This document shows positions 1-64,000 of a stretch of 64,000 bases of DNA, one piece after another; the first letter of the stretch is position 1, and each line of letters starts with the position of its first letter. A program made the position numbers and the translations under genes. The notes beneath the pieces are model-generated. The model was not told the DNA's origin. It saw only the letters and a list, made by a program, of their open reading frames with translations, and made no database searches. The DNA lies in contig JAHEGU010000009.1 in the NCBI GenBank assembly GCA_024644945.1, positions 1 to 64,000 on the forward strand. Direction: 5' to 3'. This stretch comes from Gammaproteobacteria bacterium (GTDB lineage Bacteria > Pseudomonadota > Gammaproteobacteria > Arenicellales > Poriferihabitantaceae).

Positions 1-395
1 TGAAATGCAAAATTGATACCGGCGCACGCACGTCAGCTCTTCATGCCTACTTCGTCGAGCCTGATAGTGCGCGCAACACAGTTAGATTCGGAATACATCC
101 CATCCAGCGCCGTGAAGATGTTGAAATCATCTGTAATGTTAGATTCACCGATAAAAGATTTGTAACCGACTCCGGCGGTCATAAAGAACAACGTTATGTC
201 ATCGAGACCAATATTCAACTAGGTAATTCTACGTGGCCCATCGAGATCACCCTCACAAATCGAGACACTATGAAATTCCGTATGCTTCTTGGGCGAACCG
301 CAATGCACAAAAATTCGCTGGTAAATCCAAATGCATCCTTCGTTACCGGGAAACCGGATTTCACCCATTATATAAAGAAACCGAAAAAGGATTAA
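1..395 (+). CDS. RimB-like retropepsin-type protease (partial, 5' end outside window)
   Basis: The reading frame is open from the window edge (first full codon at 3) to TAA at 393-395, about 130 residues. Near its start it carries [13 protein letters not shown], the signature of the family labelled RimK-associated or ATP-dependent zinc protease, a retropepsin-like fold with the catalytic Asp in DTGA. Later [12 protein letters not shown] and [10 protein letters not shown] fit the same family. Related proteins in Pseudomonas rim operons (RimB) are described as acting on the glutamate tails that RimK adds to ribosomal protein S6. Here the gene sits 4 bases before rimK, which supports a shared operon and role. 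The N-terminus, and so full length, cannot be seen. Confidence 0.85.
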
Positions 396-399
396 TCAA

Positions 400-1308
400 A
401 TGAAAATTGCACTCCTTACAAGAGCGGGAAACAAGCTCTATTCCAACCGAAGATTGGTCGAAGCCGCAAATGAGCGCGGGCATGAAATGGATTTTGTTCA
501 TACCTTAAACTGCTATATGGATATAGACCCAAAATCACCAAGCGTGCACATTGGAGGCGAAGAACTTCCAAGGTTTGATGCGGTTATACCGCGAATCGGC
601 GCATCCGTGACCTTTTACGGTTCCGCGGTTCTAAGGCAATTCGAAATGATGGGCACTTATCCTCTCAACGAGTCTGTTGCAATTACCCGATCAAGAGACA
701 AACTACGTTCCTTGCAGATCTTAGCGCGTGCAGGTATTGGGTTGCCTCTAACAAGTTTTGCGCATTCAACAAAAAACACCAATGATCTGATTCATCTAGT
801 CGGGGGCGCCCCTCTGGTATTAAAATTGCTGGAAGGAACCCAGGGCAAGGGTATTGTTCTGGCGGAAACACACAAAGCTGCGGAGACGATTATCGACACA
901 TTTAGACAACTAAATGCAAACTTCCTGGTACAGCAATTTGTCAAAGAAGCGGGTGGCGCCGATATTAGAGCATTTGTGGTGGGAGACAAGGTAGTTGCCG
1001 CGATGATGAGGCAGGCGCCTAAGGGAGAGTTTCGCTCAAATTTGCACAGAGGCGGCAAAGCTTCCTTGGTAAAACTCAGCCCGAGTGAAAGACGCACCGC
1101 GGTGCTTTCCGCAAGAAAGATGGGGCTTAATGTCGCCGGTGTGGATCTATTAAGATCTGATAGCGGACCGATGGTTATGGAGGTAAACTCATCACCAGGG
1201 CTAGAAGGCATTGAAAAAGCAACCGGAAAAGATGTTGCTTCGATGATTATTCAATTTCTTGAGAAGAACGCAAAGGAACATAAAACTCGCACCAAAGGGC
1301 GAGGATGA
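400..1308 (+). CDS. rimK: Ribosomal protein S6--L-glutamate ligase RimK
   Basis: This 302-residue ATP-grasp ligase has the family's usual length (about 300). RimK adds L-glutamates to the C-terminus of ribosomal protein S6 using ATP. Visible features are the N-terminal pre-ATP-grasp domain ([19 protein letters not shown]), the ATP-grasp core with [15 protein letters not shown] near residue 145, [19 protein letters not shown], and the metal-binding end [14 protein letters not shown] near residue 265. ATG at 400 follows the protease gene by 4 bases, and the stop overlaps the next start (ATGA at 1305-1308), so the three genes look translationally coupled. Confidence 0.95.
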
Positions 1309-2309
1309 ATTCAACTGAAAAAGTAGTCATTGCTGGTACTCCTGTTGAACCAGGTACCGCCACCACCATCACGATTCCAATCCCTCAGCTGTACACCCAT
1401 ACTCCTTTGGAAATGCCGGTGCATGTTATCCGCGGTAAAAAACCTGGACCGCGACTATTTGTATGTGCAGCGATTCATGGCGATGAGCTGAATGGGGTTG
1501 AAATCATCCGCCGTCTTATCCACAAGACGAACAATTCGAGGCTGCGTGGCACCTTAATCGCGATACCAATCGTTAATATCTATGGCGTCATACAGCACTC
1601 TCGGTATCTTCCGGATAGAAGAGACTTAAACAGATCCTTTCCCGGAAGTGAAAAAGGATCTTTAGCGAGTCGCCTGGCTAATCTGTTGATCAAAGAATGT
1701 GTTGAGAATTCTACTCACGCCATAGACTTGCATACAGGCGCCATTCACCGGTCAAACATTCCGCAAGTTCGAGGAGATCTGAAAAATCCGGAAACGGTAA
1801 AAATGGCCGAAGCATTTGGCGCACCAGTGATCATCGATTCAAAAGTACGAGACGGTTCGCTGCGCGCGGCCGCTGATGACCTCGGTATTCCGATAATTAT
1901 TTATGAAGCCGGAGAAGCACTTCGTTTTGAAGAGCGATCCATCAGAGCTGGCGTTGCCGGCATTAAAAACGTTATGCGGACGCTAGGGATGCTGAGTCGA
2001 GTCAAGTCCGGTAAAGAACCTATAAAGCCACTGGTAGTCTCATCAAGTTCATGGAGCAGAGCTCCGATCAGCGGAATTTTTCACACTAAGATAAAACTTG
2101 GAGAAATCATTAATTCCAATGATTCGCTCGGCTCTATTGCCGATCCGTTTGGAGAGACCGAAATAGAAATACAATCTAAACACACAGGAATGGTGATAGG
2201 CCGAACTTATCTCCCATTGGTAAACGAGGGAGACGCTGTGGTGCATATTGCGCAGACCGATGCGGTCGAGACAGCCGCTGATACCTTTGCGGACTTTATT
2301 GAAAGGTAA
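1305..2309 (+). CDS. Succinylglutamate desuccinylase/aspartoacylase family protein
   Basis: This 334-residue protein belongs to the AstE/AspA group of zinc carboxypeptidase-like deacylases. The zinc site motif AIHGDELNG (His and Glu ligands) lies near residue 58, RDLNRSFPG near residue 107, and a third ligand is expected in HAIDLHTG near residue 145. Its C-terminal beta domain ([12 protein letters not shown] to [22 protein letters not shown]) resembles the biotinyl-like tail of this family. It overlaps rimK by 4 bases. Genes of this family often follow rimK, so it may trim or recycle a glutamyl conjugate; the actual substrate is not known from sequence. Confidence 0.85.
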
Positions 2310-2338
2310 TCTGAAAGTTCTAGGTATTAGCTATGAGG

Positions 2339-2352
2339 CGCTGGTACCAGCG
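2339..2352. repeat. 14-bp perfect palindrome between the rimK cassette and mscS
   Basis: CGCTGGTACCAGCG reads the same on both strands. It lies 29 bases after the deacylase stop and 72 bases before the mscS start. There is no T-run after it, so it is not a good intrinsic terminator. It could be an operator or a short mRNA hairpin. Confidence 0.4.
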
Positions 2353-2424
2353 ATAGTGCTCCGGTTTCTGTAGTTTGATAGGTACAGAAATGCATGAGAT
2401 CCCCCAACTCTAGCGGACAAAATT

Positions 2425-3735
2425 ATGAACCTGAATGAAATAGAAAGATCTCTCACTCTTTATCTATCGAAAGTTAACGATTGGCTGCTAAGCCCGTCTT
2501 TCTATATTCAGATCGGATTTATAGTTTTGTCCGTAAGTTTAGCCTGGCTCATTGCAAAGGCGTTACGCAAAAGTATCCCAATCTTTCAGGATTCAGCATC
2601 TGACGAAAAATGGACATGGCTCGGTAAATTCGGCCACCAGAGCCGACAACTTTTATTTCCCCTGCTAAACATCAGCATGTTGGGGGTCTTACGAGAAGCC
2701 GGTCAATATCTCGGGGATACGATATGGCTGATTATTATTGCTCAGCTTCTGGCCGTTATTTATTTTTTGTATCACCTTATTCTTCGTTTTATAAAAAACC
2801 CAGTTATTCGGGGATTTTTTAAATGGGTGGTGATTCCAATTGCAGTTCTGAAAGTTTTTGGTGTGCTGGACGAAGTGACCGTCTACCTCGATGGACTATC
2901 TATAGAACTTGGAAATATAAAGTTATCCGCTTATGCGCTCGCACGAGCAGTAGTATTTGGGGTTTTGCTGTTCTGGCTGGGTCGAATATCAAGCGACATC
3001 GGCCAAAAAGTCATACGTAGTCAGCAAGAACTCGATAATGAAACAAAAGAAATATTCATAAAAATATTTCAGGTTGTTGTAAGTATCACTGTATTCATTT
3101 TACTTCTGCAGATTGTTGGAATTAATCTGACTGCGCTCGCCGTATTTGGTGGCGCACTTGGCGTTGGTCTTGGATTTGGCCTCCAGTCGATTGCATCCAA
3201 CTTCTTGTCAGGGTTGATTTTGCTTATGGATCGGTCATTGAAAATTGGCGATTTTGTGGAATTAGAAGACAGTCGATCAGGCGTGATTGATAGCTTGAAT
3301 ATGCGATCTGCAACGTTAACCACCTACGATGGTAAAGACATTGTGGTGCCCAATGACACTTTCATTACCAGTTCATTTACCAACTGGACGCATAGAGATA
3401 AGAAACAACGATACCCACTTCACTTTTCTGTTGCCTACGATACAGATCTGGAGAAATTATTCGAAATTGTACGAGAGGTGGTCGCCAGCCATCCTCAGGT
3501 ACTAAGCGGCGACGGTATCCCCAAAGAGGAGCAACCCGACGCCGAAATCAGTCAGTTCGGAGATTTCGGAATAGATATATTGGTTGAATTTTGGATGATG
3601 GGTATCGATGATGGAAAGAATCGAGTCGGCGCTGATTTACTATTCATGATTTGGCAGGCACTGCAGGCAAACGGTATTGAAATCCCGTTTCCTCAACGCG
3701 AAGTTCGAATACTTAATCCATCTGCAAAAGTCTGA
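2425..3735 (+). CDS. MscS-family mechanosensitive ion channel
   Basis: This 436-residue inner-membrane protein has four or more N-terminal hydrophobic segments (about residues 27-43, 85-120, 130-150, 165-190) before the MscS core. The pore-lining helix has the expected Gly/Ala pattern, GGALGVGLGFGLQSIASNFLSG near residue 240, followed by the beta domain LMDRSLKIGDFVELED with the matching VPNDTFITSSFTNWTH. The C-terminal alpha-beta part ends EIPFPQREVRI, as usual. Such channels release solutes on osmotic downshock. It is larger than E. coli MscS (286) because of additional N-terminal membrane segments. It stands alone; the plus strand is gene-free after it. Confidence 0.92.
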   Translation: MNLNEIERSLTLYLSKVNDWLLSPSFYIQIGFIVLSVSLAWLIAKALRKSIPIFQDSASDEKWTWLGKFGHQSRQLLFPLLNISMLGVLREAGQYLGDTIWLIIIAQLLAVIYFLYHLILRFIKNPVIRGFFKWVVIPIAVLKVFGVLDEVTVYLDGLSIELGNIKLSAYALARAVVFGVLLFWLGRISSDIGQKVIRSQQELDNETKEIFIKIFQVVVSITVFILLLQIVGINLTALAVFGGALGVGLGFGLQSIASNFLSGLILLMDRSLKIGDFVELEDSRSGVIDSLNMRSATLTTYDGKDIVVPNDTFITSSFTNWTHRDKKQRYPLHFSVAYDTDLEKLFEIVREVVASHPQVLSGDGIPKEEQPDAEISQFGDFGIDILVEFWMMGIDDGKNRVGADLLFMIWQALQANGIEIPFPQREVRILNPSAKV

Positions 3736-3738
3736 TTT

Positions 3739-3770
3739 GGTCCAGTTCACTGATCCTATATTATTTTTTT
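3739..3770 (+). terminator. Possible intrinsic terminator of mscS
   Basis: Just after the mscS stop, GGTCCAGT and ACTGATCC can form an imperfect stem (two internal mismatches) around a TC turn, followed within a few bases by a run of seven T. Weak stem, good T-run and good position. Confidence 0.4.
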
Positions 3771-4199
3771 CCTCACCATACACGCGATTCGCAATCTGTA
3801 TTTAGTGCAATAAAATATCTTCAGATCACAATTTCTGATGGGAGCAATTCATCTATATCGTTGCAGTAGTCGTTCTGCGCCTATTTACAGCCCCTCATTA
3901 AATTCTTACTCGATATTTAAAATCTGGGTGACACAAAAAGACATTTTCAATGTAATCCATGCTGCGCGCATAGTGCATTTAAAATCACCAGAGCCACCGG
4001 ACTAAAGCGTACAGCGGAAGCGGAAGCGGAATATATGCGCAGTCCGTGCCGCTAGCGCAATCTTCAGACCGTCCGGATCATCAAATAAAATAATGATGTC
4101 GGAAAAACCAGAATTGGATGATAGCTGCCAAAAGTCTGCAGTAACTTATCGGGGTTGCGCATCAATCTGACGATGCCGACTCCTATCACAACGACCTGA
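3771..4199. other. Gene-free stretch between convergent mscS and DUF2797 gene
   Basis: No ORF with a credible start, ribosome-binding site or family match was found on either strand. The stretch is A+T-richer than its surroundings in its first half and contains a short triple hexamer repeat, GCGGAA, near 4013-4032. Both flanking genes point into it, so no promoter is needed here. It may be decayed coding DNA, but no parent gene could be named. Confidence 0.5.
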
Positions 4200-5027
4200 T
4201 CAGGCGCTTAGAGTGACCTCATAGCCTGCGAACTTACGAATATTGATCACCCCGGCATCAAGTATCAGGTATTGCCCCTTGATCCCATTTAACACGCCGC
4301 TTATTTCTGGAGTTTTATCAAAATTGAGACTGGTCACTTTTTCAGGATGAGAGAGCACGGGGTATTCTATTTCCACTACGGGCTCTTCCAACACCTCCCA
4401 TTCGACTTCACCGTCTTGCACTCTCAGTGCATCAATATCTGCCCTGGCATTATCGATGATCTCGCTTGCTTTATGTTTCAGGTCTACGGCATCACCACCG
4501 CCCTTGAGCATTTTGCGCCAGTCAGTGCGATCGCTGACATATTTTTTTATCGTAGCTTCAAGCAAACCCGAGTGATATCGATTGCGAATCCTGAATACCG
4601 GCAGCGCCTGCAGAGCCCCCTGATCAATCCACCGGGTCGGAATTTGCGTGCCCCGCGTTATCCCCACCTTGAGACCCGATGAATTAGCAATGTAGACATA
4701 ATGGGATTGCATACAGTGGTTCGTCGCCCATTCACTATCGCGGCAGGTTCCTAAATGAAAATGGCATGTCTCGGGCCGCATAATACACAGGTCACATTCC
4801 GCAAGTGTTTTAAAACAGGGAAAGCAATAGCCCTGGTTGAAGCTTTTCTTCGTTTCCCGCCCGCAATGAATGCAGTGAATGAGACCTTTAAAATTGAGCG
4901 CTACGGGAGCGCCAATCAGGCAATTAAGATCAACCAGTTCGCCGCCAATGGGCAGCTGGTACTGCACCGGCTGCGCCAATGTCGTCTTCATTTTACGCAG
5001 CCCGCCGCTTGCCAGCACCTGAGTCAT
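4200..5027 (-). CDS. DUF2797 family protein
   Basis: This 275-residue protein matches the DUF2797 family along its whole length. A cysteine-rich block near residues 55-100 (CIHCGRETKKSFNQGYC, CFKTL, CDLCIMRPETCHFHLGTC) looks like a set of zinc sites, and is followed by the family hallmark HYVYIANSSGLKVGITR and TQIPTRWIDQGA, which resembles a GIY-YIG-like core. The C-terminal third is a small beta domain with no named function. No biochemical role is established for the family. The ATG at 5027 is taken because the N-terminal GGLRKM stretch is conserved in relatives. It ends 14 bases downstream of the trans-sulfuration gene, suggesting one operon. Confidence 0.85.
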   Translation of the reverse strand: MTQVLASGGLRKMKTTLAQPVQYQLPIGGELVDLNCLIGAPVALNFKGLIHCIHCGRETKKSFNQGYCFPCFKTLAECDLCIMRPETCHFHLGTCRDSEWATNHCMQSHYVYIANSSGLKVGITRGTQIPTRWIDQGALQALPVFRIRNRYHSGLLEATIKKYVSDRTDWRKMLKGGGDAVDLKHKASEIIDNARADIDALRVQDGEVEWEVLEEPVVEIEYPVLSHPEKVTSLNFDKTPEISGVLNGIKGQYLILDAGVINIRKFAGYEVTLSA

Positions 5028-5041
5028 ATGATTATTAACTA

Positions 5042-6199
5042 TTACAGTGCGCTGGCAAAATCCTGCACCAGGTCCTGCTCACTCTCTATACCCACAGCAA
5101 GCCTGACCAGACCCGCACCAATTCCAAAGGCCTCACATTCCTCGGTCGACAACCCGGCATGGGAAGATTCCGCAGGTATGGTGATGAGCGTTTCGACACC
5201 ACCCAGACTCACCGCCTCAGCCGCCAGTTCCAGCCGATCGATCATCGCATGGGCACCCTCGGCACCACCGACATGATCAAAACTGAGCAATCCACCATAT
5301 CCGGTAAACAATGACTTTGCCCTTTGATGGTCTGGATGGCTGAAAAGGCCGGGGTAGTTCACCCTTGATACAGCAGAATGCTGTTCCAGAAAAGTGGCCA
5401 GCGCAAGAGCATTTTGATTTTGTCTGGCAACTCGAAGCGACAAGGTTTTGATCCCGCGATGCAGTAAGAAGCACGCGTGAGGGTCCAATGTGCCGCCCAG
5501 ATGATCAAGTTTTATTTTCGCTTTCTGCACCAGATCTTGTCTGCCAATGATGGCACCCGCGACGATATCGGAGTGCCCATTGAGATACTTGGTGCAGCTA
5601 TGCATCACCAGGTCAAAGCCAAGAGTCGCCGGATTGAAATTGACTGGTGAAGGCAAAGTATTGTCGATCATAGTGATCAACCCATGTTCGCGGGCAAACT
5701 CCACCACGCCAGACAAGTCCCCCACAGTAAGTAAAGGATTTGTCATGCTTTCGACATAGAAGCCCCGTGTATTAGGCTTGATCTTTTGCGCCCATTCGTC
5801 AGCACTCAGCAAGTCAACGAAATCGAAACTGATGCCGAGTTCCGGCAGATCATGGGTAATATAAGTGTGGGTACCCCCGTACAACGCTCGTTGCACCAAA
5901 AAATGATCCCCGGCCTTTAGCACTGTAAGCAGAGCGGTAGTAATTGCAGCCATACCACTTGCTGTGACCAGCGCCGATTCCGCCTCCTCCAGGTCCGAGA
6001 GTTTACGATGTAGTACCTCGTGGTTAGGCGAATTATTCAACCTGAGATAGGGGATGGTGTGATAGCCCGCCTCTCGACTGGACTCATAAGTTGAACTCTG
6101 AAAAATAGGCATGCTGATCGCGCCCTTGATACGAGGCGAATACTCCCCTGCATGGATTACGCGGGTTTCCAGGGATTGCTTTTTTCTGATCTCAGTCAT
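5042..6199 (-). CDS. PLP-dependent trans-sulfuration enzyme (Cys/Met metabolism family)
   Basis: This enzyme of about 385 residues belongs to the cystathionine gamma-synthase/beta-lyase/gamma-lyase family of fold-type I PLP enzymes. Features are SMPIFQSSTYES near the N-terminus, the substrate and cofactor loop ALVTASGMAAI, YGGTHTY, the Asp of MIDNTLPSP, and the PLP lysine in MHSCTKYLNGHSD. The C-terminal TLITIPAESSHAG is typical of the family. Lyase versus synthase activity cannot be settled by eye. An upstream in-frame ATG at 6232 would overlap the HerA-like gene; the start at 6199 (MTEIRKKQ) avoids this and fits homologues better. metZ, a second member of the family, lies at 37659. Confidence 0.88.
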   Translation of the reverse strand: MTEIRKKQSLETRVIHAGEYSPRIKGAISMPIFQSSTYESSREAGYHTIPYLRLNNSPNHEVLHRKLSDLEEAESALVTASGMAAITTALLTVLKAGDHFLVQRALYGGTHTYITHDLPELGISFDFVDLLSADEWAQKIKPNTRGFYVESMTNPLLTVGDLSGVVEFAREHGLITMIDNTLPSPVNFNPATLGFDLVMHSCTKYLNGHSDIVAGAIIGRQDLVQKAKIKLDHLGGTLDPHACFLLHRGIKTLSLRVARQNQNALALATFLEQHSAVSRVNYPGLFSHPDHQRAKSLFTGYGGLLSFDHVGGAEGAHAMIDRLELAAEAVSLGGVETLITIPAESSHAGLSTEECEAFGIGAGLVRLAVGIESEQDLVQDFASAL

Positions 6200-6218
6200 C
6201 AACTCAGTACAATAAGCC

Positions 6219-7784
6219 CTAGCGCCCGCCAAACAACGATCCGAGAATACCGCGCATGATTTGCCGGCCGATCTGGGAACCTGCTGAGCGGGCGATACTT
6301 TTCATCATCGCTTCGCTGGTGCTCTGGCGCCTGCTTCCGCCGCTGCGCCGCTTCGCTTCCTTTTCAGCCTCACGTGCGAGACGTTCTCGCTCTTTCTCAG
6401 CTTCACGAGCTAGTTTGTCTGCCGCTTTTTCAGCTTCCGCAGCTTCTTTTTCAGCCTGCACCCGGGCTGCTTCCTTTTCCGCTTTGCGCATTTGTTCCTC
6501 GGCTCGCTGTCCCAGCTTCTCCATCGCGGACTCTCGATTATCGGCTTCGTCATAACGATTTCCGATCGGAGATAGCTTAATTTGTGCAGCCCGTTCCTCG
6601 TCTGTAGCCGGCCCGATCCGGCTCTGTGGCGGTCGAATTAAAATTTGCTCTACCTGGGTAGGGATACCTTTTTCATCCAACACCGAAACCAGTGCTTCAC
6701 CGACACCGAGTTCAGTGATCACCCTTTCAGTATCGACATCTGGATTTGCACGAAAATTCTCAGCCACTACTTTGACCGCTTTTTGCTCCTTGGGCGTAAA
6801 CGCCCGCAGCGCATGCTGAATCTTCATGCCGAGCTGTCCCAGCACGTCCTCGGGAATATCCAGTGGACTTTGACTAACAAAATAGATACCCACTCCCTTG
6901 GAACGGATCAACCGCACGACCTGTTCGATTTTGTCTACGAGTGCCTTGGGCGCGTCATCAAATAAGAGATGTGCTTCATCAAAGAAAATTACGAATTTGG
7001 GACGATCCGGGTCCCCAACTTCAGGCATATTTTCAAACAGCTCCGCCATCAACCACAACAGGAAGGTAGCGTAAAGCTTCGGGCCTCTTGAAATAATCGT
7101 AGTGACATCCAGCACATTAATTACCCCACGTCCGGAAAAATCCTGGCGCATTAAATCATCCAGTTGCAGCACCGGTTCCCCCAGGAAAATCTCTGCATCC
7201 TGCTCCTCAAGCACCAGCAGGTCGCGTTGGATTGCACCGATACTGGCGGAGGTAAAATTGCCGTAGTCGCCCCTCAATTCTGATGCATTATCCGACATCC
7301 ATCCAAGAAGGTGCTGTAAATCTTCAAGGTCAAGCAACAGCAGACCATTGTCATCTGCGATCTTGAAGGCGGCGTACATTACACCTGTCTGAGTCTCATT
7401 GAGATCAAGCAAATTGGAAATGAGCAGTGGGCCAAGTTCGCTTACAGTTGCTCTTACCGGATGGCCTTTCTTGCCGTACAAGTCCCAAAAGACCACCGGA
7501 TTCCCCTGCATCTGGTAATCGCTGATACCGATGGCTTCAATTCTTTCATCGATCTTTGGATGCGCCGTTGCTTCACAGGCAAGTCCCGAGACATCCCCCT
7601 TAACATCTGCCATTAGTACCGGCACCCCGGCTTTGGAAAATTCTTCAGCGAGTATCTGCATGGTCACAGTTTTGCCGGTACCGGTGGCGCCGGCAATCAT
7701 GCCATGCCGATTCGCCATTCGTGTGTCCATCAGAACTTGCTTCTGATCGCGCCCGCCGATCAGTATAGTATTTTGTGTTGTCAT
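6219..7784 (-). CDS. HerA-like / DUF853 (YjgR-type) ATPase
   Basis: This 521-residue protein is a VirB4/HerA-like P-loop ATPase of the DUF853 type. Walker A is GATGTGKT at residues 32-39 and Walker B is VIFFDEAHLLF near residue 265. SKGVGIYFVSQSPLDIPEDVLGQLGMKIQHALRAF is the characteristic sensor region. Residues 425-490 are a highly charged, Ala/Glu/Arg-rich segment predicted to form a coiled coil, and the tail IGRQIMRGILGSLFGGR is the usual C-terminus. The cellular role of YjgR is not established; relatives translocate DNA or remodel protein. It is first in a minus-strand group with the two genes below it and is divergent from folE. Confidence 0.88.
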   Translation of the reverse strand: MTTQNTILIGGRDQKQVLMDTRMANRHGMIAGATGTGKTVTMQILAEEFSKAGVPVLMADVKGDVSGLACEATAHPKIDERIEAIGISDYQMQGNPVVFWDLYGKKGHPVRATVSELGPLLISNLLDLNETQTGVMYAAFKIADDNGLLLLDLEDLQHLLGWMSDNASELRGDYGNFTSASIGAIQRDLLVLEEQDAEIFLGEPVLQLDDLMRQDFSGRGVINVLDVTTIISRGPKLYATFLLWLMAELFENMPEVGDPDRPKFVIFFDEAHLLFDDAPKALVDKIEQVVRLIRSKGVGIYFVSQSPLDIPEDVLGQLGMKIQHALRAFTPKEQKAVKVVAENFRANPDVDTERVITELGVGEALVSVLDEKGIPTQVEQILIRPPQSRIGPATDEERAAQIKLSPIGNRYDEADNRESAMEKLGQRAEEQMRKAEKEAARVQAEKEAAEAEKAADKLAREAEKERERLAREAEKEAKRRSGGSRRQSTSEAMMKSIARSAGSQIGRQIMRGILGSLFGGR

Positions 7785-7903
7785 GGTTGACCTGATTTAC
7801 TCAAAATATTGTTATCAAAGCGATTGACCCGCTTCTGCCTCAGGCCGATCATAACCCGTCCACGACAGGCAAAAAAGCGCATTCTATAAACAGGTCCTGG
7901 TGC

Positions 7904-7909
7904 TACAAT
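7904..7909 (+). promoter_or_regulatory. Possible extended -10 promoter element for folE
   Basis: TGCTACAAT at 7901-7909 fits an extended -10 (TGn plus TACAAT) 35 bases before the folE start. The -35 region is poor. The gap 7785-7943 lies between divergent genes and must hold both promoters. Confidence 0.4.
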
Positions 7910-7943
7910 TCAAACTAGTCAATATTTTCCAGATAACTGAAAA

Positions 7944-8504
7944 ATGAGCAAATCGGATCAGCTTACAGCGCACTATGAAGCGCTACTCGAAGCTGTCGGC
8001 GAGGATATCAGCAGAGATGGCCTGCAGAAAACCCCGCAGCGAGCGGCCAAAGCTTTTCGATACCTGACCCACGGATATGAACAGGATCTCGATGAGGTCG
8101 TTAACGGTGCCATATTCGAATCGGACAATGATCAGATGGTCATCGTCAAAGATATCGAGCTTTATTCCCTGTGTGAACATCATCTGCTGCCGTTTATTGG
8201 TAAAGCCCATATCGCCTATTTACCCCAGGGAAAGGTCATCGGACTGTCAAAACTGGCTCGGATTACCGATATGTATGCACGCCGGCTTCAGATCCAGGAA
8301 AACCTTACCGAACAAATCGCGCGGGCAGTTGAGGTCATGACCGGCGCGGCAGGTGTAGGGGTAATTGTAGAAGCCAAACACTTTTGCATGATGATGCGGG
8401 GCGTCGAAAAACAGAACTCCACCATGAAAACCTCGATGATGCTTGGACGTTTTCGCACTGACCACCGAACCCGCACGGAGTTTCTAAACCTTGTGCAGGG
8501 TTAA
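7944..8504 (+). CDS. folE: GTP cyclohydrolase I
   Basis: This 186-residue enzyme turns GTP into 7,8-dihydroneopterin triphosphate, the first step to folate (and biopterin-like cofactors). Family marks are [13 protein letters not shown], the zinc-binding [12 protein letters not shown] (Cys and His ligands), GLSKLARI, and the active-site stretch [12 protein letters not shown] with the third zinc ligand Cys. Length is that of the short bacterial form (about 185-220). It is the first plus-strand gene after the divergent HerA-like ATPase; xni follows after 50 bases. Confidence 0.95.
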
Positions 8505-8554
8505 TTACGATTCGATTTCTGGATACCAGGTTGTTATAAACCTGAAATCTACTC

Positions 8555-9346
8555 ATGCAAGCCCTTCTGGTAGACGGCCTTAATCTGGTCAGAAGAATAT
8601 ACGCGGCGGTTCCCTCCCCGCCCGAAGACGCGGATGACGGGCAGCCGGAACAACACATCCAAGGCGTTGTTCGCTCATCCACATCTTCACTGGAAAGAGC
8701 GCTCCGGTTACATCAGCCAAGTCACAGTGTTGCGGTATTCGAACAACCTGGTCGAACCTGGCGGCATCGAGTGTTTCCAGACTATAAAAAAAACAGATCG
8801 CCTATGCCGTCGCTGCTCTCGGACGCAATGCCCGAGTTAAAACAAGCGTTTGAGTCAAAGGGAGTATTGAGTTACGACAGGGCCGGATATGAAGCCGATG
8901 ATGTTATTGCCACCATGGCAATTAAGATCGCAAATCACCATGGCACTGTGACTATTCTCTCCACTGATCGCAATTATTGTCAACTTTTATGTCCAGAGAT
9001 CTCAGTGTACGACCATTTTGGCCAACGTCACCTAGATCGCGAAATGATCTTTAAACGATTCGGTGTGGAGCCCGAACAACTGCCTATGCTGCTAGCACTG
9101 GCCGGAGACTCCAGCCTTTCGATTCCAGGCATTCCTTCCATCGGTATCCGCACCGCGGCTCGCCTGGTGCACGAATACCATACCATGGATAACTTGCTTG
9201 AAGCCTCCCGCGAAATGACCGGCAAGATCGGATCCAAACTTTTTAATGGACAAGAAATCGCGCGTCTTGGTATGGAGCTGTTCACTCTGAAAAAAGACAT
9301 CGATCTGGGAATCAACCTTAACCAGTTTCGCTATCAACCTGCCTAG
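8555..9346 (+). CDS. xni: Flap endonuclease Xni (ExoIX-like)
   Basis: This 263-residue protein is the stand-alone 5'-3' exonuclease/flap endonuclease related to the N-terminal domain of DNA polymerase I. ALLVDGLNLVRRIYAA gives the first metal-binding Asp, FPDYKKNR the arginine/lysine-rich arch, YEADDVIATMA the central acidic cluster, ILSTDRNYCQLL the next, and LALAGDSSLSIPGIPSIGIRTAARL the metal-binding and helix-hairpin-helix part. Xni of E. coli cleaves flap structures. It ends 4 bases before ydbH. The length matches the family (about 250). Confidence 0.88.
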   Translation: MQALLVDGLNLVRRIYAAVPSPPEDADDGQPEQHIQGVVRSSTSSLERALRLHQPSHSVAVFEQPGRTWRHRVFPDYKKNRSPMPSLLSDAMPELKQAFESKGVLSYDRAGYEADDVIATMAIKIANHHGTVTILSTDRNYCQLLCPEISVYDHFGQRHLDREMIFKRFGVEPEQLPMLLALAGDSSLSIPGIPSIGIRTAARLVHEYHTMDNLLEASREMTGKIGSKLFNGQEIARLGMELFTLKKDIDLGINLNQFRYQPA

Positions 9347-9350
9347 CTTG

Positions 9351-11867
9351 ATGAAGCGCCCTGGTTTTCTGCGATTCATCCCGCTGTGGCCGGTATTACT
9401 GCTGGGACTATTCATACTGCTATGGAACCAGCGACTTGAGATTGCAATCTGGATCCTGGATCGAACCGTAATCAGTGGTGATATTGAAGATTTTGCAATC
9501 ACTCCATCACACATTGATCTCGATCGCAGTCTGATCGATTCCCTTTCGTTTACATACCGTTTTGGCGAACAACAGTTCCATGTCAGATCCTCTGAAATCG
9601 AAATAGCCTATAAACTCTCAAGTCTGCAGTCTGTTTCAATCGAAAGTGTGGTGGTCATGAGATTGGTGATTGAACAATTGAGCACTCCGTCATCTGGTCA
9701 GACCCCCAGTCTCGCAGGACCTACGCTGGACCAGGTACTGTCTGATCTGAGCCACTTTCTTGCTCTCAGTCTGCCGGTAAAAATATTATCGGTAAAACAG
9801 CTGGACCTTTCCCTTGCGAATTACAATGTCTTTGTTCGAAATGGATCCTCCCACATTCAGGACACCGGAGAACATATCAAAGCCCGCATCGAGGACAATC
9901 GTCGATTTCTCGATCTCGAAATGGAGCCTGGCCGTGTCGATATAAGCTTAGGATCGAGCGCTGTACAGGAAGTTAAAATCCTCGACTTGGGAATAAGTAC
10001 TCTGGGGACAAACCGAAGCCTGAGAATAAATTCAAAATTTGACACTGCAGCTTTTGGGGAATGGATTGCACATTACCCACCTGCATCAACAATTGGTAAA
10101 TCCCTGCAGAATATACAAGCGTTCACCGAACTAACGATCGATATTAACCCAGGGGACCAGGGCTACCTCGCTAACATCTCGGCAATCAGCGAGCAGATCA
10201 ATACAGAGGGATTTCAGGGCTCCGGTATTTCCGTCGACCTGGATCTTCATCTGCCAGATGCAATATTCGACGAGTCAGTAAATCGCATTGATTTCGATGC
10301 CAGGACTCAATTAAAAGCCGAGAAGCTTAACCTTGGTAATCTTAGAATAACCGACCTGAGTCTGAGCCCTCAAGGCTTTGTTGAAAAAGACAATGGTGTT
10401 CTGTATGCAGAATTCCTACCGGATTCAAGGGTGTCCGCTACCACGGTCTTATTCGACGACTACACTATTAACGATCTATCCATCGCGCCGGCACTTGTCG
10501 TAAAAGACAAGGAGATCCAAGTTCAAAAAGGCCTGGAGGCTCAGGTAAGACAAATCTCCTGGCCTGGCTTCACTGTAAGCCGGACGAGTCTCAGGTCACA
10601 AAATATATCCTCGCTAAGCGTCGACGCTGATCAGGGGTGGGTCCACAGAAATGGTCAATGGACAGTGCAAACTGAAATTGACCTTGGTCAAAATCAAATA
10701 ATTGGAGGAAGATTTAATACCACCGTATCGCATATGGATGCAGTCGAGATTAAGGCCAAAGTCGAGAGCGATGACGCTCATATTTCCTTAAACACGCCTC
10801 TTCCGCCAGCTCAAGCCATATCTTTCGACGTCGTGCGAAACGACCAACTGGTGGAGGCAGCGGGCACACTCAAAGTAGACGGTGCCAACGACCCGCTTAA
10901 GTTCACTATGAAACACGATATTAATTTGGAGACTGGCACAGCTGACTTGTGGAATCCGTCTCCATTAGCCGCAAACACGTTGCCCGACATCGCCAGCGCA
11001 CTCGAATTAAAACTGCCAGACATGCTTTCTATTTCTGACGGACAACTTGGCATCAATTTGAACGCCGGATGGAATCAAGATAGTTTTTCTTTAAGCGCTG
11101 ACTTCGAAGCAGATGAATTATCAGGAACCTATCAGGAATCCCTGTTCGAAGACCTAGCGATTGCCGGCAAACTCGAAATACTGCCGGTCGTACGTTCGGA
11201 TGGTAACCTGGTGGCTAGTATTGCAAGCCTGGAATATGGGGTAAAACTTGAGCAACTTTCCTCGGCATTCTCTGTGGAGACTTCGCAACATGGGGATCTA
11301 CCTCAACTTTTTGTTGATAACCTTAAGGGTGGCTTGTTTGGCGGCAGTTTTTACGCCAGTAATTTTATTGTCGATCTGAATGGGCCAGACTCTCAATTAG
11401 ATCTGAAAATCCAGAATCTGGATATTGAGCAAGTTGTTGCTACTCAGGGAATAGAAGGTTTAGAAGCCACAGGCCGAGTGGACGGTAACCTGCCCATATC
11501 AATATCTTCTAGAGGAGTCAGTATCAATAATGGTGTGTTCTGGAACCACCTTGGGGGGGGAAATATTATGTATTCGATTAGCGATGAGCAGGCGGCAGCT
11601 CTGGATAATCCACTGACAGATGTGGTGATCGCTGCCTTAAGAGATTTCCGTTATCGGGTGCTGACCGCCAACGCCGATTACCAACCTAATGGTGACCTCA
11701 AGATGAGCTTTCAGCTAAAAGGTATTAGTCCTAAACTTGACACTAATCGACCTGTGCACCTGAACATCAATACGGAGGAAAATGTGCTATCTTTACTGCA
11801 GAGTCTCAGCTACTCTGAGGGTGTTAATCAAGCAATCGACAAACAGATACAGGAAAAGTTCGAATGA
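9351..11867 (+). CDS. ydbH: YdbH family AsmA-like intermembrane lipid transport protein
   Basis: This 838-residue protein has one N-terminal membrane anchor (about residues 8-27, FIPLWPVLLLGLFILLW) and then a long beta-rich, mostly periplasmic body ending in the YdbH C-terminal domain (GVNQAIDKQIQEKFE). YdbH, with TamB and YhdP, is known in E. coli as one of the partly redundant bridges carrying phospholipid toward the outer membrane. The assignment rests mainly on context: it overlaps ynbE by 4 bases and ydbL follows, the same trio as in E. coli. A TTG codon at 9348 could extend it by one residue; ATG at 9351 is preferred. Confidence 0.9.
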   Translation: MKRPGFLRFIPLWPVLLLGLFILLWNQRLEIAIWILDRTVISGDIEDFAITPSHIDLDRSLIDSLSFTYRFGEQQFHVRSSEIEIAYKLSSLQSVSIESVVVMRLVIEQLSTPSSGQTPSLAGPTLDQVLSDLSHFLALSLPVKILSVKQLDLSLANYNVFVRNGSSHIQDTGEHIKARIEDNRRFLDLEMEPGRVDISLGSSAVQEVKILDLGISTLGTNRSLRINSKFDTAAFGEWIAHYPPASTIGKSLQNIQAFTELTIDINPGDQGYLANISAISEQINTEGFQGSGISVDLDLHLPDAIFDESVNRIDFDARTQLKAEKLNLGNLRITDLSLSPQGFVEKDNGVLYAEFLPDSRVSATTVLFDDYTINDLSIAPALVVKDKEIQVQKGLEAQVRQISWPGFTVSRTSLRSQNISSLSVDADQGWVHRNGQWTVQTEIDLGQNQIIGGRFNTTVSHMDAVEIKAKVESDDAHISLNTPLPPAQAISFDVVRNDQLVEAAGTLKVDGANDPLKFTMKHDINLETGTADLWNPSPLAANTLPDIASALELKLPDMLSISDGQLGINLNAGWNQDSFSLSADFEADELSGTYQESLFEDLAIAGKLEILPVVRSDGNLVASIASLEYGVKLEQLSSAFSVETSQHGDLPQLFVDNLKGGLFGGSFYASNFIVDLNGPDSQLDLKIQNLDIEQVVATQGIEGLEATGRVDGNLPISISSRGVSINNGVFWNHLGGGNIMYSISDEQAAALDNPLTDVVIAALRDFRYRVLTANADYQPNGDLKMSFQLKGISPKLDTNRPVHLNINTEENVLSLLQSLSYSEGVNQAIDKQIQEKFE

Positions 11868-12058
11868 AAACTGCAAACTGGTTTCCAGGGCTGATGTTAT
11901 TCGCCGTTCTGACCGTGGGGTGCGCACCTACGGTAAAAGTTGCCACTCCGGAAGAACCAATCACTATCAATCTTAATGTCAAGATCGAGCATGAAATCCG
12001 GGTGAAGGTGGAAAAAGATCTAGACAATCTGTTCAGCGAAGAAAGCGAGTTGTTCTGA
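11864..12058 (+). CDS. ynbE: YnbE family outer-membrane lipoprotein
   Basis: This 64-residue lipoprotein has a short signal peptide with lipobox LTVGC and the acylated Cys near residue 24, then APTVKVATPEEPITINLNVKIEHEIRVKVEKDLDNLF, which is the YnbE family core. Known work in E. coli places YnbE in the outer membrane, where it stacks on the end of YdbH to complete a lipid bridge. Its ATG overlaps the ydbH stop (ATGA), so it is very likely co-translated. Position and length agree with E. coli YnbE (61 residues). Confidence 0.92.
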   Translation: MKTANWFPGLMLFAVLTVGCAPTVKVATPEEPITINLNVKIEHEIRVKVEKDLDNLFSEESELF

Positions 12059-12121
12059 TTTCAGTCAGTGACAGATTTTGGGATACGTTAAATAATGCAA
12101 GTTAAATATAGTGAAGAAAAG

Positions 12122-12454
12122 ATGATGAAGACGATAAAAAAAGGTCTATTAATTCTGATGACTTCTCTGGTGATGGTAACGAACGCCCTTGCCCTCAGCC
12201 TGGATGCGGCAAAAGGCCAGGGTCTGGTAGGAGAAACACCATCAGGTTATCTGCAGCCAGTCGGATCGCCGACAGCGGAAGTGAATAACCTGGTCAATCA
12301 GATCAATCAAAAACGACGCGCTGAATACAGCAGCATCGCGCAAAAGAACGGCACCAGCCTGAAGAACGTTGAAGCTCTGGCAGGAAAAAAGGCTATCGAA
12401 CGATCAAGGCCTGGGGAATACGTGTTGATCGGCGGAGAATGGCGGAAGAAGTAA
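12122..12454 (+). CDS. ydbL: YdbL family (DUF1318) periplasmic protein
   Basis: This protein of about 110 residues has a clear signal peptide (MMKTIKKGLLILMTSLVMV, cleavage near NALA) and the DUF1318 core: LDAAKGQGLVGETPSGYLQPV, then VNQINQKRRAEYSSIAQKNGTSLKNVEALAGKKAIER, and the closing PGEYVLIGGEWRKK. YdbL in E. coli acts as a chaperone-like modulator of the YdbH-YnbE bridge. An in-frame ATG at 12095 would put nine charged residues before the signal peptide; the ATGATG at 12122 gives a normal one. It is the third gene of the ydbH-ynbE-ydbL operon. Confidence 0.92.
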   Translation: MMKTIKKGLLILMTSLVMVTNALALSLDAAKGQGLVGETPSGYLQPVGSPTAEVNNLVNQINQKRRAEYSSIAQKNGTSLKNVEALAGKKAIERSRPGEYVLIGGEWRKK

Positions 12455-12462
12455 CTTACTAA

Positions 12463-12642
12463 ATGCAAACCTGGGAGCAGGTAGCGATTGGCGCCATTAT
12501 TCTGGTGCTTCTACTTTGGCGTTTGCCAAAAGTTTCAAAGGCCATGGAGCAGCATAAGGACGAACCAAGAGACTGGTTAGGGGTACTGATTCCAATTGGG
12601 ATTGTTGTAATGTTCGTGATTTTTCTAATTAGCCTGGCTTGA
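12463..12642 (+). CDS. Small two-helix membrane protein, function unknown
   Basis: This 59-residue ORF begins with ATG 8 bases after ydbL and ends TGA at 12640-12642. It starts MQTWEQVAIGAII and has two hydrophobic helices (about residues 7-20 and 39-58) joined by a charged loop (KVSKAMEQHKDEPRDW). The pattern is that of a genuine small inner-membrane protein. The close spacing suggests it is the fourth gene of the ydbH operon. I do not recognise the family. The alternative is a chance ORF, but the clean helix-loop-helix layout argues against that. Confidence 0.6.
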   Translation: MQTWEQVAIGAIILVLLLWRLPKVSKAMEQHKDEPRDWLGVLIPIGIVVMFVIFLISLA

Positions 12643-12726
12643 GCTAATTTGTACCACCAGGCTAGTAATTAATAGCTGATACCTCTTAACTCAATCGTTT
12701 GTGAAATCGGGGTAGAACCCAACTCA

Positions 12727-12744
12727 AGCACCAGGGCTGGTGCT
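12727..12744 (+). repeat. Inverted repeat upstream of the SABATH methyltransferase gene
   Basis: AGCACCA and TGGTGCT form a perfect 7-bp stem around GGGC. It lies 61 bases before the chosen start and is not followed by a T-run. It may be an operator or leader hairpin. Confidence 0.35.
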
Positions 12745-12804
12745 CGATTCCATTGATACCCCTCAGGCGCTATGATCAACGGGTGTTCTTACTACTCATT
12801 AATC

Positions 12805-13905
12805 ATGTCAAAACAACAAGCAGATAACATTACCATGTCAGAGGGAGGGCTATACTCGCTTGCGACAAAGGGGGCCAAAGACGTTATTGACATCGCGACG
12901 CCTCGAGTCCTTGACGCGCTCGACGCCATCAATCTCTCATCAGACTCTGGCGGATTTATGATGGCGGATATGGGGTGCGCCGACGGTGGGACATCTCTCG
13001 AGATGATTCGCAGCGTTCTCTCTAATTTACAACAACTCGCACCGGGACTTGACGCTACGGTGGTCTATGCCGATCAGCCTGCAAACGATTTCAATGCGCT
13101 GGTAGATATTGTTCATGGAAGAACGGCGTTCAATTCCTGGATTGCAGAATTTGAAAACGCCTGGCCTCTGTTCTCGGGCTCGTCCTTCTACCTGCAGGCA
13201 GTACCCGATAACTCGTTGGATCTGGTATTTTCCGCAACCGCAATGCATTGGTTATCAAAAAAACCCTGTAACATCGCGGGTCATGTTCACATGGTTGGCG
13301 CAACCGGAGAAGAGCTAGAACAGTTTGCCACGCAGGCGCGTGAAGACTGGGAAACTATCCTGATGTGCCGCGCCAGCGAACTTAAGTCCGGTGGCAGGAT
13401 GGTGTTGGTGAACTTCTGCCGAGACGATTCCGGTAGATACCTGGGTAATACCGGCGGGGTCAACATGTTCGACACCTTTAACGAAATCTGGCGTGAGTTT
13501 ATTGAGCTCGGTCGAGTGACAATGGAGGAGTACCACAACATGACTCTGCCTCAGTATTACCATAACATTGAAGAATTCTGTGCCCCGCTTAACGACCCCA
13601 AAAGCAACAGCTATCAGGCAGGACTGCGCCTGGATAGCATCGAAACCCGGGTGGTACCCTGCCCTTTTTCACAACAATTCAAAGCAGATGGCGATGTAAA
13701 AGCATTTGCCGATGGATTGATACCCACGGTCAGAAGCTGGAATCAGAGTATTTTTGCCGCAGGTCTAGACATGGGCCGCTCTCAATCAGAGCGCAATCAA
13801 ATCATTGAAGATTATTATTCAAGCTACCACCAGCGGGTACTCGAGGCCCCTGAGGGCCACGGTATGGACTATGTGCACGCATATATGACCATCTCAAAAA
13901 TCTGA
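12805..13905 (+). CDS. SABATH-family (plant-type carboxyl) SAM-dependent methyltransferase
   Basis: This protein of about 366 residues resembles the SABATH family (salicylate/benzoate/jasmonate/theobromine methyltransferases, Pfam Methyltransf_7), best known from plants. The order of motifs fits: SEGGLYSLATKGAKDVID, the SAM-binding MADMGCADGGTS, VYADQPANDFNALV (plant form NDLPGNDFN), SFYLQAVPDNSLDLVFSATAMHWLSKKP (plant form SSYALHWLS), and RMVLVNFCRDD. Members usually methylate carboxylates or ring nitrogens with SAM; the substrate here is unknown. An upstream ATG at 12772 adds a poor-looking 11 residues; ATG 12805 is preferred, ATG 12838 is possible. No strong ribosome-binding site is seen. 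A TRAP operon follows. Confidence 0.75.
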   Translation: MSKQQADNITMSEGGLYSLATKGAKDVIDIATPRVLDALDAINLSSDSGGFMMADMGCADGGTSLEMIRSVLSNLQQLAPGLDATVVYADQPANDFNALVDIVHGRTAFNSWIAEFENAWPLFSGSSFYLQAVPDNSLDLVFSATAMHWLSKKPCNIAGHVHMVGATGEELEQFATQAREDWETILMCRASELKSGGRMVLVNFCRDDSGRYLGNTGGVNMFDTFNEIWREFIELGRVTMEEYHNMTLPQYYHNIEEFCAPLNDPKSNSYQAGLRLDSIETRVVPCPFSQQFKADGDVKAFADGLIPTVRSWNQSIFAAGLDMGRSQSERNQIIEDYYSSYHQRVLEAPEGHGMDYVHAYMTISKI

Positions 13906-14089
13906 TATTAAAACGGCGCGTTCCAGATGTGCGCCCGGGCAGCGCAGCCAGGCCGCTCGCGCTTTACTGCTCTACCCAAATGGGTAATACTATCGGGCCT
14001 TTCTAAGCTTAGAATGCGTCTTTCAGAGGACGCGATACACTCTAAAACCACAACTATTAACCCATCCAATATTAAGGAGAAACACCATT

Positions 14090-15181
14090 ATGAAACGTCG
14101 TGAATTATTGAAAGGCGGTGTCGCTGCAGCAGCCACCGCCGGCGCGTCGACCCTGGCGGCACCCGCCATCGCCCAAGATCGAATAGAAATTTCTGTGGTC
14201 TCTACCTGGCCTCGGGACTTCCCTGGTCTTGGTACCGGTGCTCAACGTTTTGCCCAACGACTCTCAGATATCAGTGATGGTCGATTTCAAGTTGAATACT
14301 TTGCCGCCGGTGAACGGGTTGGAGCTTTCGATTCATTCGACGAAGTCGCGTCCGGCAACGCCCAGATGTATCATGCCGCTGAATACTACTGGAAGGGTAA
14401 GCACCCTGGCTGGGCTTACTTTACCGCGGTACCTTTCGGACTCACCTACACCGAAATGAACGCATGGATCCGCTTTGGCGGAGGGCAGGCGTTGTGGGAC
14501 GAACTGGCGGGTGAATCCGGTCTTAAAAATCTGATGTGTGGAAACACCGGTGTGCAGATGGGAGGGTGGTTCCGCAAAGAAATGAATTCCGCTGACGACT
14601 TCAAAGGCCTGAAGATGCGGATCCCGGGACTCGGTGGCGACGTTCTGGCCAAGCTCGGCGCTTCACCAGTATCACTGCCCGGTGGACAGATCTATGAGAA
14701 TCTGATTTCCGGGGCGATCGATGCTACCGAATGGGTAGGTCCATGGAATGACGCAGCGATGAAATTCTACGAAGCCGCCAAGTATTACTACTATCCGGGT
14801 ATGCATGAACCGGGTCCGATGCTGGCAGCGGGGATCAACAAGGATTTCTGGGAAGGCCTGTCGGCCTCCGACAAGGTCATGGTGGAAGCCGCAGCCTCTA
14901 TGGAGAACGACGTCATGATGGCGGAGTTCAACGCTAACAATGGTGCTTCACTAACCAAATTGATTAATGAGCAAGGCGTGGAGCTCAAAAAATTCAGCGA
15001 TGACATCTACGATTCATTTGGAGAAGCTGCGGATGAGGTGTTTGCTGAAACCGTTGAACACAGCGATCTGGCAAAGCGCATTCATGATAGCTTCATAGCT
15101 GCCCGGACTGACATTGGTCGATGGCAAAAAATCGCCGACCAGGAGTATTTGCGTCAGCGAAACCGGGTCACTGGCATTTAA
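14090..15181 (+). CDS. TRAP transporter substrate-binding protein DctP (TakP-like)
   Basis: This 363-residue periplasmic binding protein has a twin-arginine type signal (MKRRELLKGGVAAAATAGAS, cleavage near PAIA-Q), as in the TakP/mannitol-chloroaromatic subgroup. Core motifs are VVSTWPRDFPGLGTGAQRFAQ, HPGWAYFTAVPFGLTYTEMNAW, the conserved Arg region DFKGLKMRIPGLGGDVLAKLGA, and EWVGPWND. Relatives bind 2-oxo acids or other organic acids, often as dimers with a metal ion, so an organic anion is the likely ligand; the precise one is not known. A strong ribosome-binding site (AAGGAG at 14074-14079) precedes ATG. The permease genes follow after a stable hairpin at 15221-15252. Confidence 0.92.
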   Translation: MKRRELLKGGVAAAATAGASTLAAPAIAQDRIEISVVSTWPRDFPGLGTGAQRFAQRLSDISDGRFQVEYFAAGERVGAFDSFDEVASGNAQMYHAAEYYWKGKHPGWAYFTAVPFGLTYTEMNAWIRFGGGQALWDELAGESGLKNLMCGNTGVQMGGWFRKEMNSADDFKGLKMRIPGLGGDVLAKLGASPVSLPGGQIYENLISGAIDATEWVGPWNDAAMKFYEAAKYYYYPGMHEPGPMLAAGINKDFWEGLSASDKVMVEAAASMENDVMMAEFNANNGASLTKLINEQGVELKKFSDDIYDSFGEAADEVFAETVEHSDLAKRIHDSFIAARTDIGRWQKIADQEYLRQRNRVTGI

Positions 15182-15220
15182 CTCTGCATTAGTATAAGAC
15201 TTAACGGTCTTAGTAAAATT

Positions 15221-15252
15221 CGGCAAACGGAACCGACAGGTTTCGTTTGCCG
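15221..15252 (+). repeat. Stable intercistronic hairpin between dctP and dctQ
   Basis: CGGCAAACGGAA and TTTCGTTTGCCG pair over 12 positions (one G-U) around the loop CCGACAGG, 39 bases after the dctP stop. It is not followed directly by a T-run. This position is typical of hairpins that stabilise the upstream mRNA end or cause partial termination, so that the binding protein is made in excess over the permease. Confidence 0.6.
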
Positions 15253-15380
15253 TAGTACCGTTTTATTCAAGTAATTTGTAAAATGTTTATTTGCTGGCAA
15301 AAAATATAGTTTATACCTGCCGGCACATTTGGAGGGCCAAATTCAGTGACTATAGCTATTAAGCTCTCATCAGAATTAGC

Positions 15381-16400
15381 GTGATTGGATTTCTCGAGAA
15401 GCTGGCAAACTACCCTCGGGTTTTAAGGGGATTTGCGGTAACTGCAACTATTGCAGTGGTTCTGTTCCTGATTGATAACTTCCTTATTTACGTGCTTGGA
15501 TGGCCAGGCATGGGTCAGTTTTTTACTCATCTTGGAGTGTTCGCTCCCGATAAAACATTTAAAGGATTACAGGGAAACGCAGTTACACAAGGCTGGATTC
15601 AGTTTCTGTCGTTCTCTGCAATATTCGTTGCAGCCCTGGTCTGGGTAAAACGCACCAGTTTCCGTGGTCTGATTCATGATGCAGATCTATATAGCGCCAT
15701 CGCGGCCTTTATCGTGCGTGCAGCGTTCTGGTCCGTGCTGTTAGTCGGTGGCGTCGATATGCTGCTTTCGTTCTTAAGAGTCGAAGGTTTCCTGCCTGCA
15801 ATCGTTGGAGAGGATCTTACTACCCAGCTTGGCCGCTCAATTTTTCGCGGCACCTGGGTGCACTACCCATTAATCGGCATTGCAATTGTGATCGCCCTGT
15901 TAACCCGTTCCCTCGGATTTATCTGGTTGGCGCTGATGATTGTTGGGGCAGAGTTTCTTATCGTCATTACACGTTTCGTATTTTCCTATGAACAGGCTTT
16001 TATGGGAGACCTGGTTCGTTTCTGGTATGCGGCATTATTTCTGTTTGCCAGCGCATACACGCTGCTGAACGATGGCCATGTGCGAGTAGATGTGCTGTAT
16101 GCAGGATTTACTAAACAAGGTAAGGCGGTTACCAATTCAATTGGATCGCTACTCTTAGGATTGCCTATTTGCTGGACCATACTGATTCTTGGCACCAGCA
16201 GCAGGGGCAGCATTATCGTCAGTCCACTTCTGAGCTTTGAAATCTCCCAAAGTGGCTATGGTATGTACACTAAATACCTGATGGCGGGATATCTAATGAT
16301 TTTTGCGCTCAGCATGGCGATTCAGTTCGTCAGCTTATTCTTGAGCAATATGGCGGAGTTTGTTGAAGACTCCAACCCTCTAGCCGACGGTAGCAGCTAA
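15381..16400 (+). CDS. TRAP transporter small permease DctQ, long form
   Basis: This 339-residue membrane protein starts with GTG at 15381. It has several hydrophobic segments in an N-terminal block (about residues 17-38, 70-88, 110-130, 155-185) and then a DctQ domain whose hallmark is RFWYAALFLFASAYTLLNDGHVRVDVLY near residue 215, followed by two more helices. Ordinary DctQ proteins have about 160-220 residues and four helices, so this is the enlarged type found with TakP/mannitol-like binding proteins. It joins the large permease in the membrane. It ends one base before dctM. Confidence 0.85.
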   Translation: MIGFLEKLANYPRVLRGFAVTATIAVVLFLIDNFLIYVLGWPGMGQFFTHLGVFAPDKTFKGLQGNAVTQGWIQFLSFSAIFVAALVWVKRTSFRGLIHDADLYSAIAAFIVRAAFWSVLLVGGVDMLLSFLRVEGFLPAIVGEDLTTQLGRSIFRGTWVHYPLIGIAIVIALLTRSLGFIWLALMIVGAEFLIVITRFVFSYEQAFMGDLVRFWYAALFLFASAYTLLNDGHVRVDVLYAGFTKQGKAVTNSIGSLLLGLPICWTILILGTSSRGSIIVSPLLSFEISQSGYGMYTKYLMAGYLMIFALSMAIQFVSLFLSNMAEFVEDSNPLADGSS

Positions 16401-16401
16401 T

Positions 16402-19065
16402 ATGGAGATCGTATTTCTCTGCACCTTGGTTCTGATGATGGTCATCGCGCTGTCTTCTGGTTTTCCTGTTGCGTTCGCTCTACCGGGTTCTGCCATCGCC
16501 ACCATCGTGCTTGCGGCCACCTGCGGCTATTTCTTTGCCGGCGATCCCTCCGCGTATTTTGCCCAGGACGGCCCTACGGAATGGATGACCGCAGGGATAA
16601 CTAACTTTCGCAGCCTTTACTGGGAAGTCGAGCGGGACACACTGATCGCAATTCCGCTGTTTGTATTCATGGGTATCATGCTGGAACGATCGCGGATCGC
16701 AGAGGATCTGCTGGTTGCAATGGCGAGGCTGTTTGGTCCAGTCCCGGGCGGACTCGGCATTTCAGTGGTATTTGTCGGTGCATTACTCGCTGCAACGACT
16801 GGCATTCTCGGTGCTACGGTAATCGCAATGGGATTGATCTCACTGCCTGCGATGCTGCGTAATAATTACTCGAAGCCACTCGCGACTGGAACAATCTGCG
16901 CCTCCGGCACCCTGGGTCAGATTATCCCGCCTTCTATCGTTTTAATCATATTGGCAGACCAATTGTCGAATGCCGCTGATCAAGCCAGTACGCTTCGCAA
17001 AGCAGAGTACAAAGCCTTTACCGGAGAGTTTTCCCTGCCCACCCAGCTCGACATCGTATCCGCCAGCGCCGGAGACATGTTCATGGGGGCGCTGGTTCCC
17101 GGCTTGATATTGGTCAGTCTATACATGCTGTATATCCTGATACGAGCCATCACCAAGCCCGGAACCGCACCCCCAGTCCCCTACGAAGGAAAATACGACC
17201 GGAATTTTGCGATCTCAATTGCGCTGTCACTTGTGCCTCCACTGACGCTGATCTTTGTTGTTCTCGGCTCGATTATCCTCGGAATTGCAACGGTCAACCA
17301 GGCGGGTGCAATCGGCGCTGTCGGCGCGATAATCATGGCCGGCTATCGATTGACCGATGGCAAGCGCGGTCAGTATCTGCCCACCATCCTTGCCACCTGT
17401 TCGATCGCGGTCGTCCTGGTTCTAAATAACAACTTCAACCTGAACGTAAAGAACGTATCAACCAATCGTGATTTAATTGGCGTGATAGTCGCGGCGGCCG
17501 CAGTACTGGTATTCGTCATCGCATTGGTCTGGAGTTGCTGGCGCACTTACAAGATCAACGACACGCTGGTCAGTGTCATGGTCGACACCGCTAAAACCAC
17601 TTCAATGGTGTTCATTATCCTGATCGGTGCTGCCATGCTCACATCGGCTTTCCGGGCATTCGGCGGCGAGGAGCTGGTGAGGGAATTTCTCACCAGTTTG
17701 CCGGGTGGTTTCTGGACCCAGTTCCTGGTCGTTATGCTGGTTATTTTCCTGCTGGGATTTTTTCTCGATTTTATCGAGATCGCAGTGGTCGTGGTACCCA
17801 TTGTTGCGCCAATCCTGTTATCTGACCCGTCGGCTAATATTACCGCGGTGTGGCTCGGTGTGATGATAGGTCTCAATATTCAAACCTCTTTCCTTACACC
17901 GCCGTTTGGATTTGCCCTGTTTTATCTTCGAGGAGTCGCTCCGCCGGAAGTCAGAACCACTCATATCTACAAGGGTGCGGTCGCATTTATCATGTTGCAG
18001 CTCGCCGGCTTGGCAATAGCAGGATATTTTCCTAGCCTTGTGAACTATATGCCTAACCGAACTCACCTTACGGCTGAGACAGCGCCACCACCGGTCAATC
18101 CGAAATTACAGCTATGTATCGAAGAACACTTATTTGGATACTACGACGAAAACCAGGATGGCCTGCTTCAAAGTATCAACCAGGCACGTAGCCTGAACCT
18201 GAACTCTCTGCCGGAAGCGCTGCAGAAATCTCTTAACTCCAGCTTTGATTCAGCCAATCAGACTTTCGAAAACGTCGAGTCGGTCAAATTAACTAGCGCG
18301 ATACTGGAACAGTTCAAGGATAACTACCAGCCGCTGCACACGCAGGTAAGATCTATTCAGACCAGTATTCGAAAACTCAAACAGGAACTTAAAAACCAAC
18401 AAGACAATTTGGATAGGGTTTCTCGCCGTGAACAGCCTACTGAACAGCAGTTAGAGAAGCTTGAGAGCGATATCAGTCGTACTCAAGAATTGATTGAAGA
18501 AGCAGAGAGAAACATTCCAGCTCAATGGGAAGAGCAGCGCAATCAATATCTAGAACTTGCTAAGAATGACCAGGTCGCTCGAAGCAATTACCGTCGTGGC
18601 GTCGACGAAGCATATGAGCCTTTAAGAGTTGTTCGCATATTATTGGTCGACCTAGAACCATTGCAGGCGCTCGAATCAGTGTTCGAAGGCCTTGATCAGG
18701 TGATCAACAGTGAAGAAGCAGAAACCGCCATGGAAATCATCAAGCAAAAGGAAAGTGACTTTAGCGAAATCGAGGGCGTCAGCCATATCAAGTCATTGTT
18801 ATCTAAATCCAGACGGGCTCTGAAAGGCGACTCACCAGACAGGGACAAAGCCCTGCAACTTCTTAATGAATCAAAAGAAGCTTTCAACCAGGAGCTTGTA
18901 TGGAGAGTTCAGGCAGCGGACAACCTCTTGCCGGGTCTTAATACCTATAACAACGCTATTTATGACAGTGTCGGACTGCGCTTACAAAAAAGACTACCCG
19001 TCAATATTGCGACCGAAGTGGCTTCCTGCTTGTCACATCATAAGGACATATCTGTTCACTTCTGA
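16402..19065 (+). CDS. TRAP transporter large permease DctM with long C-terminal coiled-coil tail
   Basis: This 887-residue protein is a sodium-coupled TRAP large subunit. Residues 1-550 are the membrane core with the DctM signatures IPLFVFMGIMLERS, GALLAATTGILGATVIAMGLISLPAMLR, GTLGQIIPPSIVLIILADQ, FFLDFIEIAVVVVPIVAP and GLNIQTSFLTPPFGFALFYLRG. The core is longer than the usual 430 residues, with an additional hydrophobic block around residues 330-380. After NYMPNRTHLT come some 330 soluble residues: an EF-hand-like DENQDGLL near residue 583, a strong coiled coil at about 646-720, then a helical region. I do not recognise this tail. The reading frame is intact and shows no sign of a fusion artefact. 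Confidence 0.88.
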   Translation: MEIVFLCTLVLMMVIALSSGFPVAFALPGSAIATIVLAATCGYFFAGDPSAYFAQDGPTEWMTAGITNFRSLYWEVERDTLIAIPLFVFMGIMLERSRIAEDLLVAMARLFGPVPGGLGISVVFVGALLAATTGILGATVIAMGLISLPAMLRNNYSKPLATGTICASGTLGQIIPPSIVLIILADQLSNAADQASTLRKAEYKAFTGEFSLPTQLDIVSASAGDMFMGALVPGLILVSLYMLYILIRAITKPGTAPPVPYEGKYDRNFAISIALSLVPPLTLIFVVLGSIILGIATVNQAGAIGAVGAIIMAGYRLTDGKRGQYLPTILATCSIAVVLVLNNNFNLNVKNVSTNRDLIGVIVAAAAVLVFVIALVWSCWRTYKINDTLVSVMVDTAKTTSMVFIILIGAAMLTSAFRAFGGEELVREFLTSLPGGFWTQFLVVMLVIFLLGFFLDFIEIAVVVVPIVAPILLSDPSANITAVWLGVMIGLNIQTSFLTPPFGFALFYLRGVAPPEVRTTHIYKGAVAFIMLQLAGLAIAGYFPSLVNYMPNRTHLTAETAPPPVNPKLQLCIEEHLFGYYDENQDGLLQSINQARSLNLNSLPEALQKSLNSSFDSANQTFENVESVKLTSAILEQFKDNYQPLHTQVRSIQTSIRKLKQELKNQQDNLDRVSRREQPTEQQLEKLESDISRTQELIEEAERNIPAQWEEQRNQYLELAKNDQVARSNYRRGVDEAYEPLRVVRILLVDLEPLQALESVFEGLDQVINSEEAETAMEIIKQKESDFSEIEGVSHIKSLLSKSRRALKGDSPDRDKALQLLNESKEAFNQELVWRVQAADNLLPGLNTYNNAIYDSVGLRLQKRLPVNIATEVASCLSHHKDISVHF

Positions 19066-19298
19066 ACCAATTGGATTTTTTCGCGCTGCCTTATTGACCA
19101 GAAATTAAGTAGACGACTGTCTGTCTGCACACGATTTTTAAAAGGTTTAGTTCGATTTTTTTGTCGTTTGTTGGCCTATTCCAGATTACGATTTAGTAAC
19201 AAAAGCCACAGTGTTTCTGCGCCCTTCTAGAGTCGACTAAATCATTGCACCGAAATTGGCACATCTCAAATTGACGTGCAGTAGAATAAAATATACAT

Positions 19299-19378
19299 AA
19301 ATGACTGAAAACAGGAAAAAATTTCGATAGCACATTTAGACCTGTCGCACCATGGCGACAATAGTATCCAGGTCATTT
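19299..19378 (+). other. Structured non-coding stretch with alternative pairings
   Basis: AAATGAC (19299-19305) can pair perfectly with GTCATTT (19372-19378), but the same bases could instead join AGACCT to AGGTC around the inner hairpin TGTCGC-ACCATG-GCGACA. A weak promoter-like TTGACG lies at 19271-19276 with an AT-rich -10 region near 19292-19299. No ORF explains the stretch. It may be the leader or upstream part of the small RNA locus. Confidence 0.35.
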
Positions 19379-19426
19379 ATTGGTCTAATTGGCCGCGATA
19401 AACGGTATCTATTGCCGGACAAGCGG

Positions 19427-19454
19427 TTGACTTAAAGGCGTTATTCCATATAAT
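19427..19454 (+). promoter_or_regulatory. Strong sigma-70 type promoter of a small RNA
   Basis: TTGACT (19427-19432) and TATAAT (19449-19454) are separated by 16 bases. This is the best consensus promoter seen in the window, and no gene begins behind it. Transcription would start near 19461. Confidence 0.75.
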
Positions 19455-19460
19455 TACATC

Positions 19461-19535
19461 ACGCTCCGCCGTACCTCCTTCACCTCCGATTTATACGGCG
19501 GATCATTTAAAAACCCATGGAATGGGTTTTTTTTT
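19461..19535 (+). ncRNA. Candidate small RNA with anti-Shine-Dalgarno loop
   Basis: About 75 bases lie between a near-consensus promoter and an intrinsic terminator. TCCGCCGTA (19465-19473) pairs perfectly with TACGGCGGA (19494-19502), a 9-bp stem. The 20-base loop at 19474-19493 carries CCTCC twice (CCTCCTTCACCTCC). Both halves imitate the 3' tail of 16S rRNA (CACCUCCUUA), so the loop should pair with Shine-Dalgarno sites. A second hairpin at 19510-19530 with nine T forms the terminator. No ORF fits. Small RNAs with CCUCC-rich loops that block translation are known in other bacteria; whether this one belongs to a named family could not be checked. Confidence 0.65.
19510..19535 (+). terminator. 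Intrinsic terminator of the small RNA
   Basis: AAAACCCAT and ATGGGTTTT form a 9-bp stem closed by a GGA loop, and the T-run at 19527-19535 has nine T. It ends the transcript from the promoter at 19427. In the opposite direction the T-run is shorter, so the orientation is plus. Confidence 0.8.
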
Positions 19536-19601
19536 GTCCGGACGAAATGCGGATTGAGAATTCTGTTTCAACCAGACATCAACACTTCCTTCAACCGCCG
19601 C

Positions 19602-19917
19602 CCCAGATAGCGTTCGCTGCTCAGATGTCCATGCGCCCGCTGCATACTACCGCCAGGAATGGTGGAAGGGCAGGTTTTGCATCGCTACTGGGATGTTGCT
19701 TATGAGGCAATGCAGGAGCAATTGCCGAGGAGCAAAAATCTGCCCAGGGCCATCCTGGCTATTCGCTGCTCTCGCGCATCCTTGCGCCCGCCGCATACGA
19801 CCGCCAGGGACGGTGGAAGTGCAGATTTTGCAGGAGCAAAAATCTGCCAAGGCCATCCTGGCTATTCGCTGCTCTCGCGCATCCTTGCGCCCGCCGCATA
19901 CCAGCCATCCTGGCTAT
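19602..19917 (+). repeat. Mosaic of imperfect ~104-bp repeats with hairpins
   Basis: One unit starts at 19729 and the next at 19833 (104 bases apart); they share an almost identical block from GGAGCAAAAATCTGCC through GCGCATCCTTGCGCCCGCC. A diverged copy covers about 19602-19681. Each unit contains small palindromes such as GCAGATTTT/AAAATCTGC (19821-19829 with 19839-19847) and CCGCC-AGGGA-CGGTGG. Open frames across it are rich in Arg, Ala and Pro and change with the repeats, so they are not read as genes. The block looks like extragenic repetitive DNA of the kind scattered through many gammaproteobacterial genomes. A related piece lies at 56640-56787. Confidence 0.7.
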
Positions 19918-19941
19918 AAAAAAAGGCCCTTGCGGGCCTTT
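19918..19941 (-). terminator. Intrinsic terminator of bioY
   Basis: On the minus strand AAAGGCCC and GGGCCTTT form an 8-bp stem with a four-base loop, followed by seven T. It lies 26 bases downstream of the bioY stop. Confidence 0.8.
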
Positions 19942-19966
19942 GAAGGTAACAACTTTATTAGTAGTG

Positions 19967-20551
19967 TTATTTCCTGATCAGTTTCCAGGCCACAGGCAGC
20001 AGCAACATAGCGACAATGATCTTTAACAGATCACCTAAAAGAAACGGTGTAAGACCGTACGCAAGCACTGGTTTATCCCAGCCGATTACACTGCCTAGCC
20101 ATAACAGACCAAAACCATAAATCAGCAAATTACCTGTGACCATTGCGCCAAAGGTGGTCAATACATTTCGTCCCCATCCACGTTCTGCCATCCACCCAAC
20201 CACAATTGCAGCAAACAGAAAACCTAAAAGGTAGCCGCCGGTCGGGCCTACCATGTATGCAATTCCGATTCCTCTTTCCGGAGTACCACTGAATACCGGC
20301 AATCCAAATGCCCCTTCTGCAAGATAAAGAAGTATTGTGGCCGCCCCAAGCTTCCAGCCGTATACCATTCCCAACATTAGCACTACAAATGTCTGCATGC
20401 TCAGCGGTACTGGATAGAATGGTACTTTAATCTTTGCCGACACGAACAATAGTACTGAGCCAGCAACCACTAGCAGTACGTTTCTTAACATCGACTGGTC
20501 TTTCCAGTACGAATTTACGAGTGTTGAGTGGCTCAGCGTATGTATTGACAT
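19967..20551 (-). CDS. bioY: Biotin transporter BioY
   Basis: This membrane protein of about 194 residues is a BioY substrate-binding (S) component. It has the expected hydrophobic helices and the family motifs FYPVPLSMQTFVVLMLG, GLPVFSG, and MVGPTGGYLLGFLFAAIVVGW. BioY takes up biotin, either alone or with the shared ECF ATPase/T module; neither ecfA nor ecfT is present here, so it is of the solitary type. An in-frame codon at 20578 would add nine residues; ATG at 20551 (MSIHTLSH) is preferred. It has its own terminator and follows lnt by 35 bases on the same strand. Confidence 0.9.
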   Translation of the reverse strand: MSIHTLSHSTLVNSYWKDQSMLRNVLLVVAGSVLLFVSAKIKVPFYPVPLSMQTFVVLMLGMVYGWKLGAATILLYLAEGAFGLPVFSGTPERGIGIAYMVGPTGGYLLGFLFAAIVVGWMAERGWGRNVLTTFGAMVTGNLLIYGFGLLWLGSVIGWDKPVLAYGLTPFLLGDLLKIIVAMLLLPVAWKLIRK

Positions 20552-20586
20552 GAAGTATTTAATTCTATGGAAGTTCAAGTTTAATT

Positions 20587-22050
20587 CTATCGCAATGATC
20601 GTCGTCCGAACAACAGCGCGGACAACAGCAGGAAGACGCCCAACAGCAATGCCGGGATGTCTCCAAATCGAACATAGGGCGTTACGCCAGTGCGCGATTG
20701 CACCACACCCTCAGTAACGAACTTTTTAAATTGTGGCGCCACAACCTGGACGTGCCCGCGCCAGTCAATTAAAGACGATAGCCCGTTATTCGAAGAACGG
20801 ACCATTGGCCGTTCGGATTCACGAGAACGAAATTGCGCCATCTGTAATCTCTGATGTGGCGCCAGTGAATCACCAAACCACATATCTTCAGTTACATTCA
20901 GCAAGAATCCCGCATCGGCTACCTGGTTACGCGACACATGAGGGAATGCGTCTTCGTAACAGATCGATGCCGCCGCGCGATGGCCCGCAACAGTCAATGG
21001 CGATTGCTCACTATCCCATGCTGAAAAATCAGACATCGGTATCGTCAAGTAGTCCAGCACCGGGCTCAGTAAAGTCTGCATGGGGAAAAATTCACCAAAT
21101 GGAACCAAATGCTGTTTACTGTATATCGACACCTGCTCGCTCACCGCAGCAATGCTATTGTAATAGCCTCCGTCAGGTTGCGGTCTGTACAGTGCGCCAA
21201 ATGCAAAATCGGAGGGGTGCTGTTGCAACTGCTGCCAGAACGATGCAGGCATTTCATTAAGGTAGTCGGGTAGCGCTCCTTCCGGCCATACGATCAGATC
21301 TTTGTCCCGATGCAGCTCACTTTTCTCGATGTACTCGTCAATAATCGCGGCGCGAGATTCGGCACTCCACTTCTCAAGCAGGGGGACATTATTCTGAATC
21401 AGCGCGACACTAAACGCCTCCCCGATGGGTTTGCTCCAGGGAATTTTGTCCAGTTGCCATGCAAATATCCAGCTGCCGATAATAATCAGTAACAGCCCTG
21501 AAGTTCTTTTATTGAGATCAGAAATGATCGCAACCAAGGCCCCAATAGACACCAGCAAAACCATTCCAACCAGATAAACCCCGCCTACAGGCGCCAGCCC
21601 ACTGAGCGGCGTATTCACCACTGCATACCCTGTGCTCAACCACGGCAAGCCGGTAAATATCCACCCTCGCAGCCATTCAAACAACAGAAACGATAATGGC
21701 ATGATGGCGCACACACGGGCGGTAAAACTCAGACCGCTAAACAGGGCCTGCAACCACCCGGCAATTGCAGGAAACAAAGATAGCAATAGTACGAACACCA
21801 GCACACTAAATCCCGCGAGCAAAGGTGGCATTCCACCAAAGGTCTGGATACTGATATATACCCAGGAGATGCCGGCCCCAAATTGCCCGACACCAAACAT
21901 ATAGCCAATCCAGAAAGCCTCGAGTTTCCGAGCTTTGTACCACAACAAAAAGAGAATCATGAAGGATGGCACTAATAGATACCACCATTCAAAGGGCGAG
22001 AAGGACAGAACGTTTAAAAGACCTGCCACCAGCGCAAGCAGGTATTTCAT
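20587..22050 (-). CDS. lnt: Apolipoprotein N-acyltransferase
   Basis: This enzyme of 487 residues adds the third acyl chain to the N-terminal Cys of lipoproteins in the inner membrane. It has about six N-terminal membrane helices, LSFSPFEWWYL near the start, and a periplasmic nitrilase-like domain with the catalytic triad motifs: Glu in VWPEGALPDY, Lys in KQHLVPFGEFFP, and Cys in ASICYEDAFPHVSR. A last helix closes the protein. A TTG at 22056 could serve as start; ATG at 22050 is more natural. It follows ybeY directly, with no ybeX/corC gene between them as in E. coli. Confidence 0.95.
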   Translation of the reverse strand: MKYLLALVAGLLNVLSFSPFEWWYLLVPSFMILFLLWYKARKLEAFWIGYMFGVGQFGAGISWVYISIQTFGGMPPLLAGFSVLVFVLLLSLFPAIAGWLQALFSGLSFTARVCAIMPLSFLLFEWLRGWIFTGLPWLSTGYAVVNTPLSGLAPVGGVYLVGMVLLVSIGALVAIISDLNKRTSGLLLIIIGSWIFAWQLDKIPWSKPIGEAFSVALIQNNVPLLEKWSAESRAAIIDEYIEKSELHRDKDLIVWPEGALPDYLNEMPASFWQQLQQHPSDFAFGALYRPQPDGGYYNSIAAVSEQVSIYSKQHLVPFGEFFPMQTLLSPVLDYLTIPMSDFSAWDSEQSPLTVAGHRAAASICYEDAFPHVSRNQVADAGFLLNVTEDMWFGDSLAPHQRLQMAQFRSRESERPMVRSSNNGLSSLIDWRGHVQVVAPQFKKFVTEGVVQSRTGVTPYVRFGDIPALLLGVFLLLSALLFGRRSLR

Positions 22051-22077
22051 CAGCAACGCTTCAAGTAATGGGATTTG

Positions 22078-22542
22078 TTATTCATCACAGCGGTAAGGAT
22101 CAGAGTAACCGAGAACGGAAAGCACTTTCACCTCAAGGGCCTCCATTTCATCGGCATCCTTTAAACAATCATGGTCATAACCACACAGATGCAGAATACC
22201 ATGGATCACCATATGCGCCCAATGTGCTTCCCATTGTTTCCCCTGTTCTGCTGCTTCCTGTGCAACCACCTCGGCGCAAATCGCAATATCACCAAGCAGA
22301 TTGGTTTCAATTTCTTGGATAGGTTCGAACGGAAACGACAGGACATTGGTCGAGCCGTCAACTTGCCGGTAGTTTTTATTCAGTTGCGTGATCTCATCTC
22401 GATCCACTACGCGAATTGTCAGTGCAAGTCGATCAGACTGCGCGGCCTCAAGGGCGGTATACGCCCAAAGCCTGAAGCAATCAACCGACGGCACCGGAAA
22501 TGATTGATCGACGACCTGCAGCTCCAAAGCCGCACGTGTCAT
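22078..22542 (-). CDS. ybeY: Endoribonuclease YbeY
   Basis: This 154-residue zinc endoribonuclease acts in 16S rRNA 3'-end maturation and ribosome quality control. The zinc-binding HGILHLCGYDH motif (three His) sits near residue 115, and TNVLSFPFE near residue 67 is also family-typical. The start overlaps the phoH stop by 4 bases (22539-22542), which points to coupled translation in the miaB-phoH-ybeY-lnt group. Length matches E. coli YbeY (155). Confidence 0.95.
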   Translation of the reverse strand: MTRAALELQVVDQSFPVPSVDCFRLWAYTALEAAQSDRLALTIRVVDRDEITQLNKNYRQVDGSTNVLSFPFEPIQEIETNLLGDIAICAEVVAQEAAEQGKQWEAHWAHMVIHGILHLCGYDHDCLKDADEMEALEVKVLSVLGYSDPYRCDE

Positions 22543-23531
22543 CCTCGCTCCTGGAGATGCTCTTTACTTGCCTGCTGTTCGTATGCTTCGACGATTCGCT
22601 GCACGAGTGGATGACGCACGACGTCACGCGGAAGGAAGCGGGTAAAGCTTATTCCTTCGATACCGGAAAGCACCGTACTTGCATGCTTCAACCCTGAATA
22701 CTGTCCACGCGGCAAATCTATCTGGGTGATATCACCGGTAATAATCGCTTTGGAGCCAAATCCGATGCGAGTCAGAAACATTTTCATCTGTTCAACAGTT
22801 GTGTTTTGCGCCTCATCAAGAATCACAAAAGATTCGTTCAGCGTTCTTCCTCGCATGTAAGCGAGCGGCGCCAGCTCAATGGTTCCTCGAGCGATCAATT
22901 TCCCCACTCTCTCAAATCCCAGCATCTCATACAGCGCGTCAAACAGCGGTCTCAGGTAGGGATCTATTTTCTGACCGATATCACCCGGGAGAAAACCCAG
23001 CTTCTCTCCAGCTTCGACCGCCGGTCGGACTAATAATATCCGCTCTATCTCATTGTCCGCTAGGGCTGCAACAGCACAAGCCACCGCCAGATAAGTCTTC
23101 CCCGTTCCCGCAGGCCCAACTCCAAAATTGATGTCGTTACTGATAATCCTCCTGAGATAGTCGCGTTGACGTGGATTTTGACCGCGAATAACGTGCTTGC
23201 GCAGTCGTAGCACAACCTCTTCACCGGCTTCTTCACTATCTCGATCATCGCTTTCTTCATTTACTTCCACGCGGGACAACTCAAGATGCACTTGATTTCT
23301 GTTAATGGGCTGGCTTTCGTCACCGGTCAGTTCGAATAAACGTCGTATCACTGATTCGGCCCGGGCGGTTTTCTGCCCACCACCAGAGACACTAAAAGCG
23401 TTATTGCGCTGAGTGATCTTAACCCCCAGATATGTCTCGATCTGCTCTAAGTTCGCGTTTTGCTGTCCACACAACTGAGAGAGTCTGTCGGATTCAGCAG
23501 GGTGTAGCTGAAAGGTGATTGGCTTAGACAA
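22539..23531 (-). CDS. ybeZ: PhoH family ATPase (YbeZ)
   Basis: This 330-residue cytoplasmic protein is a PhoH/YbeZ NTPase, thought to work with YbeY in rRNA processing. Walker A is GPAGTGKT at residues 139-146, Walker B is [11 protein letters not shown] near residue 235, and [16 protein letters not shown] is the typical following motif. The N-terminal 75 residues form a KH-like RNA-binding region. The reading frame opens with TTG at 23531; a stop lies two codons upstream, so no ATG can replace it without shortening the protein. It overlaps the miaB end by 8 bases. Confidence 0.93.
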
Positions 23532-24906
23532 ATTTCAATGTTGGTGTGAAATTATCAATTGCCGGAACCGTTTTTAATTCTGCGCTCATTATCGCACCAC
23601 GCAGAGAGTTTGGTAGCGCTTCCGTTATCCGCACTTCAACAAATTGACCGACCAGACTTTCATCACCGTCGAAGTTTACTACCCGATTATTTTCCGTGCG
23701 CCCTGAATACTGAGCGGGATCTTTTCGCGATGGGCCCTCGACCAGAACCTGCTGTAAAGTTCCCACCATCTGCTCACTTATACGACCCGCTGAATTGAGG
23801 ATACGTTTTTGTAAAACTGATAATCGGCGTTTCTTATCCTCAAGCGTGACGTTGTCATCAAGTAATTCTGCTGGGGTACCGGGTCGCCGGCTATAGATAA
23901 AACTGAAGCTGTGATCGAAATTAACTGAATCAACCAACTTCATGGTCTCCTCAAAATCCTGATCAGTCTCACCAGGGAATCCAATAATAAAATCTGATGA
24001 CATCGAAATATCAGGCCTGTGACGTCTTACTTTCTCCACCCAGCTGAGGTATTCCGCGGAGGTATAGCCTCTCTTCATCAATCTTAGAATTCGATCTGAG
24101 CCGCTTTGAACCGGCAGATGAAGGTGACTGACCAATTCGGGGATAGAGGCATATGCGTCCACCAGGTCATCGGTGAAATCAACGGGATGGGATGTGGTAT
24201 AGCGCAGGCGGTCGATCCCCTCAATGGCTGCCACATAGTGCAGCAATTCCGCAAACTCTACAGTTCGACCGTCATGAGTAAGGCCGCGGTACCCGTTTAC
24301 ATTCTGCCCCAGCAAGTTAACCTCTCTGACACCTTGATCAGCCAACCCAACAATTTCTTCAATGACATCATCGAAAGGGCGACTGAATTCAGTGCCCCTG
24401 GTATATGGCACCACGCAAAAAGAGCAGTATTTGCTGCAACCCTCCATTATCGAAACAAAGGCCTTAACTCCGTCCACTCTGGGCGGAGGCAGATTATCGA
24501 ATTTTTCAATTTCAGGAAAACTGATATCCACTGCCTGAGACCGCTCGTCCAGGACTTCGTCCAGCATACGTGGAATTCGGTGAAGCGTCTGAGGCCCAAA
24601 TACCATGTCAACATAGGGCGCCCGCTGCATAATCATCTTGCCTTCCTGGCTGGCTACACAACCACCTACTCCAATGACCAGATTCTCTTTTTTCTCCTTT
24701 ATTTCGCGCCATCTGCCCAGCAAGGAGAACACTTTCTCCTGGGCTTTTTCACGCACCGAACAAGTATTGAGCAGGACCATATCCGCTTCTTCCGCTCGCT
24801 CGGTTCGTTCATACCCATGACTCGAGTTAAGCAGATCGGCCATTCTCGATGAATCATATTCATTCATCTGACAACCAAAGGTTTTAATATAAACTTTGCG
24901 AGCCAA
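23524..24906 (-). CDS. miaB: tRNA-2-methylthio-N6-dimethylallyladenosine synthase MiaB
   Basis: This 460-residue radical-SAM methylthiotransferase adds the 2-methylthio group to i6A37 in tRNAs reading UNN codons. All six cluster cysteines are in place: C12, C49 and C83 in the N-terminal UPF0004 domain and C157, C161, C164 in CSKYCSFC for the radical-SAM cluster. A C-terminal TRAM domain follows. The N-terminus [20 protein letters not shown] aligns with E. coli MiaB, so translation should start at TTG 24906; the frame has no ATG or GTG between it and the upstream stop. It leads the phoH-ybeY-lnt group. Confidence 0.95.
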
Positions 24907-24919
24907 TGTGGGATCTAGA

Positions 24920-25117
24920 TCATTTGTGGAGGCGGGATTTTACCTGAATACAGGGGAATTCTGGATATTTTACCGCGCAATGGGTGCATATTCCTTGCAT
25001 GCGTCGACCGCTGGAACAGCTTCGCAGCATAGATCCTTCGCAACGTAGATCCAAGGGCACCTGGCCAAGAAAGTTTGTCTGATCCTGAACCCGGGCCAAA
25101 CGGTCTTTCAGTTCCAT
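24920..25117 (-). CDS. Possible small Cys-containing protein between ydcF and miaB
   Basis: This 65-residue ORF begins [13 protein letters not shown], contains a CTHC motif near residue 44 and two further Cys, and has no hydrophobic segment. It fits neatly between ydcF (12 bases) and miaB (13 bases) on the same strand, which is why it is listed. I do not recognise a family and see no strong ribosome-binding site, so it may be a chance ORF in the miaB leader. Confidence 0.35.
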
Positions 25118-25129
25118 TCAGAGATCAAT

Positions 25130-25921
25130 TTAACCAGGCTCTGCCCAACCTCTAAATCGGTAATACCATGCCCCTACCACCTCGTGCCAGGCCGCAGTTG
25201 TCAAACTAAGCGCGGCGGCAGAAGGTAGCCAGCCAAACACCGCTGGCGCAGTGCGCCGGGTCACCTGAATATCTGTAGTGACTGGAATAACTCTCACACC
25301 AGCGGTCTGAAAAGTTTCTACCGCGCGCGGCATATGCAACGCAGAAGTCACCAATACGACCGGCTTGTTAATCCAGCCATTCTTGCTGAGATAATCACGT
25401 GCTTCGATGGCGTTTTGATATGTCGTTTTTGACTCCCCTCCAGTTTCAATTCGGTTGCCCGGCAATCCCCACTCCTCGAGCAAAGCCCGAGCATAAGTGC
25501 TTTCACTGTCAGCGACATACCCATCGAATACGTTTCCACCAGACAGGTAGACCCGCTTAACCTTGCCCGCATTAAAAATTCGTGCTGTATGCAGCAGCCT
25601 GTCTGAGCTCCCAACTAGCTCAATCTGAATTCTGGGTTTCGTTGGTGGCGCCAGCAACCCTCCCAGCACCACTGCCACCTCCGACGGTTGCAATGTAGTA
25701 ATAGAAGCTGGTGGATACTGTTCTTCAAGATATGACGCTATGTATCGGGCAGTCTGTGGCGAAGATGCCACAACCAATACCAGCACCGAAACACCAAGAG
25801 ATATACGTGCGCTGCGAACCTTCCCCATCAGGCGCATCAGCAGGGAAAATAAAATTAAAAGCGTGATGACCCCCATTGGAGAAATCAAAAACGCGGCCAG
25901 TTTGGTTATGAGAATATACAT
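25130..25921 (-). CDS. YdcF/ElyC family (DUF218) membrane protein
   Basis: This 263-residue protein has two N-terminal hydrophobic segments (about residues 4-27 and 38-55), then a DUF218 domain: VAVVLGG, RLLHTARIFNAGKVKRVYLSGG, the acidic ESTYARALLEEWGLP, ESKTTYQNA and VLVTSALHMPRAVETF. That layout matches ElyC, an E. coli inner-membrane factor linked to envelope (peptidoglycan and lipid carrier) homeostasis, more than the soluble YdcF. The exact reaction is not established. It lies between hrpA and miaB on the minus strand. Confidence 0.85.
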   Translation of the reverse strand: MYILITKLAAFLISPMGVITLLILFSLLMRLMGKVRSARISLGVSVLVLVVASSPQTARYIASYLEEQYPPASITTLQPSEVAVVLGGLLAPPTKPRIQIELVGSSDRLLHTARIFNAGKVKRVYLSGGNVFDGYVADSESTYARALLEEWGLPGNRIETGGESKTTYQNAIEARDYLSKNGWINKPVVLVTSALHMPRAVETFQTAGVRVIPVTTDIQVTRRTAPAVFGWLPSAAALSLTTAAWHEVVGAWYYRFRGWAEPG

Positions 25922-25951
25922 CGGACAAACGTTTAAGAACTCAGTCTCCGA

Positions 25952-28900
25952 TCATACCCGAATTGGTGTTCGATAGTATTGTTCTATCTCCCGCCAAGCC
26001 TGATCCAGTCTGCGAGAAGAGATTCGCATACTCGTTTTCAACCCTTGTGCAAAAACTGACACTCGGTACTCTTCCAGCATCCAGCGCCAGCGCTCTAGCT
26101 CATCGCTGTATTCGAATTCACAGCCCATATATCGGTTCCACCAGGGAGACACCTTCTGCAGACGCAATCGATCAGTATCTGGGTCCAATCTAGCCTGTTC
26201 CAATCTGACCGTAATCGCTCTAAGAAAACGCGGCAGGTGCCGCAGCCACTCAACAGGAATATCCTCGACAAATCCGTCGTATATCAGCCATTCGATCTGC
26301 GTTCCCACATCTTCGGTTGTGAGTTCTGGCAGCTCATCCTGATGTTCATCCATAAACTTTTTTATTGCTCGATATTCTATAAGGGCATCGGCAACAATCC
26401 CCGCAATTTCTGCAAGCGCATTCGGCAACTTAGGCGCTGCGTTGCTCAACAGCAGCTCAAATTCCAGGCGTGACCGAACCGGGGCTTTGTCGCGAAAGAA
26501 AACCTGATCCTGTGCCTTGTTGAACATTGCGGCCTGCAAGGATGATAAATCACCGATCGAAGCATACATCAGGCTGATCCTTTGCCATTCAGGAATGGGT
26601 TTCCTGACTAGCTTCCGATACGCAGGCAGATTAAGCCACAATAACCGCCGAACACCGTCTGTGTGTGTCTGATCGGCCTGATCTTTGCAATCGAATATTT
26701 CTATGGCAACGCTGTCCGCACAATCTACCAGGGCGGGATAAGCGTCTGTTTTGTATGATCCTACGCTAACGGTCACTGTTTCAGGTAGCTTATCGAAGTC
26801 CCATTTTCTAATTCCGCGGCGTTCAATCCTGGCATCTCCTTTTGCTACAAAGCTTGCATGAGCCCGCAGGCCGTGCTCCGACTGCAAGCCCTCCAGGTCG
26901 CGGCCGAATCCTACAGTGCGTTGACGATCATCCACCACTTCAAGACCCAACTTTAGATACTCGGGTATCGCGGCAAAATCAAAATCATTGGGGTCAATTT
27001 CGATTCCTTTTAGTTTTCCCAGCGCTTCCGCTAGCGAAACACTGAGGGGTCTTGGATCCGCACTGACCGACTCAGCTACCTGATCCACCGTATCTGGGAT
27101 AGGTACAAAGCATCGGCGGATTTGTTTTGGTAAGGTTCGTGCCAACAACGCCAGTTTCTTCGACAGCAGCCCCGGTACCAAACGCTCGAATGTCGCGGCA
27201 TTCATCTTGTTGAGCAGCGGCAATGGAATCTGTGCAGTCACCCCGTCCCGCTCAGATGCCGGATCAAAAAGATAATCAAGAGACAATGGGATACCACTGT
27301 TCTCGATTTCATCAGGAAAATTTTTAAGGGCTTGGTCCGGATCACTCAGCATCAATCGTTTGCGTGGAATCAGCAGCTTGGATTTTTGGCCCTCATCCAG
27401 GGATCGGTGCCATTTACGCAAATCACTGGCGCTACAGACCCGTTGCGGGATGACTTCATCATAAAACTGATAAATTTCAGTATCATCAACCAGAATATCT
27501 CGACGCCGGGTTCTATGTTCTAAAGATTCAATTTCGCCCACCAGGTTTCGATTGTGAACGTAAAATGGCATACGAGAATCCAGACCGCCATCGACCAGCG
27601 CTGAACGAATAAAAATCATGCGACAGTCGCTGGAATTTATTTTACTGTAATCGCATTTGCGCCCACTATAAATCGTTAAACCGTAAAGCGTTGCTCGACG
27701 ATGAGCCACTACGCGCTCTTGGCGTCGATCCCAGGATGGGGCACTGTAATGGTATTGCAATAGATGCTCAGCTGCTGACTCAAGCCATTGCGGATTCAAC
27801 CCGGCAACCGTTCGGGCATATACCTGCCCCGTTTCTACCAACTCGGCAGACATAATCCATTTAGGAGGATTATCTCGCAACACAGATGCGGGGAAAATTT
27901 GTAGTGTCTTGCCGAAAGTTCCATCATACTCTTGACGCCGATTTCTTCTCGCCGACTTCTGTTTGGGGGTGTTTTTATTGGTGTAGATTTTTAGTTGTGC
28001 GATATTTAAAAGCAGGCCCGGCAACAGTGCCCGATGAATAGTGTCCTTATCAGCGGGACGCTGATTGAACTGGAAATCAAGCTGTTTAAGGGTCCGCTTC
28101 AAGCTTGCTTGCAAGGCACCCCATTCGCGCATTCGAAATACCGATAAATAATTTCGCTCACACCATCTATAGGATTTACGCTTGGACTCCTTTTTCTGAA
28201 TTTGACGATATTGACGCCAAATATCCAGAAGCACCAAAAAATCTGATGTTTCTTTACTTATTTGACGGTGCACTTGACGCGCATGCTGTAGCTTGTCTGC
28301 GGGGGCATTTCGCGGGTCCGGTAATGACAGCGCCGCGGCGATCACTACGATTTCCTCCAAGCAGTTTAGAATCCTAGCGGCCAACAGCATACGCGCCACT
28401 CTTGGATCAACCGGTATACGGGCAATCTGGCGTCCTGTATTTGTGATCGTTCGCCGCTGATCGAGTGCGCCCAATTCAACCAGGTGCTGAAGCCCATCAT
28501 TAATTTGGCGCCTTCCGGGACGATCAATAAAAGGAAAAGTTTCAATTTCACCAATCCCCATAGATTTCATGCGAAGGATTACGTCGGCCAGTGATGTGCG
28601 TTGAATTTCCGGATCAGTATATAGTGACCGATTTAAGTAGTCGTCTTCGTCATAGAGTCGAATACAAACCCCATTACTAACACGGCCACAACGTCCTGCA
28701 CGTTGGTCTGCAGACGCTTTTGAAATTTTCTCTAACGGCAATCTCTGGAGCTTTCGAGTGGCACTGTACCGGCTTATGCGGGCAAGTCCGCTATCTATTA
28801 CATATCGAATTCCAGGAACCGTAATCGAAGTTTCCGCTACGTTGGTAGCCAGGATAATCCGGGAACGAGTGCCAGGGTGAAAAATCCGATGCTGCGCACC

Positions 28901-29923
28901 CTGCGTCAGGCGTGAATATAACGGCAGTATTTCAATCCCCTGCTTCAGATGATTCTCAAGCCACGCTGAAGTCTCCCGTATTTCTCTTTCACCGGGTAGA
29001 AAAACCAGCACATCGCCGGGAGCTTCCCCGTGTAACTCCTGAATCGCCGAATTTATAGCTTCAGGTAAAACATCTACCTCCTTGTCTCCCGCCCCAAGCG
29101 GGCGGTAACGGCATTCCACTGGATAGGTTCTACCAGAAACAGTAACAGTTGGCGCATTATCGAAGTGTTTACTGTACTTTTCAGTATCCAATGTGGCAGA
29201 AGTTATTATCAGCCTGAATTCCGGCCGTTTCGTTATAATTCGTTTAGCCAGACCAAGCAGGAAATCGATGTTCAATGACCGTTCATGGGCTTCGTCAACA
29301 ATCAAAACTTCGTAACGATTCAGGTCAGGATCTCCTGCAAACTCTGCAAGCAACATTCCGTCAGTCAATACCCGTAGATAGTTACCCTCACTCACTTGTT
29401 CACTGAAGCGTACTCGATATCCAACATATCGCCCAAGTACCGACCCAATTTCGTCGCTGATGCGTTCGGCCACCGAGCGAGCCGCTATTCTTCTGGGTTG
29501 GGTTTGACAAATCATTCCGTGGATACCAAATCCTGCTCTCAGACATATCTTTGGAATCTGGGTGCTCTTGCCAGATCCGGTTTCACCACAAACGATCACC
29601 ACCGGGTTTTTCTGAATCAAATTAGAGATCTTTTCCTGATGCAGGCTGATTGGCAGTTCAGATGGAACAGTTACTGCAGGGACATCTTTTGCCCTTTGCT
29701 CAGCTCGATCTTTCGATTTATTCACCCTGGCAGTCAAGCGATGAAATGCATCATGAGTTGAATTACCGTACTTGTATTCGGCTGCTGCAGCGCGTTTGAT
29801 TTCACGTCCTAATCTGAATCGATCTTCAAGCATACAGAACCGTAGCTCATCGAGGAGCGATTCAGTATTAATTGGCAGCCGAGTTAATCGATCGCTTTTT
29901 GTATATTGCCTGCTGGCTTTCAT
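25952..29923 (-). CDS. hrpA: ATP-dependent RNA helicase HrpA
   Basis: This 1323-residue DEAH-box helicase is of the same size as E. coli HrpA (1300). Motif I is GETGSGKST starting at residue 113, motif Ia TQPRRIAARSVAERI, motif II DEAHERS, motif III SATLD, motif V ATNVAETSITVPGI and motif VI QRAGRCGRVSNGVC. HA2 and OB-like parts follow, then the long HrpA-specific C-terminal domain (DUF3418) ending in QGLKTSMRISSRRLDQAWREI. HrpA rescues stalled or collided ribosomes in E. coli. The gene is complete. Confidence 0.96.
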   Translation of the reverse strand: MKASRQYTKSDRLTRLPINTESLLDELRFCMLEDRFRLGREIKRAAAAEYKYGNSTHDAFHRLTARVNKSKDRAEQRAKDVPAVTVPSELPISLHQEKISNLIQKNPVVIVCGETGSGKSTQIPKICLRAGFGIHGMICQTQPRRIAARSVAERISDEIGSVLGRYVGYRVRFSEQVSEGNYLRVLTDGMLLAEFAGDPDLNRYEVLIVDEAHERSLNIDFLLGLAKRIITKRPEFRLIITSATLDTEKYSKHFDNAPTVTVSGRTYPVECRYRPLGAGDKEVDVLPEAINSAIQELHGEAPGDVLVFLPGEREIRETSAWLENHLKQGIEILPLYSRLTQGAQHRIFHPGTRSRIILATNVAETSITVPGIRYVIDSGLARISRYSATRKLQRLPLEKISKASADQRAGRCGRVSNGVCIRLYDEDDYLNRSLYTDPEIQRTSLADVILRMKSMGIGEIETFPFIDRPGRRQINDGLQHLVELGALDQRRTITNTGRQIARIPVDPRVARMLLAARILNCLEEIVVIAAALSLPDPRNAPADKLQHARQVHRQISKETSDFLVLLDIWRQYRQIQKKESKRKSYRWCERNYLSVFRMREWGALQASLKRTLKQLDFQFNQRPADKDTIHRALLPGLLLNIAQLKIYTNKNTPKQKSARRNRRQEYDGTFGKTLQIFPASVLRDNPPKWIMSAELVETGQVYARTVAGLNPQWLESAAEHLLQYHYSAPSWDRRQERVVAHRRATLYGLTIYSGRKCDYSKINSSDCRMIFIRSALVDGGLDSRMPFYVHNRNLVGEIESLEHRTRRRDILVDDTEIYQFYDEVIPQRVCSASDLRKWHRSLDEGQKSKLLIPRKRLMLSDPDQALKNFPDEIENSGIPLSLDYLFDPASERDGVTAQIPLPLLNKMNAATFERLVPGLLSKKLALLARTLPKQIRRCFVPIPDTVDQVAESVSADPRPLSVSLAEALGKLKGIEIDPNDFDFAAIPEYLKLGLEVVDDRQRTVGFGRDLEGLQSEHGLRAHASFVAKGDARIERRGIRKWDFDKLPETVTVSVGSYKTDAYPALVDCADSVAIEIFDCKDQADQTHTDGVRRLLWLNLPAYRKLVRKPIPEWQRISLMYASIGDLSSLQAAMFNKAQDQVFFRDKAPVRSRLEFELLLSNAAPKLPNALAEIAGIVADALIEYRAIKKFMDEHQDELPELTTEDVGTQIEWLIYDGFVEDIPVEWLRHLPRFLRAITVRLEQARLDPDTDRLRLQKVSPWWNRYMGCEFEYSDELERWRWMLEEYRVSVFAQGLKTSMRISSRRLDQAWREIEQYYRTPIRV

Positions 29924-29940
29924 TTAAGAGCTCAACTACC

Positions 29941-30840
29941 TCAATGCATTCCATGCTGCTGTTGTGACAATCTTTGCATAACAAAACTTTCGTATTTTTC
30001 AGAAATAGCAAGTATGTTATCAACCGGGATTTGCCAAGGGCAATTTGTGCGCGCAAGAGAACAAGTATCTGGGCGATATACTGCAGTAAAATAGCCGAAT
30101 CGATGCAACTCAGCAATTAACTCCTCGGTTGAAACACCGTACCGATTTGAATAACCGGCTGCTTCAATTTGCATTACTGGAGGGTTACCATTTCTAAGCC
30201 ATCTACTCATTCCTCTTATCGCAAACGGTTCATAACCCTCGATATCGAACTTGGCCATCGCATACTGTGAATCATCAAGTTGCTCATCTAGCCGCGCAAC
30301 ATCGATCACTGTGCCTGAGGTTGAACTAGATGAACATGCACTGATATGCGCCGTGCATTCATCCAATGTCAAATTGAAGTTGACAGATCCTGGTGCATCT
30401 GAAAGACCCGTTTGATGCACAGTAACATTGTTGACTTTATTGAGACGCAAAGTCTCGAGTAAACGGTTTGCGGTCTCCATGTTTGGTTCAAATGCATCCA
30501 CATATCCGGTCGACCCCACGACCGATAACGCTAACAGCGTGTAAAGACCGATGTTTGCTCCAGCATCGATGAATTTATCCCCGGGGCGAAGATAATCTAG
30601 AATAAATCGCATCTCTCGATAGTCCGGCGATCCGGAGAAATAGATGGCACGCGAAGCAGAATGATTGTCAGGATAACATCGCAGTGTTAACCCATGGTAA
30701 GAGATATCTTTGGCTCTCCCAGTTAACCTTTTATAAAGTTGCCAATTAACTGCAGGTGTCAGGCTCGACACGGGAGAGCTTTGATTAGCGGGGTGTTTTA
30801 AGATTTCAGAAACGAGTTTCACTTTTACATTTGCGCCCAC
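29941..30840 (-). CDS. FkbM family SAM-dependent methyltransferase
   Basis: This 299-residue protein has the FkbM-type methyltransferase fold: the SAM-binding GDKFIDAGANIGLYTLLAL near residue 85, VDAFEPNMETANRLLETLRLNKV, and the late KFDIEGYEPFAIRGM. FkbM enzymes O-methylate sugars, lipids or natural products; this one has no biosynthetic neighbours and its substrate is unknown. The frame opens with GTG at 30840, with a stop two codons upstream. It is a singleton between hrpA and maeB, and its A+T content looks somewhat higher than theirs, so horizontal gain is possible but unproven. Confidence 0.85.
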   Translation of the reverse strand: MGANVKVKLVSEILKHPANQSSPVSSLTPAVNWQLYKRLTGRAKDISYHGLTLRCYPDNHSASRAIYFSGSPDYREMRFILDYLRPGDKFIDAGANIGLYTLLALSVVGSTGYVDAFEPNMETANRLLETLRLNKVNNVTVHQTGLSDAPGSVNFNLTLDECTAHISACSSSSTSGTVIDVARLDEQLDDSQYAMAKFDIEGYEPFAIRGMSRWLRNGNPPVMQIEAAGYSNRYGVSTEELIAELHRFGYFTAVYRPDTCSLARTNCPWQIPVDNILAISEKYESFVMQRLSQQQHGMH

Positions 30841-30988
30841 TAATCAAACTAATACTGGGATGTTTTACTAATATGGTAATCACATTAGAAGTGTTAAGCG
30901 CGAGTATCTGTCAGGTCAGATCTGAATTAGTCCTAAATTCTAATAGGCCTCGGTTATCACGGCCAACACGACTTGTGCTTTATTGAGA

Positions 30989-33265
30989 TCAGCGCTCACT
31001 ATTCACATCGACGACTGCCCAGGCGGTCATGTTGACAATCCGCCTGACCGTGGTGGACGCAGTCAGGATATGCACTGGTTTCGCAACGCCAAGCAACACT
31101 GGGCCAATGGCCACATTATGACCCGCAGCGGTTTTCAGCAAGTTGTACGCAATATTAGCGGCGTCGAGCCCTGGCAAAACGAGCAGGTTGGCATCTCCCT
31201 CTAAGGTTGAGCGTGGCATGATTTGTGCGCGCATCTCTGGATCCAGAGCGACATCTCCGTGCATTTCACCATCCACATCCAGATCAGGCGCCTGTTGGCG
31301 AATCAAGGACAAGGCCTCACGCATCTTAATCGCCGAAGGGTGATCAGAAGTCCCAAAACTTGAATGTGATAACAGTGCAATCTTCGGACGAATTCCGAAG
31401 CGCTGCAACTCCGCCGCGGCAAGCTGGGTAATTTCAGCTAGCTGGTCGGCCGTAGGAGAGATATTGACATGAGTATCAACCAGTGTGACCTGCCTCCCTG
31501 GCAGCATCAGCGTATTCATCGCCCCGTAAACCGATGCGTCAGGGCGGCGTCCAATCACTTGATCGATATAATGCAGATGCATCGGAAAAGTCCCGAAAGT
31601 CCCGCAAAGCATTCCATCTGCATCTCCCTGATGCAGCATCATCGAACCGATCAGGACTAAACGACGCCTCATCTCGATTTGAGCGAGTTGTCTGGTCACT
31701 CCCTGTCGTTCGGTGAGCCGGTGATACTCCTGCCAATAGTCACGGTAGCGGTCATCCCATTCGGGATTGACGACTTCGAAATCAGCGCCCGGACGCATTC
31801 GCAGACCGAAGCGTTCAATACGTTTTTCTATTACTGAGGGTCGTCCAATTAAAATAGGTTGTGCAAGCTTCTCATCAATCACCGCCTGTACTGCGCGCAG
31901 TACCCTCTCCTCTTCTCCTTCCGTATAAACAATCCGCCGATCCGGTTCGAGCCGTGCAACCGCAAATATCGGTTTCATGAAATTTCCAGAATGGTAAACA
32001 AATTGTTCCAGTTGTGAACGATAAGCATCGAAATCCTCTATCGATCGTCTCGCGACGCCACCTTCCATTGCGGCATTTGCGACCGCTGGCGCTATTTTGG
32101 CTATTAAGCGAGGATCGAATGGCTTGGGAATAAGGTATTCCGGACCAAAGCCCTGACCGGTTGCGCCATAGGCAGCAGCAACAATTTCTGATTGCTCGGC
32201 TCGAGCTAGTTCAGCAACTGCATCGACCGCGGCGATTTCCATTTCCTTGGTGATAGTAGTGGCCTCAACATCCAGCGCACCCCGAAAAATAAATGGAAAG
32301 CAGAGCACATTGTTAACTTGGTTTGGATAGTCAGTACGACCGGTAGCAATGATGGCATCATCTCTGACTAGCTTGACGTCTTCGGGCAAAATCTCAGGAT
32401 CTGGATTTGCCAGGGCGAACACAATGGGTTTTTCAGCCATTCGCTTCACCATACTCTTCTTAAGTACGCCACCAGCAGACAATCCTAAAAATACATCAGC
32501 ATCACCGATAACCTCATCCAATGTGCGCGCTTTTGTCGACTGAGCGAAACGTGCCTTGGCATCATCCATTAATTCTGTTCGTCCCTCGTACACGACCCCT
32601 GCTAGATCAGTTACCCATATGTTTCCAATCGGCAGACCAATCTGTACCAATAAGTCGAGGCATGCAAGTGCGGCAGCACCCGCACCACTGACCACAAGAC
32701 GGACATCATCTATCTTCTTCTCGACGATGCGCAGAGCGTTTGTCAACGCCGCTGCGACGACAATTGCGGTCCCGTGCTGGTCGTCATGAAATACCGGTAT
32801 ATTCAATCTTTGACGCAGTGCGCGCTCTATGTAAAAACAGTCCGGCGCCTTTATGTCTTCGAGATTTATACCACCGAAGGTAGGTTCCATTGCAGCAATG
32901 ATCTCCACCAGGCGGTCTGGATCAGTTTCCGCGAGTTCAATATCGAAAACATCGATCCCCGCGAATTTCTTAAACAATACCGACTTGCCCTCCATCACTG
33001 GTTTCGAAGCAAGAGGCCCGATATCTCCGAGCCCCAATACCGCACTGCCATTGGTGACAACTCCAACCAGATTAGCCCGGCTGGTATAGCGCGATGCAGT
33101 TGACGGATCATTAACGATTTCCTCACAGGCTGCAGCGACGCCTGGAGAGTATGCGAGGGTCAGGTCTCTTTGGTTGACCAGACTCTTGGTGGGGGTGATG
33201 GAGATTTTTCCCGGACTGCCTGAAGAATGATAGTCGAGAGCGGCACGTCGAAAGTATGAGTCCAT
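30989..33265 (-). CDS. maeB: NADP-dependent malic enzyme with phosphotransacetylase-like domain
   Basis: This 758-residue enzyme decarboxylates malate to pyruvate with NADP, supplying NADPH and pyruvate. The N-terminal malic domain begins with [16 protein letters not shown] and has [23 protein letters not shown] and [11 protein letters not shown]; the NAD(P)-binding [16 protein letters not shown] follows near residue 195. Residues from about 430 form a phosphotransacetylase-like domain ([44 protein letters not shown]) that in MaeB is regulatory, binding acetyl-CoA, rather than catalytic. Length equals that of E. coli MaeB (759). Confidence 0.95.
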
Positions 33266-33365
33266 AATAATGAGATAGATAAATCTCGCATCATTATCGC
33301 TGAAGTGGCCGCTCCGGTCACCTGGGCTGTCGAGTAGTTTCTCCGCCCCCAGAGAAACAGATGTT

Positions 33366-33974
33366 CTATTGAACTATGACCTGTACATTCTCAATAATCA
33401 CCGGTTCCACAGGCACATCGCTATACGGACCGGATCTGCCGGTTGAGACACTTCCGATCTGTTTGACTACGTCTAGTCCCTCCGTAACTTTGCCAAATAC
33501 TGTGTACCCCCAACCCTGGGGATTCTTTCCGGTGTGATTTAAAAAATCGTTATTTTCGAGATTGATGAAAAACTGTGCGGTAGCCGAATGCGGATCACCA
33601 GTACGAGCCATTGCGAGAGTACCTGTTTCATTTTTGAGACCGTTGTCGGCCTCATTTTGAATCGGATCTCCAGATTGCTTTTGTTGCATATCGGGCGTGA
33701 ATCCTCCCCCTTGGATCATGAAACCCTCTATTACACGGTGAAAAATAAGACCGTCAAAAAAACCTGACTCAATATAACTAAGAAAATTCTGCACTGTCGC
33801 TGGCGCTTCATCAGGATACATTTCGATAGTAATTTCGCCTTTACTGGTTGTTAGCTTAATCATTGGATTGGTTTGGTTTGCAAAAATGGTCCCCGGAAGC
33901 AAGCTCAATGCCGCCAGGATTAGAATAACGCTACGGATCGAGGTTTTGATCCGGTGCAATAATTGAACATTCAT
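33366..33974 (-). CDS. Periplasmic cyclophilin-type peptidyl-prolyl isomerase
   Basis: This 202-residue protein has a signal peptide (SVILILAALSLLPGTIFA, cleavage near residue 32) and a full cyclophilin domain. Motifs are EITIEMYPDEAPATVQNFL, FHRVIEGFMIQGGGFT with the catalytic Arg, GTLAMARTGDPHSATAQFFINL and GYTVFGKVTEGLDVV. It should catalyse proline cis-trans isomerisation in the periplasm, like PpiA. It leads away from the EVE-domain gene (38 bases) on the minus strand. Confidence 0.92.
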   Translation of the reverse strand: MNVQLLHRIKTSIRSVILILAALSLLPGTIFANQTNPMIKLTTSKGEITIEMYPDEAPATVQNFLSYIESGFFDGLIFHRVIEGFMIQGGGFTPDMQQKQSGDPIQNEADNGLKNETGTLAMARTGDPHSATAQFFINLENNDFLNHTGKNPQGWGYTVFGKVTEGLDVVKQIGSVSTGRSGPYSDVPVEPVIIENVQVIVQ

Positions 33975-34012
33975 TTTACATACTTCCTCGGGAGAATCTT
34001 ACTTGATAGCTT

Positions 34013-34465
34013 TTATACTATGCTTAAAATAAAGTCCCAGTGGCTTTTTTCCACCGGCATTATCGATAATCGATTTCCTTTCTTAAGCAATTGCATACCG
34101 TCAAGTTGAGAGTACTGCTTTAACTCAGAAAGTGTAACTGTACGCTTGAGTTTCTTCACGAAACGAACATCGACCAGCATCCAGCGCGGATTTTCTGGAT
34201 CGCTCTTTGGGTCAAAATACTTATTTTTCTTATCAAAGGCGGTAGGGTCCGGATAGGGTTTACTCGACACCTTCATGACACCAACAATACCGACCTCATC
34301 ACAGTTCGAATGATAGAAGAACACCTGATCGCCTTTCTGCATCTGATCTCGCATAAAATTACGCGCCTGATAGTTTCGAATGCCATCCCAAGGCTCGACC
34401 TTCACTTTCTTCAGATCGTCAATCGAAAAAGCATCCGGCTCACTTTTCATCAGCCAATATTTCAT
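34013..34465 (-). CDS. EVE domain-containing protein
   Basis: This 150-residue protein is a stand-alone EVE domain (PUA-like, related to YTH). It begins MKYWLMKSEPDAFSIDDL and continues with WDGIRNYQARNFMRDQM, GDQVFFYHSN and GIVGVMKVSSKPYPDPTAFD, all family hallmarks. EVE domains bind modified bases, such as modified cytosine in DNA, or modified RNA; the target here is unknown. It is embedded among housekeeping genes near fau and not near any restriction or defence genes, which suggests a core cell role. Confidence 0.9.
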   Translation of the reverse strand: MKYWLMKSEPDAFSIDDLKKVKVEPWDGIRNYQARNFMRDQMQKGDQVFFYHSNCDEVGIVGVMKVSSKPYPDPTAFDKKNKYFDPKSDPENPRWMLVDVRFVKKLKRTVTLSELKQYSQLDGMQLLKKGNRLSIMPVEKSHWDFILSIV

Positions 34466-34492
34466 AGTAATAAAAACGCCATATAGGTTCTG

Positions 34493-35278
34493 TCAGGCTT
34501 GCTCCAAACGAATTCGTTTAATTGAGTTGGCAAGTCCATTTCCTTCATCAACATCGATTACTGCTCCACATAAACTCGCTTTACCCGTCGCGGGCTCCAA
34601 ACGTCTTTGCATTTTGTGCACCATGCGTTCCAGAACCGCTTGCTTGTCACTACCAATCACTGAATCATAACAACCAGTCATACCCAAATCAGTGATATAG
34701 GCAGTGCCGTTTGGCAAGATCCTCTCGTCTGCTGTAGGAACATGTGTATGCGTACCCACAACCGCGGCTACTCGACCGTCTAGATGCCAGCCCATCGCAA
34801 TCTTCTCACTGGTGGTCTCGGCATGAAAATCAACCACAATGATATCGAATTCTGAGCGATTTGACTGCAAAACCTGATCCACCAGGGCAAAAGGAGAGTC
34901 CAGGGTGGGTTGCATAAACGCCTGCCCCATTAGATTAAGCACGCCAACTCTGATACCACTCGCGGTTTGCCTGACAACCCAGCCAGAGCCGGGAGTGCCT
35001 TGCGGATAGTTATGGGGTCTCAGCAGGTCCGGGTGCTGGTCGATGAAATCCAAGGCCTCCCTCTTGTCCCATATATGATTTCCCGATGTCATGACATCTA
35101 TGGTTAAGGCGTGGAAGTCATCGAGTATTTTCTTTGTTATTCCAAAACCACCTGCGGCGTTCTCGATATTCACTACAGTGAAATCAATATTTAGATCACG
35201 CTGAATTGACTCAAGGTTTTCAGTCAACACTCGGCGGCCTGGCCTCGCAACGATATCGCCTATAGTCAAGATTTTCAT
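34493..35278 (-). CDS. YmdB-like (TIGR00282) metallophosphoesterase
   Basis: This 261-residue protein matches the TIGR00282/YmdB family of metal-dependent phosphoesterases. MKILTIGDIVARPGR carries the first metal-binding Asp, VVNIENAAGGFGITKK the Glu/Asn pair, DVMTSGNHIWDKRE the next His, VVDFHAETTSEKIAMGWHLDGRVAAVVGTHTHVPTADERIL the His cluster, and DLGMTGCYDSVIG the last. In Firmicutes YmdB hydrolyses cyclic nucleotides; activity in Gammaproteobacteria is less clear. It overlaps the fau end by 4 bases (ATGG/TAA region), forming an operon with fau and 6S RNA upstream. Confidence 0.9.
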   Translation of the reverse strand: MKILTIGDIVARPGRRVLTENLESIQRDLNIDFTVVNIENAAGGFGITKKILDDFHALTIDVMTSGNHIWDKREALDFIDQHPDLLRPHNYPQGTPGSGWVVRQTASGIRVGVLNLMGQAFMQPTLDSPFALVDQVLQSNRSEFDIIVVDFHAETTSEKIAMGWHLDGRVAAVVGTHTHVPTADERILPNGTAYITDLGMTGCYDSVIGSDKQAVLERMVHKMQRRLEPATGKASLCGAVIDVDEGNGLANSIKRIRLEQA

Positions 35279-35901
35279 GGTATTAATCGGTAAATCGCCT
35301 GATCAGTGACTACCATAGTGAGTGGAACATCCCAGGATTCAGCGTTTACGGTGGTTACTTTTTGAATTTCGTGGGCCACCCCGATCAGCTCTGGTTTACG
35401 ATTTTCAGATTGTTTCAGAAATTCAAAAGTGGTGTCATAAAATCCGCCCCCCATGCCAATTCGATTACCCCTATGATCAAATCCTACAAGTGGCAACAGT
35501 ACTAGATCCATCTCCCGGGCATCAACCAATGCAGGTTGGTCGACTACAGGTTCCTGTATACCGAATCTGTTTTTCCGAAACTGACTGTCCGGTTTAACTT
35601 CACCAAACATCAACCAATTTCTTCCTCTCTCCTGTTTGACGATTGGAAGATAGCTGTGCCGTAAATTTAAATGGCACCAGCCGATTACTCTTGACGGATC
35701 AATCTCCCCATCATTAGCAAGATAAAGCGCAATACGATTACTTTGGGTAAATAATTCAACTTCGAGTAAACGAGTCAGTAAGTCTTCGGCTGCCTTAGAC
35801 TGGGCCTCTGGTGTCAACATCCTCCGTGCCGCGCGTAGAGATTTACGTAGTCGAATTTTATTTCCCAGTTCTCTCGGGAGGTCGTCAGAATTGACGTTCA
35901 C
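35275..35901 (-). CDS. fau: 5-formyltetrahydrofolate cyclo-ligase
   Basis: This 208-residue enzyme (YgfA/MTHFS) turns 5-formyl-THF into 5,10-methenyl-THF with ATP. Features are KIRLRKSLRAARRMLTPEAQ at the N-terminus, IALYLANDGEIDPSRVI, FGIQEPV and the nucleotide-binding VLLPLVGFDHRGNRIGMGGGFYD. The frame begins with GTG at 35901. As in E. coli, 6S RNA is encoded directly upstream on the same strand, so fau is likely made from the ssrS-fau read-through transcript. Confidence 0.93.
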   Translation of the reverse strand: MNVNSDDLPRELGNKIRLRKSLRAARRMLTPEAQSKAAEDLLTRLLEVELFTQSNRIALYLANDGEIDPSRVIGWCHLNLRHSYLPIVKQERGRNWLMFGEVKPDSQFRKNRFGIQEPVVDQPALVDAREMDLVLLPLVGFDHRGNRIGMGGGFYDTTFEFLKQSENRKPELIGVAHEIQKVTTVNAESWDVPLTMVVTDQAIYRLIP

Positions 35902-35946
35902 GGAAAAGACATTACAGTAAAAGGCGCTCGCTCGAACAGATGGTAA

Positions 35947-36142
35947 ATAGCGTTACCCGCAGGTGTCGTATGCTCACTTTACCTTGAACCGAAAGGTTCA
36001 AGTGGGCACAAAAGACAGCTTCGGGATTCCCGCCGGCGCGAGCCGAGTTCATGCACACCCGCTGTCCACTGAAGCGCCCGAAATTGTGTATTAGGTTCTA
36101 AGGGATTCGGAGAACAACTCGAACACCGCAGGCAACGCAGCC
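35947..36142 (-). ncRNA. ssrS: 6S RNA
   Basis: The stretch between zapA and fau, where 6S RNA lies in many gammaproteobacteria, folds in the 6S manner on the minus strand. CGTTGCCTGCGGTGTTCG (36137-36120) pairs with CGACACCTGCGGGTAACG (35968-35951) as a long terminal stem. Near the 3' side is CCACTTGAACC-TTTC-GGTTCAAGG, the hairpin typical of Pseudomonas-like 6S RNA (E. coli: CCUUGAACC...GGUUCAAGG), and the middle part carries the GCATGAACTCGGC-type bubble region. 6S RNA mimics an open promoter and holds sigma-70 RNA polymerase in stationary phase. Ends are estimated to within about 5 bases. A -10-like TAACAT lies just upstream. Confidence 0.88.
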
Positions 36143-36244
36143 CTATGTTAACAGACGCAAGGGGTAATTCCGAACCTTGAAATTTGTTCGATAATGTGAC
36201 AGCAGGAGGTCCTGTCTGTATGCGCTCGTGACGCGGAGTCTAGT

Positions 36245-36556
36245 TTAGAGTGCGACCTGACGAATGCTATCCATAGCGCTATCAATTTCCGCATGAAGTT
36301 TCTCAAGTCGCTCCGACACCTGATCATCATCACCCATATTTTTTCGAGCCTCGAGTAGTTCGTGACTGATATTCAGCGCCGCCATAATTGCACAGCGATC
36401 AGCACCAAGAGCCTGATTATTATTTGCAATCAATCGCATCTGTTTATCGAGATAGCTGGCCGCCTCTATTACCCCCTGGGTTTCTTCTTCATCGCAAGCG
36501 ATGGTGAATTCACGCTGCATGATACTGACTTTAACGCCTTTCTTATCACTCGACAT
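36245..36556 (-). CDS. zapA: Cell division protein ZapA
   Basis: This 103-residue protein bundles FtsZ filaments at midcell. It has the small N-terminal head domain (GVKVSIMQREFTIACDEEE, beginning with the conserved beta hairpin) and the long C-terminal helix DDDQVSERLEKLHAEIDSAMD that forms the dimer coiled coil. ALNISHELLEARK in the middle is typical. The neighbour zapB-like gene upstream and 6S RNA downstream match the arrangement in Pseudomonas. Confidence 0.93.
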   Translation of the reverse strand: MSSDKKGVKVSIMQREFTIACDEEETQGVIEAASYLDKQMRLIANNNQALGADRCAIMAALNISHELLEARKNMGDDDQVSERLEKLHAEIDSAMDSIRQVAL

Positions 36557-36620
36557 GGGATTAGAGTTCCGGCAAAGTGTTTTTAAAGACCAGGAAAAAG
36601 ATACGACTGTTGACCGATCA

Positions 36621-36821
36621 TCAGGTTTCCAGGGATCTCAGTCTGGCAACGATCTGCTCCACCCGGCCCCGGGCAATCTTGTTTTTCTCCTGTAACGCTC
36701 GGAACTCCTGCCTCAGCATTCGCTGGTCATTACGCAACACTTCGTTGTCACGATTCATGGACTCCGCCAATTTGATAAGCTCGGCCACGCGCCGCTCGAG
36801 TTTTTCAATTGAATATTCCAT
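36621..36821 (-). CDS. ZapB-like coiled-coil protein (TIGR02449 family)
   Basis: This 66-residue protein is one continuous coiled coil, from EKLERRVAELIKLAESMNRD to NKIARGRVEQIVARLRSLET, and matches the TIGR02449 family found just upstream of zapA. Like ZapB it may link ZapA-decorated FtsZ rings, although this is by analogy in size, fold and position, not shown. It ends 64 bases before the zapA start on the same strand. Confidence 0.85.
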   Translation of the reverse strand: MEYSIEKLERRVAELIKLAESMNRDNEVLRNDQRMLRQEFRALQEKNKIARGRVEQIVARLRSLET

Positions 36822-36959
36822 GTCTTCACCTAAATTATCGGAATCAGGACTATAAATTGCCCTTGCGGTAACGTCAAATAGTTAAGGGCTGTTTCTGCAG
36901 CTGTCGGCGCCAATTTGCAATACAATTGATACTAATTATACCAATCCGGCAAATTTTTG

Positions 36960-37619
36960 ATGACAAGTATACTGGTTACCGGCGCTAATAGAGGGATCGG
37001 TCTGGAGATCTGCAGACTGATGCAAGATCGTGGATGTACCGTCTTCGCCACCTGCAGGACACCTTCAGCTGCTCTAAGTGCGCTTGGAGTCAACGTCATT
37101 CCGGGAATAGATGTCTCTGATCCAGTTTCCATTGCAAGCCTGGCAGAATCTCTCAACGGCATCCACCTCGATGTTTTACTAAATAATGCAGGCATTCTCA
37201 CCCGGGAGACTCTCGACGACCTTGATTTTGAGCGAATACAGAAACAATTCGAGGTCAACGCTATGGGCCCACTGCGCGTGATCAATGCACTCAGAAATAA
37301 TCTGTCCAGTAATTCCAAGGTTGGGATCATTACCAGCCGGGTTGGATCGATTGAAGATAACGGCTCGGGGGGGATATACGGATATAGAATGTCTAAGGCT
37401 GCTGCCAATATGGTTGGCAAGAATTTATCCCTCGACCTCGGCAAGGAAGGAATTCCTGTAATCCTGCTGCATCCTGGACTGGTGGCGACAGAAATGACCG
37501 GTCGAACCGGAATAGATCCATCCGATGCTGCCCAAGGAATAATCGAAAGGATCGATGAATTAAGCATGGACAATACAGGAACATTCTGGCACGCAGAAGG
37601 CTATCAGCTACCTTGGTGA
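36960..37619 (+). CDS. Short-chain dehydrogenase/reductase
   Basis: This 219-residue SDR has the classical Rossmann features: TGANRGIG at residues 7-14 for cofactor binding, LLNNAG near residue 77, the catalytic Ser region KVGIITSRVGSI, and the YxxxK-type YGYRMSKAA with Tyr and Lys near residues 142-146. The C-terminal HPGLVATEMTGR is typical of the subgroup close to metZ in Pseudomonas-like genomes. Substrate unknown. ATG at 36960 is preferred over TTG at 36957. It converges with metZ, with only 39 bases between stops. Confidence 0.9.
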   Translation: MTSILVTGANRGIGLEICRLMQDRGCTVFATCRTPSAALSALGVNVIPGIDVSDPVSIASLAESLNGIHLDVLLNNAGILTRETLDDLDFERIQKQFEVNAMGPLRVINALRNNLSSNSKVGIITSRVGSIEDNGSGGIYGYRMSKAAANMVGKNLSLDLGKEGIPVILLHPGLVATEMTGRTGIDPSDAAQGIIERIDELSMDNTGTFWHAEGYQLPW

Positions 37620-37658
37620 GCAGCTGACATAGCGCCTGATTCATGCCCTTAACCTTGG

Positions 37659-38918
37659 TTAAGATGCACCTGCGGCAGTAAATCCACGCTTAAGGTCCGC
37701 GATGATGTCATCGAGGTCTTCCAACCCTGCGGCCACACGAATCAGGTTTTCTGTAACCCCCGACAGATTGCGCTCCTCCTCCGTTAACCGGCCATGGGTC
37801 GTGCTCGCTGGATGTGTGATTGTAGTTTTTGCGTCGCCGAGATTAGCGGTAATAGAGAGTATGCGCGTGCCGTTAATAAACTTCCATGAAACTGATCGCC
37901 CTCCTTTTATCCGGAAAGACACTACACCACCAAAATCGCGTTGCTGTCTTTTTGCGAGGTCGTGACCTGGATGCGTCTCCAAGCCAGGATAAAATACGCT
38001 TTCAACCATATCGTGCTTTTGCAACCATTCGGCTATTCCCCTGGCGTTTTCGCAATGCCTGGCCATGCGCAGAGAAAGTGTCTCTAAACCTTTCAAAAAT
38101 ACCCAGGCGTTGAACGGACTCATACTCGGACCTGTAGTTCGCAGCATTGCAAAATAGTTTTCATGTATCTGTTCATCGTTGGTAACCATTGCGCCACCCA
38201 CACACCTTCCCTGTCCGTCTAAGAACTTAGTCGCAGTATGGATCACTACATCAGCGCCAAGCGAAAGAGGCTGCTGCAATATGGGTGTGCAGAAACAATT
38301 GTCCACCACCAACATCGCACCGGCATCCCGAGCGATTTGCGCAATCTGAGCAATATCGGCGACCTGACAAAGTGGGTTGGTTGGCGTTTCCAGAAACAAC
38401 ATTTTGGTATTTGATGTAACGGCTTGTTGCCACGCGTCAATGTCAGACACGGGTACAAGCGTGATGCTTATGTCAAACCGGCTGAATATTTTATTGAATA
38501 GTGAAATAGTCGATCCGAAGAGCTCACGTGAGGCGACTACATGTTCTCCCGCTTTTAATTGGCATAGCACAAGCCCGGTTATTGCCGCCAGACCCGAGGA
38601 CGTCCCTACGCAATACTTTGCGCCCTCAAGGTAACCGAGTCTGGTTTCAAACGTTGCAACAGTAGGATTGGTAAAGCGCGAATATACGTTGCCTGTCTCT
38701 TCTTCGGCAAACAAGGATGCGGCTTGCTCTGCACTATTGAAAATGAAACTTGAAGTGGCAAAAATCGGCTCGGCATGCTCACGCTCTGGACTACGTACTT
38801 GACCACTTCGAATCGCCAACGTTTCGAGGCCAAGCTCGTTGGGATCTGCATCAAGACCTGCTGAATTGACTTTGCTCAATGTGAACTCCTGCAATAAGTT
38901 AGTGTTGAGAGGGCCCAT
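37659..38918 (-). CDS. metZ: O-succinylhomoserine sulfhydrylase MetZ
   Basis: This 419-residue PLP enzyme makes homocysteine directly from O-succinylhomoserine and sulfide in methionine synthesis. Features are LAIRSGQVRSPEREHAEPIFATSSFIF, VYSRFTNPTVATFETRLGYLEGA, SGLAAITGLVL, the PLP lysine in IHTATKFLDGQGRCVGGAM and SLGDAKT-like ITANLGDAKTTITHPASTTHG. That start and the long N-terminus (MGPLNTNLLQEF) follow the available ATG; homologues usually begin nearer DPNELGLETLA, so a shorter form is possible. It is divergent from trpBA across a 361-base control region. Confidence 0.93.
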   Translation of the reverse strand: MGPLNTNLLQEFTLSKVNSAGLDADPNELGLETLAIRSGQVRSPEREHAEPIFATSSFIFNSAEQAASLFAEEETGNVYSRFTNPTVATFETRLGYLEGAKYCVGTSSGLAAITGLVLCQLKAGEHVVASRELFGSTISLFNKIFSRFDISITLVPVSDIDAWQQAVTSNTKMLFLETPTNPLCQVADIAQIAQIARDAGAMLVVDNCFCTPILQQPLSLGADVVIHTATKFLDGQGRCVGGAMVTNDEQIHENYFAMLRTTGPSMSPFNAWVFLKGLETLSLRMARHCENARGIAEWLQKHDMVESVFYPGLETHPGHDLAKRQQRDFGGVVSFRIKGGRSVSWKFINGTRILSITANLGDAKTTITHPASTTHGRLTEEERNLSGVTENLIRVAAGLEDLDDIIADLKRGFTAAGAS

Positions 38919-39084
38919 TCAGTTACCTGGGCTCCGTTTTCAGAGGAAATTTAGGATCAAGAAATGCAGAGCTGGATCTAACCCAACTAATTGTTATAAC
39001 TAGCTAAATAGACATCAACACAAAGCAGCTGGCACTCTCAGGGAGTGCACATTGCCCGGTTCAGTCTCCTCTAAATGCAGGCAT

Positions 39085-39117
39085 AAAAAAACCCGCTCTC
39101 AGCCGTCAAAGAAGCGA
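39085..39117 (-). terminator. Terminator-like hairpin in the metZ leader
   Basis: On the minus strand TCGCTTCT and AGAGCGG form a 7-bp stem with one bulged T and one wobble pair around a ten-base loop, followed by G and seven T. It lies about 90 bases after the predicted metZ-side start point and about 170 bases before metZ, so it would attenuate the leader or end a short RNA. Confidence 0.5.
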
Positions 39118-39198
39118 CATCAAACAGGTGGTCTAACTCCTCTTTAGCCGTACTTCTAAAGCGCCCGCAAGCTGAAATTCAAATCGGCGCTGGAAATA

Positions 39199-39228
39199 AT
39201 GGTATGTCAGCGAGTCTGACAATGTCAA
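39199..39228 (-). promoter_or_regulatory. Predicted promoter of the metZ leader
   Basis: On the minus strand a perfect TTGACA (39228-39223) is followed after 18 bases by TACCAT (39204-39199). The 18-base spacer is almost exactly filled by the palindrome at 39205-39221. Confidence 0.5.
39205..39221. promoter_or_regulatory. Operator-like palindrome between the -35 and -10 of the metZ-side promoter
   Basis: TGTCAG-CGAGT-CTGACA has two perfect 6-bp arms. It lies inside the spacer of the minus-strand promoter and directly upstream of the -35 region of the trpB promoter, so one bound protein could act on both genes. The regulator is not identified; LysR-type (TrpI-like), MetJ/MetR-type and MerR-type proteins are all conceivable. 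Confidence 0.45.
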
Positions 39229-39251
39229 CCATGTTGGTGGCCCGGTATAAT
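39223..39251 (+). promoter_or_regulatory. Predicted trpBA promoter
   Basis: A perfect TATAAT at 39246-39251 lies 28 bases before the trpB start. The -35 position (39223-39228, spacer 17) reads TGTCAA, a poor match, which suggests dependence on an activator. The bases of this -35 are the complement of the TTGACA used by the opposite promoter. Confidence 0.5.
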
Positions 39252-39279
39252 CCACGCCTGTTTTTTGAAATGATCCCCA

Positions 39280-40497
39280 ATGAATAATACAACCCCCGAA
39301 TCCTATCGCTCCGGTCCCGATGAAAACGGCCATTTCGGCATCTTTGGCGGTCGCTTTGTGGCTGAAACTCTTATGCCCCTCGTGCTGGAGGTAGAGAAAG
39401 CATATTACCGATATCGTCACGATTCGGATTTTAGAAATGAGCTTGAGTACTACTCACGCGATTACGTTGGCAGACCGAGCCCTATGTTTCTCGCTGAGCG
39501 GTTAGGGGCTGAGCTGGGCGGTGCAAAAATCTATTTTAAACGAGATGAGCTGAATCATACCGGCGCCCACAAGATCAATAACACCCTTGGACAGATTCTT
39601 CTGGCCAAGCGAATGGGGAAAAAACGGATTATTGCGGAAACCGGAGCTGGTCAACATGGAGTGGCAACCGCTACTGTGTGCGCGCTGTTTGACCTGCCAT
39701 GCGTGGTGTACATGGGCGAAAAGGATATTGAACGTCAGGCTCCCAATGTCTTTCGCATGAAACTGCTTGGTGCCGAAATAATACCCGTCACGAGCGGTAC
39801 CGCGACTCTCAAAGATGCCATGAACGATGCCCTTCGTGACTGGGTCGCAAACGTTGAAGATACTTTTTACATAATTGGCACCGCAGCGGGTCCGCACCCT
39901 TATCCAGAAATGGTCAGGGATTTTCAATCCGTTATCGGACTTGAGACTAAAGCCCAAATCCTTGAACGGGAAAACAGGCTTCCTGATGTCCTCACTGCCT
40001 GCATTGGTGGCGGCTCAAATGCCATTGGTCTGTTTCATCCATTTCTTGATGATGAGTCAGTCAGGATAATTGGGGTTGAAGCAGCCGGTCATGGCATCGA
40101 TTCCGGAGAGCACGCCGCATCGCTGACTGGTGGCCAACCGGGTGTTTTACATGGTAACCGTACCTACTTGTTGCAGGACGAAGATGGGCAAATCTTAGAC
40201 GCACATTCCATCTCCGCGGGGCTGGATTATCCAGGTATTGGGCCTGAACACTCATGGCTGCACCAATGCGGCAGAGTGGAGTACGTGTCGATTACAGACA
40301 ATGAGGCGTTAGAGGCGTTTCAGCTTTGCTGCCGTACCGAGGGGATCATACCAGCCCTTGAGCCTTCTCACGCACTGGCCCATGTTGCCAAAATTGCGCC
40401 GGACATGGACCGTGATCAGATAATCGTCATGAACCTTTGCGGACGCGGCGATAAAGACGTGTTTACTGTTGCTAAGGCACTGGGAGTGGAGATATGA
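39280..40497 (+). CDS. trpB: Tryptophan synthase beta chain
   Basis: This 405-residue PLP enzyme joins indole with serine to make tryptophan. Features are [16 protein letters not shown], the PLP lysine in [13 protein letters not shown] near residue 95, [27 protein letters not shown] for phosphate binding, and [14 protein letters not shown]. It has the length of the common TrpB1 type. It overlaps trpA by 4 bases. No trpF precedes it here, while accD, folC and purF, often between trpBA and metZ in related genomes, are missing, so this locus has been rearranged. Confidence 0.97.
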
Positions 40498-41318
40498 GCA
40501 GTGATAACCGACTTACGCGTCGTTTTGAAAAGATCAGGTCTGAGAACCGGGCGGCATTAATCACCTTCCTCACTGCCGGAGACCCGAATCCGGACACCGC
40601 GGAAAAAATCCTCGCTGGGATGCCCAAGGCGGGCGCTGATGTGATCGAACTTGGCATGCCGTTTTCAGATCCTATGGCCGATGGACCGGCGATACAGGCC
40701 GCCAACCTCAGAGCCCTTGGAGCCGGCATGACTCTCAAGAAAACTTTAGCGACCGTGGAGCGCTTCAGAAAGGAAGATGACGATACGCCCATCATTCTTA
40801 TGGGTTATTACAATCCCATTCATTACTACGGCGTTCAAGCTTTTATCGATAAAGCAATCGATGTCGGAGTTGATGGACTGATTATTGTCGACCTGCCTCC
40901 GGAAGAGGACGTTGAAATGTGCCATCCATGCCTGACTGCGGGGCTCAACTGGATCAGGTTAACCACACCGACTTCAGATGATTCTCGGCTCAAAGTTATC
41001 CTGAAAAATAGTTCTGGATTCGTCTATCACGTCGCGATCGCTGGCATTACCGGCACTCGGTCTGCAGACAGTAAATCAGTAATGAAAGATGTTGCGCGGA
41101 TCAAGCGGCATACTAAGTTACCTGTCGCCGTTGGCTTTGGAATCAAGTCTGCAGACCAGGTATCCGAAACTGCTGAATTTGCCGAAGCTGTAGTCGTGGG
41201 ATCGGCGTTAGTGCAGCGAATTGCGGATGGATCTGACGCGTCAAAGACTGCTGAGGACATCTGCAGCGACGTGCATCAACTCGTTGCAAAGCTGGCTACA
41301 GGAACAATACGAAACTGA
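40494..41318 (+). CDS. trpA: Tryptophan synthase alpha chain
   Basis: This 274-residue TIM-barrel subunit cleaves indole-3-glycerol phosphate to indole. The catalytic Glu is in [22 protein letters not shown] near residue 49 (with the Asp further on), and [29 protein letters not shown] and [11 protein letters not shown] are standard. It starts within the last codons of trpB (ATGA overlap), giving balanced synthesis of the two subunits of the alpha2-beta2 complex. A possible terminator follows at 41337. Confidence 0.97.
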
Positions 41319-41336
41319 TAAACATAACTGTGGCTT

Positions 41337-41362
41337 ACAAGACTATGGTGATAGCTTGTTTT
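41337..41362 (+). terminator. Possible terminator of trpBA
   Basis: ACAAG-A-CTAT and ATAG-CTTGT form a 9-bp stem with one bulge around GGTG, followed by a short run of T. It overlaps the end of the convergent thioesterase gene by two bases. The short T-run makes it a moderate candidate. Confidence 0.45.
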
Positions 41363-41762
41363 AGTCCAGATGCCGTTTAATAGGTATTGGATGCCTGTTT
41401 TGGTCTATCGAAACATAGGTAAAAGTCGCTTCCGTCACTTTAAACAACTCAATATCAGATTGTTTACGTCTTACCCAGGTTTCTATATGAATCGATATGG
41501 AAGTGTTTCCGATTTTCGAAGTTTCGCAATAGCAGCTCACCTGGTCGCCGACGAACACAGGCAGGTGAAAATTCATTGAATTGACGGCCACAGTGACCAA
41601 TCGGCCTTTTACAATGTAGCTGGCGTATATTGCACCCGCCAGATCCATCTGCGACATTATCCAGCCCCCAAAAATATCTCCGGCGGGATTCGCGTCCGAG
41701 GGCATAGCTATTGTCCGAAGCGATGGCTCTCTACCTTTGAGATGCTGAACAGGATCAATCAC
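41361..41762 (-). CDS. YciA-like acyl-CoA thioesterase
   Basis: This 133-residue hotdog-fold thioesterase resembles YciA. Features are LRTIAMPSDANPAGDIFGGWIMSQMDLAGAI with the catalytic Asp and Gly-Gly, VTVAVNSMNFHLPVFVGDQVSCYCE, and FKVTEATFTYVSID. YciA acts on a broad range of acyl-CoAs in the cytoplasm. The frame starts with GTG at 41762, overlapping the AhpD-like gene stop (GTGA), so the two genes are coupled on the minus strand. Confidence 0.9.
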   Translation of the reverse strand: MIDPVQHLKGREPSLRTIAMPSDANPAGDIFGGWIMSQMDLAGAIYASYIVKGRLVTVAVNSMNFHLPVFVGDQVSCYCETSKIGNTSISIHIETWVRRKQSDIELFKVTEATFTYVSIDQNRHPIPIKRHLD

Positions 41763-42343
41763 GACAGCGGCAAGTCCCTGCCCATAGTATAAAACTCGTC
41801 ATTGGGACGCATCTGAACTAAATTTGCCATACGATTGGAAAGGCCAAAAAATCCTGATATTGCACCAATGTCCCATATATCCTCTTCGCTGAACCCCTGA
41901 GACCTGAGTGTCTCGAAATCATCCTCACCAATTTTTCCAGGTGTTCCGGTTATCTTGACCGCAAAATCCAGCATTGCCTTCTGCCTGTCACTGATATCCG
42001 CCTTGCGGTAGTTAATCGCGATTTGATCCGCTATCAGGGGATTCTTTGCATAGATACGCAGAATTGCGCCATGAGCGATAACACAATAATGGCAGTCGTT
42101 GACGCTGCTAGTGGCCACCACAATCATCTCGCGTTCGGCTTTGCTCAACCCCCCCTCTTTCAGCATCAGCGCATCGTGATAATCAAAAAACGCACGAAAT
42201 TCATCTGGTCTGTGAGCCAGTGTTAGAAACACGTTTGGAACAAAGCCAGCTTTTTCCTGCACGGCCTCGATTCGAGCACGAATATCTGGTTCCAAAGAAG
42301 ACAGCTCCGGAACAGGATACCTGCTAATAGCATTATCGGTCAT
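41759..42343 (-). CDS. AhpD/CMD-family peroxidase-related protein
   Basis: This 194-residue protein belongs to the carboxymuconolactone decarboxylase/AhpD-like group annotated as peroxidase-related enzymes. The key motif is VNDCHYCVIAHGAILR, with a CxxC redox pair and nearby His, near residue 83. AEREMIVVATSS precedes it and IWDIGAISGFFGLSNRMANL near the end is family-typical. A thiol-based antioxidant role is likely, from the family; direct activity is unproven. It starts 17 bases after the kinase gene on the same strand. Confidence 0.88.
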   Translation of the reverse strand: MTDNAISRYPVPELSSLEPDIRARIEAVQEKAGFVPNVFLTLAHRPDEFRAFFDYHDALMLKEGGLSKAEREMIVVATSSVNDCHYCVIAHGAILRIYAKNPLIADQIAINYRKADISDRQKAMLDFAVKITGTPGKIGEDDFETLRSQGFSEEDIWDIGAISGFFGLSNRMANLVQMRPNDEFYTMGRDLPLS

Positions 42344-42359
42344 TTAGTACTTTGTATTA

Positions 42360-42974
42360 TTAGAAATCTGGATTGAAATAATGACGGCCCGAATGAGTCG
42401 CTGCGATCTCATCAAGAAGCAATTGATAGTGTTCTTCACTGTCCAGAAAATTTAAATTCTCAGCATTCACCATTAGCAGCGCTGAGTCGTGATAACTTAA
42501 AAAAAATCGGGTATAAGCATCCGCCAGTTCCTCCAGGTATCCCCGTTCCATGTTGCGCTCGAATAGAATCCCGCGTTTGCGAATTCGCTTGACTAGCACT
42601 TCTGTTGGCGCCTGGAGATAAATCACAAGATCCGGCTGCGGGACTTCCGGCGCTAACTGTTTGTAAACCTGCTCGTAAAGGTAAAGCTCGTCTTCATCCA
42701 GAGTCAAACGAGCGAATAAGGGATCCTTTTCAAGCATAAAATCCGCAATCCTAATAGGTGAAAAGAGATCACCTTGCCTTAATTCTTTAAGCTGTTTCAC
42801 GCGCTGAAAAAGGAAAAACAGCTGCGTCTGCAATGCGTATTGTGCCGGCGACCGATAGAATCGCTCCAGAAAAGGATTATCATCAGGCTGTTCGAGCATC
42901 AGCCCGGCACCAATAGAACTGGCTACACGTCTGGCAAGGGTCGTCTTTCCAACCCCAATAGGCCCCTCGAACAC
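42360..42974 (-). CDS. Deoxynucleoside kinase family protein (non-canonical start?)
   Basis: This protein of about 204 residues is a dNK/dGK-like kinase: P-loop FEGPIGVGKTTLA, LEQPDDNPFLERFY, RIADFMLEKDPLFARLTL, and lid RKRGILFERNME. It would phosphorylate deoxynucleosides for salvage. The only standard start is GTG at 42974, which leaves just one residue before the P-loop strand. In frame upstream, ATA-AAA-AGT-AAA-AAA-TAC-ATT would give the usual KKYIV strand, but it has no ATG, GTG or TTG before a TAG. So the true start may be ATT or ATA, or the protein has a shortened first strand. The core is otherwise complete. Confidence 0.85.
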   Translation of the reverse strand: MFEGPIGVGKTTLARRVASSIGAGLMLEQPDDNPFLERFYRSPAQYALQTQLFFLFQRVKQLKELRQGDLFSPIRIADFMLEKDPLFARLTLDEDELYLYEQVYKQLAPEVPQPDLVIYLQAPTEVLVKRIRKRGILFERNMERGYLEELADAYTRFFLSYHDSALLMVNAENLNFLDSEEHYQLLLDEIAATHSGRHYFNPDF

Positions 42975-43170
42975 AATGTATTTTTTACTTTTTATGGTGA
43001 GTACCGTTTTCTAAATAAATTTTCATCTCAAGCAATCGCCTGTATTTCTGTCGCTATGCAAGGCTTTTTTCTATTTCCATAATACTACCCAACCCGTTGG
43101 AAATTTACACTCAACACCTGACAATATAGATAGAATTAAATTAATTTGAACATCTTAAATAATTAAGAGA

Positions 43171-43470
43171 ATGTATTATTCAATTTACGCTACTGACAAA
43201 GAAAACAGCCTCGAAGCGCGGCTCACTGCCCGTCCGTTACACCTGGCTAGACTAAATTTACTGGTAGACGAGGGGCGCCTGCTGGTTGCAGGCCCGTGCC
43301 CCGCAGTAGACAGCGAAGATCCGGGGCCGGCGGGCTTTACCGGCAGCCTGATTATAGCCGAGTTTGACTCTTTGGAAGATGCCCAGGCCTGGGCAGATCA
43401 AGATCCCTATCTGGCTGCAGGGGTCTACGAACGGGTTGAAGTAAAGCCCTATAAAAAAGTTCTACCATGA
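43171..43470 (+). CDS. YciI family protein
   Basis: This 99-residue protein is a YciI-like (DUF, ferredoxin-like fold) domain. Features are [89 protein letters not shown], with the conserved His and Asp seen in the family. Its role is unknown; members are linked to dehalogenase-like or oxidative pathways. A ribosome-binding AAGAG precedes ATG at 43171. It is a lone plus-strand gene between minus-strand units. Confidence 0.85.
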
Positions 43471-43514
43471 ACTGAACCCCTTCTCAGATCGATAGGATCA
43501 TTTTATACGTTCCA

Positions 43515-44360
43515 TCAAACCTTGGGAGATGGGTGAAAATGACCTGCACTCAACAGAGTCAACCGTTCAAGCCACTCCGTTGTGAATCCTGCAGCCAATC
43601 TCTGAGTTTTGTTTACCGGGGCCTGGATTCTATTAGGCAAATGAACTTCTATTAGTTCGGTGAAGCGATCGACGGGATCAACGTCCTCTCCGAGACACGC
43701 GAAGTTAAACCATCTCACGCCAATGGCGACGTGTTCAACTTCTTCATCCAGAATAATCTGCAGGATATTTGCGCTCTCTGTGTCCCCCACATTAACAAGC
43801 TTCTGAATCATAGGTGGTGTCACATCAAGCCCTCGAGCTTCCAGCACGCACGGCACCAGCGCCATACGACTCACTAAGCTGTAGCTGGTCTTACGCGCCA
43901 CCTCCCATAGTCCATCGTGAACCGGAAAGTCCCCGTACTCGCAACCCAGTGCCTGCATCCGCGCCAACAGCAGATCATGATGACGCACCTCCTCGCCAGC
44001 GACTCTCAACCAATCATCATAAAATGCACGTGGCATTCCACGGAATCTATAGATTGCATCAAGTGCCAGGTTCACCGCATTGAACTCAATATGAGCAATG
44101 GCGTGTAGAAAACATGCCCGACCCTCCTCGGAGGTGATACGACGCCGCTTCAGCGCTCGAGGATGGACAAACTCCAGGTGCCGCGGCTGTCCAGGTTGCT
44201 CAACATCCTGTATATGCTCCGAATCCGACGTGCCCGGACCTGTCTGATCCAGCAAGTACGTGGCCCGCTGCATTTGGTCAATTAAGGCCGACTTCTGCTC
44301 AATAGTTTCAACCATTAAAGCCTGGTAAGCCTGCCGCTGCAGAGATTGTGGGGCGTACAT
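43515..44360 (-). CDS. DUF455 family ferritin-like protein
   Basis: This 281-residue protein matches DUF455, a ferritin-like family with a possible di-iron site. Likely ligands lie in HAIAHIEFNAVNLALDAIYRF, RVAGEEVRHHDLLLARM and ILDEEVEHVAIGVRWF, which carry the two ExxH pairs expected of a four-helix bundle. Function is unknown, although relatives include tRNA hydroxylase-like and membrane-lipid enzymes. It ends near the YciI gene and begins 3 bases after dnaQ ends, on the same strand. Confidence 0.85.
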   Translation of the reverse strand: MYAPQSLQRQAYQALMVETIEQKSALIDQMQRATYLLDQTGPGTSDSEHIQDVEQPGQPRHLEFVHPRALKRRRITSEEGRACFLHAIAHIEFNAVNLALDAIYRFRGMPRAFYDDWLRVAGEEVRHHDLLLARMQALGCEYGDFPVHDGLWEVARKTSYSLVSRMALVPCVLEARGLDVTPPMIQKLVNVGDTESANILQIILDEEVEHVAIGVRWFNFACLGEDVDPVDRFTELIEVHLPNRIQAPVNKTQRLAAGFTTEWLERLTLLSAGHFHPSPKV

Positions 44361-44363
44361 TAA

Positions 44364-45203
44364 CTACCCGATTTCGGTCTCAATTTCATTCCATACCACC
44401 TTTCCTTCGGCTTCTTTTTCCAGTAGCACAAGCCATGCTCGATGCGACTCAAGCTCCTGCTCATTTGCCCGTATCAGGGGGGTATGAACCACGGTTCGGG
44501 ATGTGGCTCGCGCGGGCGAAGATTCGTTTCCATCTTCAATTTTAGTGTCAATTCCAGTGTGGGTGGCCGCATGCTGGGTCAGGCCAGACCGGGTCACGCC
44601 AGACCGGGTCGCGCCAGACCGGGTCACGCCAGACCGGGTCGCGCCAGACCGGGTTAAATCGTCCGATTCCCCTAATAGAGAAATCTGACCACCGGTCATC
44701 AGCAGATATACATCCGCCAAAATTTCCGCATCAAGAAGTGCTCCGTGCAGCTGTCGTTGACTGTTATCGACCTGGTAGCGCCTGCATAGCGCATCAAGAT
44801 TGTTCTTCTGCCCCGGGTGTTTATGTCTCGCCATCACCAGGGTGTCAAGCACTTCGCAGCTGTCTTCCACTACTTTGGCGCCGTACCCACACAACCCAAA
44901 CTCGTTATTTAGGAACGCCACATCAAAGGGAGCGTTATGAATAATCAGTTCCGCGCCTGTAATGAATTCGAGCAACTCCTGTGAAAGGTCTCTAAATACG
45001 GGTTTGTCTTGAAGGCTTTCCAGAGATATTCCGTGAACTTCATATGCCGCTTCGTCGATCTCCCGCTCTGGATTGATATAGTGATGAAAAGTATTCCCTG
45101 TCATCCTGCGGTCAATCATCTCAATCCCACCAATTTCTATAATGCGATGACCCTGCTTCGGTTCAAGACCTGTAGTTTCCGTATCAAGAATAATCTGTCG
45201 CAT
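44364..45203 (-). CDS. dnaQ: DNA polymerase III epsilon subunit DnaQ with internal pentapeptide repeat
   Basis: This 279-residue protein is the proofreading 3'-5' exonuclease of DNA polymerase III. The exonuclease core (residues 1-170) has ExoI ILDTETTGLEP, ExoII IIHNAPFDVAFLNNEF and ExoIII HGALLDAEILADVYL. Near residues 184-209 a run of RSGAT/RSGVT pentapeptides is inserted, encoded by a 15-bp tandem repeat at 44576-44650. The last part holds the usual region that binds the alpha subunit, here ending EKEAEGKVVWNEIETEIG. It shares one base with the rnhA stop, the common rnhA-dnaQ arrangement (in E. coli divergent, here same strand). Confidence 0.92.
   Translation of the reverse strand: MRQIILDTETTGLEPKQGHRIIEIGGIEMIDRRMTGNTFHHYINPEREIDEAAYEVHGISLESLQDKPVFRDLSQELLEFITGAELIIHNAPFDVAFLNNEFGLCGYGAKVVEDSCEVLDTLVMARHKHPGQKNNLDALCRRYQVDNSQRQLHGALLDAEILADVYLLMTGGQISLLGESDDLTRSGATRSGVTRSGATRSGVTRSGLTQHAATHTGIDTKIEDGNESSPARATSRTVVHTPLIRANEQELESHRAWLVLLEKEAEGKVVWNEIETEIG
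44576..44650 (-). repeat. 15-bp tandem repeat inside dnaQ
   Basis: Five copies of a 15-base unit of the form GGGTCRCGCCAGACC (plus strand) stand in a row at 44576, 44591, 44606, 44621 and 44636. Copies alternate at the sixth base (A or G), so there is a 30-base higher order. The unit length is a multiple of three, so copy number changes keep the dnaQ frame. Confidence 0.9.
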
Positions 45204-45652
45204 TATGTCTGCTCCGAAAGCAAATCATCGATCGCATGATTTGCAAGGGTATCAGCATGTTCGTTTCCAGCATTTCCGGAATGGCCTTTTATCCAATGCC
45301 AGGAGACTTTATGCCGAGACAACTGCTGATCCAGAGACTCCCACAAATCACGGTTCTTGACTGGTTTCCTGCCAGCCGTTTTCCATTTACTCTGCTTCCA
45401 GTTATCAAGCCATTCAAGCACACCGCGGCGCACATATTGGGAGTCAGTATAGAGTTCCACTTCGCAGCCCCGTTTGAGCGCTTTTAACGCCTCAATTGCA
45501 GCTTGCAGCTCCATGCGATTGTTCGTAGTTTCAAGTTCAGCACCCTTTAGCGATTTTTCATGTTTTCCTGAAATCAACAATACCCCCCAACCTCCCGGCC
45601 CAGGATTACCACGGCAAGCACCATCGGTATAAATGGTGACACAATCCTGCAC
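45203..45652 (-). CDS. rnhA: Ribonuclease HI
   Basis: This 149-residue enzyme removes the RNA strand of RNA-DNA hybrids. The catalytic acids are visible in [20 protein letters not shown] (Asp), [13 protein letters not shown] (Glu), [18 protein letters not shown] (Asp) and [19 protein letters not shown] (the last Asp). Length is close to that of E. coli RNase HI (155). The frame begins with GTG at 45652. It shares one base with the dnaQ start and lies downstream of the YafS-like methyltransferase, as in E. coli. Confidence 0.95.
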
Positions 45653-45670
45653 TTACCCGAGAACCTGGGT

Positions 45671-46486
45671 TTAGAATTGATTCTTCACTACAAGTCGCAG
45701 CTGAGTCTTACCAACCTCAGCGCCAGTTACCGGCAAACCACCTGTTGCTGGAACTGCTGGACGCGCAATAGCCGGGATGAATCTACGCCATGCGAGTCGC
45801 ATACCACTGGTGCTCGAAGCAATCTCTCGTTTCTTACCAACAACCATATAAGCAGCGCCCAAACCAGGCCACCAACGATCACCCACCTTCTCGACAAAGG
45901 TTAATTTACTGCGCCATTTTTCATTCTGTAATGGCGGTCTGTATCCGAACATCTTGGCACCAACTATGTCAAAACCCAGCAGCGCCAGCCAGTCTTGTAC
46001 GCGCTTAACTCTATAATAGTGCCCACGCCACGGAGCGTTAGCATATTTTTTCCAGCCAATCCGAGCTGTGCTCCATAAGCTGACCTGATTAAAACCAGTG
46101 ATTACCACGCAACCTTCCGGTATTAAAATTTGATTAATCTCCCGTAAAACAGCATGTGGGTCGGTACAGAAATCAAGAATATGGGGCATAACTATCAAAC
46201 TGTGAGTCTTATCGCTAAAAGGCAAAGCGGTAGGTAACGCTCTTACCCGGTGTACGGAATAGCTTTCTGTGTCATCAGCTTGCGCTGAATTAATCTGGTC
46301 ACGAGACTCAAAGGAAGAATCTGCAATGAAACGGCATCCAATTTCTACATCTCGCAGATAATCTTCATTACGCATACCCAGCTGCAGGGCTGTGGGGTAG
46401 TAGCCGTCGGGAATGAGATGCCGGCACAACGATTTTTCCTGGTCCACTAACCACTGTCCGAGTGAAGTTTTAAACCAGTCAGTCAT
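45671..46486 (-). CDS. YafS-like class I SAM methyltransferase
   Basis: This protein of about 271 residues looks like the methyltransferase found beside rnhA-dnaQ (YafS in E. coli). It begins MTDWFKTSLGQWLVDQEKSL; the methyltransferase part shows ALPTALPFSDKTHSLIVMPHILDFCTDPHAVLREINQILIPEGCVVITGFN, the post-I to motif III region of a Methyltransf_11 fold. The canonical glycine loop is not seen clearly, so the SAM site may be atypical. An in-frame ATG at 46528 would add 14 residues; ATG 46486 fits homologues. The substrate is unknown. Confidence 0.82.
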   Translation of the reverse strand: MTDWFKTSLGQWLVDQEKSLCRHLIPDGYYPTALQLGMRNEDYLRDVEIGCRFIADSSFESRDQINSAQADDTESYSVHRVRALPTALPFSDKTHSLIVMPHILDFCTDPHAVLREINQILIPEGCVVITGFNQVSLWSTARIGWKKYANAPWRGHYYRVKRVQDWLALLGFDIVGAKMFGYRPPLQNEKWRSKLTFVEKVGDRWWPGLGAAYMVVGKKREIASSTSGMRLAWRRFIPAIARPAVPATGGLPVTGAEVGKTQLRLVVKNQF

Positions 46487-46584
46487 AAACGAGTGTGAAA
46501 ATTGATAAGAGCAAACGAATATCTGCACTTAGGTTCGTTGTTACAATAGCGTAACCTTAATTGTTTCCCTTATTAAACGCAACG

Positions 46585-47733
46585 ATGTCGCCCGATGACC
46601 GCGGACTCTCAGGAACCGTAACTCTAGCCCAACAATTAATAAGACGGCGATCCGTGACACCTGAGGACGCGGGCTGCCAGGAATTGCTTAGAGATCTTCT
46701 GGTCCCACTGGGTTTCAGCTGCGAGTTCATTAACCGCGAAGGAGTCACAAATCTTTGGGCACGTCGAGGGCAGGCTCAACCCCTGGTCGTGTTCGCTGGT
46801 CATACGGACGTTGTACCCACCGGTCCGTTGGAGCATTGGGAGATTGCGCCATTCGAGGGCACCATAAAGAACGGTATGCTGCACGGCCGTGGAGCAGCGG
46901 ATATGAAAGGCAGCATAGCGAGCTTTATGGAAGCGTGCGATCAGTTTATCGCAGCGCATCCAGATCACGGAGGGTCTATTGGATTGTTGATTACCAGCGA
47001 CGAAGAGGGGCCCGCTCAACATGGAACATTAGCAGTGCTGGATGCATTAAATGCCAGGAATGAACAGATAGATATGTGCTTAGTAGGTGAACCCACCAGC
47101 ACCAGCAAAATTGGGGATGTAATCAAAGTCGGGCGTAGGGGTTCTCTCGGGGCAAATCTCACTGTGCGAGGTATTCAGGGACACATTGCCTACCCGCATC
47201 TTGCGGCAAACCCTATTCATTCCGCCATGCCGGCACTCAGTGAAATCATCAATTTCGAGTGGGATAGTGGAAATAATAATTTTCAGCCTACGAGCCTGCA
47301 GTTGTCTAATTTCAATGCCGGCACCGGCGCTACCAACATCATCCCGGGGGCAGTTGATATTCATTTAAATATCCGTTTTTCTCCGATGGTGACGGAACAG
47401 CATCTTCGGATAACTGTAGAAAATATACTGGATACCCATCAGCTCGATTACGACATCCAGTGGCAATTGAGTGGCCAGCCATTCGAAACCAAGCCCGGAC
47501 AGTTGATTAACGCGGTAAGTGACAGCATACAGGAGATAACTGGCCATCACCCTTCACAATCGACTTCTGGCGGCACCTCGGACGGGCGTTTCATATCTCT
47601 CACTGGGGCCCAGGTCGTAGAGCTAGGTCCCGTCAATGAAACAATCCACAAGATCAACGAGCAGGTTTCTGTTAAAGACCTGGAGCTGCTGACCAGTTGT
47701 TATCAGAAAATTCTGGAAAAGCTGTTGCTGTAG
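46585..47733 (+). CDS. dapE: Succinyl-diaminopimelate desuccinylase
   Basis: This enzyme of about 382 residues (M20 family, di-zinc) hydrolyses N-succinyl-LL-2,6-diaminopimelate to LL-diaminopimelate, for lysine and peptidoglycan. Features are VFAGHTDVVPTGP, GRGAADMKGSIASFMEA with the catalytic Asp and bridging Asp, LLITSDEEGPAQHGTLAVL with the general-base Glu, GRRGSLGANLTVRGIQGHIAYPHLA for the dimer domain, and TSGGTSDGRFI. TTG at 46561 would add eight residues; ATG at 46585 is preferred. It is divergent from the YafS-like gene. Confidence 0.95.
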   Translation: MSPDDRGLSGTVTLAQQLIRRRSVTPEDAGCQELLRDLLVPLGFSCEFINREGVTNLWARRGQAQPLVVFAGHTDVVPTGPLEHWEIAPFEGTIKNGMLHGRGAADMKGSIASFMEACDQFIAAHPDHGGSIGLLITSDEEGPAQHGTLAVLDALNARNEQIDMCLVGEPTSTSKIGDVIKVGRRGSLGANLTVRGIQGHIAYPHLAANPIHSAMPALSEIINFEWDSGNNNFQPTSLQLSNFNAGTGATNIIPGAVDIHLNIRFSPMVTEQHLRITVENILDTHQLDYDIQWQLSGQPFETKPGQLINAVSDSIQEITGHHPSQSTSGGTSDGRFISLTGAQVVELGPVNETIHKINEQVSVKDLELLTSCYQKILEKLLL

Positions 47734-47776
47734 GGGTCTGAATACTTTGAAAATATAAATAATCCCTGGTTTAAGC

Positions 47777-47782
47777 TATACT
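47777..47782 (+). promoter_or_regulatory. Possible -10 element for glnS
   Basis: TATACT lies 39 bases before the glnS start in an AT-rich stretch after dapE. The -35 position is weak (TATAAA, with a better TTGAAA too far upstream), so this is a tentative call. Confidence 0.35.
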
Positions 47783-47820
47783 CCACGGCCTTTTTTAAGC
47801 GCCACCTGCCATTCTGCGGA

Positions 47821-49494
47821 ATGATTGAAAACACCAAGCCAAGTAACTTTATCAGGCAGATAATTGATCAAGACCTGGCATCGGGAAAACATCAGACCGT
47901 TGTCACTCGCTTCCCGCCTGAACCCAATGGTTACCTGCATATCGGTCATGCAAAATCGATCTGGCTGAATTTTGGGATCGCGAGGGATTACAAAGGGCGC
48001 TGCACCTTGAGGTATGACGATACCAATCCAGTTAAAGAAGATCTGGAATTCGTCAAGGCGATTGAACAGGACGTGCGCTGGTTAGGTTATGAGTGGTCGG
48101 CAATTGCTCATGCTTCTGACTACTTTGATCAGCTGTACGTCTTCGCTGTTGAGCTTATTAACAAGGGGCTCGCTTATGTAGACAGCCTGCCTGCGGAAAT
48201 GATCCGTGAGTATCGTGGCACTTTAACCGAGCCCGGCAAAAATAGTCCAGATCGTGAAAACTCTGTTGCAGTGAACCTTGAAGAGTTTGAACGTATGAAA
48301 GCGGGCGAACTCGAAGATGGTGAACGTGTTCTCAGGGCGAAGATTGATATGTCGTCCCCGAACATCAACATGCGGGACCCGGTTATTTATCGAATTCGAC
48401 ACCATGAACATCAGCGCACCGGCAACAAATGGTGTGTTTATCCAATGTACGACTTTACACATGGGCTCAGCGACGCTATTGAAGGCGTTACGCACTCCCT
48501 GTGTACACTTGAATTTGAGGACCACCGACCGCTTTACGACTGGTTCATCAACAATATCGACGTGCCAAGCACACCGCGCCAGATCGAATTTTCCCGGCTC
48601 AATCTCAACTACACTGTGATGAGTAAACGTTTACTGACGCAATTAGTGGAGAGCCATGAAGTAAGCGGCTGGGATGATCCACGAATGCCCACCATTTCTG
48701 GCTTACGCCGAAGAGGATTTACTCCAGCATCAGTGCGAAAATTTATCGGTCAGGTAGGAATTACAAAGAAAGATAATGTGATCGACATGGTGGTGCTGGA
48801 AAACGCCGTGAGAGAAGACCTCGACCCAGTCACTCCACGCGCAATGGCTGTGCTAAAGCCATTGAAACTGGTCATTGAAAACTACCCGGAGGATGAAGCA
48901 GAACAAATTGAAGTAGCGAACCATCCTAAGAACGCATCGATGGGCACACGTTATCTGAGCCTATCGAAGGAACTCTATATAGACCATGACGATTTCATGG
49001 AAGACCCACCAGCCAAGTTCTTCCGGCTTGGACCGGGAAGAGAAGTGCGACTTCGCAACGCCTTCGTAGTGGTTTGTACCGATGTTATCAGAAACGATGC
49101 TGGCCAGATAATTGAACTGCGTTGTCAGTATCTGCCGGAAACTAGAAATGGACAACAGCCGGAAGGTCGTAAAGTCAAGGGCATTATCCACTGGGTTAAC
49201 TGCTCCGATGCAATCGATGCGGAAGTGCGCCTGTATGATCGTTTATTCCAGGACGCGAACCCGCTGGCAGATCGTAGTCGGGATTTCCAGAAAGCAATTA
49301 ATCCTGACTCCCTGGTAGCGCTGAAAGACTGCAAACTGGAGTCATCACTTGGTAATGCAGATCCCGCAACCCGATTTCAGTTCGAACGTGTCGGTTACTT
49401 CTTTCTTGACCCAGATAGTCGCTCCGGCGCCCCGGTCTTTAATCGTATTGTGACCTTGCGCGATAGCTGGGCTAAAATCAATCCGAACCGGTAA
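47821..49494 (+). CDS. glnS: Glutaminyl-tRNA synthetase
   Basis: This 557-residue class Ic synthetase charges tRNA-Gln directly. The HIGH motif is in [15 protein letters not shown] near residue 40, the KMSKS motif takes the form VMSKR in [14 protein letters not shown] near residue 268, and [13 protein letters not shown]-like [17 protein letters not shown] and [35 protein letters not shown] are standard. Length equals that of E. coli GlnRS (554). Its presence agrees with a gammaproteobacterium. sohB follows after 38 bases. Confidence 0.97.
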
Positions 49495-49532
49495 CCCGGA
49501 ATTCACCAAAACATTTATCTACTATTAGACGT

Positions 49533-50582
49533 ATGGAGTTTGTAACAGACTACGGACTTTTCCTGGCAAAGTCCGCAACTATAGTGATTGCAATTTTAGT
49601 TGTCGTGGGGAGTATTGCGTCTATCGCAATCCGTCAGAAGAAAGCGGCCGAATCCGAAATTCAAATTACACTGCTCAATAAGGAATACGAGCACATGGAG
49701 ACCATTCTAGACAGCGCTCTATTAGGCCCTGAAGCTCAGAAACAGTGGGCCAAAACTGAACGCAAGAAACAAAAGCAAATAGCCAAACAGGAAAAGAAGG
49801 CTAAGAAACGAGGACAGGAGACAGAACATCGAAAACGCCTGTTTGTGATCGATTTTCATGGTGACATCCGAGCCAGCGCAACTGAAGCCATGCGGCACGA
49901 GATCAGCGCAATTCTGACCAATGCAACGGAAAAAGATGAGGTAATCGTGCGTCTTGAAAGCGGTGGCGGCGTTGTACATGGCTATGGCCTGGCGGCAAGT
50001 CAATTACGGCGGATACGAGATCACGGAATACCGTTAACTATAGCCGTAGACAAAGTAGCGGCAAGCGGTGGCTATATGATGGCCTGTGTCGCCAATCAAA
50101 TCATCGCCGCCCCATTCTCCATTGTAGGGTCTATCGGTGTTTTGGCTCAGATCCCAAATGTGCACCGGCTTCTGAAGAAAAACGAAGTGGATTTCGAACA
50201 GCTCTCCGCTGGAGAGTACAAGCGGACTCTGACGGTATTCGGAGAAAATACCGACAAAGCCCGTGAGAAATTGCAGCAGGAACTCGAGGAAACTCACCAG
50301 CTTTTCAAAGATTTTATCAGATCTCAACGACCGGATTTAAATATCGATCAGGTCGCTACCGGGGAGCACTGGCTTGGCACAAGGGCGCTCGAACTGGGAT
50401 TGATTGATAAACTTCAGACCAGCGATGATTACCTGATGGAGTCGCGCAAGGATCGTGATCTTATACATCTGGAATACGTGCGCAAGAAGAAAATCAGTGA
50501 ACGTATTGCGTCAATTTTTTCGAGCACGCTGAATGCAAAAGAAGAATCATTGCGTGATCTTGAGAAGCCAATGTTGATGTAG
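49533..50582 (+). CDS. sohB: Inner-membrane serine protease SohB
   Basis: This 349-residue protein is a signal-peptide-peptidase-type protease (S49, SppA relative) with one N-terminal membrane helix (about residues 14-33). A highly charged, Lys-rich stretch (about residues 70-95) follows. The catalytic Ser lies in VDKVAASGGYMMACVANQI near residue 185 and the catalytic Lys in EQLSAGEYKRTLTVFGENTD near residue 235, and LESGGGVVHGYGLAASQLRRI is typical. SohB is a periplasm-facing protease of broad role. It is followed after 2 bases by the gamma carbonic anhydrase gene. Confidence 0.93.
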   Translation: MEFVTDYGLFLAKSATIVIAILVVVGSIASIAIRQKKAAESEIQITLLNKEYEHMETILDSALLGPEAQKQWAKTERKKQKQIAKQEKKAKKRGQETEHRKRLFVIDFHGDIRASATEAMRHEISAILTNATEKDEVIVRLESGGGVVHGYGLAASQLRRIRDHGIPLTIAVDKVAASGGYMMACVANQIIAAPFSIVGSIGVLAQIPNVHRLLKKNEVDFEQLSAGEYKRTLTVFGENTDKAREKLQQELEETHQLFKDFIRSQRPDLNIDQVATGEHWLGTRALELGLIDKLQTSDDYLMESRKDRDLIHLEYVRKKKISERIASIFSSTLNAKEESLRDLEKPMLM

Positions 50583-50584
50583 CC

Positions 50585-51103
50585 ATGACCCTATACCAGC
50601 TTGAAGATCGGATACCTGATATTGCTGACTCAAGTTTTGTAGCGCCTAGTGCTGATGTAATCGGAACAGTAGTGCTAAAGCGTCATGCCAGTATCTGGTT
50701 TAATGCCGTCGCACGTGGTGACAACGACCTGATCTCTATCGGCCACCGTTCTAATATTCAGGACAACACTGTATTGCATACCGATCCTGGCATTCCTCTT
50801 ATTATTGGCAGCAACGTTACTGTTGGGCACAGCGTAATGTTGCATGGTTGTAATATCGCAGATAATTGCCTTATCGGTATAGGCAGCACCATCATGAATA
50901 ATGCGGAGGTCGGCAAGTATTGTATTGTTGGTGCTAACACGCTGATTACAGAAGGAAAGAAGTTCCCTGATGGATCAATGATCGTAGGGTCCCCGGGTCG
51001 TATGATTCGAAAACTCAGCGACGAGGAAATTTCTCAACTCGCGCAAATAGCTGAAATTTACGTCAAGAAGATCGCACGATATCGAACCCTCAAACAAATT
51101 TAG
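50585..51103 (+). CDS. Gamma-class carbonic anhydrase family protein
   Basis: This 172-residue left-handed beta-helix protein resembles YrdA/CaiE-like gamma carbonic anhydrases. The zinc-binding His are expected in VLHTDPG, VTVGHSVMLHGC, and the hexapeptide repeats run through WFNAVARGDNDLISIGHRSNIQDNTVL and LIGIGSTIMNNAEVGKYCIVGANTLITEGKKFPDGSMIVGSPGRMIRKL. Activity is not assured, since many family members lack measurable carbonic anhydrase action. It starts 2 bases after sohB and is probably translated with it. Confidence 0.9.
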   Translation: MTLYQLEDRIPDIADSSFVAPSADVIGTVVLKRHASIWFNAVARGDNDLISIGHRSNIQDNTVLHTDPGIPLIIGSNVTVGHSVMLHGCNIADNCLIGIGSTIMNNAEVGKYCIVGANTLITEGKKFPDGSMIVGSPGRMIRKLSDEEISQLAQIAEIYVKKIARYRTLKQI

Positions 51104-51227
51104 CTTAGTCGCGATTTTCAGAAGCTAAACCGGGCAATATGGTATTTGTTGGTGCGCTCTGAATCGGTCCATCCTAAACTTACATCACGACCATGCTGAA
51201 GTTATCGCAAATCAACGGAGTAAAAAA

Positions 51228-51440
51228 ATGAATCTCGAATACAGCCCAGCTGATGTTGATGACCGTCAGCTTGCCAGAATTAAAAAACTCGAAGACTCTA
51301 CCGGGACTGTGATTGTGGCAGTGGAACCAACCGCGAAATATGCTCACCTGTCCAGCAAGCAACTAGATGAACTGCGGCATGCAGAGCGCGAACTTGGCGT
51401 AGTAATGTTGGCTTACGAGCACACCCAGCAACCAGGTTAG
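51228..51440 (+). CDS. Small uncharacterised protein
   Basis: This 70-residue protein begins MNLEYSPADVDDRQLARIKKLE and has no signal peptide or membrane helix. It is rich in charged residues and looks like a mixed alpha-beta unit (TGTVIVAVEP strand, then a helix SSKQLDELRHAERELG and a strand VVMLAYEH). A good ribosome-binding site (GGAG) lies 8 bases before ATG, and a strong shared terminator follows within 7 bases, so it is likely real. I do not recognise the family. It sits between the gamma carbonic anhydrase gene and fimV. Confidence 0.65.
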   Translation: MNLEYSPADVDDRQLARIKKLEDSTGTVIVAVEPTAKYAHLSSKQLDELRHAERELGVVMLAYEHTQQPG

Positions 51441-51446
51441 AAATGA

Positions 51447-51466
51447 AAAGGGCCCTGACGGGCCCT
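51447..51466. terminator. Bidirectional terminator between the small protein and FimV genes
   Basis: AAGGGCCC and GGGCCCTT form a perfect 8-bp stem around TGAC. It stands 7 bases after the plus-strand small gene and 28 bases after the fimV stop on the minus strand. T-rich sides are short on both ends, so it could serve both genes. Confidence 0.7.
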
Positions 51467-51493
51467 TCCGTAAATCAGATTTTCAGTAACCGA

Positions 51494-54484
51494 TCAGCTT
51501 GCAAGCTCCTTAATCAGCTTGCGGGCCTTTCCCTTCTGTTTCTCACTGCCCTCATTGAGCACTTCCTCAATAAAGCCCTTGGCAATTTCCTGTTCACCCA
51601 GCTCTAGATAGGCTTTTGCCAGCTCCAGGGCAGTTTCCGATTCGTGGTAAGGCTCCAGCTGGCTCATTTCTGACATTCCAGAGTGCTGATCAATTGAATC
51701 CAGGGCAGCTTGATTGTCCTTCGATTGCTTACCCGAAGTTTCCGCCACTGCTCGATTCGCTTCTTCTTCGATCTGGTTAAAATGTTTGTCGTCGTCCTTA
51801 CCTAGATCAAGATCCAGTTCCCCGGCATTAAGTGAAATTTCATCCAGATCAGAATCTCCAATCTGTATCGAATCTTCCTTATCCGAACTGAGCTGGCTTC
51901 CGGCATTTTCACTGATGATCTGGCTTAAGGTTGGTGCATCAACTTCAGCTATATCCTTTTCCTCCTGCTTGGCCTCTTCCTCGGCGAAATCAAATTCTAG
52001 ATCTTCAATCTCAAGATCTTTTACCTCATCTTCTAAATCAGGTGCATCGATGCCAGCCTTCATAATGTCCAGGTCAACATCCAGCCCGCTATCACCCATG
52101 GATACCGTGCCCTCTGCATCTGATTTGTCTTTATCTGACACCCCTAGCTCGTTCATGAGATCGTCATCAAAATCGACCGCCGAACTTGTGTCCGTTGCGA
52201 CTGCAGCTTCTCCAGAGTAAAGTGGATTGTCCGGGCTGACTTCTTTGCCCATGCCGATTACTTTCTCCCAGCTCAGGTTTTGAGTGCTGTCCTGTCGTTT
52301 GTGTAGCTCCGTGGCCAGCGCATCGAACGAACGACGATCATCCTGTTTGTGGTAGATCTCCAGAAGTTTCTCAGCAAGTTCGCCGCGTTCGGGATCGTCT
52401 GCGAACGCCTCTTTCAATACCTGTATAGCCTGTTCATCGCGGTCATAAGCAAGATAGACATCGGCTTCCGCCAGCGGATCTACCGCACCGGCCTTGATCA
52501 CCTCGTTTTCTTCTTCGTTAACCCCGGTGATGCCTTCCTCACTCAGGTAAGACATTCCTCCACCAATTGTTAGTTCCAGAGCGCTGTCATTTGAACTGGC
52601 CAGATCTATGCCTGACGCATCGCTCATTTTCTTGATCGTAGTTTCTGAATTCATCGAAACTTCTTCAGTCTCAATATCCAGCATGCTCGCATCAAACTCT
52701 TTACGTGACTTTCTTCTCTGCCATAGGAAAAGCCCACCCAAGAGCGCCAGGAGACCGGCGGCAATTTTTAATCCATATTCGGGGAGGCTCGAGAATATAC
52801 CCTTTACGGAGTCAAGCAATCCGCTTTTAGCCACCGTTCTGGCCGCAGAACCTATTGCCGATTGATTTCCGGCATCGGGTTCTTCTGCCGCGGGTGGTTC
52901 AACCTGCTCAGCAGCTGCCAGCTGCGCCACCTCCTCGCTGTCATCTTTTTCGGTTTCTGTGGTTTGTGCCGCGACGGATTCGCTAGCAGCCTGCTCTGAA
53001 GACTCAGATGTTTCCGCCTGTTGCGCTAATACCGGCTGTTCCTGTTCCGCCTCGATGGAGACCTCGTCTTCAACACTCGCCTCAGGATCAACACCTGCTG
53101 TCTCAGCTTCAGTTGCACCAACAATTGCCGATTGCTCAACCTCGGCAGACTGAGAGGTGGCTTCTTCTACTTGTGAGACTGCTTGCTCTATTTGTTCCGC
53201 AGGCACATCTGCTTCTGCTTTCGATTCGGCAGCCCGGGTTTGGGCCATCGCCAAATCTGTATCCTCTACCTCAACCAAAGTCGAGATGCGCTCAACCTGA
53301 TTTTGAATTTGCCTTAAATTATCGCGAACACTTTGGCTCTCAACACCACTGGCCAGAAGACTTTCATCGAGTTGGGCCAGTTGCGCCTTCAGAGCTTCAA
53401 TCTGAGCCGCATTTTCGCCTTCTTCCAAGGACACCCCTTCGATATCTTGCTGACCGATAGTTAATCTTGCTTGTTCCTCGTCATCGGCAGCTGCATCAGC
53501 TTGATCACCCTCAATCTGGTCTGCCACTGACTCTTCGTCACTTTGCCCGATTTCCGGTGTTGTCGTCTGTGCAGCAATATCAACTTGCGGCTCTGGTTGA
53601 GGCTCTGGTTGAGGCTCTGGTTGAGGCTCACCTGCATCGGTATCAACGACAGACTCTTCAATGAGCTGGTCCAGCGTTTCACCGGATTCCTGCTCTTGCT
53701 GCTGCCTGACTGCAGCGCGATACGCGTTAAATTTTTCTAATTGAGCAGTGAATGATGCCACTGACTCCTGCCTAGAGACCGCCTGCATTTCTTCAAAACT
53801 AGGAAGTTTGAGCGTTACGTCGCTGCGCAACAGGTTCATATTATTATCGATGAATGCCTCAGGATTACTACGATAAACTGCCTCGAGCGCCTGAAAATAG
53901 TCTACATTTTCTGGTTTACTGATATCGTTGACTATTTGAGAAAGGGTATCCCCTTTACGCACAACGACTTCGTCTGCAGCAAAAGACTGCTCAGTGGATG
54001 TATCTGAGCTGACTTCTCCACTGATTTGTTCAGTGCCGGACAACGTGACATCCTCGGCGGCCTGACCCGAGTAAAGAGGTGGGTCCAGCAGCGCTGTATA
54101 TTCTCGAACCGCCTTACCGCCAGACCAGAGCGCCGAAACAAGTAAATGGAGATAAGTTTCCTGCAACGCATCCTGAGTAGTGATCACGACAACGTAGCCA
54201 CCATCAGTGCCCTGCACCAGTTCGAATTCTAAAAAGCTGGCGATATCCGGATACTCTACTCCGGCCCGGGAAAAATCAGATCGCGAAGCCAGGGACACAT
54301 CCAGCGTTTCTGCTTCTGCTGCCGACACGGAATCAAGCTTAATTTCCAACCTCAGAGGCTGACCGAGATTTGATTCTACGCTTAGTTTCCCCAAACCAAG
54401 GGCGTATCCCGCTTGTGGATACAACAATATCAGTGCGATCAAGCTGGTAATCGCGGCGGTAAATGTTGATGAAAGTCTTTTCAT
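51494..54484 (-). CDS. fimV: FimV/HubP-type polar peptidoglycan-binding protein
   Basis: This protein of about 996 residues has the FimV/HubP layout. A signal-anchored N-terminus (MKRLSSTFTAAITSLIALILLY) is followed by the FimV domain (LGLGKLSVESNLGQPLRLEIKL), a LysM domain (VVVRKGDTLSQIVNDI) for peptidoglycan, a long Pro/Glu/Gln/Ala-rich acidic region, a single membrane helix near residue 600 (LLALLGGLFLWQRR), an acidic cytoplasmic part and a TPR-like C-terminal FimV domain (LELAKAYLELGEQEIAKGFIEEVLNEG). It organises the cell pole and type IV pili or flagella in relatives. The track ATG at 54580 overlaps leuD; ATG at 54484 is chosen. Confidence 0.9.
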   Translation of the reverse strand: MKRLSSTFTAAITSLIALILLYPQAGYALGLGKLSVESNLGQPLRLEIKLDSVSAAEAETLDVSLASRSDFSRAGVEYPDIASFLEFELVQGTDGGYVVVITTQDALQETYLHLLVSALWSGGKAVREYTALLDPPLYSGQAAEDVTLSGTEQISGEVSSDTSTEQSFAADEVVVRKGDTLSQIVNDISKPENVDYFQALEAVYRSNPEAFIDNNMNLLRSDVTLKLPSFEEMQAVSRQESVASFTAQLEKFNAYRAAVRQQQEQESGETLDQLIEESVVDTDAGEPQPEPQPEPQPEPQVDIAAQTTTPEIGQSDEESVADQIEGDQADAAADDEEQARLTIGQQDIEGVSLEEGENAAQIEALKAQLAQLDESLLASGVESQSVRDNLRQIQNQVERISTLVEVEDTDLAMAQTRAAESKAEADVPAEQIEQAVSQVEEATSQSAEVEQSAIVGATEAETAGVDPEASVEDEVSIEAEQEQPVLAQQAETSESSEQAASESVAAQTTETEKDDSEEVAQLAAAEQVEPPAAEEPDAGNQSAIGSAARTVAKSGLLDSVKGIFSSLPEYGLKIAAGLLALLGGLFLWQRRKSRKEFDASMLDIETEEVSMNSETTIKKMSDASGIDLASSNDSALELTIGGGMSYLSEEGITGVNEEENEVIKAGAVDPLAEADVYLAYDRDEQAIQVLKEAFADDPERGELAEKLLEIYHKQDDRRSFDALATELHKRQDSTQNLSWEKVIGMGKEVSPDNPLYSGEAAVATDTSSAVDFDDDLMNELGVSDKDKSDAEGTVSMGDSGLDVDLDIMKAGIDAPDLEDEVKDLEIEDLEFDFAEEEAKQEEKDIAEVDAPTLSQIISENAGSQLSSDKEDSIQIGDSDLDEISLNAGELDLDLGKDDDKHFNQIEEEANRAVAETSGKQSKDNQAALDSIDQHSGMSEMSQLEPYHESETALELAKAYLELGEQEIAKGFIEEVLNEGSEKQKGKARKLIKELAS
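53589..53630 (-). repeat. 12-bp tandem repeat (PQPE) inside fimV
   Basis: The unit GGCTCTGGTTGA (plus strand) occurs three times in a row, with half of a fourth, and encodes a PQPE tetrapeptide on the minus strand in the acidic spacer just after the LysM domain. Copy number can change without breaking the frame. Confidence 0.9.
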
Positions 54485-54576
54485 GTTATTTCTAGAAATT
54501 TTGGTATTTCCCGGCGCCAGGAATAAGGATGTATTCCGCCTTGTACAACCCCCTACTTGTACAATCCCCCTTTGGA

Positions 54577-55224
54577 TCATGCAACGGGGTCAAACAACCA
54601 CGGTGCTTCAATTCGACGACGTTTTTCATATAGTTTTATTTCCTCGGCTTTTTCGAGAGTCAGACCGATGTCGTCCAGGCCGTTAAGGAGGCAATGTTTT
54701 CTAAACGCTTCCACCTCGAACTGCGCCTTTTCTCCGTCTGGAAACTCGACTGTTTGAACCGATAAATCTACCTTCAGCATAAATCCAGGCTGTTTGAATA
54801 CCCGGATAAACAGATCATCCACTATATTCTCATTTAAAACAACAGGTAATATAGCATTTTTGAAACAGTTATTAAAAAATATATCCGCAAAACTTGGGGC
54901 AATAATACAGCGAAAACCATAGTCGAACAGGGCCCACGGGGCATGTTCCCGGGATGAACCGCAACCAAAATTCTCCCTGGCCAGGAGTATGCTGGCACCC
55001 TGATACCGGGGCTGATTCAGCACAAAATCCGGATTTAAAGGCCTGCCGCTGCTATCCTTGCCGGGCTCCCCCTGATCCATGTACCGCCATTCATCGAACA
55101 GATTTGGCCCAAAGCCGGCACGTTTGATAGATTTTAAAAACTGTTTCGGGATAATTGCGTCAGTATCGACGTTAGCCCTGTCGAGGGGCGCAACAAGCCC
55201 GTCAAGTACTGTAAATGCATCCAT
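54577..55224 (-). CDS. leuD: 3-isopropylmalate dehydratase small subunit
   Basis: This 215-residue subunit works with LeuC to isomerise 2-isopropylmalate to 3-isopropylmalate in leucine synthesis. Features are [26 protein letters not shown] near the start, [20 protein letters not shown] at the swivel-domain active site, and [21 protein letters not shown]. It starts inside the last bases of leuC (TAATG overlap), so the two are made together. leuB is not next to them here. Confidence 0.96.
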
Positions 55225-56627
55225 TAAAGATCCTCCACGGACGTGAAATGGCCTGCAATCGCCGAGGCCGCGGCAATCGATGGAGATACGAGATGAGTAC
55301 GACCACCCTGCCCCTGTCGACCCTCAAAATTTCGATTTGAAGTTGACGCGCAGCGCTCCCCTGGCTTTAACCGGTCCGCATTCATTGCTAGACACATCGA
55401 ACATCCCGGGTTTCTCCATTCAAAGCCCGCGTCGATGAATACCTGGTGTAAACCTTCGGCTTCTGCCTGCCGTTTAACTAATCCGGATCCGGGCACTACC
55501 AGGGCCTGCTTGATGCTGGGCGCTACGCTACGTCCTCGTACCACGTCCGCCGCTTCGCGCAGATCTTCAATACGGCTATTGGTGCATGATCCAATAAAGA
55601 CAAGTTCGGGCTTGATATCCCGGATCGCAGTGCCGGCCTCAAGCCCCATATATTCCAAAGCTCGAGTGATTCCATCACTTATTGCTGGATCCTCATAGTC
55701 ATTCGGATCCGGCACATATCCCTCGATATCAGTCACCATTTCAGGTGATGTGCCCCAGGTCACCTGTGGCAGTATGGTCGAGGCTTCTATTTTGATCTCG
55801 TGGTCGAACATTGCATCATCATCAGATGTCAGGTTGCGCCAGGCTTCGACCGCTTTTTCCCATGACTCTCCAGTTGGGGCGAAGGGTCTACCTTCAAGAT
55901 AGTCTATTGTGGTTTGATCTACGGCAATTAATCCAGCCCTCGCCCCGGCCTCAATGGTCATATTGCAGATAGTCATGCGAGACTCCATGGACAGATCACG
56001 AATAACCGGGCCAGCAAATTCGATTGCGTATCCAGTGCCGCCAGCGGTTCCAATTTCTCCGATAACCGCAAGCACAATATCCTTAGCAGAAACGCCATGA
56101 CGTAACTCTCCTTCAATCCAGATCCTCATATTCTTTGATTTTCTCTGGATCAGACATTGCGTGACCATCACGTGCTCTACTTCGGAAGTGCCGATACCAA
56201 ATGCCAGCGCACCGAAAGCGCCATGAGTAGAAGTGTGGGAATCCCCGCAAACAATGGTCATGCCCGGTAGTGTGGCGCCTTGCTCCGGACCAATGACATG
56301 GACAATACCTTGTCTTGGATCCGCCATACTAAATTCTGCGATACCGAAGTGATTGCAATTCTGATTCAGAGTTTCAACCTGTAATCTCGAAACAGGATCA
56401 TCAATTCCAGCCCCATCTGTGGTAGTCGGCACATTATGATCCGGCACCGCCAGCATGCTGCCGGTACGCCACGGCTTTCTGCCCGCAATATGCAGCCCCT
56501 CGAACGCCTGTGGTGAGGTGACTTCGTGCACCAGGTGACGATCGATGTAAATTAGAGATGTTCCGTCATCTTCGGAGTGAACGACATGCTGCTCCCAGAG
56601 CTTGTCGTACAAGGTTTGCTGACCCAT
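55224..56627 (-). CDS. leuC: 3-isopropylmalate dehydratase large subunit
   Basis: This 467-residue aconitase-family enzyme carries the [4Fe-4S] cluster of isopropylmalate isomerase. Features are [12 protein letters not shown] at the start, [32 protein letters not shown], the cluster Cys in [19 protein letters not shown] and in [17 protein letters not shown] (CxxC), and [22 protein letters not shown]. It is followed by leuD with one-base overlap; the fimV gene comes next, as in Pseudomonas-like leuCD regions. Confidence 0.97.
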
Positions 56628-56639
56628 TCTATGCCCCTA

Positions 56640-56787
56640 CCGGGTTAACCAAAAAAACGAGTGCGATAATACCATATGGCCATGGATGGCCGGTATATCG
56701 TGAGCGCTGGATGGGTAAGAGCGATGAATGGCCAAGGCGGCCCCCTGGCGGTCGTTTATCGCGAACCCAGGACGTCTCTCGGAACAC
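56640..56787 (-). repeat. Extragenic repeat fragment related to the 19602-19917 mosaic
   Basis: Read on the minus strand, this gap between leuC and aroC contains CGACCGCCAGGG (56754-56743), identical over 12 bases to 19798-19809, and then a GGCCAT...CGCTCT...CATCC series resembling the other repeat units. It also holds a nested palindrome, CCGGCCATCCATGGCC. No ORF or promoter is evident; it is the gap upstream of leuC and downstream of aroC. Confidence 0.5.
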
Positions 56788-57861
56788 TTACCGTTCTGGG
56801 AAAGTACCGTTCTGGGCTCGATCACGCATAGCATGATCCATCAGCACTAACGCCATCATGGCTTCGGCTATAGGAACCGCGCGAATACCGACACACGGAT
56901 CGTGTCGTCCCGGAGTAGTGATGCTGACAGGCTGATTGTCAAGATTTACCGTCTCGCCGGGTACAAGGATACTTGATGTGGGTTTAAAGGCGACTCGTGC
57001 TACGACATCTTGGCCGCTCGAAATACCTCCCAGTACACCGCCTGCCTGATTGCCTGTGAAACCCTCTGAAGTAATCTGATCACGATGTTCAGACCCTTTC
57101 TGACTGATACTGGCGAATCCGGCACCGATCTCCACTCCCTTGGCAGCATTAATGCTCATCAACGCCTTTGCTATGTCGGCATCCAGCCGATCGAAAACCG
57201 GCTCTCCCCACCCTACTGGCACACCCACTGCCTCCACCAAAACCCCTGCACCCAAGGACTCACCTTGCTTTCGGATTGCTGTAATCAACCCCTCAAGTTC
57301 TTCCACAGCGTATTCATCAGCCACAAAAAAAGGATTCTTGTTGACCGCACTCCAATCTTTTGGAGGCACCTCAACTGCCCCTATCTGATAGACACAACCG
57401 CGCACACCGATTCCAAATTCACTCTTTAAATATTTTTTTGCGATCGCACCAGCGGCCACGCGCATCGCAGTCTCCCTTGCAGAAGAACGACCACCACCGC
57501 GATAGTCTCTAATGCCATACTTTTTTTGGTAGGTCAGGTCCGCGTGGCCAGGCCGAAAACGATCCTTAATCGTGCTGTAGTCCTTCGAACGTTGATCGGT
57601 GTTGTGAATAATTAATCCGATTGGTGTACCGGTAGTAACGCCCTCAAACACACCGGATAAAATCTCCACTCGATCCGCTTCGCGCCGTTGTGTGGTGTAC
57701 CTGGACTGACCTGGTTTACGACGGTCCAGATCAACCTGAAGGTCTTCAGGGCTGAGCGACAGTCCGGGCGGACATCCATCCACAACCGCTCCTAGCGCTG
57801 GCCCATGACTTTCTCCAAACGTTGTGAGCGTGAATAGTTGTCCAATAGTGTTGCCGGCCAC
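56788..57861 (-). CDS. aroC: Chorismate synthase
   Basis: This 357-residue FMN-dependent enzyme makes chorismate from EPSP, the last step of the shikimate path. Features are [108 protein letters not shown], and [18 protein letters not shown]. The frame starts with GTG at 57861. Length matches E. coli AroC (361). It leads toward leuC with an extragenic repeat between. Confidence 0.97.
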
Positions 57862-57944
57862 GAGTACTTTTAATGTGTTTGGTCAGGCTGGATTGTAGCG
57901 CATTGAACCTTCGCACTGATCTACGAGTTCTGAATTGACTCGCA

Positions 57945-58637
57945 CTAAGATTCGAGGCAATCGTTTCTCGGTGGTATAGACTCACCCGGCCAATCAATTT
58001 CATCTGCCTCCACGACCGCTTGTTCCTGATAAGCCTGGTCAATCCATAGTCTGACTGATTCACACTGATTCATCGTATTGCAGTAGGTCTGACTAGTCTC
58101 ATCAAGGTCCACTTGCACACTGCGAAAGCGCATCACCACCGGTGCGTACATGGCATCAGCGATGGTGAAATCTCCAAACAGCCAGGGGCCGTTTGCGCCG
58201 TAATTATTCCGGCAGTGGTGCCAAATACTTTGGATTCGTGACACCTCTTTTAGCGCCTGAGTACTCAACTCATAGCCGGGAAATCTCTTGCGAATGTTCA
58301 TCGGCACTTCGTCTCTCAGCGCATTGAAACTTGAGTGCATCTCCGCACTGACAGCTCTGGCCACGGCACGGGCTTCTCTGTTGGTGGGCCAGGAAGAGGA
58401 TTCTGGAAAACGTTCACCAAGATATTCCATGATCGCAATAGAGTCCCAAACTTCAAATTTCCCATCGAGCAACAATGGCACCTTACCGTCGGAGAAATGT
58501 GGCGCCAAGGTAGCGAGAAGATCGTCCGAGAACAACTCCATGCAGATTACCTGCACCGGCAGGGCATGGTAGTGGATAAACAACCATGGCCTCATCGACC
58601 AGGTCGAATAGTTTTGATTACCAATAATTAGCTTCAT
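57945..58637 (-). CDS. Glutathione S-transferase family protein
   Basis: This 230-residue protein has a thioredoxin-like N-terminal domain (MKLIIGNQNYSTWSMRPWL, with the catalytic Ser likely in YSTWS) and a helical C-terminal domain (PWLFGDFTIADAMYAPVVMRF). WDSIAIMEYLGERFP carries the GSH-binding cis-Pro and Ser/Ile region. It resembles the class found in many gammaproteobacteria with unknown substrate. It lies 45 bases downstream of the N-formylglutamate amidohydrolase gene on the same strand. Confidence 0.9.
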   Translation of the reverse strand: MKLIIGNQNYSTWSMRPWLFIHYHALPVQVICMELFSDDLLATLAPHFSDGKVPLLLDGKFEVWDSIAIMEYLGERFPESSSWPTNREARAVARAVSAEMHSSFNALRDEVPMNIRKRFPGYELSTQALKEVSRIQSIWHHCRNNYGANGPWLFGDFTIADAMYAPVVMRFRSVQVDLDETSQTYCNTMNQCESVRLWIDQAYQEQAVVEADEIDWPGESIPPRNDCLES

Positions 58638-58682
58638 TACATCTGGAATATTGAGCTACCCGTCGCAATTGATACAGAGCGT

Positions 58683-59477
58683 TTAAGATTTCGACGACAC
58701 AGTAGTATTGATGAGCAACGGATAAAGCGCTTCATAGAGAATTTCAGCCGCCCATGACTGCCCTGGTTTATCTGCGACCAGATCCTGCCGGATTTCGATC
58801 AATGCCATCTCTACTTTTTTGTCGTTGGCCTGAACAATCTGGGAATACCCCATAGGTACCTTTGCATTGTAGGGCTGATTGTCCCCAACTGTTAACGCGG
58901 GCACATTGCGATCCGCAATTTCATTCAACTTTTCAATCAGATCCTTTGCGAGCTCTTTGTCCTTGTCCCACAGCACGCCAAAATGCCAAGGGCGATCAAA
59001 TCCCTGAAAGCGTTCAGTAAAACTATGCACCGAAAGAATCATGGGCCGCACAAATTTCTGCTTCAGTCGGTTCACCAGCTCAGAGTACTTGGCATGATAG
59101 GGATCGAAAATCGTGCTGAGCCGCAGTTCTCGGTCTGTCTCACTCAGATTCAGGTTGCCATGAATGACGTGCCCATCGCTGAGTTCTGTGATCATGGTCG
59201 GATCGTCGTGATGACGATTCAAGTCTACGACCAGACGTGAATAATTCGATAACAAGAGCGGCGCGTCGAACATCTCCATCAATATCATTCCCACTTGCCG
59301 AGTGCCGATATCGTAGGCAATATGCAACTCGTATAGATCGGGATCAATACCCAGCCCCATCAGGCTGCGTGGGATTTGGTTACTGGCATGGTCGCAGGCA
59401 ATCAATAGAGGTGCCGTTCCATCCTCGTTCAGCAGTGTGTATGCCGGATCTTCTTCCGGCTCGAGCAGTGAATCCAC
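58683..59477 (-). CDS. N-formylglutamate amidohydrolase family protein
   Basis: This 264-residue protein belongs to the N-formylglutamate amidohydrolase (FGase) family of metal hydrolases. Features are PLLIACDHASNQIPRSL, ELHIAYDIGTRQVGMILMEMFDAPLLLSNYSRLVVDLNRH, ILSVHSFTERFQGFDRPWHFGVLWDKD and ALIEIRQDLV near the end. Relatives act on N-formylglutamate (histidine breakdown) or other N-formyl or acyl compounds; the histidine pathway is not in view, so the substrate remains open. The frame begins with GTG at 59477 and is divergent from the EamA gene (23 bases). Confidence 0.88.
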   Translation of the reverse strand: MDSLLEPEEDPAYTLLNEDGTAPLLIACDHASNQIPRSLMGLGIDPDLYELHIAYDIGTRQVGMILMEMFDAPLLLSNYSRLVVDLNRHHDDPTMITELSDGHVIHGNLNLSETDRELRLSTIFDPYHAKYSELVNRLKQKFVRPMILSVHSFTERFQGFDRPWHFGVLWDKDKELAKDLIEKLNEIADRNVPALTVGDNQPYNAKVPMGYSQIVQANDKKVEMALIEIRQDLVADKPGQSWAAEILYEALYPLLINTTVSSKS

Positions 59478-59500
59478 GTTTAACTGACTAATTTTTTTGC

Positions 59501-60397
59501 ATGAGTAAATCGGCGGTTACAGACTATCTTTTACTGGGCATTCTGACCCTGATTTGGAGCACCTCGTTTTTGCTAATCAAGATCGGTGTTAGCAGCGTCG
59601 GGCCATTTACCTTAACTTCAGCCCGCTTGATCATTGCAGGCAGCTTGCTTGTCACAGTTTTGCTGGTAAAAAAACAACGCTTGCCACTCGATGCCAATGC
59701 AGTGCACATGTACATCGCAGTGGGCATTCTGGGTAACACCCTGCCCTTCGCAATGATTAGCTGGGGCGAAGTATATATCGACAGCTCCCTGGCAGCTATC
59801 CTGATGGGGATAATGCCAATTTCTACTTTTATTCTGGCCCATTTTTTTATTCCATCGGAGCCAATGACCCAACGAAAAGTTCTCGGGATCACCCTGGGAT
59901 TTACTGGCCTGATGACTCTAGTTGGATTATCCGTTTTGAGCAAGTTTGGCTCCCACCTGCTCGGCCAGCTTGCGGTGCTTGGTGGCGCCCTTAGCTATTC
60001 CGTTACGACCATCCTAGTTCGGTCCAGACCAGGACCTGGCGGGATTCAAATGGCAACCGGGGTTACCTTGGTTGCAGCTTTGAGCAGTATCCCGCTGGCT
60101 CTGATTTTGGAGGACCCGAGCAGCATGATACCTTCGACCGATGCTGTAATGGCTATTGCTCTTCTAGGAATATTCCCCACTGCGGTCGCGGCGTTGATCT
60201 ATTTCAGAGTTATTCGCAATCTTGGAGCGGTAACATTCTCACAAATCAACTATTTGATACCGGTTCTTGGCAGCATCTGGGGAATATGGTTACTAGACGA
60301 ATCTCTGAGCTGGCAGACAGTGGCGGCGCTGTGGCTGGTTCTTGCAGGCATCTACTTTGTGCAACCACCGCGCCAGAAACCTGACAGGTTAACTTAA
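59501..60397 (+). CDS. EamA/DMT-family membrane transporter
   Basis: This 298-residue protein has ten predicted membrane helices in the two-repeat EamA layout. Features are LLLGILTLIWSTSFLLIKIGV at the start, PFTLTSARLIIAGSLL, and in the second half TILVRSRPGPGGIQMATG and GAVTFSQINYLIPVLGSIWGIWLLDESLSWQTVAALWLVLAGIYFV. Such proteins usually export small metabolites such as amino acids; the cargo is unknown. Its start is 23 bases from the divergent FGase gene, so the two may share a control region. Confidence 0.9.
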   Translation: MSKSAVTDYLLLGILTLIWSTSFLLIKIGVSSVGPFTLTSARLIIAGSLLVTVLLVKKQRLPLDANAVHMYIAVGILGNTLPFAMISWGEVYIDSSLAAILMGIMPISTFILAHFFIPSEPMTQRKVLGITLGFTGLMTLVGLSVLSKFGSHLLGQLAVLGGALSYSVTTILVRSRPGPGGIQMATGVTLVAALSSIPLALILEDPSSMIPSTDAVMAIALLGIFPTAVAALIYFRVIRNLGAVTFSQINYLIPVLGSIWGIWLLDESLSWQTVAALWLVLAGIYFVQPPRQKPDRLT

Positions 60398-60449
60398 CCT
60401 CTGGCGACTCACTGCTTTTAGTATAGTCGGCCAGCAAACTAACAACGGC

Positions 60450-61271
60450 CTAATCATTGATCTGGGGTCTCAAGCTCGAGGCGTCTATGCCTTCCTGTTT
60501 GTGCAATGTTCTGATTTCCTGCCGTAAAGATCGCAGTTCATCGAGTATTGCCTGCTGTTCATGATGCAATACGTCGCGTTCGGCACTCGCTTCATCTTCG
60601 TGTTCGGCCTGCATTGCGGACACGATGATTCCGATAAACAGGTTTAACACGGTGAATGATGTACATAGTATAAAGACGATAAAAAACATCCAAGCATAGG
60701 GAAACTTCTCCATGACTGGCCGAACAATGCCCATAGACCAGCTTTCCAGGGTCATGATTTGAAACAGGCTATAGGCAGATTCGCCGATTGAACCGAACCA
60801 ATTGGGGAACGCTTCGCCGTAGATACCTGTGGCCATTACAGAAAAAACGTAAAACATTAATCCAAGAAGTACAGTTATCGATCCCATCCCCGGCAATGCT
60901 GCTACCAGGCCGCCAACTACTCGTCTTAATGACGGCACCACACTGATCAATCGCAGCACGCGAAGGATGCGCAGGGCACGCAGGACAGAGAAGCTTCCGC
61001 CGGTTGGCAGCAAGGCAATACTGACAATTATCAAGTCAAAGATACGCCAAGGATCGCGCCAGAAATCAAATCGATATACCAATAATCTTGCGCTAACCTC
61101 TAATATAAATATCCCCAGAATAATTCGATCAAGCGGCACCAGCCATACACCATGTTGGCGCATGATTTCAGAATTGGTTTCGAGACCCAGAGTAATGGCA
61201 TTGACCATAATGACCAGCATTATGATGGTCTCGAAACGAGTACTCTCGATCAGTGATTTCAAAGACTTCAT
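60450..61271 (-). CDS. BacNav-type voltage-gated sodium channel
   Basis: This 273-residue six-helix ion channel resembles bacterial voltage-gated sodium channels (NaChBac/NavAb; about 270 residues). S4 has evenly spaced arginines at R98, R101, R104 and R107 (VLRALRILRVLRLI). The pore shows the BacNav selectivity filter TLESWS at residues 174-179, with the field Glu E176. A C-terminal coiled coil (ILDELRSLRQEIRTLHKQ) supports tetramer assembly. It is a lone gene, so its cellular role (motility, pH or sodium balance in sodium-rich habitats) is inferred from the family. Confidence 0.92.
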   Translation of the reverse strand: MKSLKSLIESTRFETIIMLVIMVNAITLGLETNSEIMRQHGVWLVPLDRIILGIFILEVSARLLVYRFDFWRDPWRIFDLIIVSIALLPTGGSFSVLRALRILRVLRLISVVPSLRRVVGGLVAALPGMGSITVLLGLMFYVFSVMATGIYGEAFPNWFGSIGESAYSLFQIMTLESWSMGIVRPVMEKFPYAWMFFIVFILCTSFTVLNLFIGIIVSAMQAEHEDEASAERDVLHHEQQAILDELRSLRQEIRTLHKQEGIDASSLRPQIND

Positions 61272-61461
61272 AACAAGCAGATGCGGTAAATGAGAGGACT
61301 GTTGTAATACCCGAAAAACATTAAAAAGCGGGGTCTAGTCGAGCGACGACTATTCTTATCTGGCGATACTGGTGCTCAATTCAACGGTAAACCCAAAAGC
61401 TCAAGACCGAACTCGTCAATTTATTCTCTGACAGGCCGAATTGAGGCCGCCTGGGGACTAC

Positions 61462-61701
61462 CTAGGTAAAGGCGTTAAAGGTAATAATGGTGTAGGTATC
61501 ACGGACACCCCCCAGTTTCTGGACCCGAGATGCCACGTACCTGCCAATGTCATCGCCGTCCTTCAGATAACACTTCGCCAGCAGGTCATACTGCCCCGAG
61601 GTTGAATACACTTCAGAAACCCCCTCCTGCTCAACCAATTCAGCAGCCACATCATAAGAGTGCCCAAGTTCACACTTCAATTGCACAAAGATTATTTGCA
61701 T
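61462..61701 (-). CDS. Stand-alone Lrp/AsnC ligand-binding (RAM) domain protein
   Basis: This 79-residue protein has only the RAM domain of Lrp/AsnC regulators (VQLKCELGHSYDVAAELVEQEGVSEVYSTSGQYDLLAKCYL and a closing YTIITFNAF) and no helix-turn-helix. Such SMLRP-like proteins can bind amino acids and may tune other proteins. The start shares one base with the trpD stop (TGATG-type overlap), so it is co-translated with trpD, suggesting a possible link to tryptophan or other amino-acid sensing. Proof of function is lacking. Confidence 0.88.
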   Translation of the reverse strand: MQIIFVQLKCELGHSYDVAAELVEQEGVSEVYSTSGQYDLLAKCYLKDGDDIGRYVASRVQKLGGVRDTYTIITFNAFT

Positions 61702-62729
61702 CAGGAGTCCTCCTTAAAACTTGAAGTCAATTTTGCCAGTTCGGAAAGCTTGTCCAGCGCTTTGCCGCTGTTTAATACCTCGCGTGCCAGCTCCACTCCC
61801 GCAGTAATACTATCGGCCAGATCTGCCGCATATATTGTGGCACCTGCATTGAGCGCGACCATGTCATACGCGAGTCCAGGGGCCCCACCCAGCGCCTGCT
61901 TTATCAGTTCAAGACTGTGCGCTGAGTCACGAACCGTAAGCGCCTCCATTGACGCTTTTGTCAGCCCAAAATCCTCCGGTTCGATTTGAAAATCATTTAT
62001 CTTACCGTCTTTCAATTCCGAGACTTCGGTACTTGCTGCCAATGAAATCTCATCAGTGCCATCATCAGAACATACCACCACGGTGTGAATACTGCCCAAA
62101 GCCGCGAATACCTCCGCAATTGGCCTTACCCACTTCCGATCAAACACGCCTACCAGCTGGTATGTAGCGCTGGCCGGGTTAGTAAGAGGGCCAAGCAGAT
62201 TAAATATCGTGCGGACGCCAATCTCCCGTCTAGGTCCAATAGCGTGGCGTGTTGCCGCGTGGTGAGTAGGCGCAAACATGAATCCGATTCCCACCTGGTC
62301 TATACATTGCCCGACCTGGTTCGGCGAGATCGCAATGTTCACACCAGCTTCTTCAAGCACATCAGCGCTGCCGGAATTACCGGTGGCGGCACGATTACCG
62401 TGCTTCGCAACGTTGGCCCCTGCGGCGCAAGTAACCAGGGCACTGGCGGTGGAAACATTAAATAATTTTGCCCCGTCTCCGCCTGTCCCCACGGTATCGA
62501 CAATACGATCCGCCCGGGTCTCAACCTTAGCGGCCAGATCTCGCATGATTGTGGCGGCGCCTACAATTTCTTCAACTGTTTCGCCCTTTATCATTAACGC
62601 GGTAAGAAATGCACCGATCTGCGCAGGAGTAGCTTCTCCATGCATGATCAAACCCATCACATCCTGCATTTCTTCACGAGTAAGGTCGTGGCCTGCGACA
62701 AGCTTGCGATTTGCCGATTGCAAATCCAT
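61701..62729 (-). CDS. trpD: Anthranilate phosphoribosyltransferase
   Basis: This 342-residue enzyme joins anthranilate with PRPP in the second step of tryptophan synthesis. Features are VDTVGTGGDGAKLFNVSTASALVTCAAGANVAKHGNRAATGNSGSADVLEEAGV near residues 75-130 (PRPP loop GTGGD and KHGNRA), FMFAPTHHAA, RREIGVRTIFNLLGPLTNPA and SDDGTDEISLAASTEV. Length matches the family. trpE, trpG and trpC are not in the window, while trpBA lies about 21 kb away, so the pathway genes are dispersed. Confidence 0.96.
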   Translation of the reverse strand: MDLQSANRKLVAGHDLTREEMQDVMGLIMHGEATPAQIGAFLTALMIKGETVEEIVGAATIMRDLAAKVETRADRIVDTVGTGGDGAKLFNVSTASALVTCAAGANVAKHGNRAATGNSGSADVLEEAGVNIAISPNQVGQCIDQVGIGFMFAPTHHAATRHAIGPRREIGVRTIFNLLGPLTNPASATYQLVGVFDRKWVRPIAEVFAALGSIHTVVVCSDDGTDEISLAASTEVSELKDGKINDFQIEPEDFGLTKASMEALTVRDSAHSLELIKQALGGAPGLAYDMVALNAGATIYAADLADSITAGVELAREVLNSGKALDKLSELAKLTSSFKEDS

Positions 62730-62762
62730 AACAAACCTCGTTTTGTTCTTAGTGGGCGGGAA

Positions 62763-63824
62763 TTATAGACCGAATTCAGGCAGTGACAGTATCTGCTTTC
62801 GATACGCAAACAATGCAGGAGTGCCACCAGTATGAATCATTACAATATTGTTCTTATCTTCAAGCATTCCTGATTCGAGCATCATTAAAGTACCGGCTAC
62901 AGTCTTCGCTGAGTAAACCGGATCCAGCAATATTCCTTCCAGCGCTGCCACGTCTTGGATGGTTTGTACCACCTTCTGTGAAACCTGCCCATAACCTGGC
63001 GCAAGTGCGAGATCGCTGACTTCTATATCGAATTCCTTGACCACTTCTTCTAGTCCCAGCATGCGCTCCACTTTGCGACAGGTAGATAAAATCCTGGGGT
63101 ACTGAGCCTCCACCGGTCGTCGCACGCACATTCCGATGACCGGAATTGACATACCCAAGGTTCGAAAACCCGTCAGCAGACCAGCATGAGTTAATCCGCT
63201 GCCAGAGCCAACTACTATCATATCGGGTTCAATACCCTGCTGCATGAACTGTTCCGCAAGTTCCCTCGCTGCCAGGGCATAACCGAGCGCCCCTTTTGGC
63301 TGCTCTACCGGCGCCAGCGGGACAATGTAAGGTTGTTTTCCGTCTGCCGCCAGTTGATCCGCGATCTGTTTCAGCTTTTTATCAGCCCCGTGCTCGTCTT
63401 CTCCTTCGGCAAAGGAGTGAATATGCGCGCCAAACAATTTGTCCAGCAACACATTACCCGATTCCAAGTAGTCTGTGTCGTTGGACTTGACCCGGGTTTC
63501 GAGCTGGATATGACATTCAAACCCAAGTTTCGCCGCAGCCGCCGCCAGCATCCGCATGTAGTTAGACTGCACTGCGCCCGTGCTCAGCACCGTGTCGCAT
63601 CCCTGCACCTGTGCCTCTCCCAGATAAAACTCTAGCTGACGGGCTTTGTTACCCCCCATAGCCAATCCAGTGCAATCGTCGCGTTTCAGCATAAGAGAAT
63701 GCGCAGGGTAGTGTGCCGATAGACGCGGCAGATGCTCAAGCGGTGTTGGCGTATGAGTCAGCGTTACGCGTGGCCACTTGGCGAGAGCCCGGTCGAGTCG
63801 ATCGAAGTCTGGAGTTTGATTCAT
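62763..63824 (-). CDS. D-cysteine desulfhydrase / ACC deaminase-like PLP enzyme
   Basis: This enzyme of about 353 residues belongs to the fold-type II PLP group that includes D-cysteine desulfhydrase (DcyD) and ACC deaminase. The PLP lysine lies in LKRDDCTGLAMGGNKARQLEFYLGEA near residue 57, and IVVGSGSGLTHAGLLTGF and LLDPVYSAKTVAGTLMML are typical. DcyD-like enzymes turn D-cysteine into pyruvate, sulfide and ammonia; other D-amino acids or ACC cannot be excluded. An ATG upstream at 63878 would add 18 residues; ATG at 63824 (MNQTPDFD) fits homologues better. trpD follows after 33 bases. Confidence 0.85.
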   Translation of the reverse strand: MNQTPDFDRLDRALAKWPRVTLTHTPTPLEHLPRLSAHYPAHSLMLKRDDCTGLAMGGNKARQLEFYLGEAQVQGCDTVLSTGAVQSNYMRMLAAAAAKLGFECHIQLETRVKSNDTDYLESGNVLLDKLFGAHIHSFAEGEDEHGADKKLKQIADQLAADGKQPYIVPLAPVEQPKGALGYALAARELAEQFMQQGIEPDMIVVGSGSGLTHAGLLTGFRTLGMSIPVIGMCVRRPVEAQYPRILSTCRKVERMLGLEEVVKEFDIEVSDLALAPGYGQVSQKVVQTIQDVAALEGILLDPVYSAKTVAGTLMMLESGMLEDKNNIVMIHTGGTPALFAYRKQILSLPEFGL

Positions 63825-63925
63825 TGCATTATGATTAGAGAATATGGCGGTGATCTCGTCGAAACATCTGATGACCAAGATTTGCTTTGAAGTCGATGGC
63901 GGTGCGGCCAGGGGCGCGCAGTGTA

Positions 63926-64000
63926 TCAGCCTTTGAGAAATTTAAGTGGGTCCTGAGGTTTACCGTTAACCCTGATCTCGAAATGCAACATAGTCCTTTC
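63926..64000 (-). CDS. M23 family peptidoglycan peptidase, C-terminal end only
   Basis: The last 24 codons of a minus-strand gene run from the window edge to TGA at 63926-63928. They read RTMLHFEIRVNGKPQDPLKF, the standard end of LytM/M23-domain proteins such as NlpD or EnvC (HFEIRxxGKxxNPLxxL), with the last zinc-site-proximal His in LHFEIR. Most of the gene lies outside the window, so the exact member cannot be told. Confidence 0.75.
   Translation of the reverse strand, partial: ERTMLHFEIRVNGKPQDPLKFLKG

Follow-up and report, generated by a model that had tools for sequence, protein, structure and literature searches.

The intergenic stretch at positions 19427-19535 of the window (the whole 64,000-nt piece of DNA that was analysed) raises the question whether it encodes a small RNA (sRNA) that displays the anti-Shine-Dalgarno (anti-SD) sequence of 16S rRNA in a loop and, if so, how such an RNA might act. 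The locus lies between a TRAP transporter gene (16402-19065, + strand) and bioY (19967-20578, - strand), both named by reading of their translations, and none of the listed open reading frames of at least 50 aa covers the stem-loop. A first-pass annotation had described a promoter (TTGACT, 16-base spacer, TATAAT), about 75 non-coding bases ending in a terminator with nine T, and a perfect 9-bp stem that exposes a 20-base loop. All of these elements were confirmed at the positions given in Table 1, with the promoter matching 11 of 12 consensus bases. Taken alone, the promoter match is weak evidence for the gene; three promoter-like sites were found in the window, compared to 1.9 expected.

Table 1. 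Positions of the predicted sRNA gene elements and of the upstream repeat in the window.
Feature	Position	Strand	Remarks
Direct repeat, two CGGT-type half-sites (candidate activator site)	19400..19427	+	AAACGGT 19400-19406; ACAAGCGGT 19419-19427
Sigma-70-type promoter, TTGACT, 16-bp spacer, TATAAT	19427..19454	+	Hexamers 19427-19432 and 19449-19454
Predicted sRNA transcript, about 75 nt	19461..19535	+	Start inferred from -10 position, 3' end from terminator
Stem 5' arm, UCCGCCGUA	19465..19473	+	9 perfect pairs with 3' arm
20-nt loop, CCUCCUUCACCUCCGAUUUA	19474..19493	+	Two anti-SD motifs, CCUCCUU and UCACCUCC
Stem 3' arm, UACGGCGGA	19494..19502	+	From the fold
Intrinsic terminator: 10-bp stem, GGA loop, nine T	19509..19535	+	Hairpin 19509-19531; kept in all orthologues

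The predicted transcript folds with a minimum free energy of -24.7 kcal/mol (z = -4.45), a stability that is reached by none of 200 dinucleotide shuffles and to which the terminator contributes part. An A/U-rich sequence, AUCAUUU, directly precedes the terminator. With its own promoter and terminator and its non-coding character, the predicted gene would fit the anti-SD, trans-acting kind of sRNA, and the conserved anti-SD motif is indeed held unpaired in a conserved stem-loop.

Comparison within the genus provides the main evidence for a gene. All five genus members retain promoter, stem, loop and terminator, and a covariance model matches the predicted sRNA in each of them. The promoter hexamers and their 16-bp spacing are likewise kept in all five (the -10 hexamer of one member, G004, reads CATAAT), whereas the spacer itself is only 12-44% identical in pairwise comparisons. 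Conservation of stem and loop was one of the points on which the first-pass annotation had staked its proposal, and it was borne out: in an alignment of the genus members and a paralogue (MAFFT, no gaps), 54 of 54 cells of the stem are paired and five of the nine pairs show double-sided compensatory change. This covariation was reached in none of 500 shuffles, and sliding the partner strand by one to three columns destroyed the pairing. The stem is under structural selection.

The paralogue is located on another contig of the same genome (G000 C82:37032-37103, minus strand). Compared to the window copy, none of its 20 loop bases is changed, while 6 of 18 stem bases are, which amount to three compensated pairs (Fisher p = 0.007 for loop versus stem). 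Its terminator stem occupies the same place but has a different sequence, GUUCC/GGAAC, and no recognisable strong promoter was found in its upstream sequence. What the two copies keep is the loop.

Upstream of the window copy, the second of two directly repeated CGGT half-sites abuts the -35 hexamer. Their spacing is exactly 21 bp, or two helical turns, in four of the five genus members, while the fifth, G004, has the -35-proximal copy only. The motif ACAARCGGT occurs only once more in the window. By their arrangement, the 21-bp-spaced repeats look like the site of an activator, for which they are a candidate.

The 3' end of 16S rRNA, read directly from the same genome, is TTGGATCACCTCCTTG / GGATCACCTCCTTG, and the loop thus repeats parts of it twice, as CCUCCUU and as UCACCUCC, in agreement with the match that had been proposed for both parts. 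The two motifs stand side by side (CCUCC-UU-CACCUCC). CACCTCC as such is not rare in the window (7 occurrences, 6.5 expected); nevertheless, four of the five genus members and the paralogue share the entire loop unchanged, and G004 has a single substitution. This near-invariance of all 20 nt suggests a requirement that would go beyond the CCUCC core.

The inability of the first-pass annotation to place the RNA in a named family was borne out by Rfam: no family reached its threshold, and the best scores were those of anti-hemB RNA (RF02837; 20.1 bits, with an E of 0.004 over 81 bases, where the gathering score is 49.5) and, after it, of the Betaproteobacteria toxic sRNA (RF02278). Membership in RF02837 was rejected at this score, as was membership in RF02278, for which the window copy scores 13.3 bits versus a gathering score of 50 and the paralogue gives no match. 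The only Rfam match above threshold in the window is a 6S RNA (RF00013, 54.2 bits) at 35950-36137 on the minus strand.

Several known anti-SD sRNAs share parts of this design. The window sRNA has the layout of RF02278, i.e., a short two-hairpin RNA with an unpaired anti-SD stretch and a terminator, and, like the RF02278 and Burkholderia double-hairpin RNAs (ncS03, ncS05, ncS27, ncS62), which are made up largely of two hairpins, it occurs more than once in a genome (PMC5688073). The Burkholderia RNAs, 57-92 nt long, have unpaired CU-rich stretches with complementarity to ribosome-binding sites, which their loops are predicted to cover, and overexpression of ncS27 slows growth (PMC5688073). However, only the terminator and one CUCCU of RF02278 align with the window sRNA, in which a single 20-nt loop, closed by a 9-bp stem, holds both anti-SD motifs. 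Anti-hemB RNA (ncS04 of Burkholderia) likewise combines a GC-rich stem, CCUCC in the loop and a terminator, but its connecting region and the lengths of its loops are different, and the paralogue gives no match to it at all. The Neisseria sRNAs NmsRA and NmsRB also have two unpaired anti-SD motifs and near-identical sibling copies, and repress TCA-cycle mRNAs by pairing of these motifs with the SD (PMC5362039). In contrast to the window sRNA, with both motifs in one loop and copies on different contigs, they form three stem-loops, place one motif between stems and are encoded as adjacent siblings. The rhizobial NfeR1 / alpha-r14 RNAs, whose anti-SD loops silence ntrB in the case of NfeR1, resemble it in their ultraconserved unpaired anti-SD motifs and diverging stems, in the redundancy of the motifs and in a conserved upstream promoter element (PMC10746234). 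They are alphaproteobacterial, though, with three hairpins that each carry CCUCCUCCC, and membership was rejected for the window sRNA, with its single hairpin and a different motif, CCUCCUUCACCUCC. All these proteobacterial anti-SD sRNAs are apparently unrelated to the window sRNA, which apparently represents a family not described before, though of a known functional kind, the trans-acting anti-SD hairpin sRNAs. It would extend the anti-SD sRNAs with frozen loop and diverging stem from alpha- and betaproteobacteria to an uncultured gammaproteobacterial order. In this case the promoter is clean, the stem covaries, and a sibling copy and a candidate activator site are present. If this is general, it would suggest that the same anti-SD design has evolved repeatedly, and the locus offers a small model for the selectivity of an RNA that carries the ribosome's own mRNA-reading sequence.

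In the same order, a search with RF02278 gave many matches just below the cut-off of 50, the highest at 48.1 bits. Eight of these RF02278-like matches, the best-scoring ones, and a ninth (L146-L153 and L158; order relatives G027, G035, G056, G047, G050, G053, G029, G045 and G044) have in common a motif close to UCCUCCAUCCUCCUUUGGUGGUU and a terminator, and precede the rplM-rpsI operon in the same orientation; for L147, an rpsI-like gene is among the listed open frames and rplM itself is absent from that list. The element is possibly an anti-SD leader, or an sRNA, tied to ribosomal-protein synthesis. No such element was seen in the window's own genome, and rplM is unmentioned in the papers examined on RF02278, among them PMC4603805 and PMC5688073. 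Further RF02278-like elements occur in the window's own family (L154 at 501-564, from G003 C6; L155 in G010; L157 in G016). The first of them carries CUCCUCCUUCCUCCUU, and none of the three is located beside rplM within the stretch examined.

How might the window sRNA act? The reading that we consider likely is that of a stand-alone, trans-acting sRNA that represses translation by pairing with SD sequences. A sigma-70 promoter, probably aided by a regulator bound to the CGGT repeats, would produce the 75-nt RNA, which would fold into a rigid hairpin and a terminator with a poly-U tail, so that the 20-nt loop displays two anti-SD motifs side by side. The loop would then pair with the SD region of mRNAs, probably with the help of Hfq, whose gene is encoded in the genome, and thereby block 30S binding and lower the translation, and perhaps the stability, of a set of mRNAs. 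The calculated energy of the loop on a generic SD, near that of the 16S tail, agrees with such pairing. We infer transcription, Hfq binding and target repression; the SD-pairing mechanism itself has been shown for NmsR and NfeR1 and would, by analogy, probably apply here.

Pairing with many mRNAs, as anticipated in the first-pass annotation, is plausible, although no specific target was found, and the selectivity of so short an anti-SD core is poor. Exact copies of TCGGAGGTGA, the complement of the most conserved stretch of the loop, number 47 among the matches listed for five genomes versus 11 in a reversed control; most of those inspected fall within genes or are without a plausible start, and no convincing conserved start was found in these genomes. 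A search of the window's own genome for CGGAGGT-N4-11-ATG showed no clear enrichment (46 versus 41 in the control) and yielded no convincing target. One gene of a single genome (G001, L145) could form 10 perfect pairs with the loop near a start codon.

In a variant that we regard as rather unlikely, function would reside in the 20-nt loop as a whole and not just in the CCUCC cores. As a double anti-SD module, the loop might clamp a single conserved mRNA or else a protein by which the 16S tail is read, and two differently wired genes of one genome would supply the same loop in response to different signals. More doubtful still is the idea that the loop is a decoy, which imitates the 3' tail of 16S rRNA and titrates a tail- or SD-binding factor (for example bS1, bS21, a factor of rRNA processing, or CsrB-like sRNAs rich in GGA) instead of pairing with mRNAs individually. 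A CCUCC core would require neither such a length of the loop nor such strict conservation; 20 of 20 positions are identical in a paralogue whose stem is recoded, and the searches for mRNA targets found none, as a decoy would have it. However, the loop consists of two motifs, CACCUCC and CCUCCUU, and not of a single colinear tail copy, and outside the C-rich blocks it varies among relatives in other families, so that pairing fits better than mimicry. In addition, no precedent for a decoy of this form was found in the papers examined.

It is also improbable that the RNA is a general growth inhibitor that lowers translation globally, as a toxic RNA like those of RF02278 would. These share its anti-SD content and double-hairpin layout, and their overexpression slows growth (PMC5688073; PMC4603805). 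Moreover, calculated duplex energies on SD sequences place the isolated loop close to the 16S tail (for example, on AAAGGAGGUGA, -14.8 kcal/mol versus -17.1 kcal/mol), and in this calculation it binds a generic SD nearly as well. Yet, at normal copy number, a 20-nt loop within a closed hairpin would probably not compete with all ribosomes, and the inhibition of E. coli that is reported for cloned RF02278 RNAs arose from foreign copies. The low RF02278 score of the window copy speaks against this reading as well.

The distribution of the element beyond the genus bears on whether the predicted sRNA is independent of its neighbours. Among 84,980 species genomes, the exact loop was matched four times, three of them in genus members; the fourth (L066, a Christensenellaceae MAG contig) was rejected as a chance match that lies inside an ORF and lacks the stem. 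Viral contigs gave no match, and the collections used for both searches may omit records near the window's own genome. Diverged members were found by covariance model in two other families of the order: four genomes of f8, with the stem UUCCGUYUG and a loop containing CCCCCAUCCCGUCACCUCCGA, and, in a second round, two genomes of f5, with CCUCCUUCCCGUACGACAAACCCCUC in the loop. Both groups keep the C-rich loop, which varies outside the C-rich blocks. Their inclusion raises the stem pairs with compensatory change to seven of nine, in alignments that lean towards the structure because they were fitted to it. Weak matches within the order, e.g., L070-L077, were rejected for lack of CCUCC, and when 369 genomes of the class were searched with the covariance model, nothing convincing appeared beyond the members in the order, only terminator-like chance matches, of which none of those inspected had CCUCC. 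The upstream neighbour is a TRAP dctM-like gene in the genus and a dsbA-like gene in f8, a difference that favours an RNA gene of its own. That the element belongs to the upstream TRAP transporter gene in cis, as an attenuator or a structure in its 3' untranslated region, would agree with the presence of the same gene on the same strand in the genus members but is very unlikely: besides the changed neighbour in f8, the predicted sRNA begins about 400 bp past the TRAP stop codon at 19065, is preceded by a conserved, near-consensus promoter of its own and is present in a second copy elsewhere in the genome. Finally, a chance assembly of promoter-like, hairpin and terminator sequences, each of which is not rare singly, would be extraordinarily improbable and is already refuted by comparison of the sequences, because five of five genus genomes keep the whole element, with compensatory changes in the stem and intact promoter hexamers.

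Two further observations concern the flanks of the locus. The TRAP transporter large-subunit-like protein encoded at 16402-19065 (887 aa) is kept in the genus and has a long charged C-terminal extension that appears coiled-coil-like by eye. On the other side, between the sRNA and bioY (19628-19901), the window contains direct repeats of 54-55 nt that are 87-98% identical, are spaced by 103 and 151 bp and contain CGCCCGCCGCATAC; they are possibly a small mobile or REP-like element.
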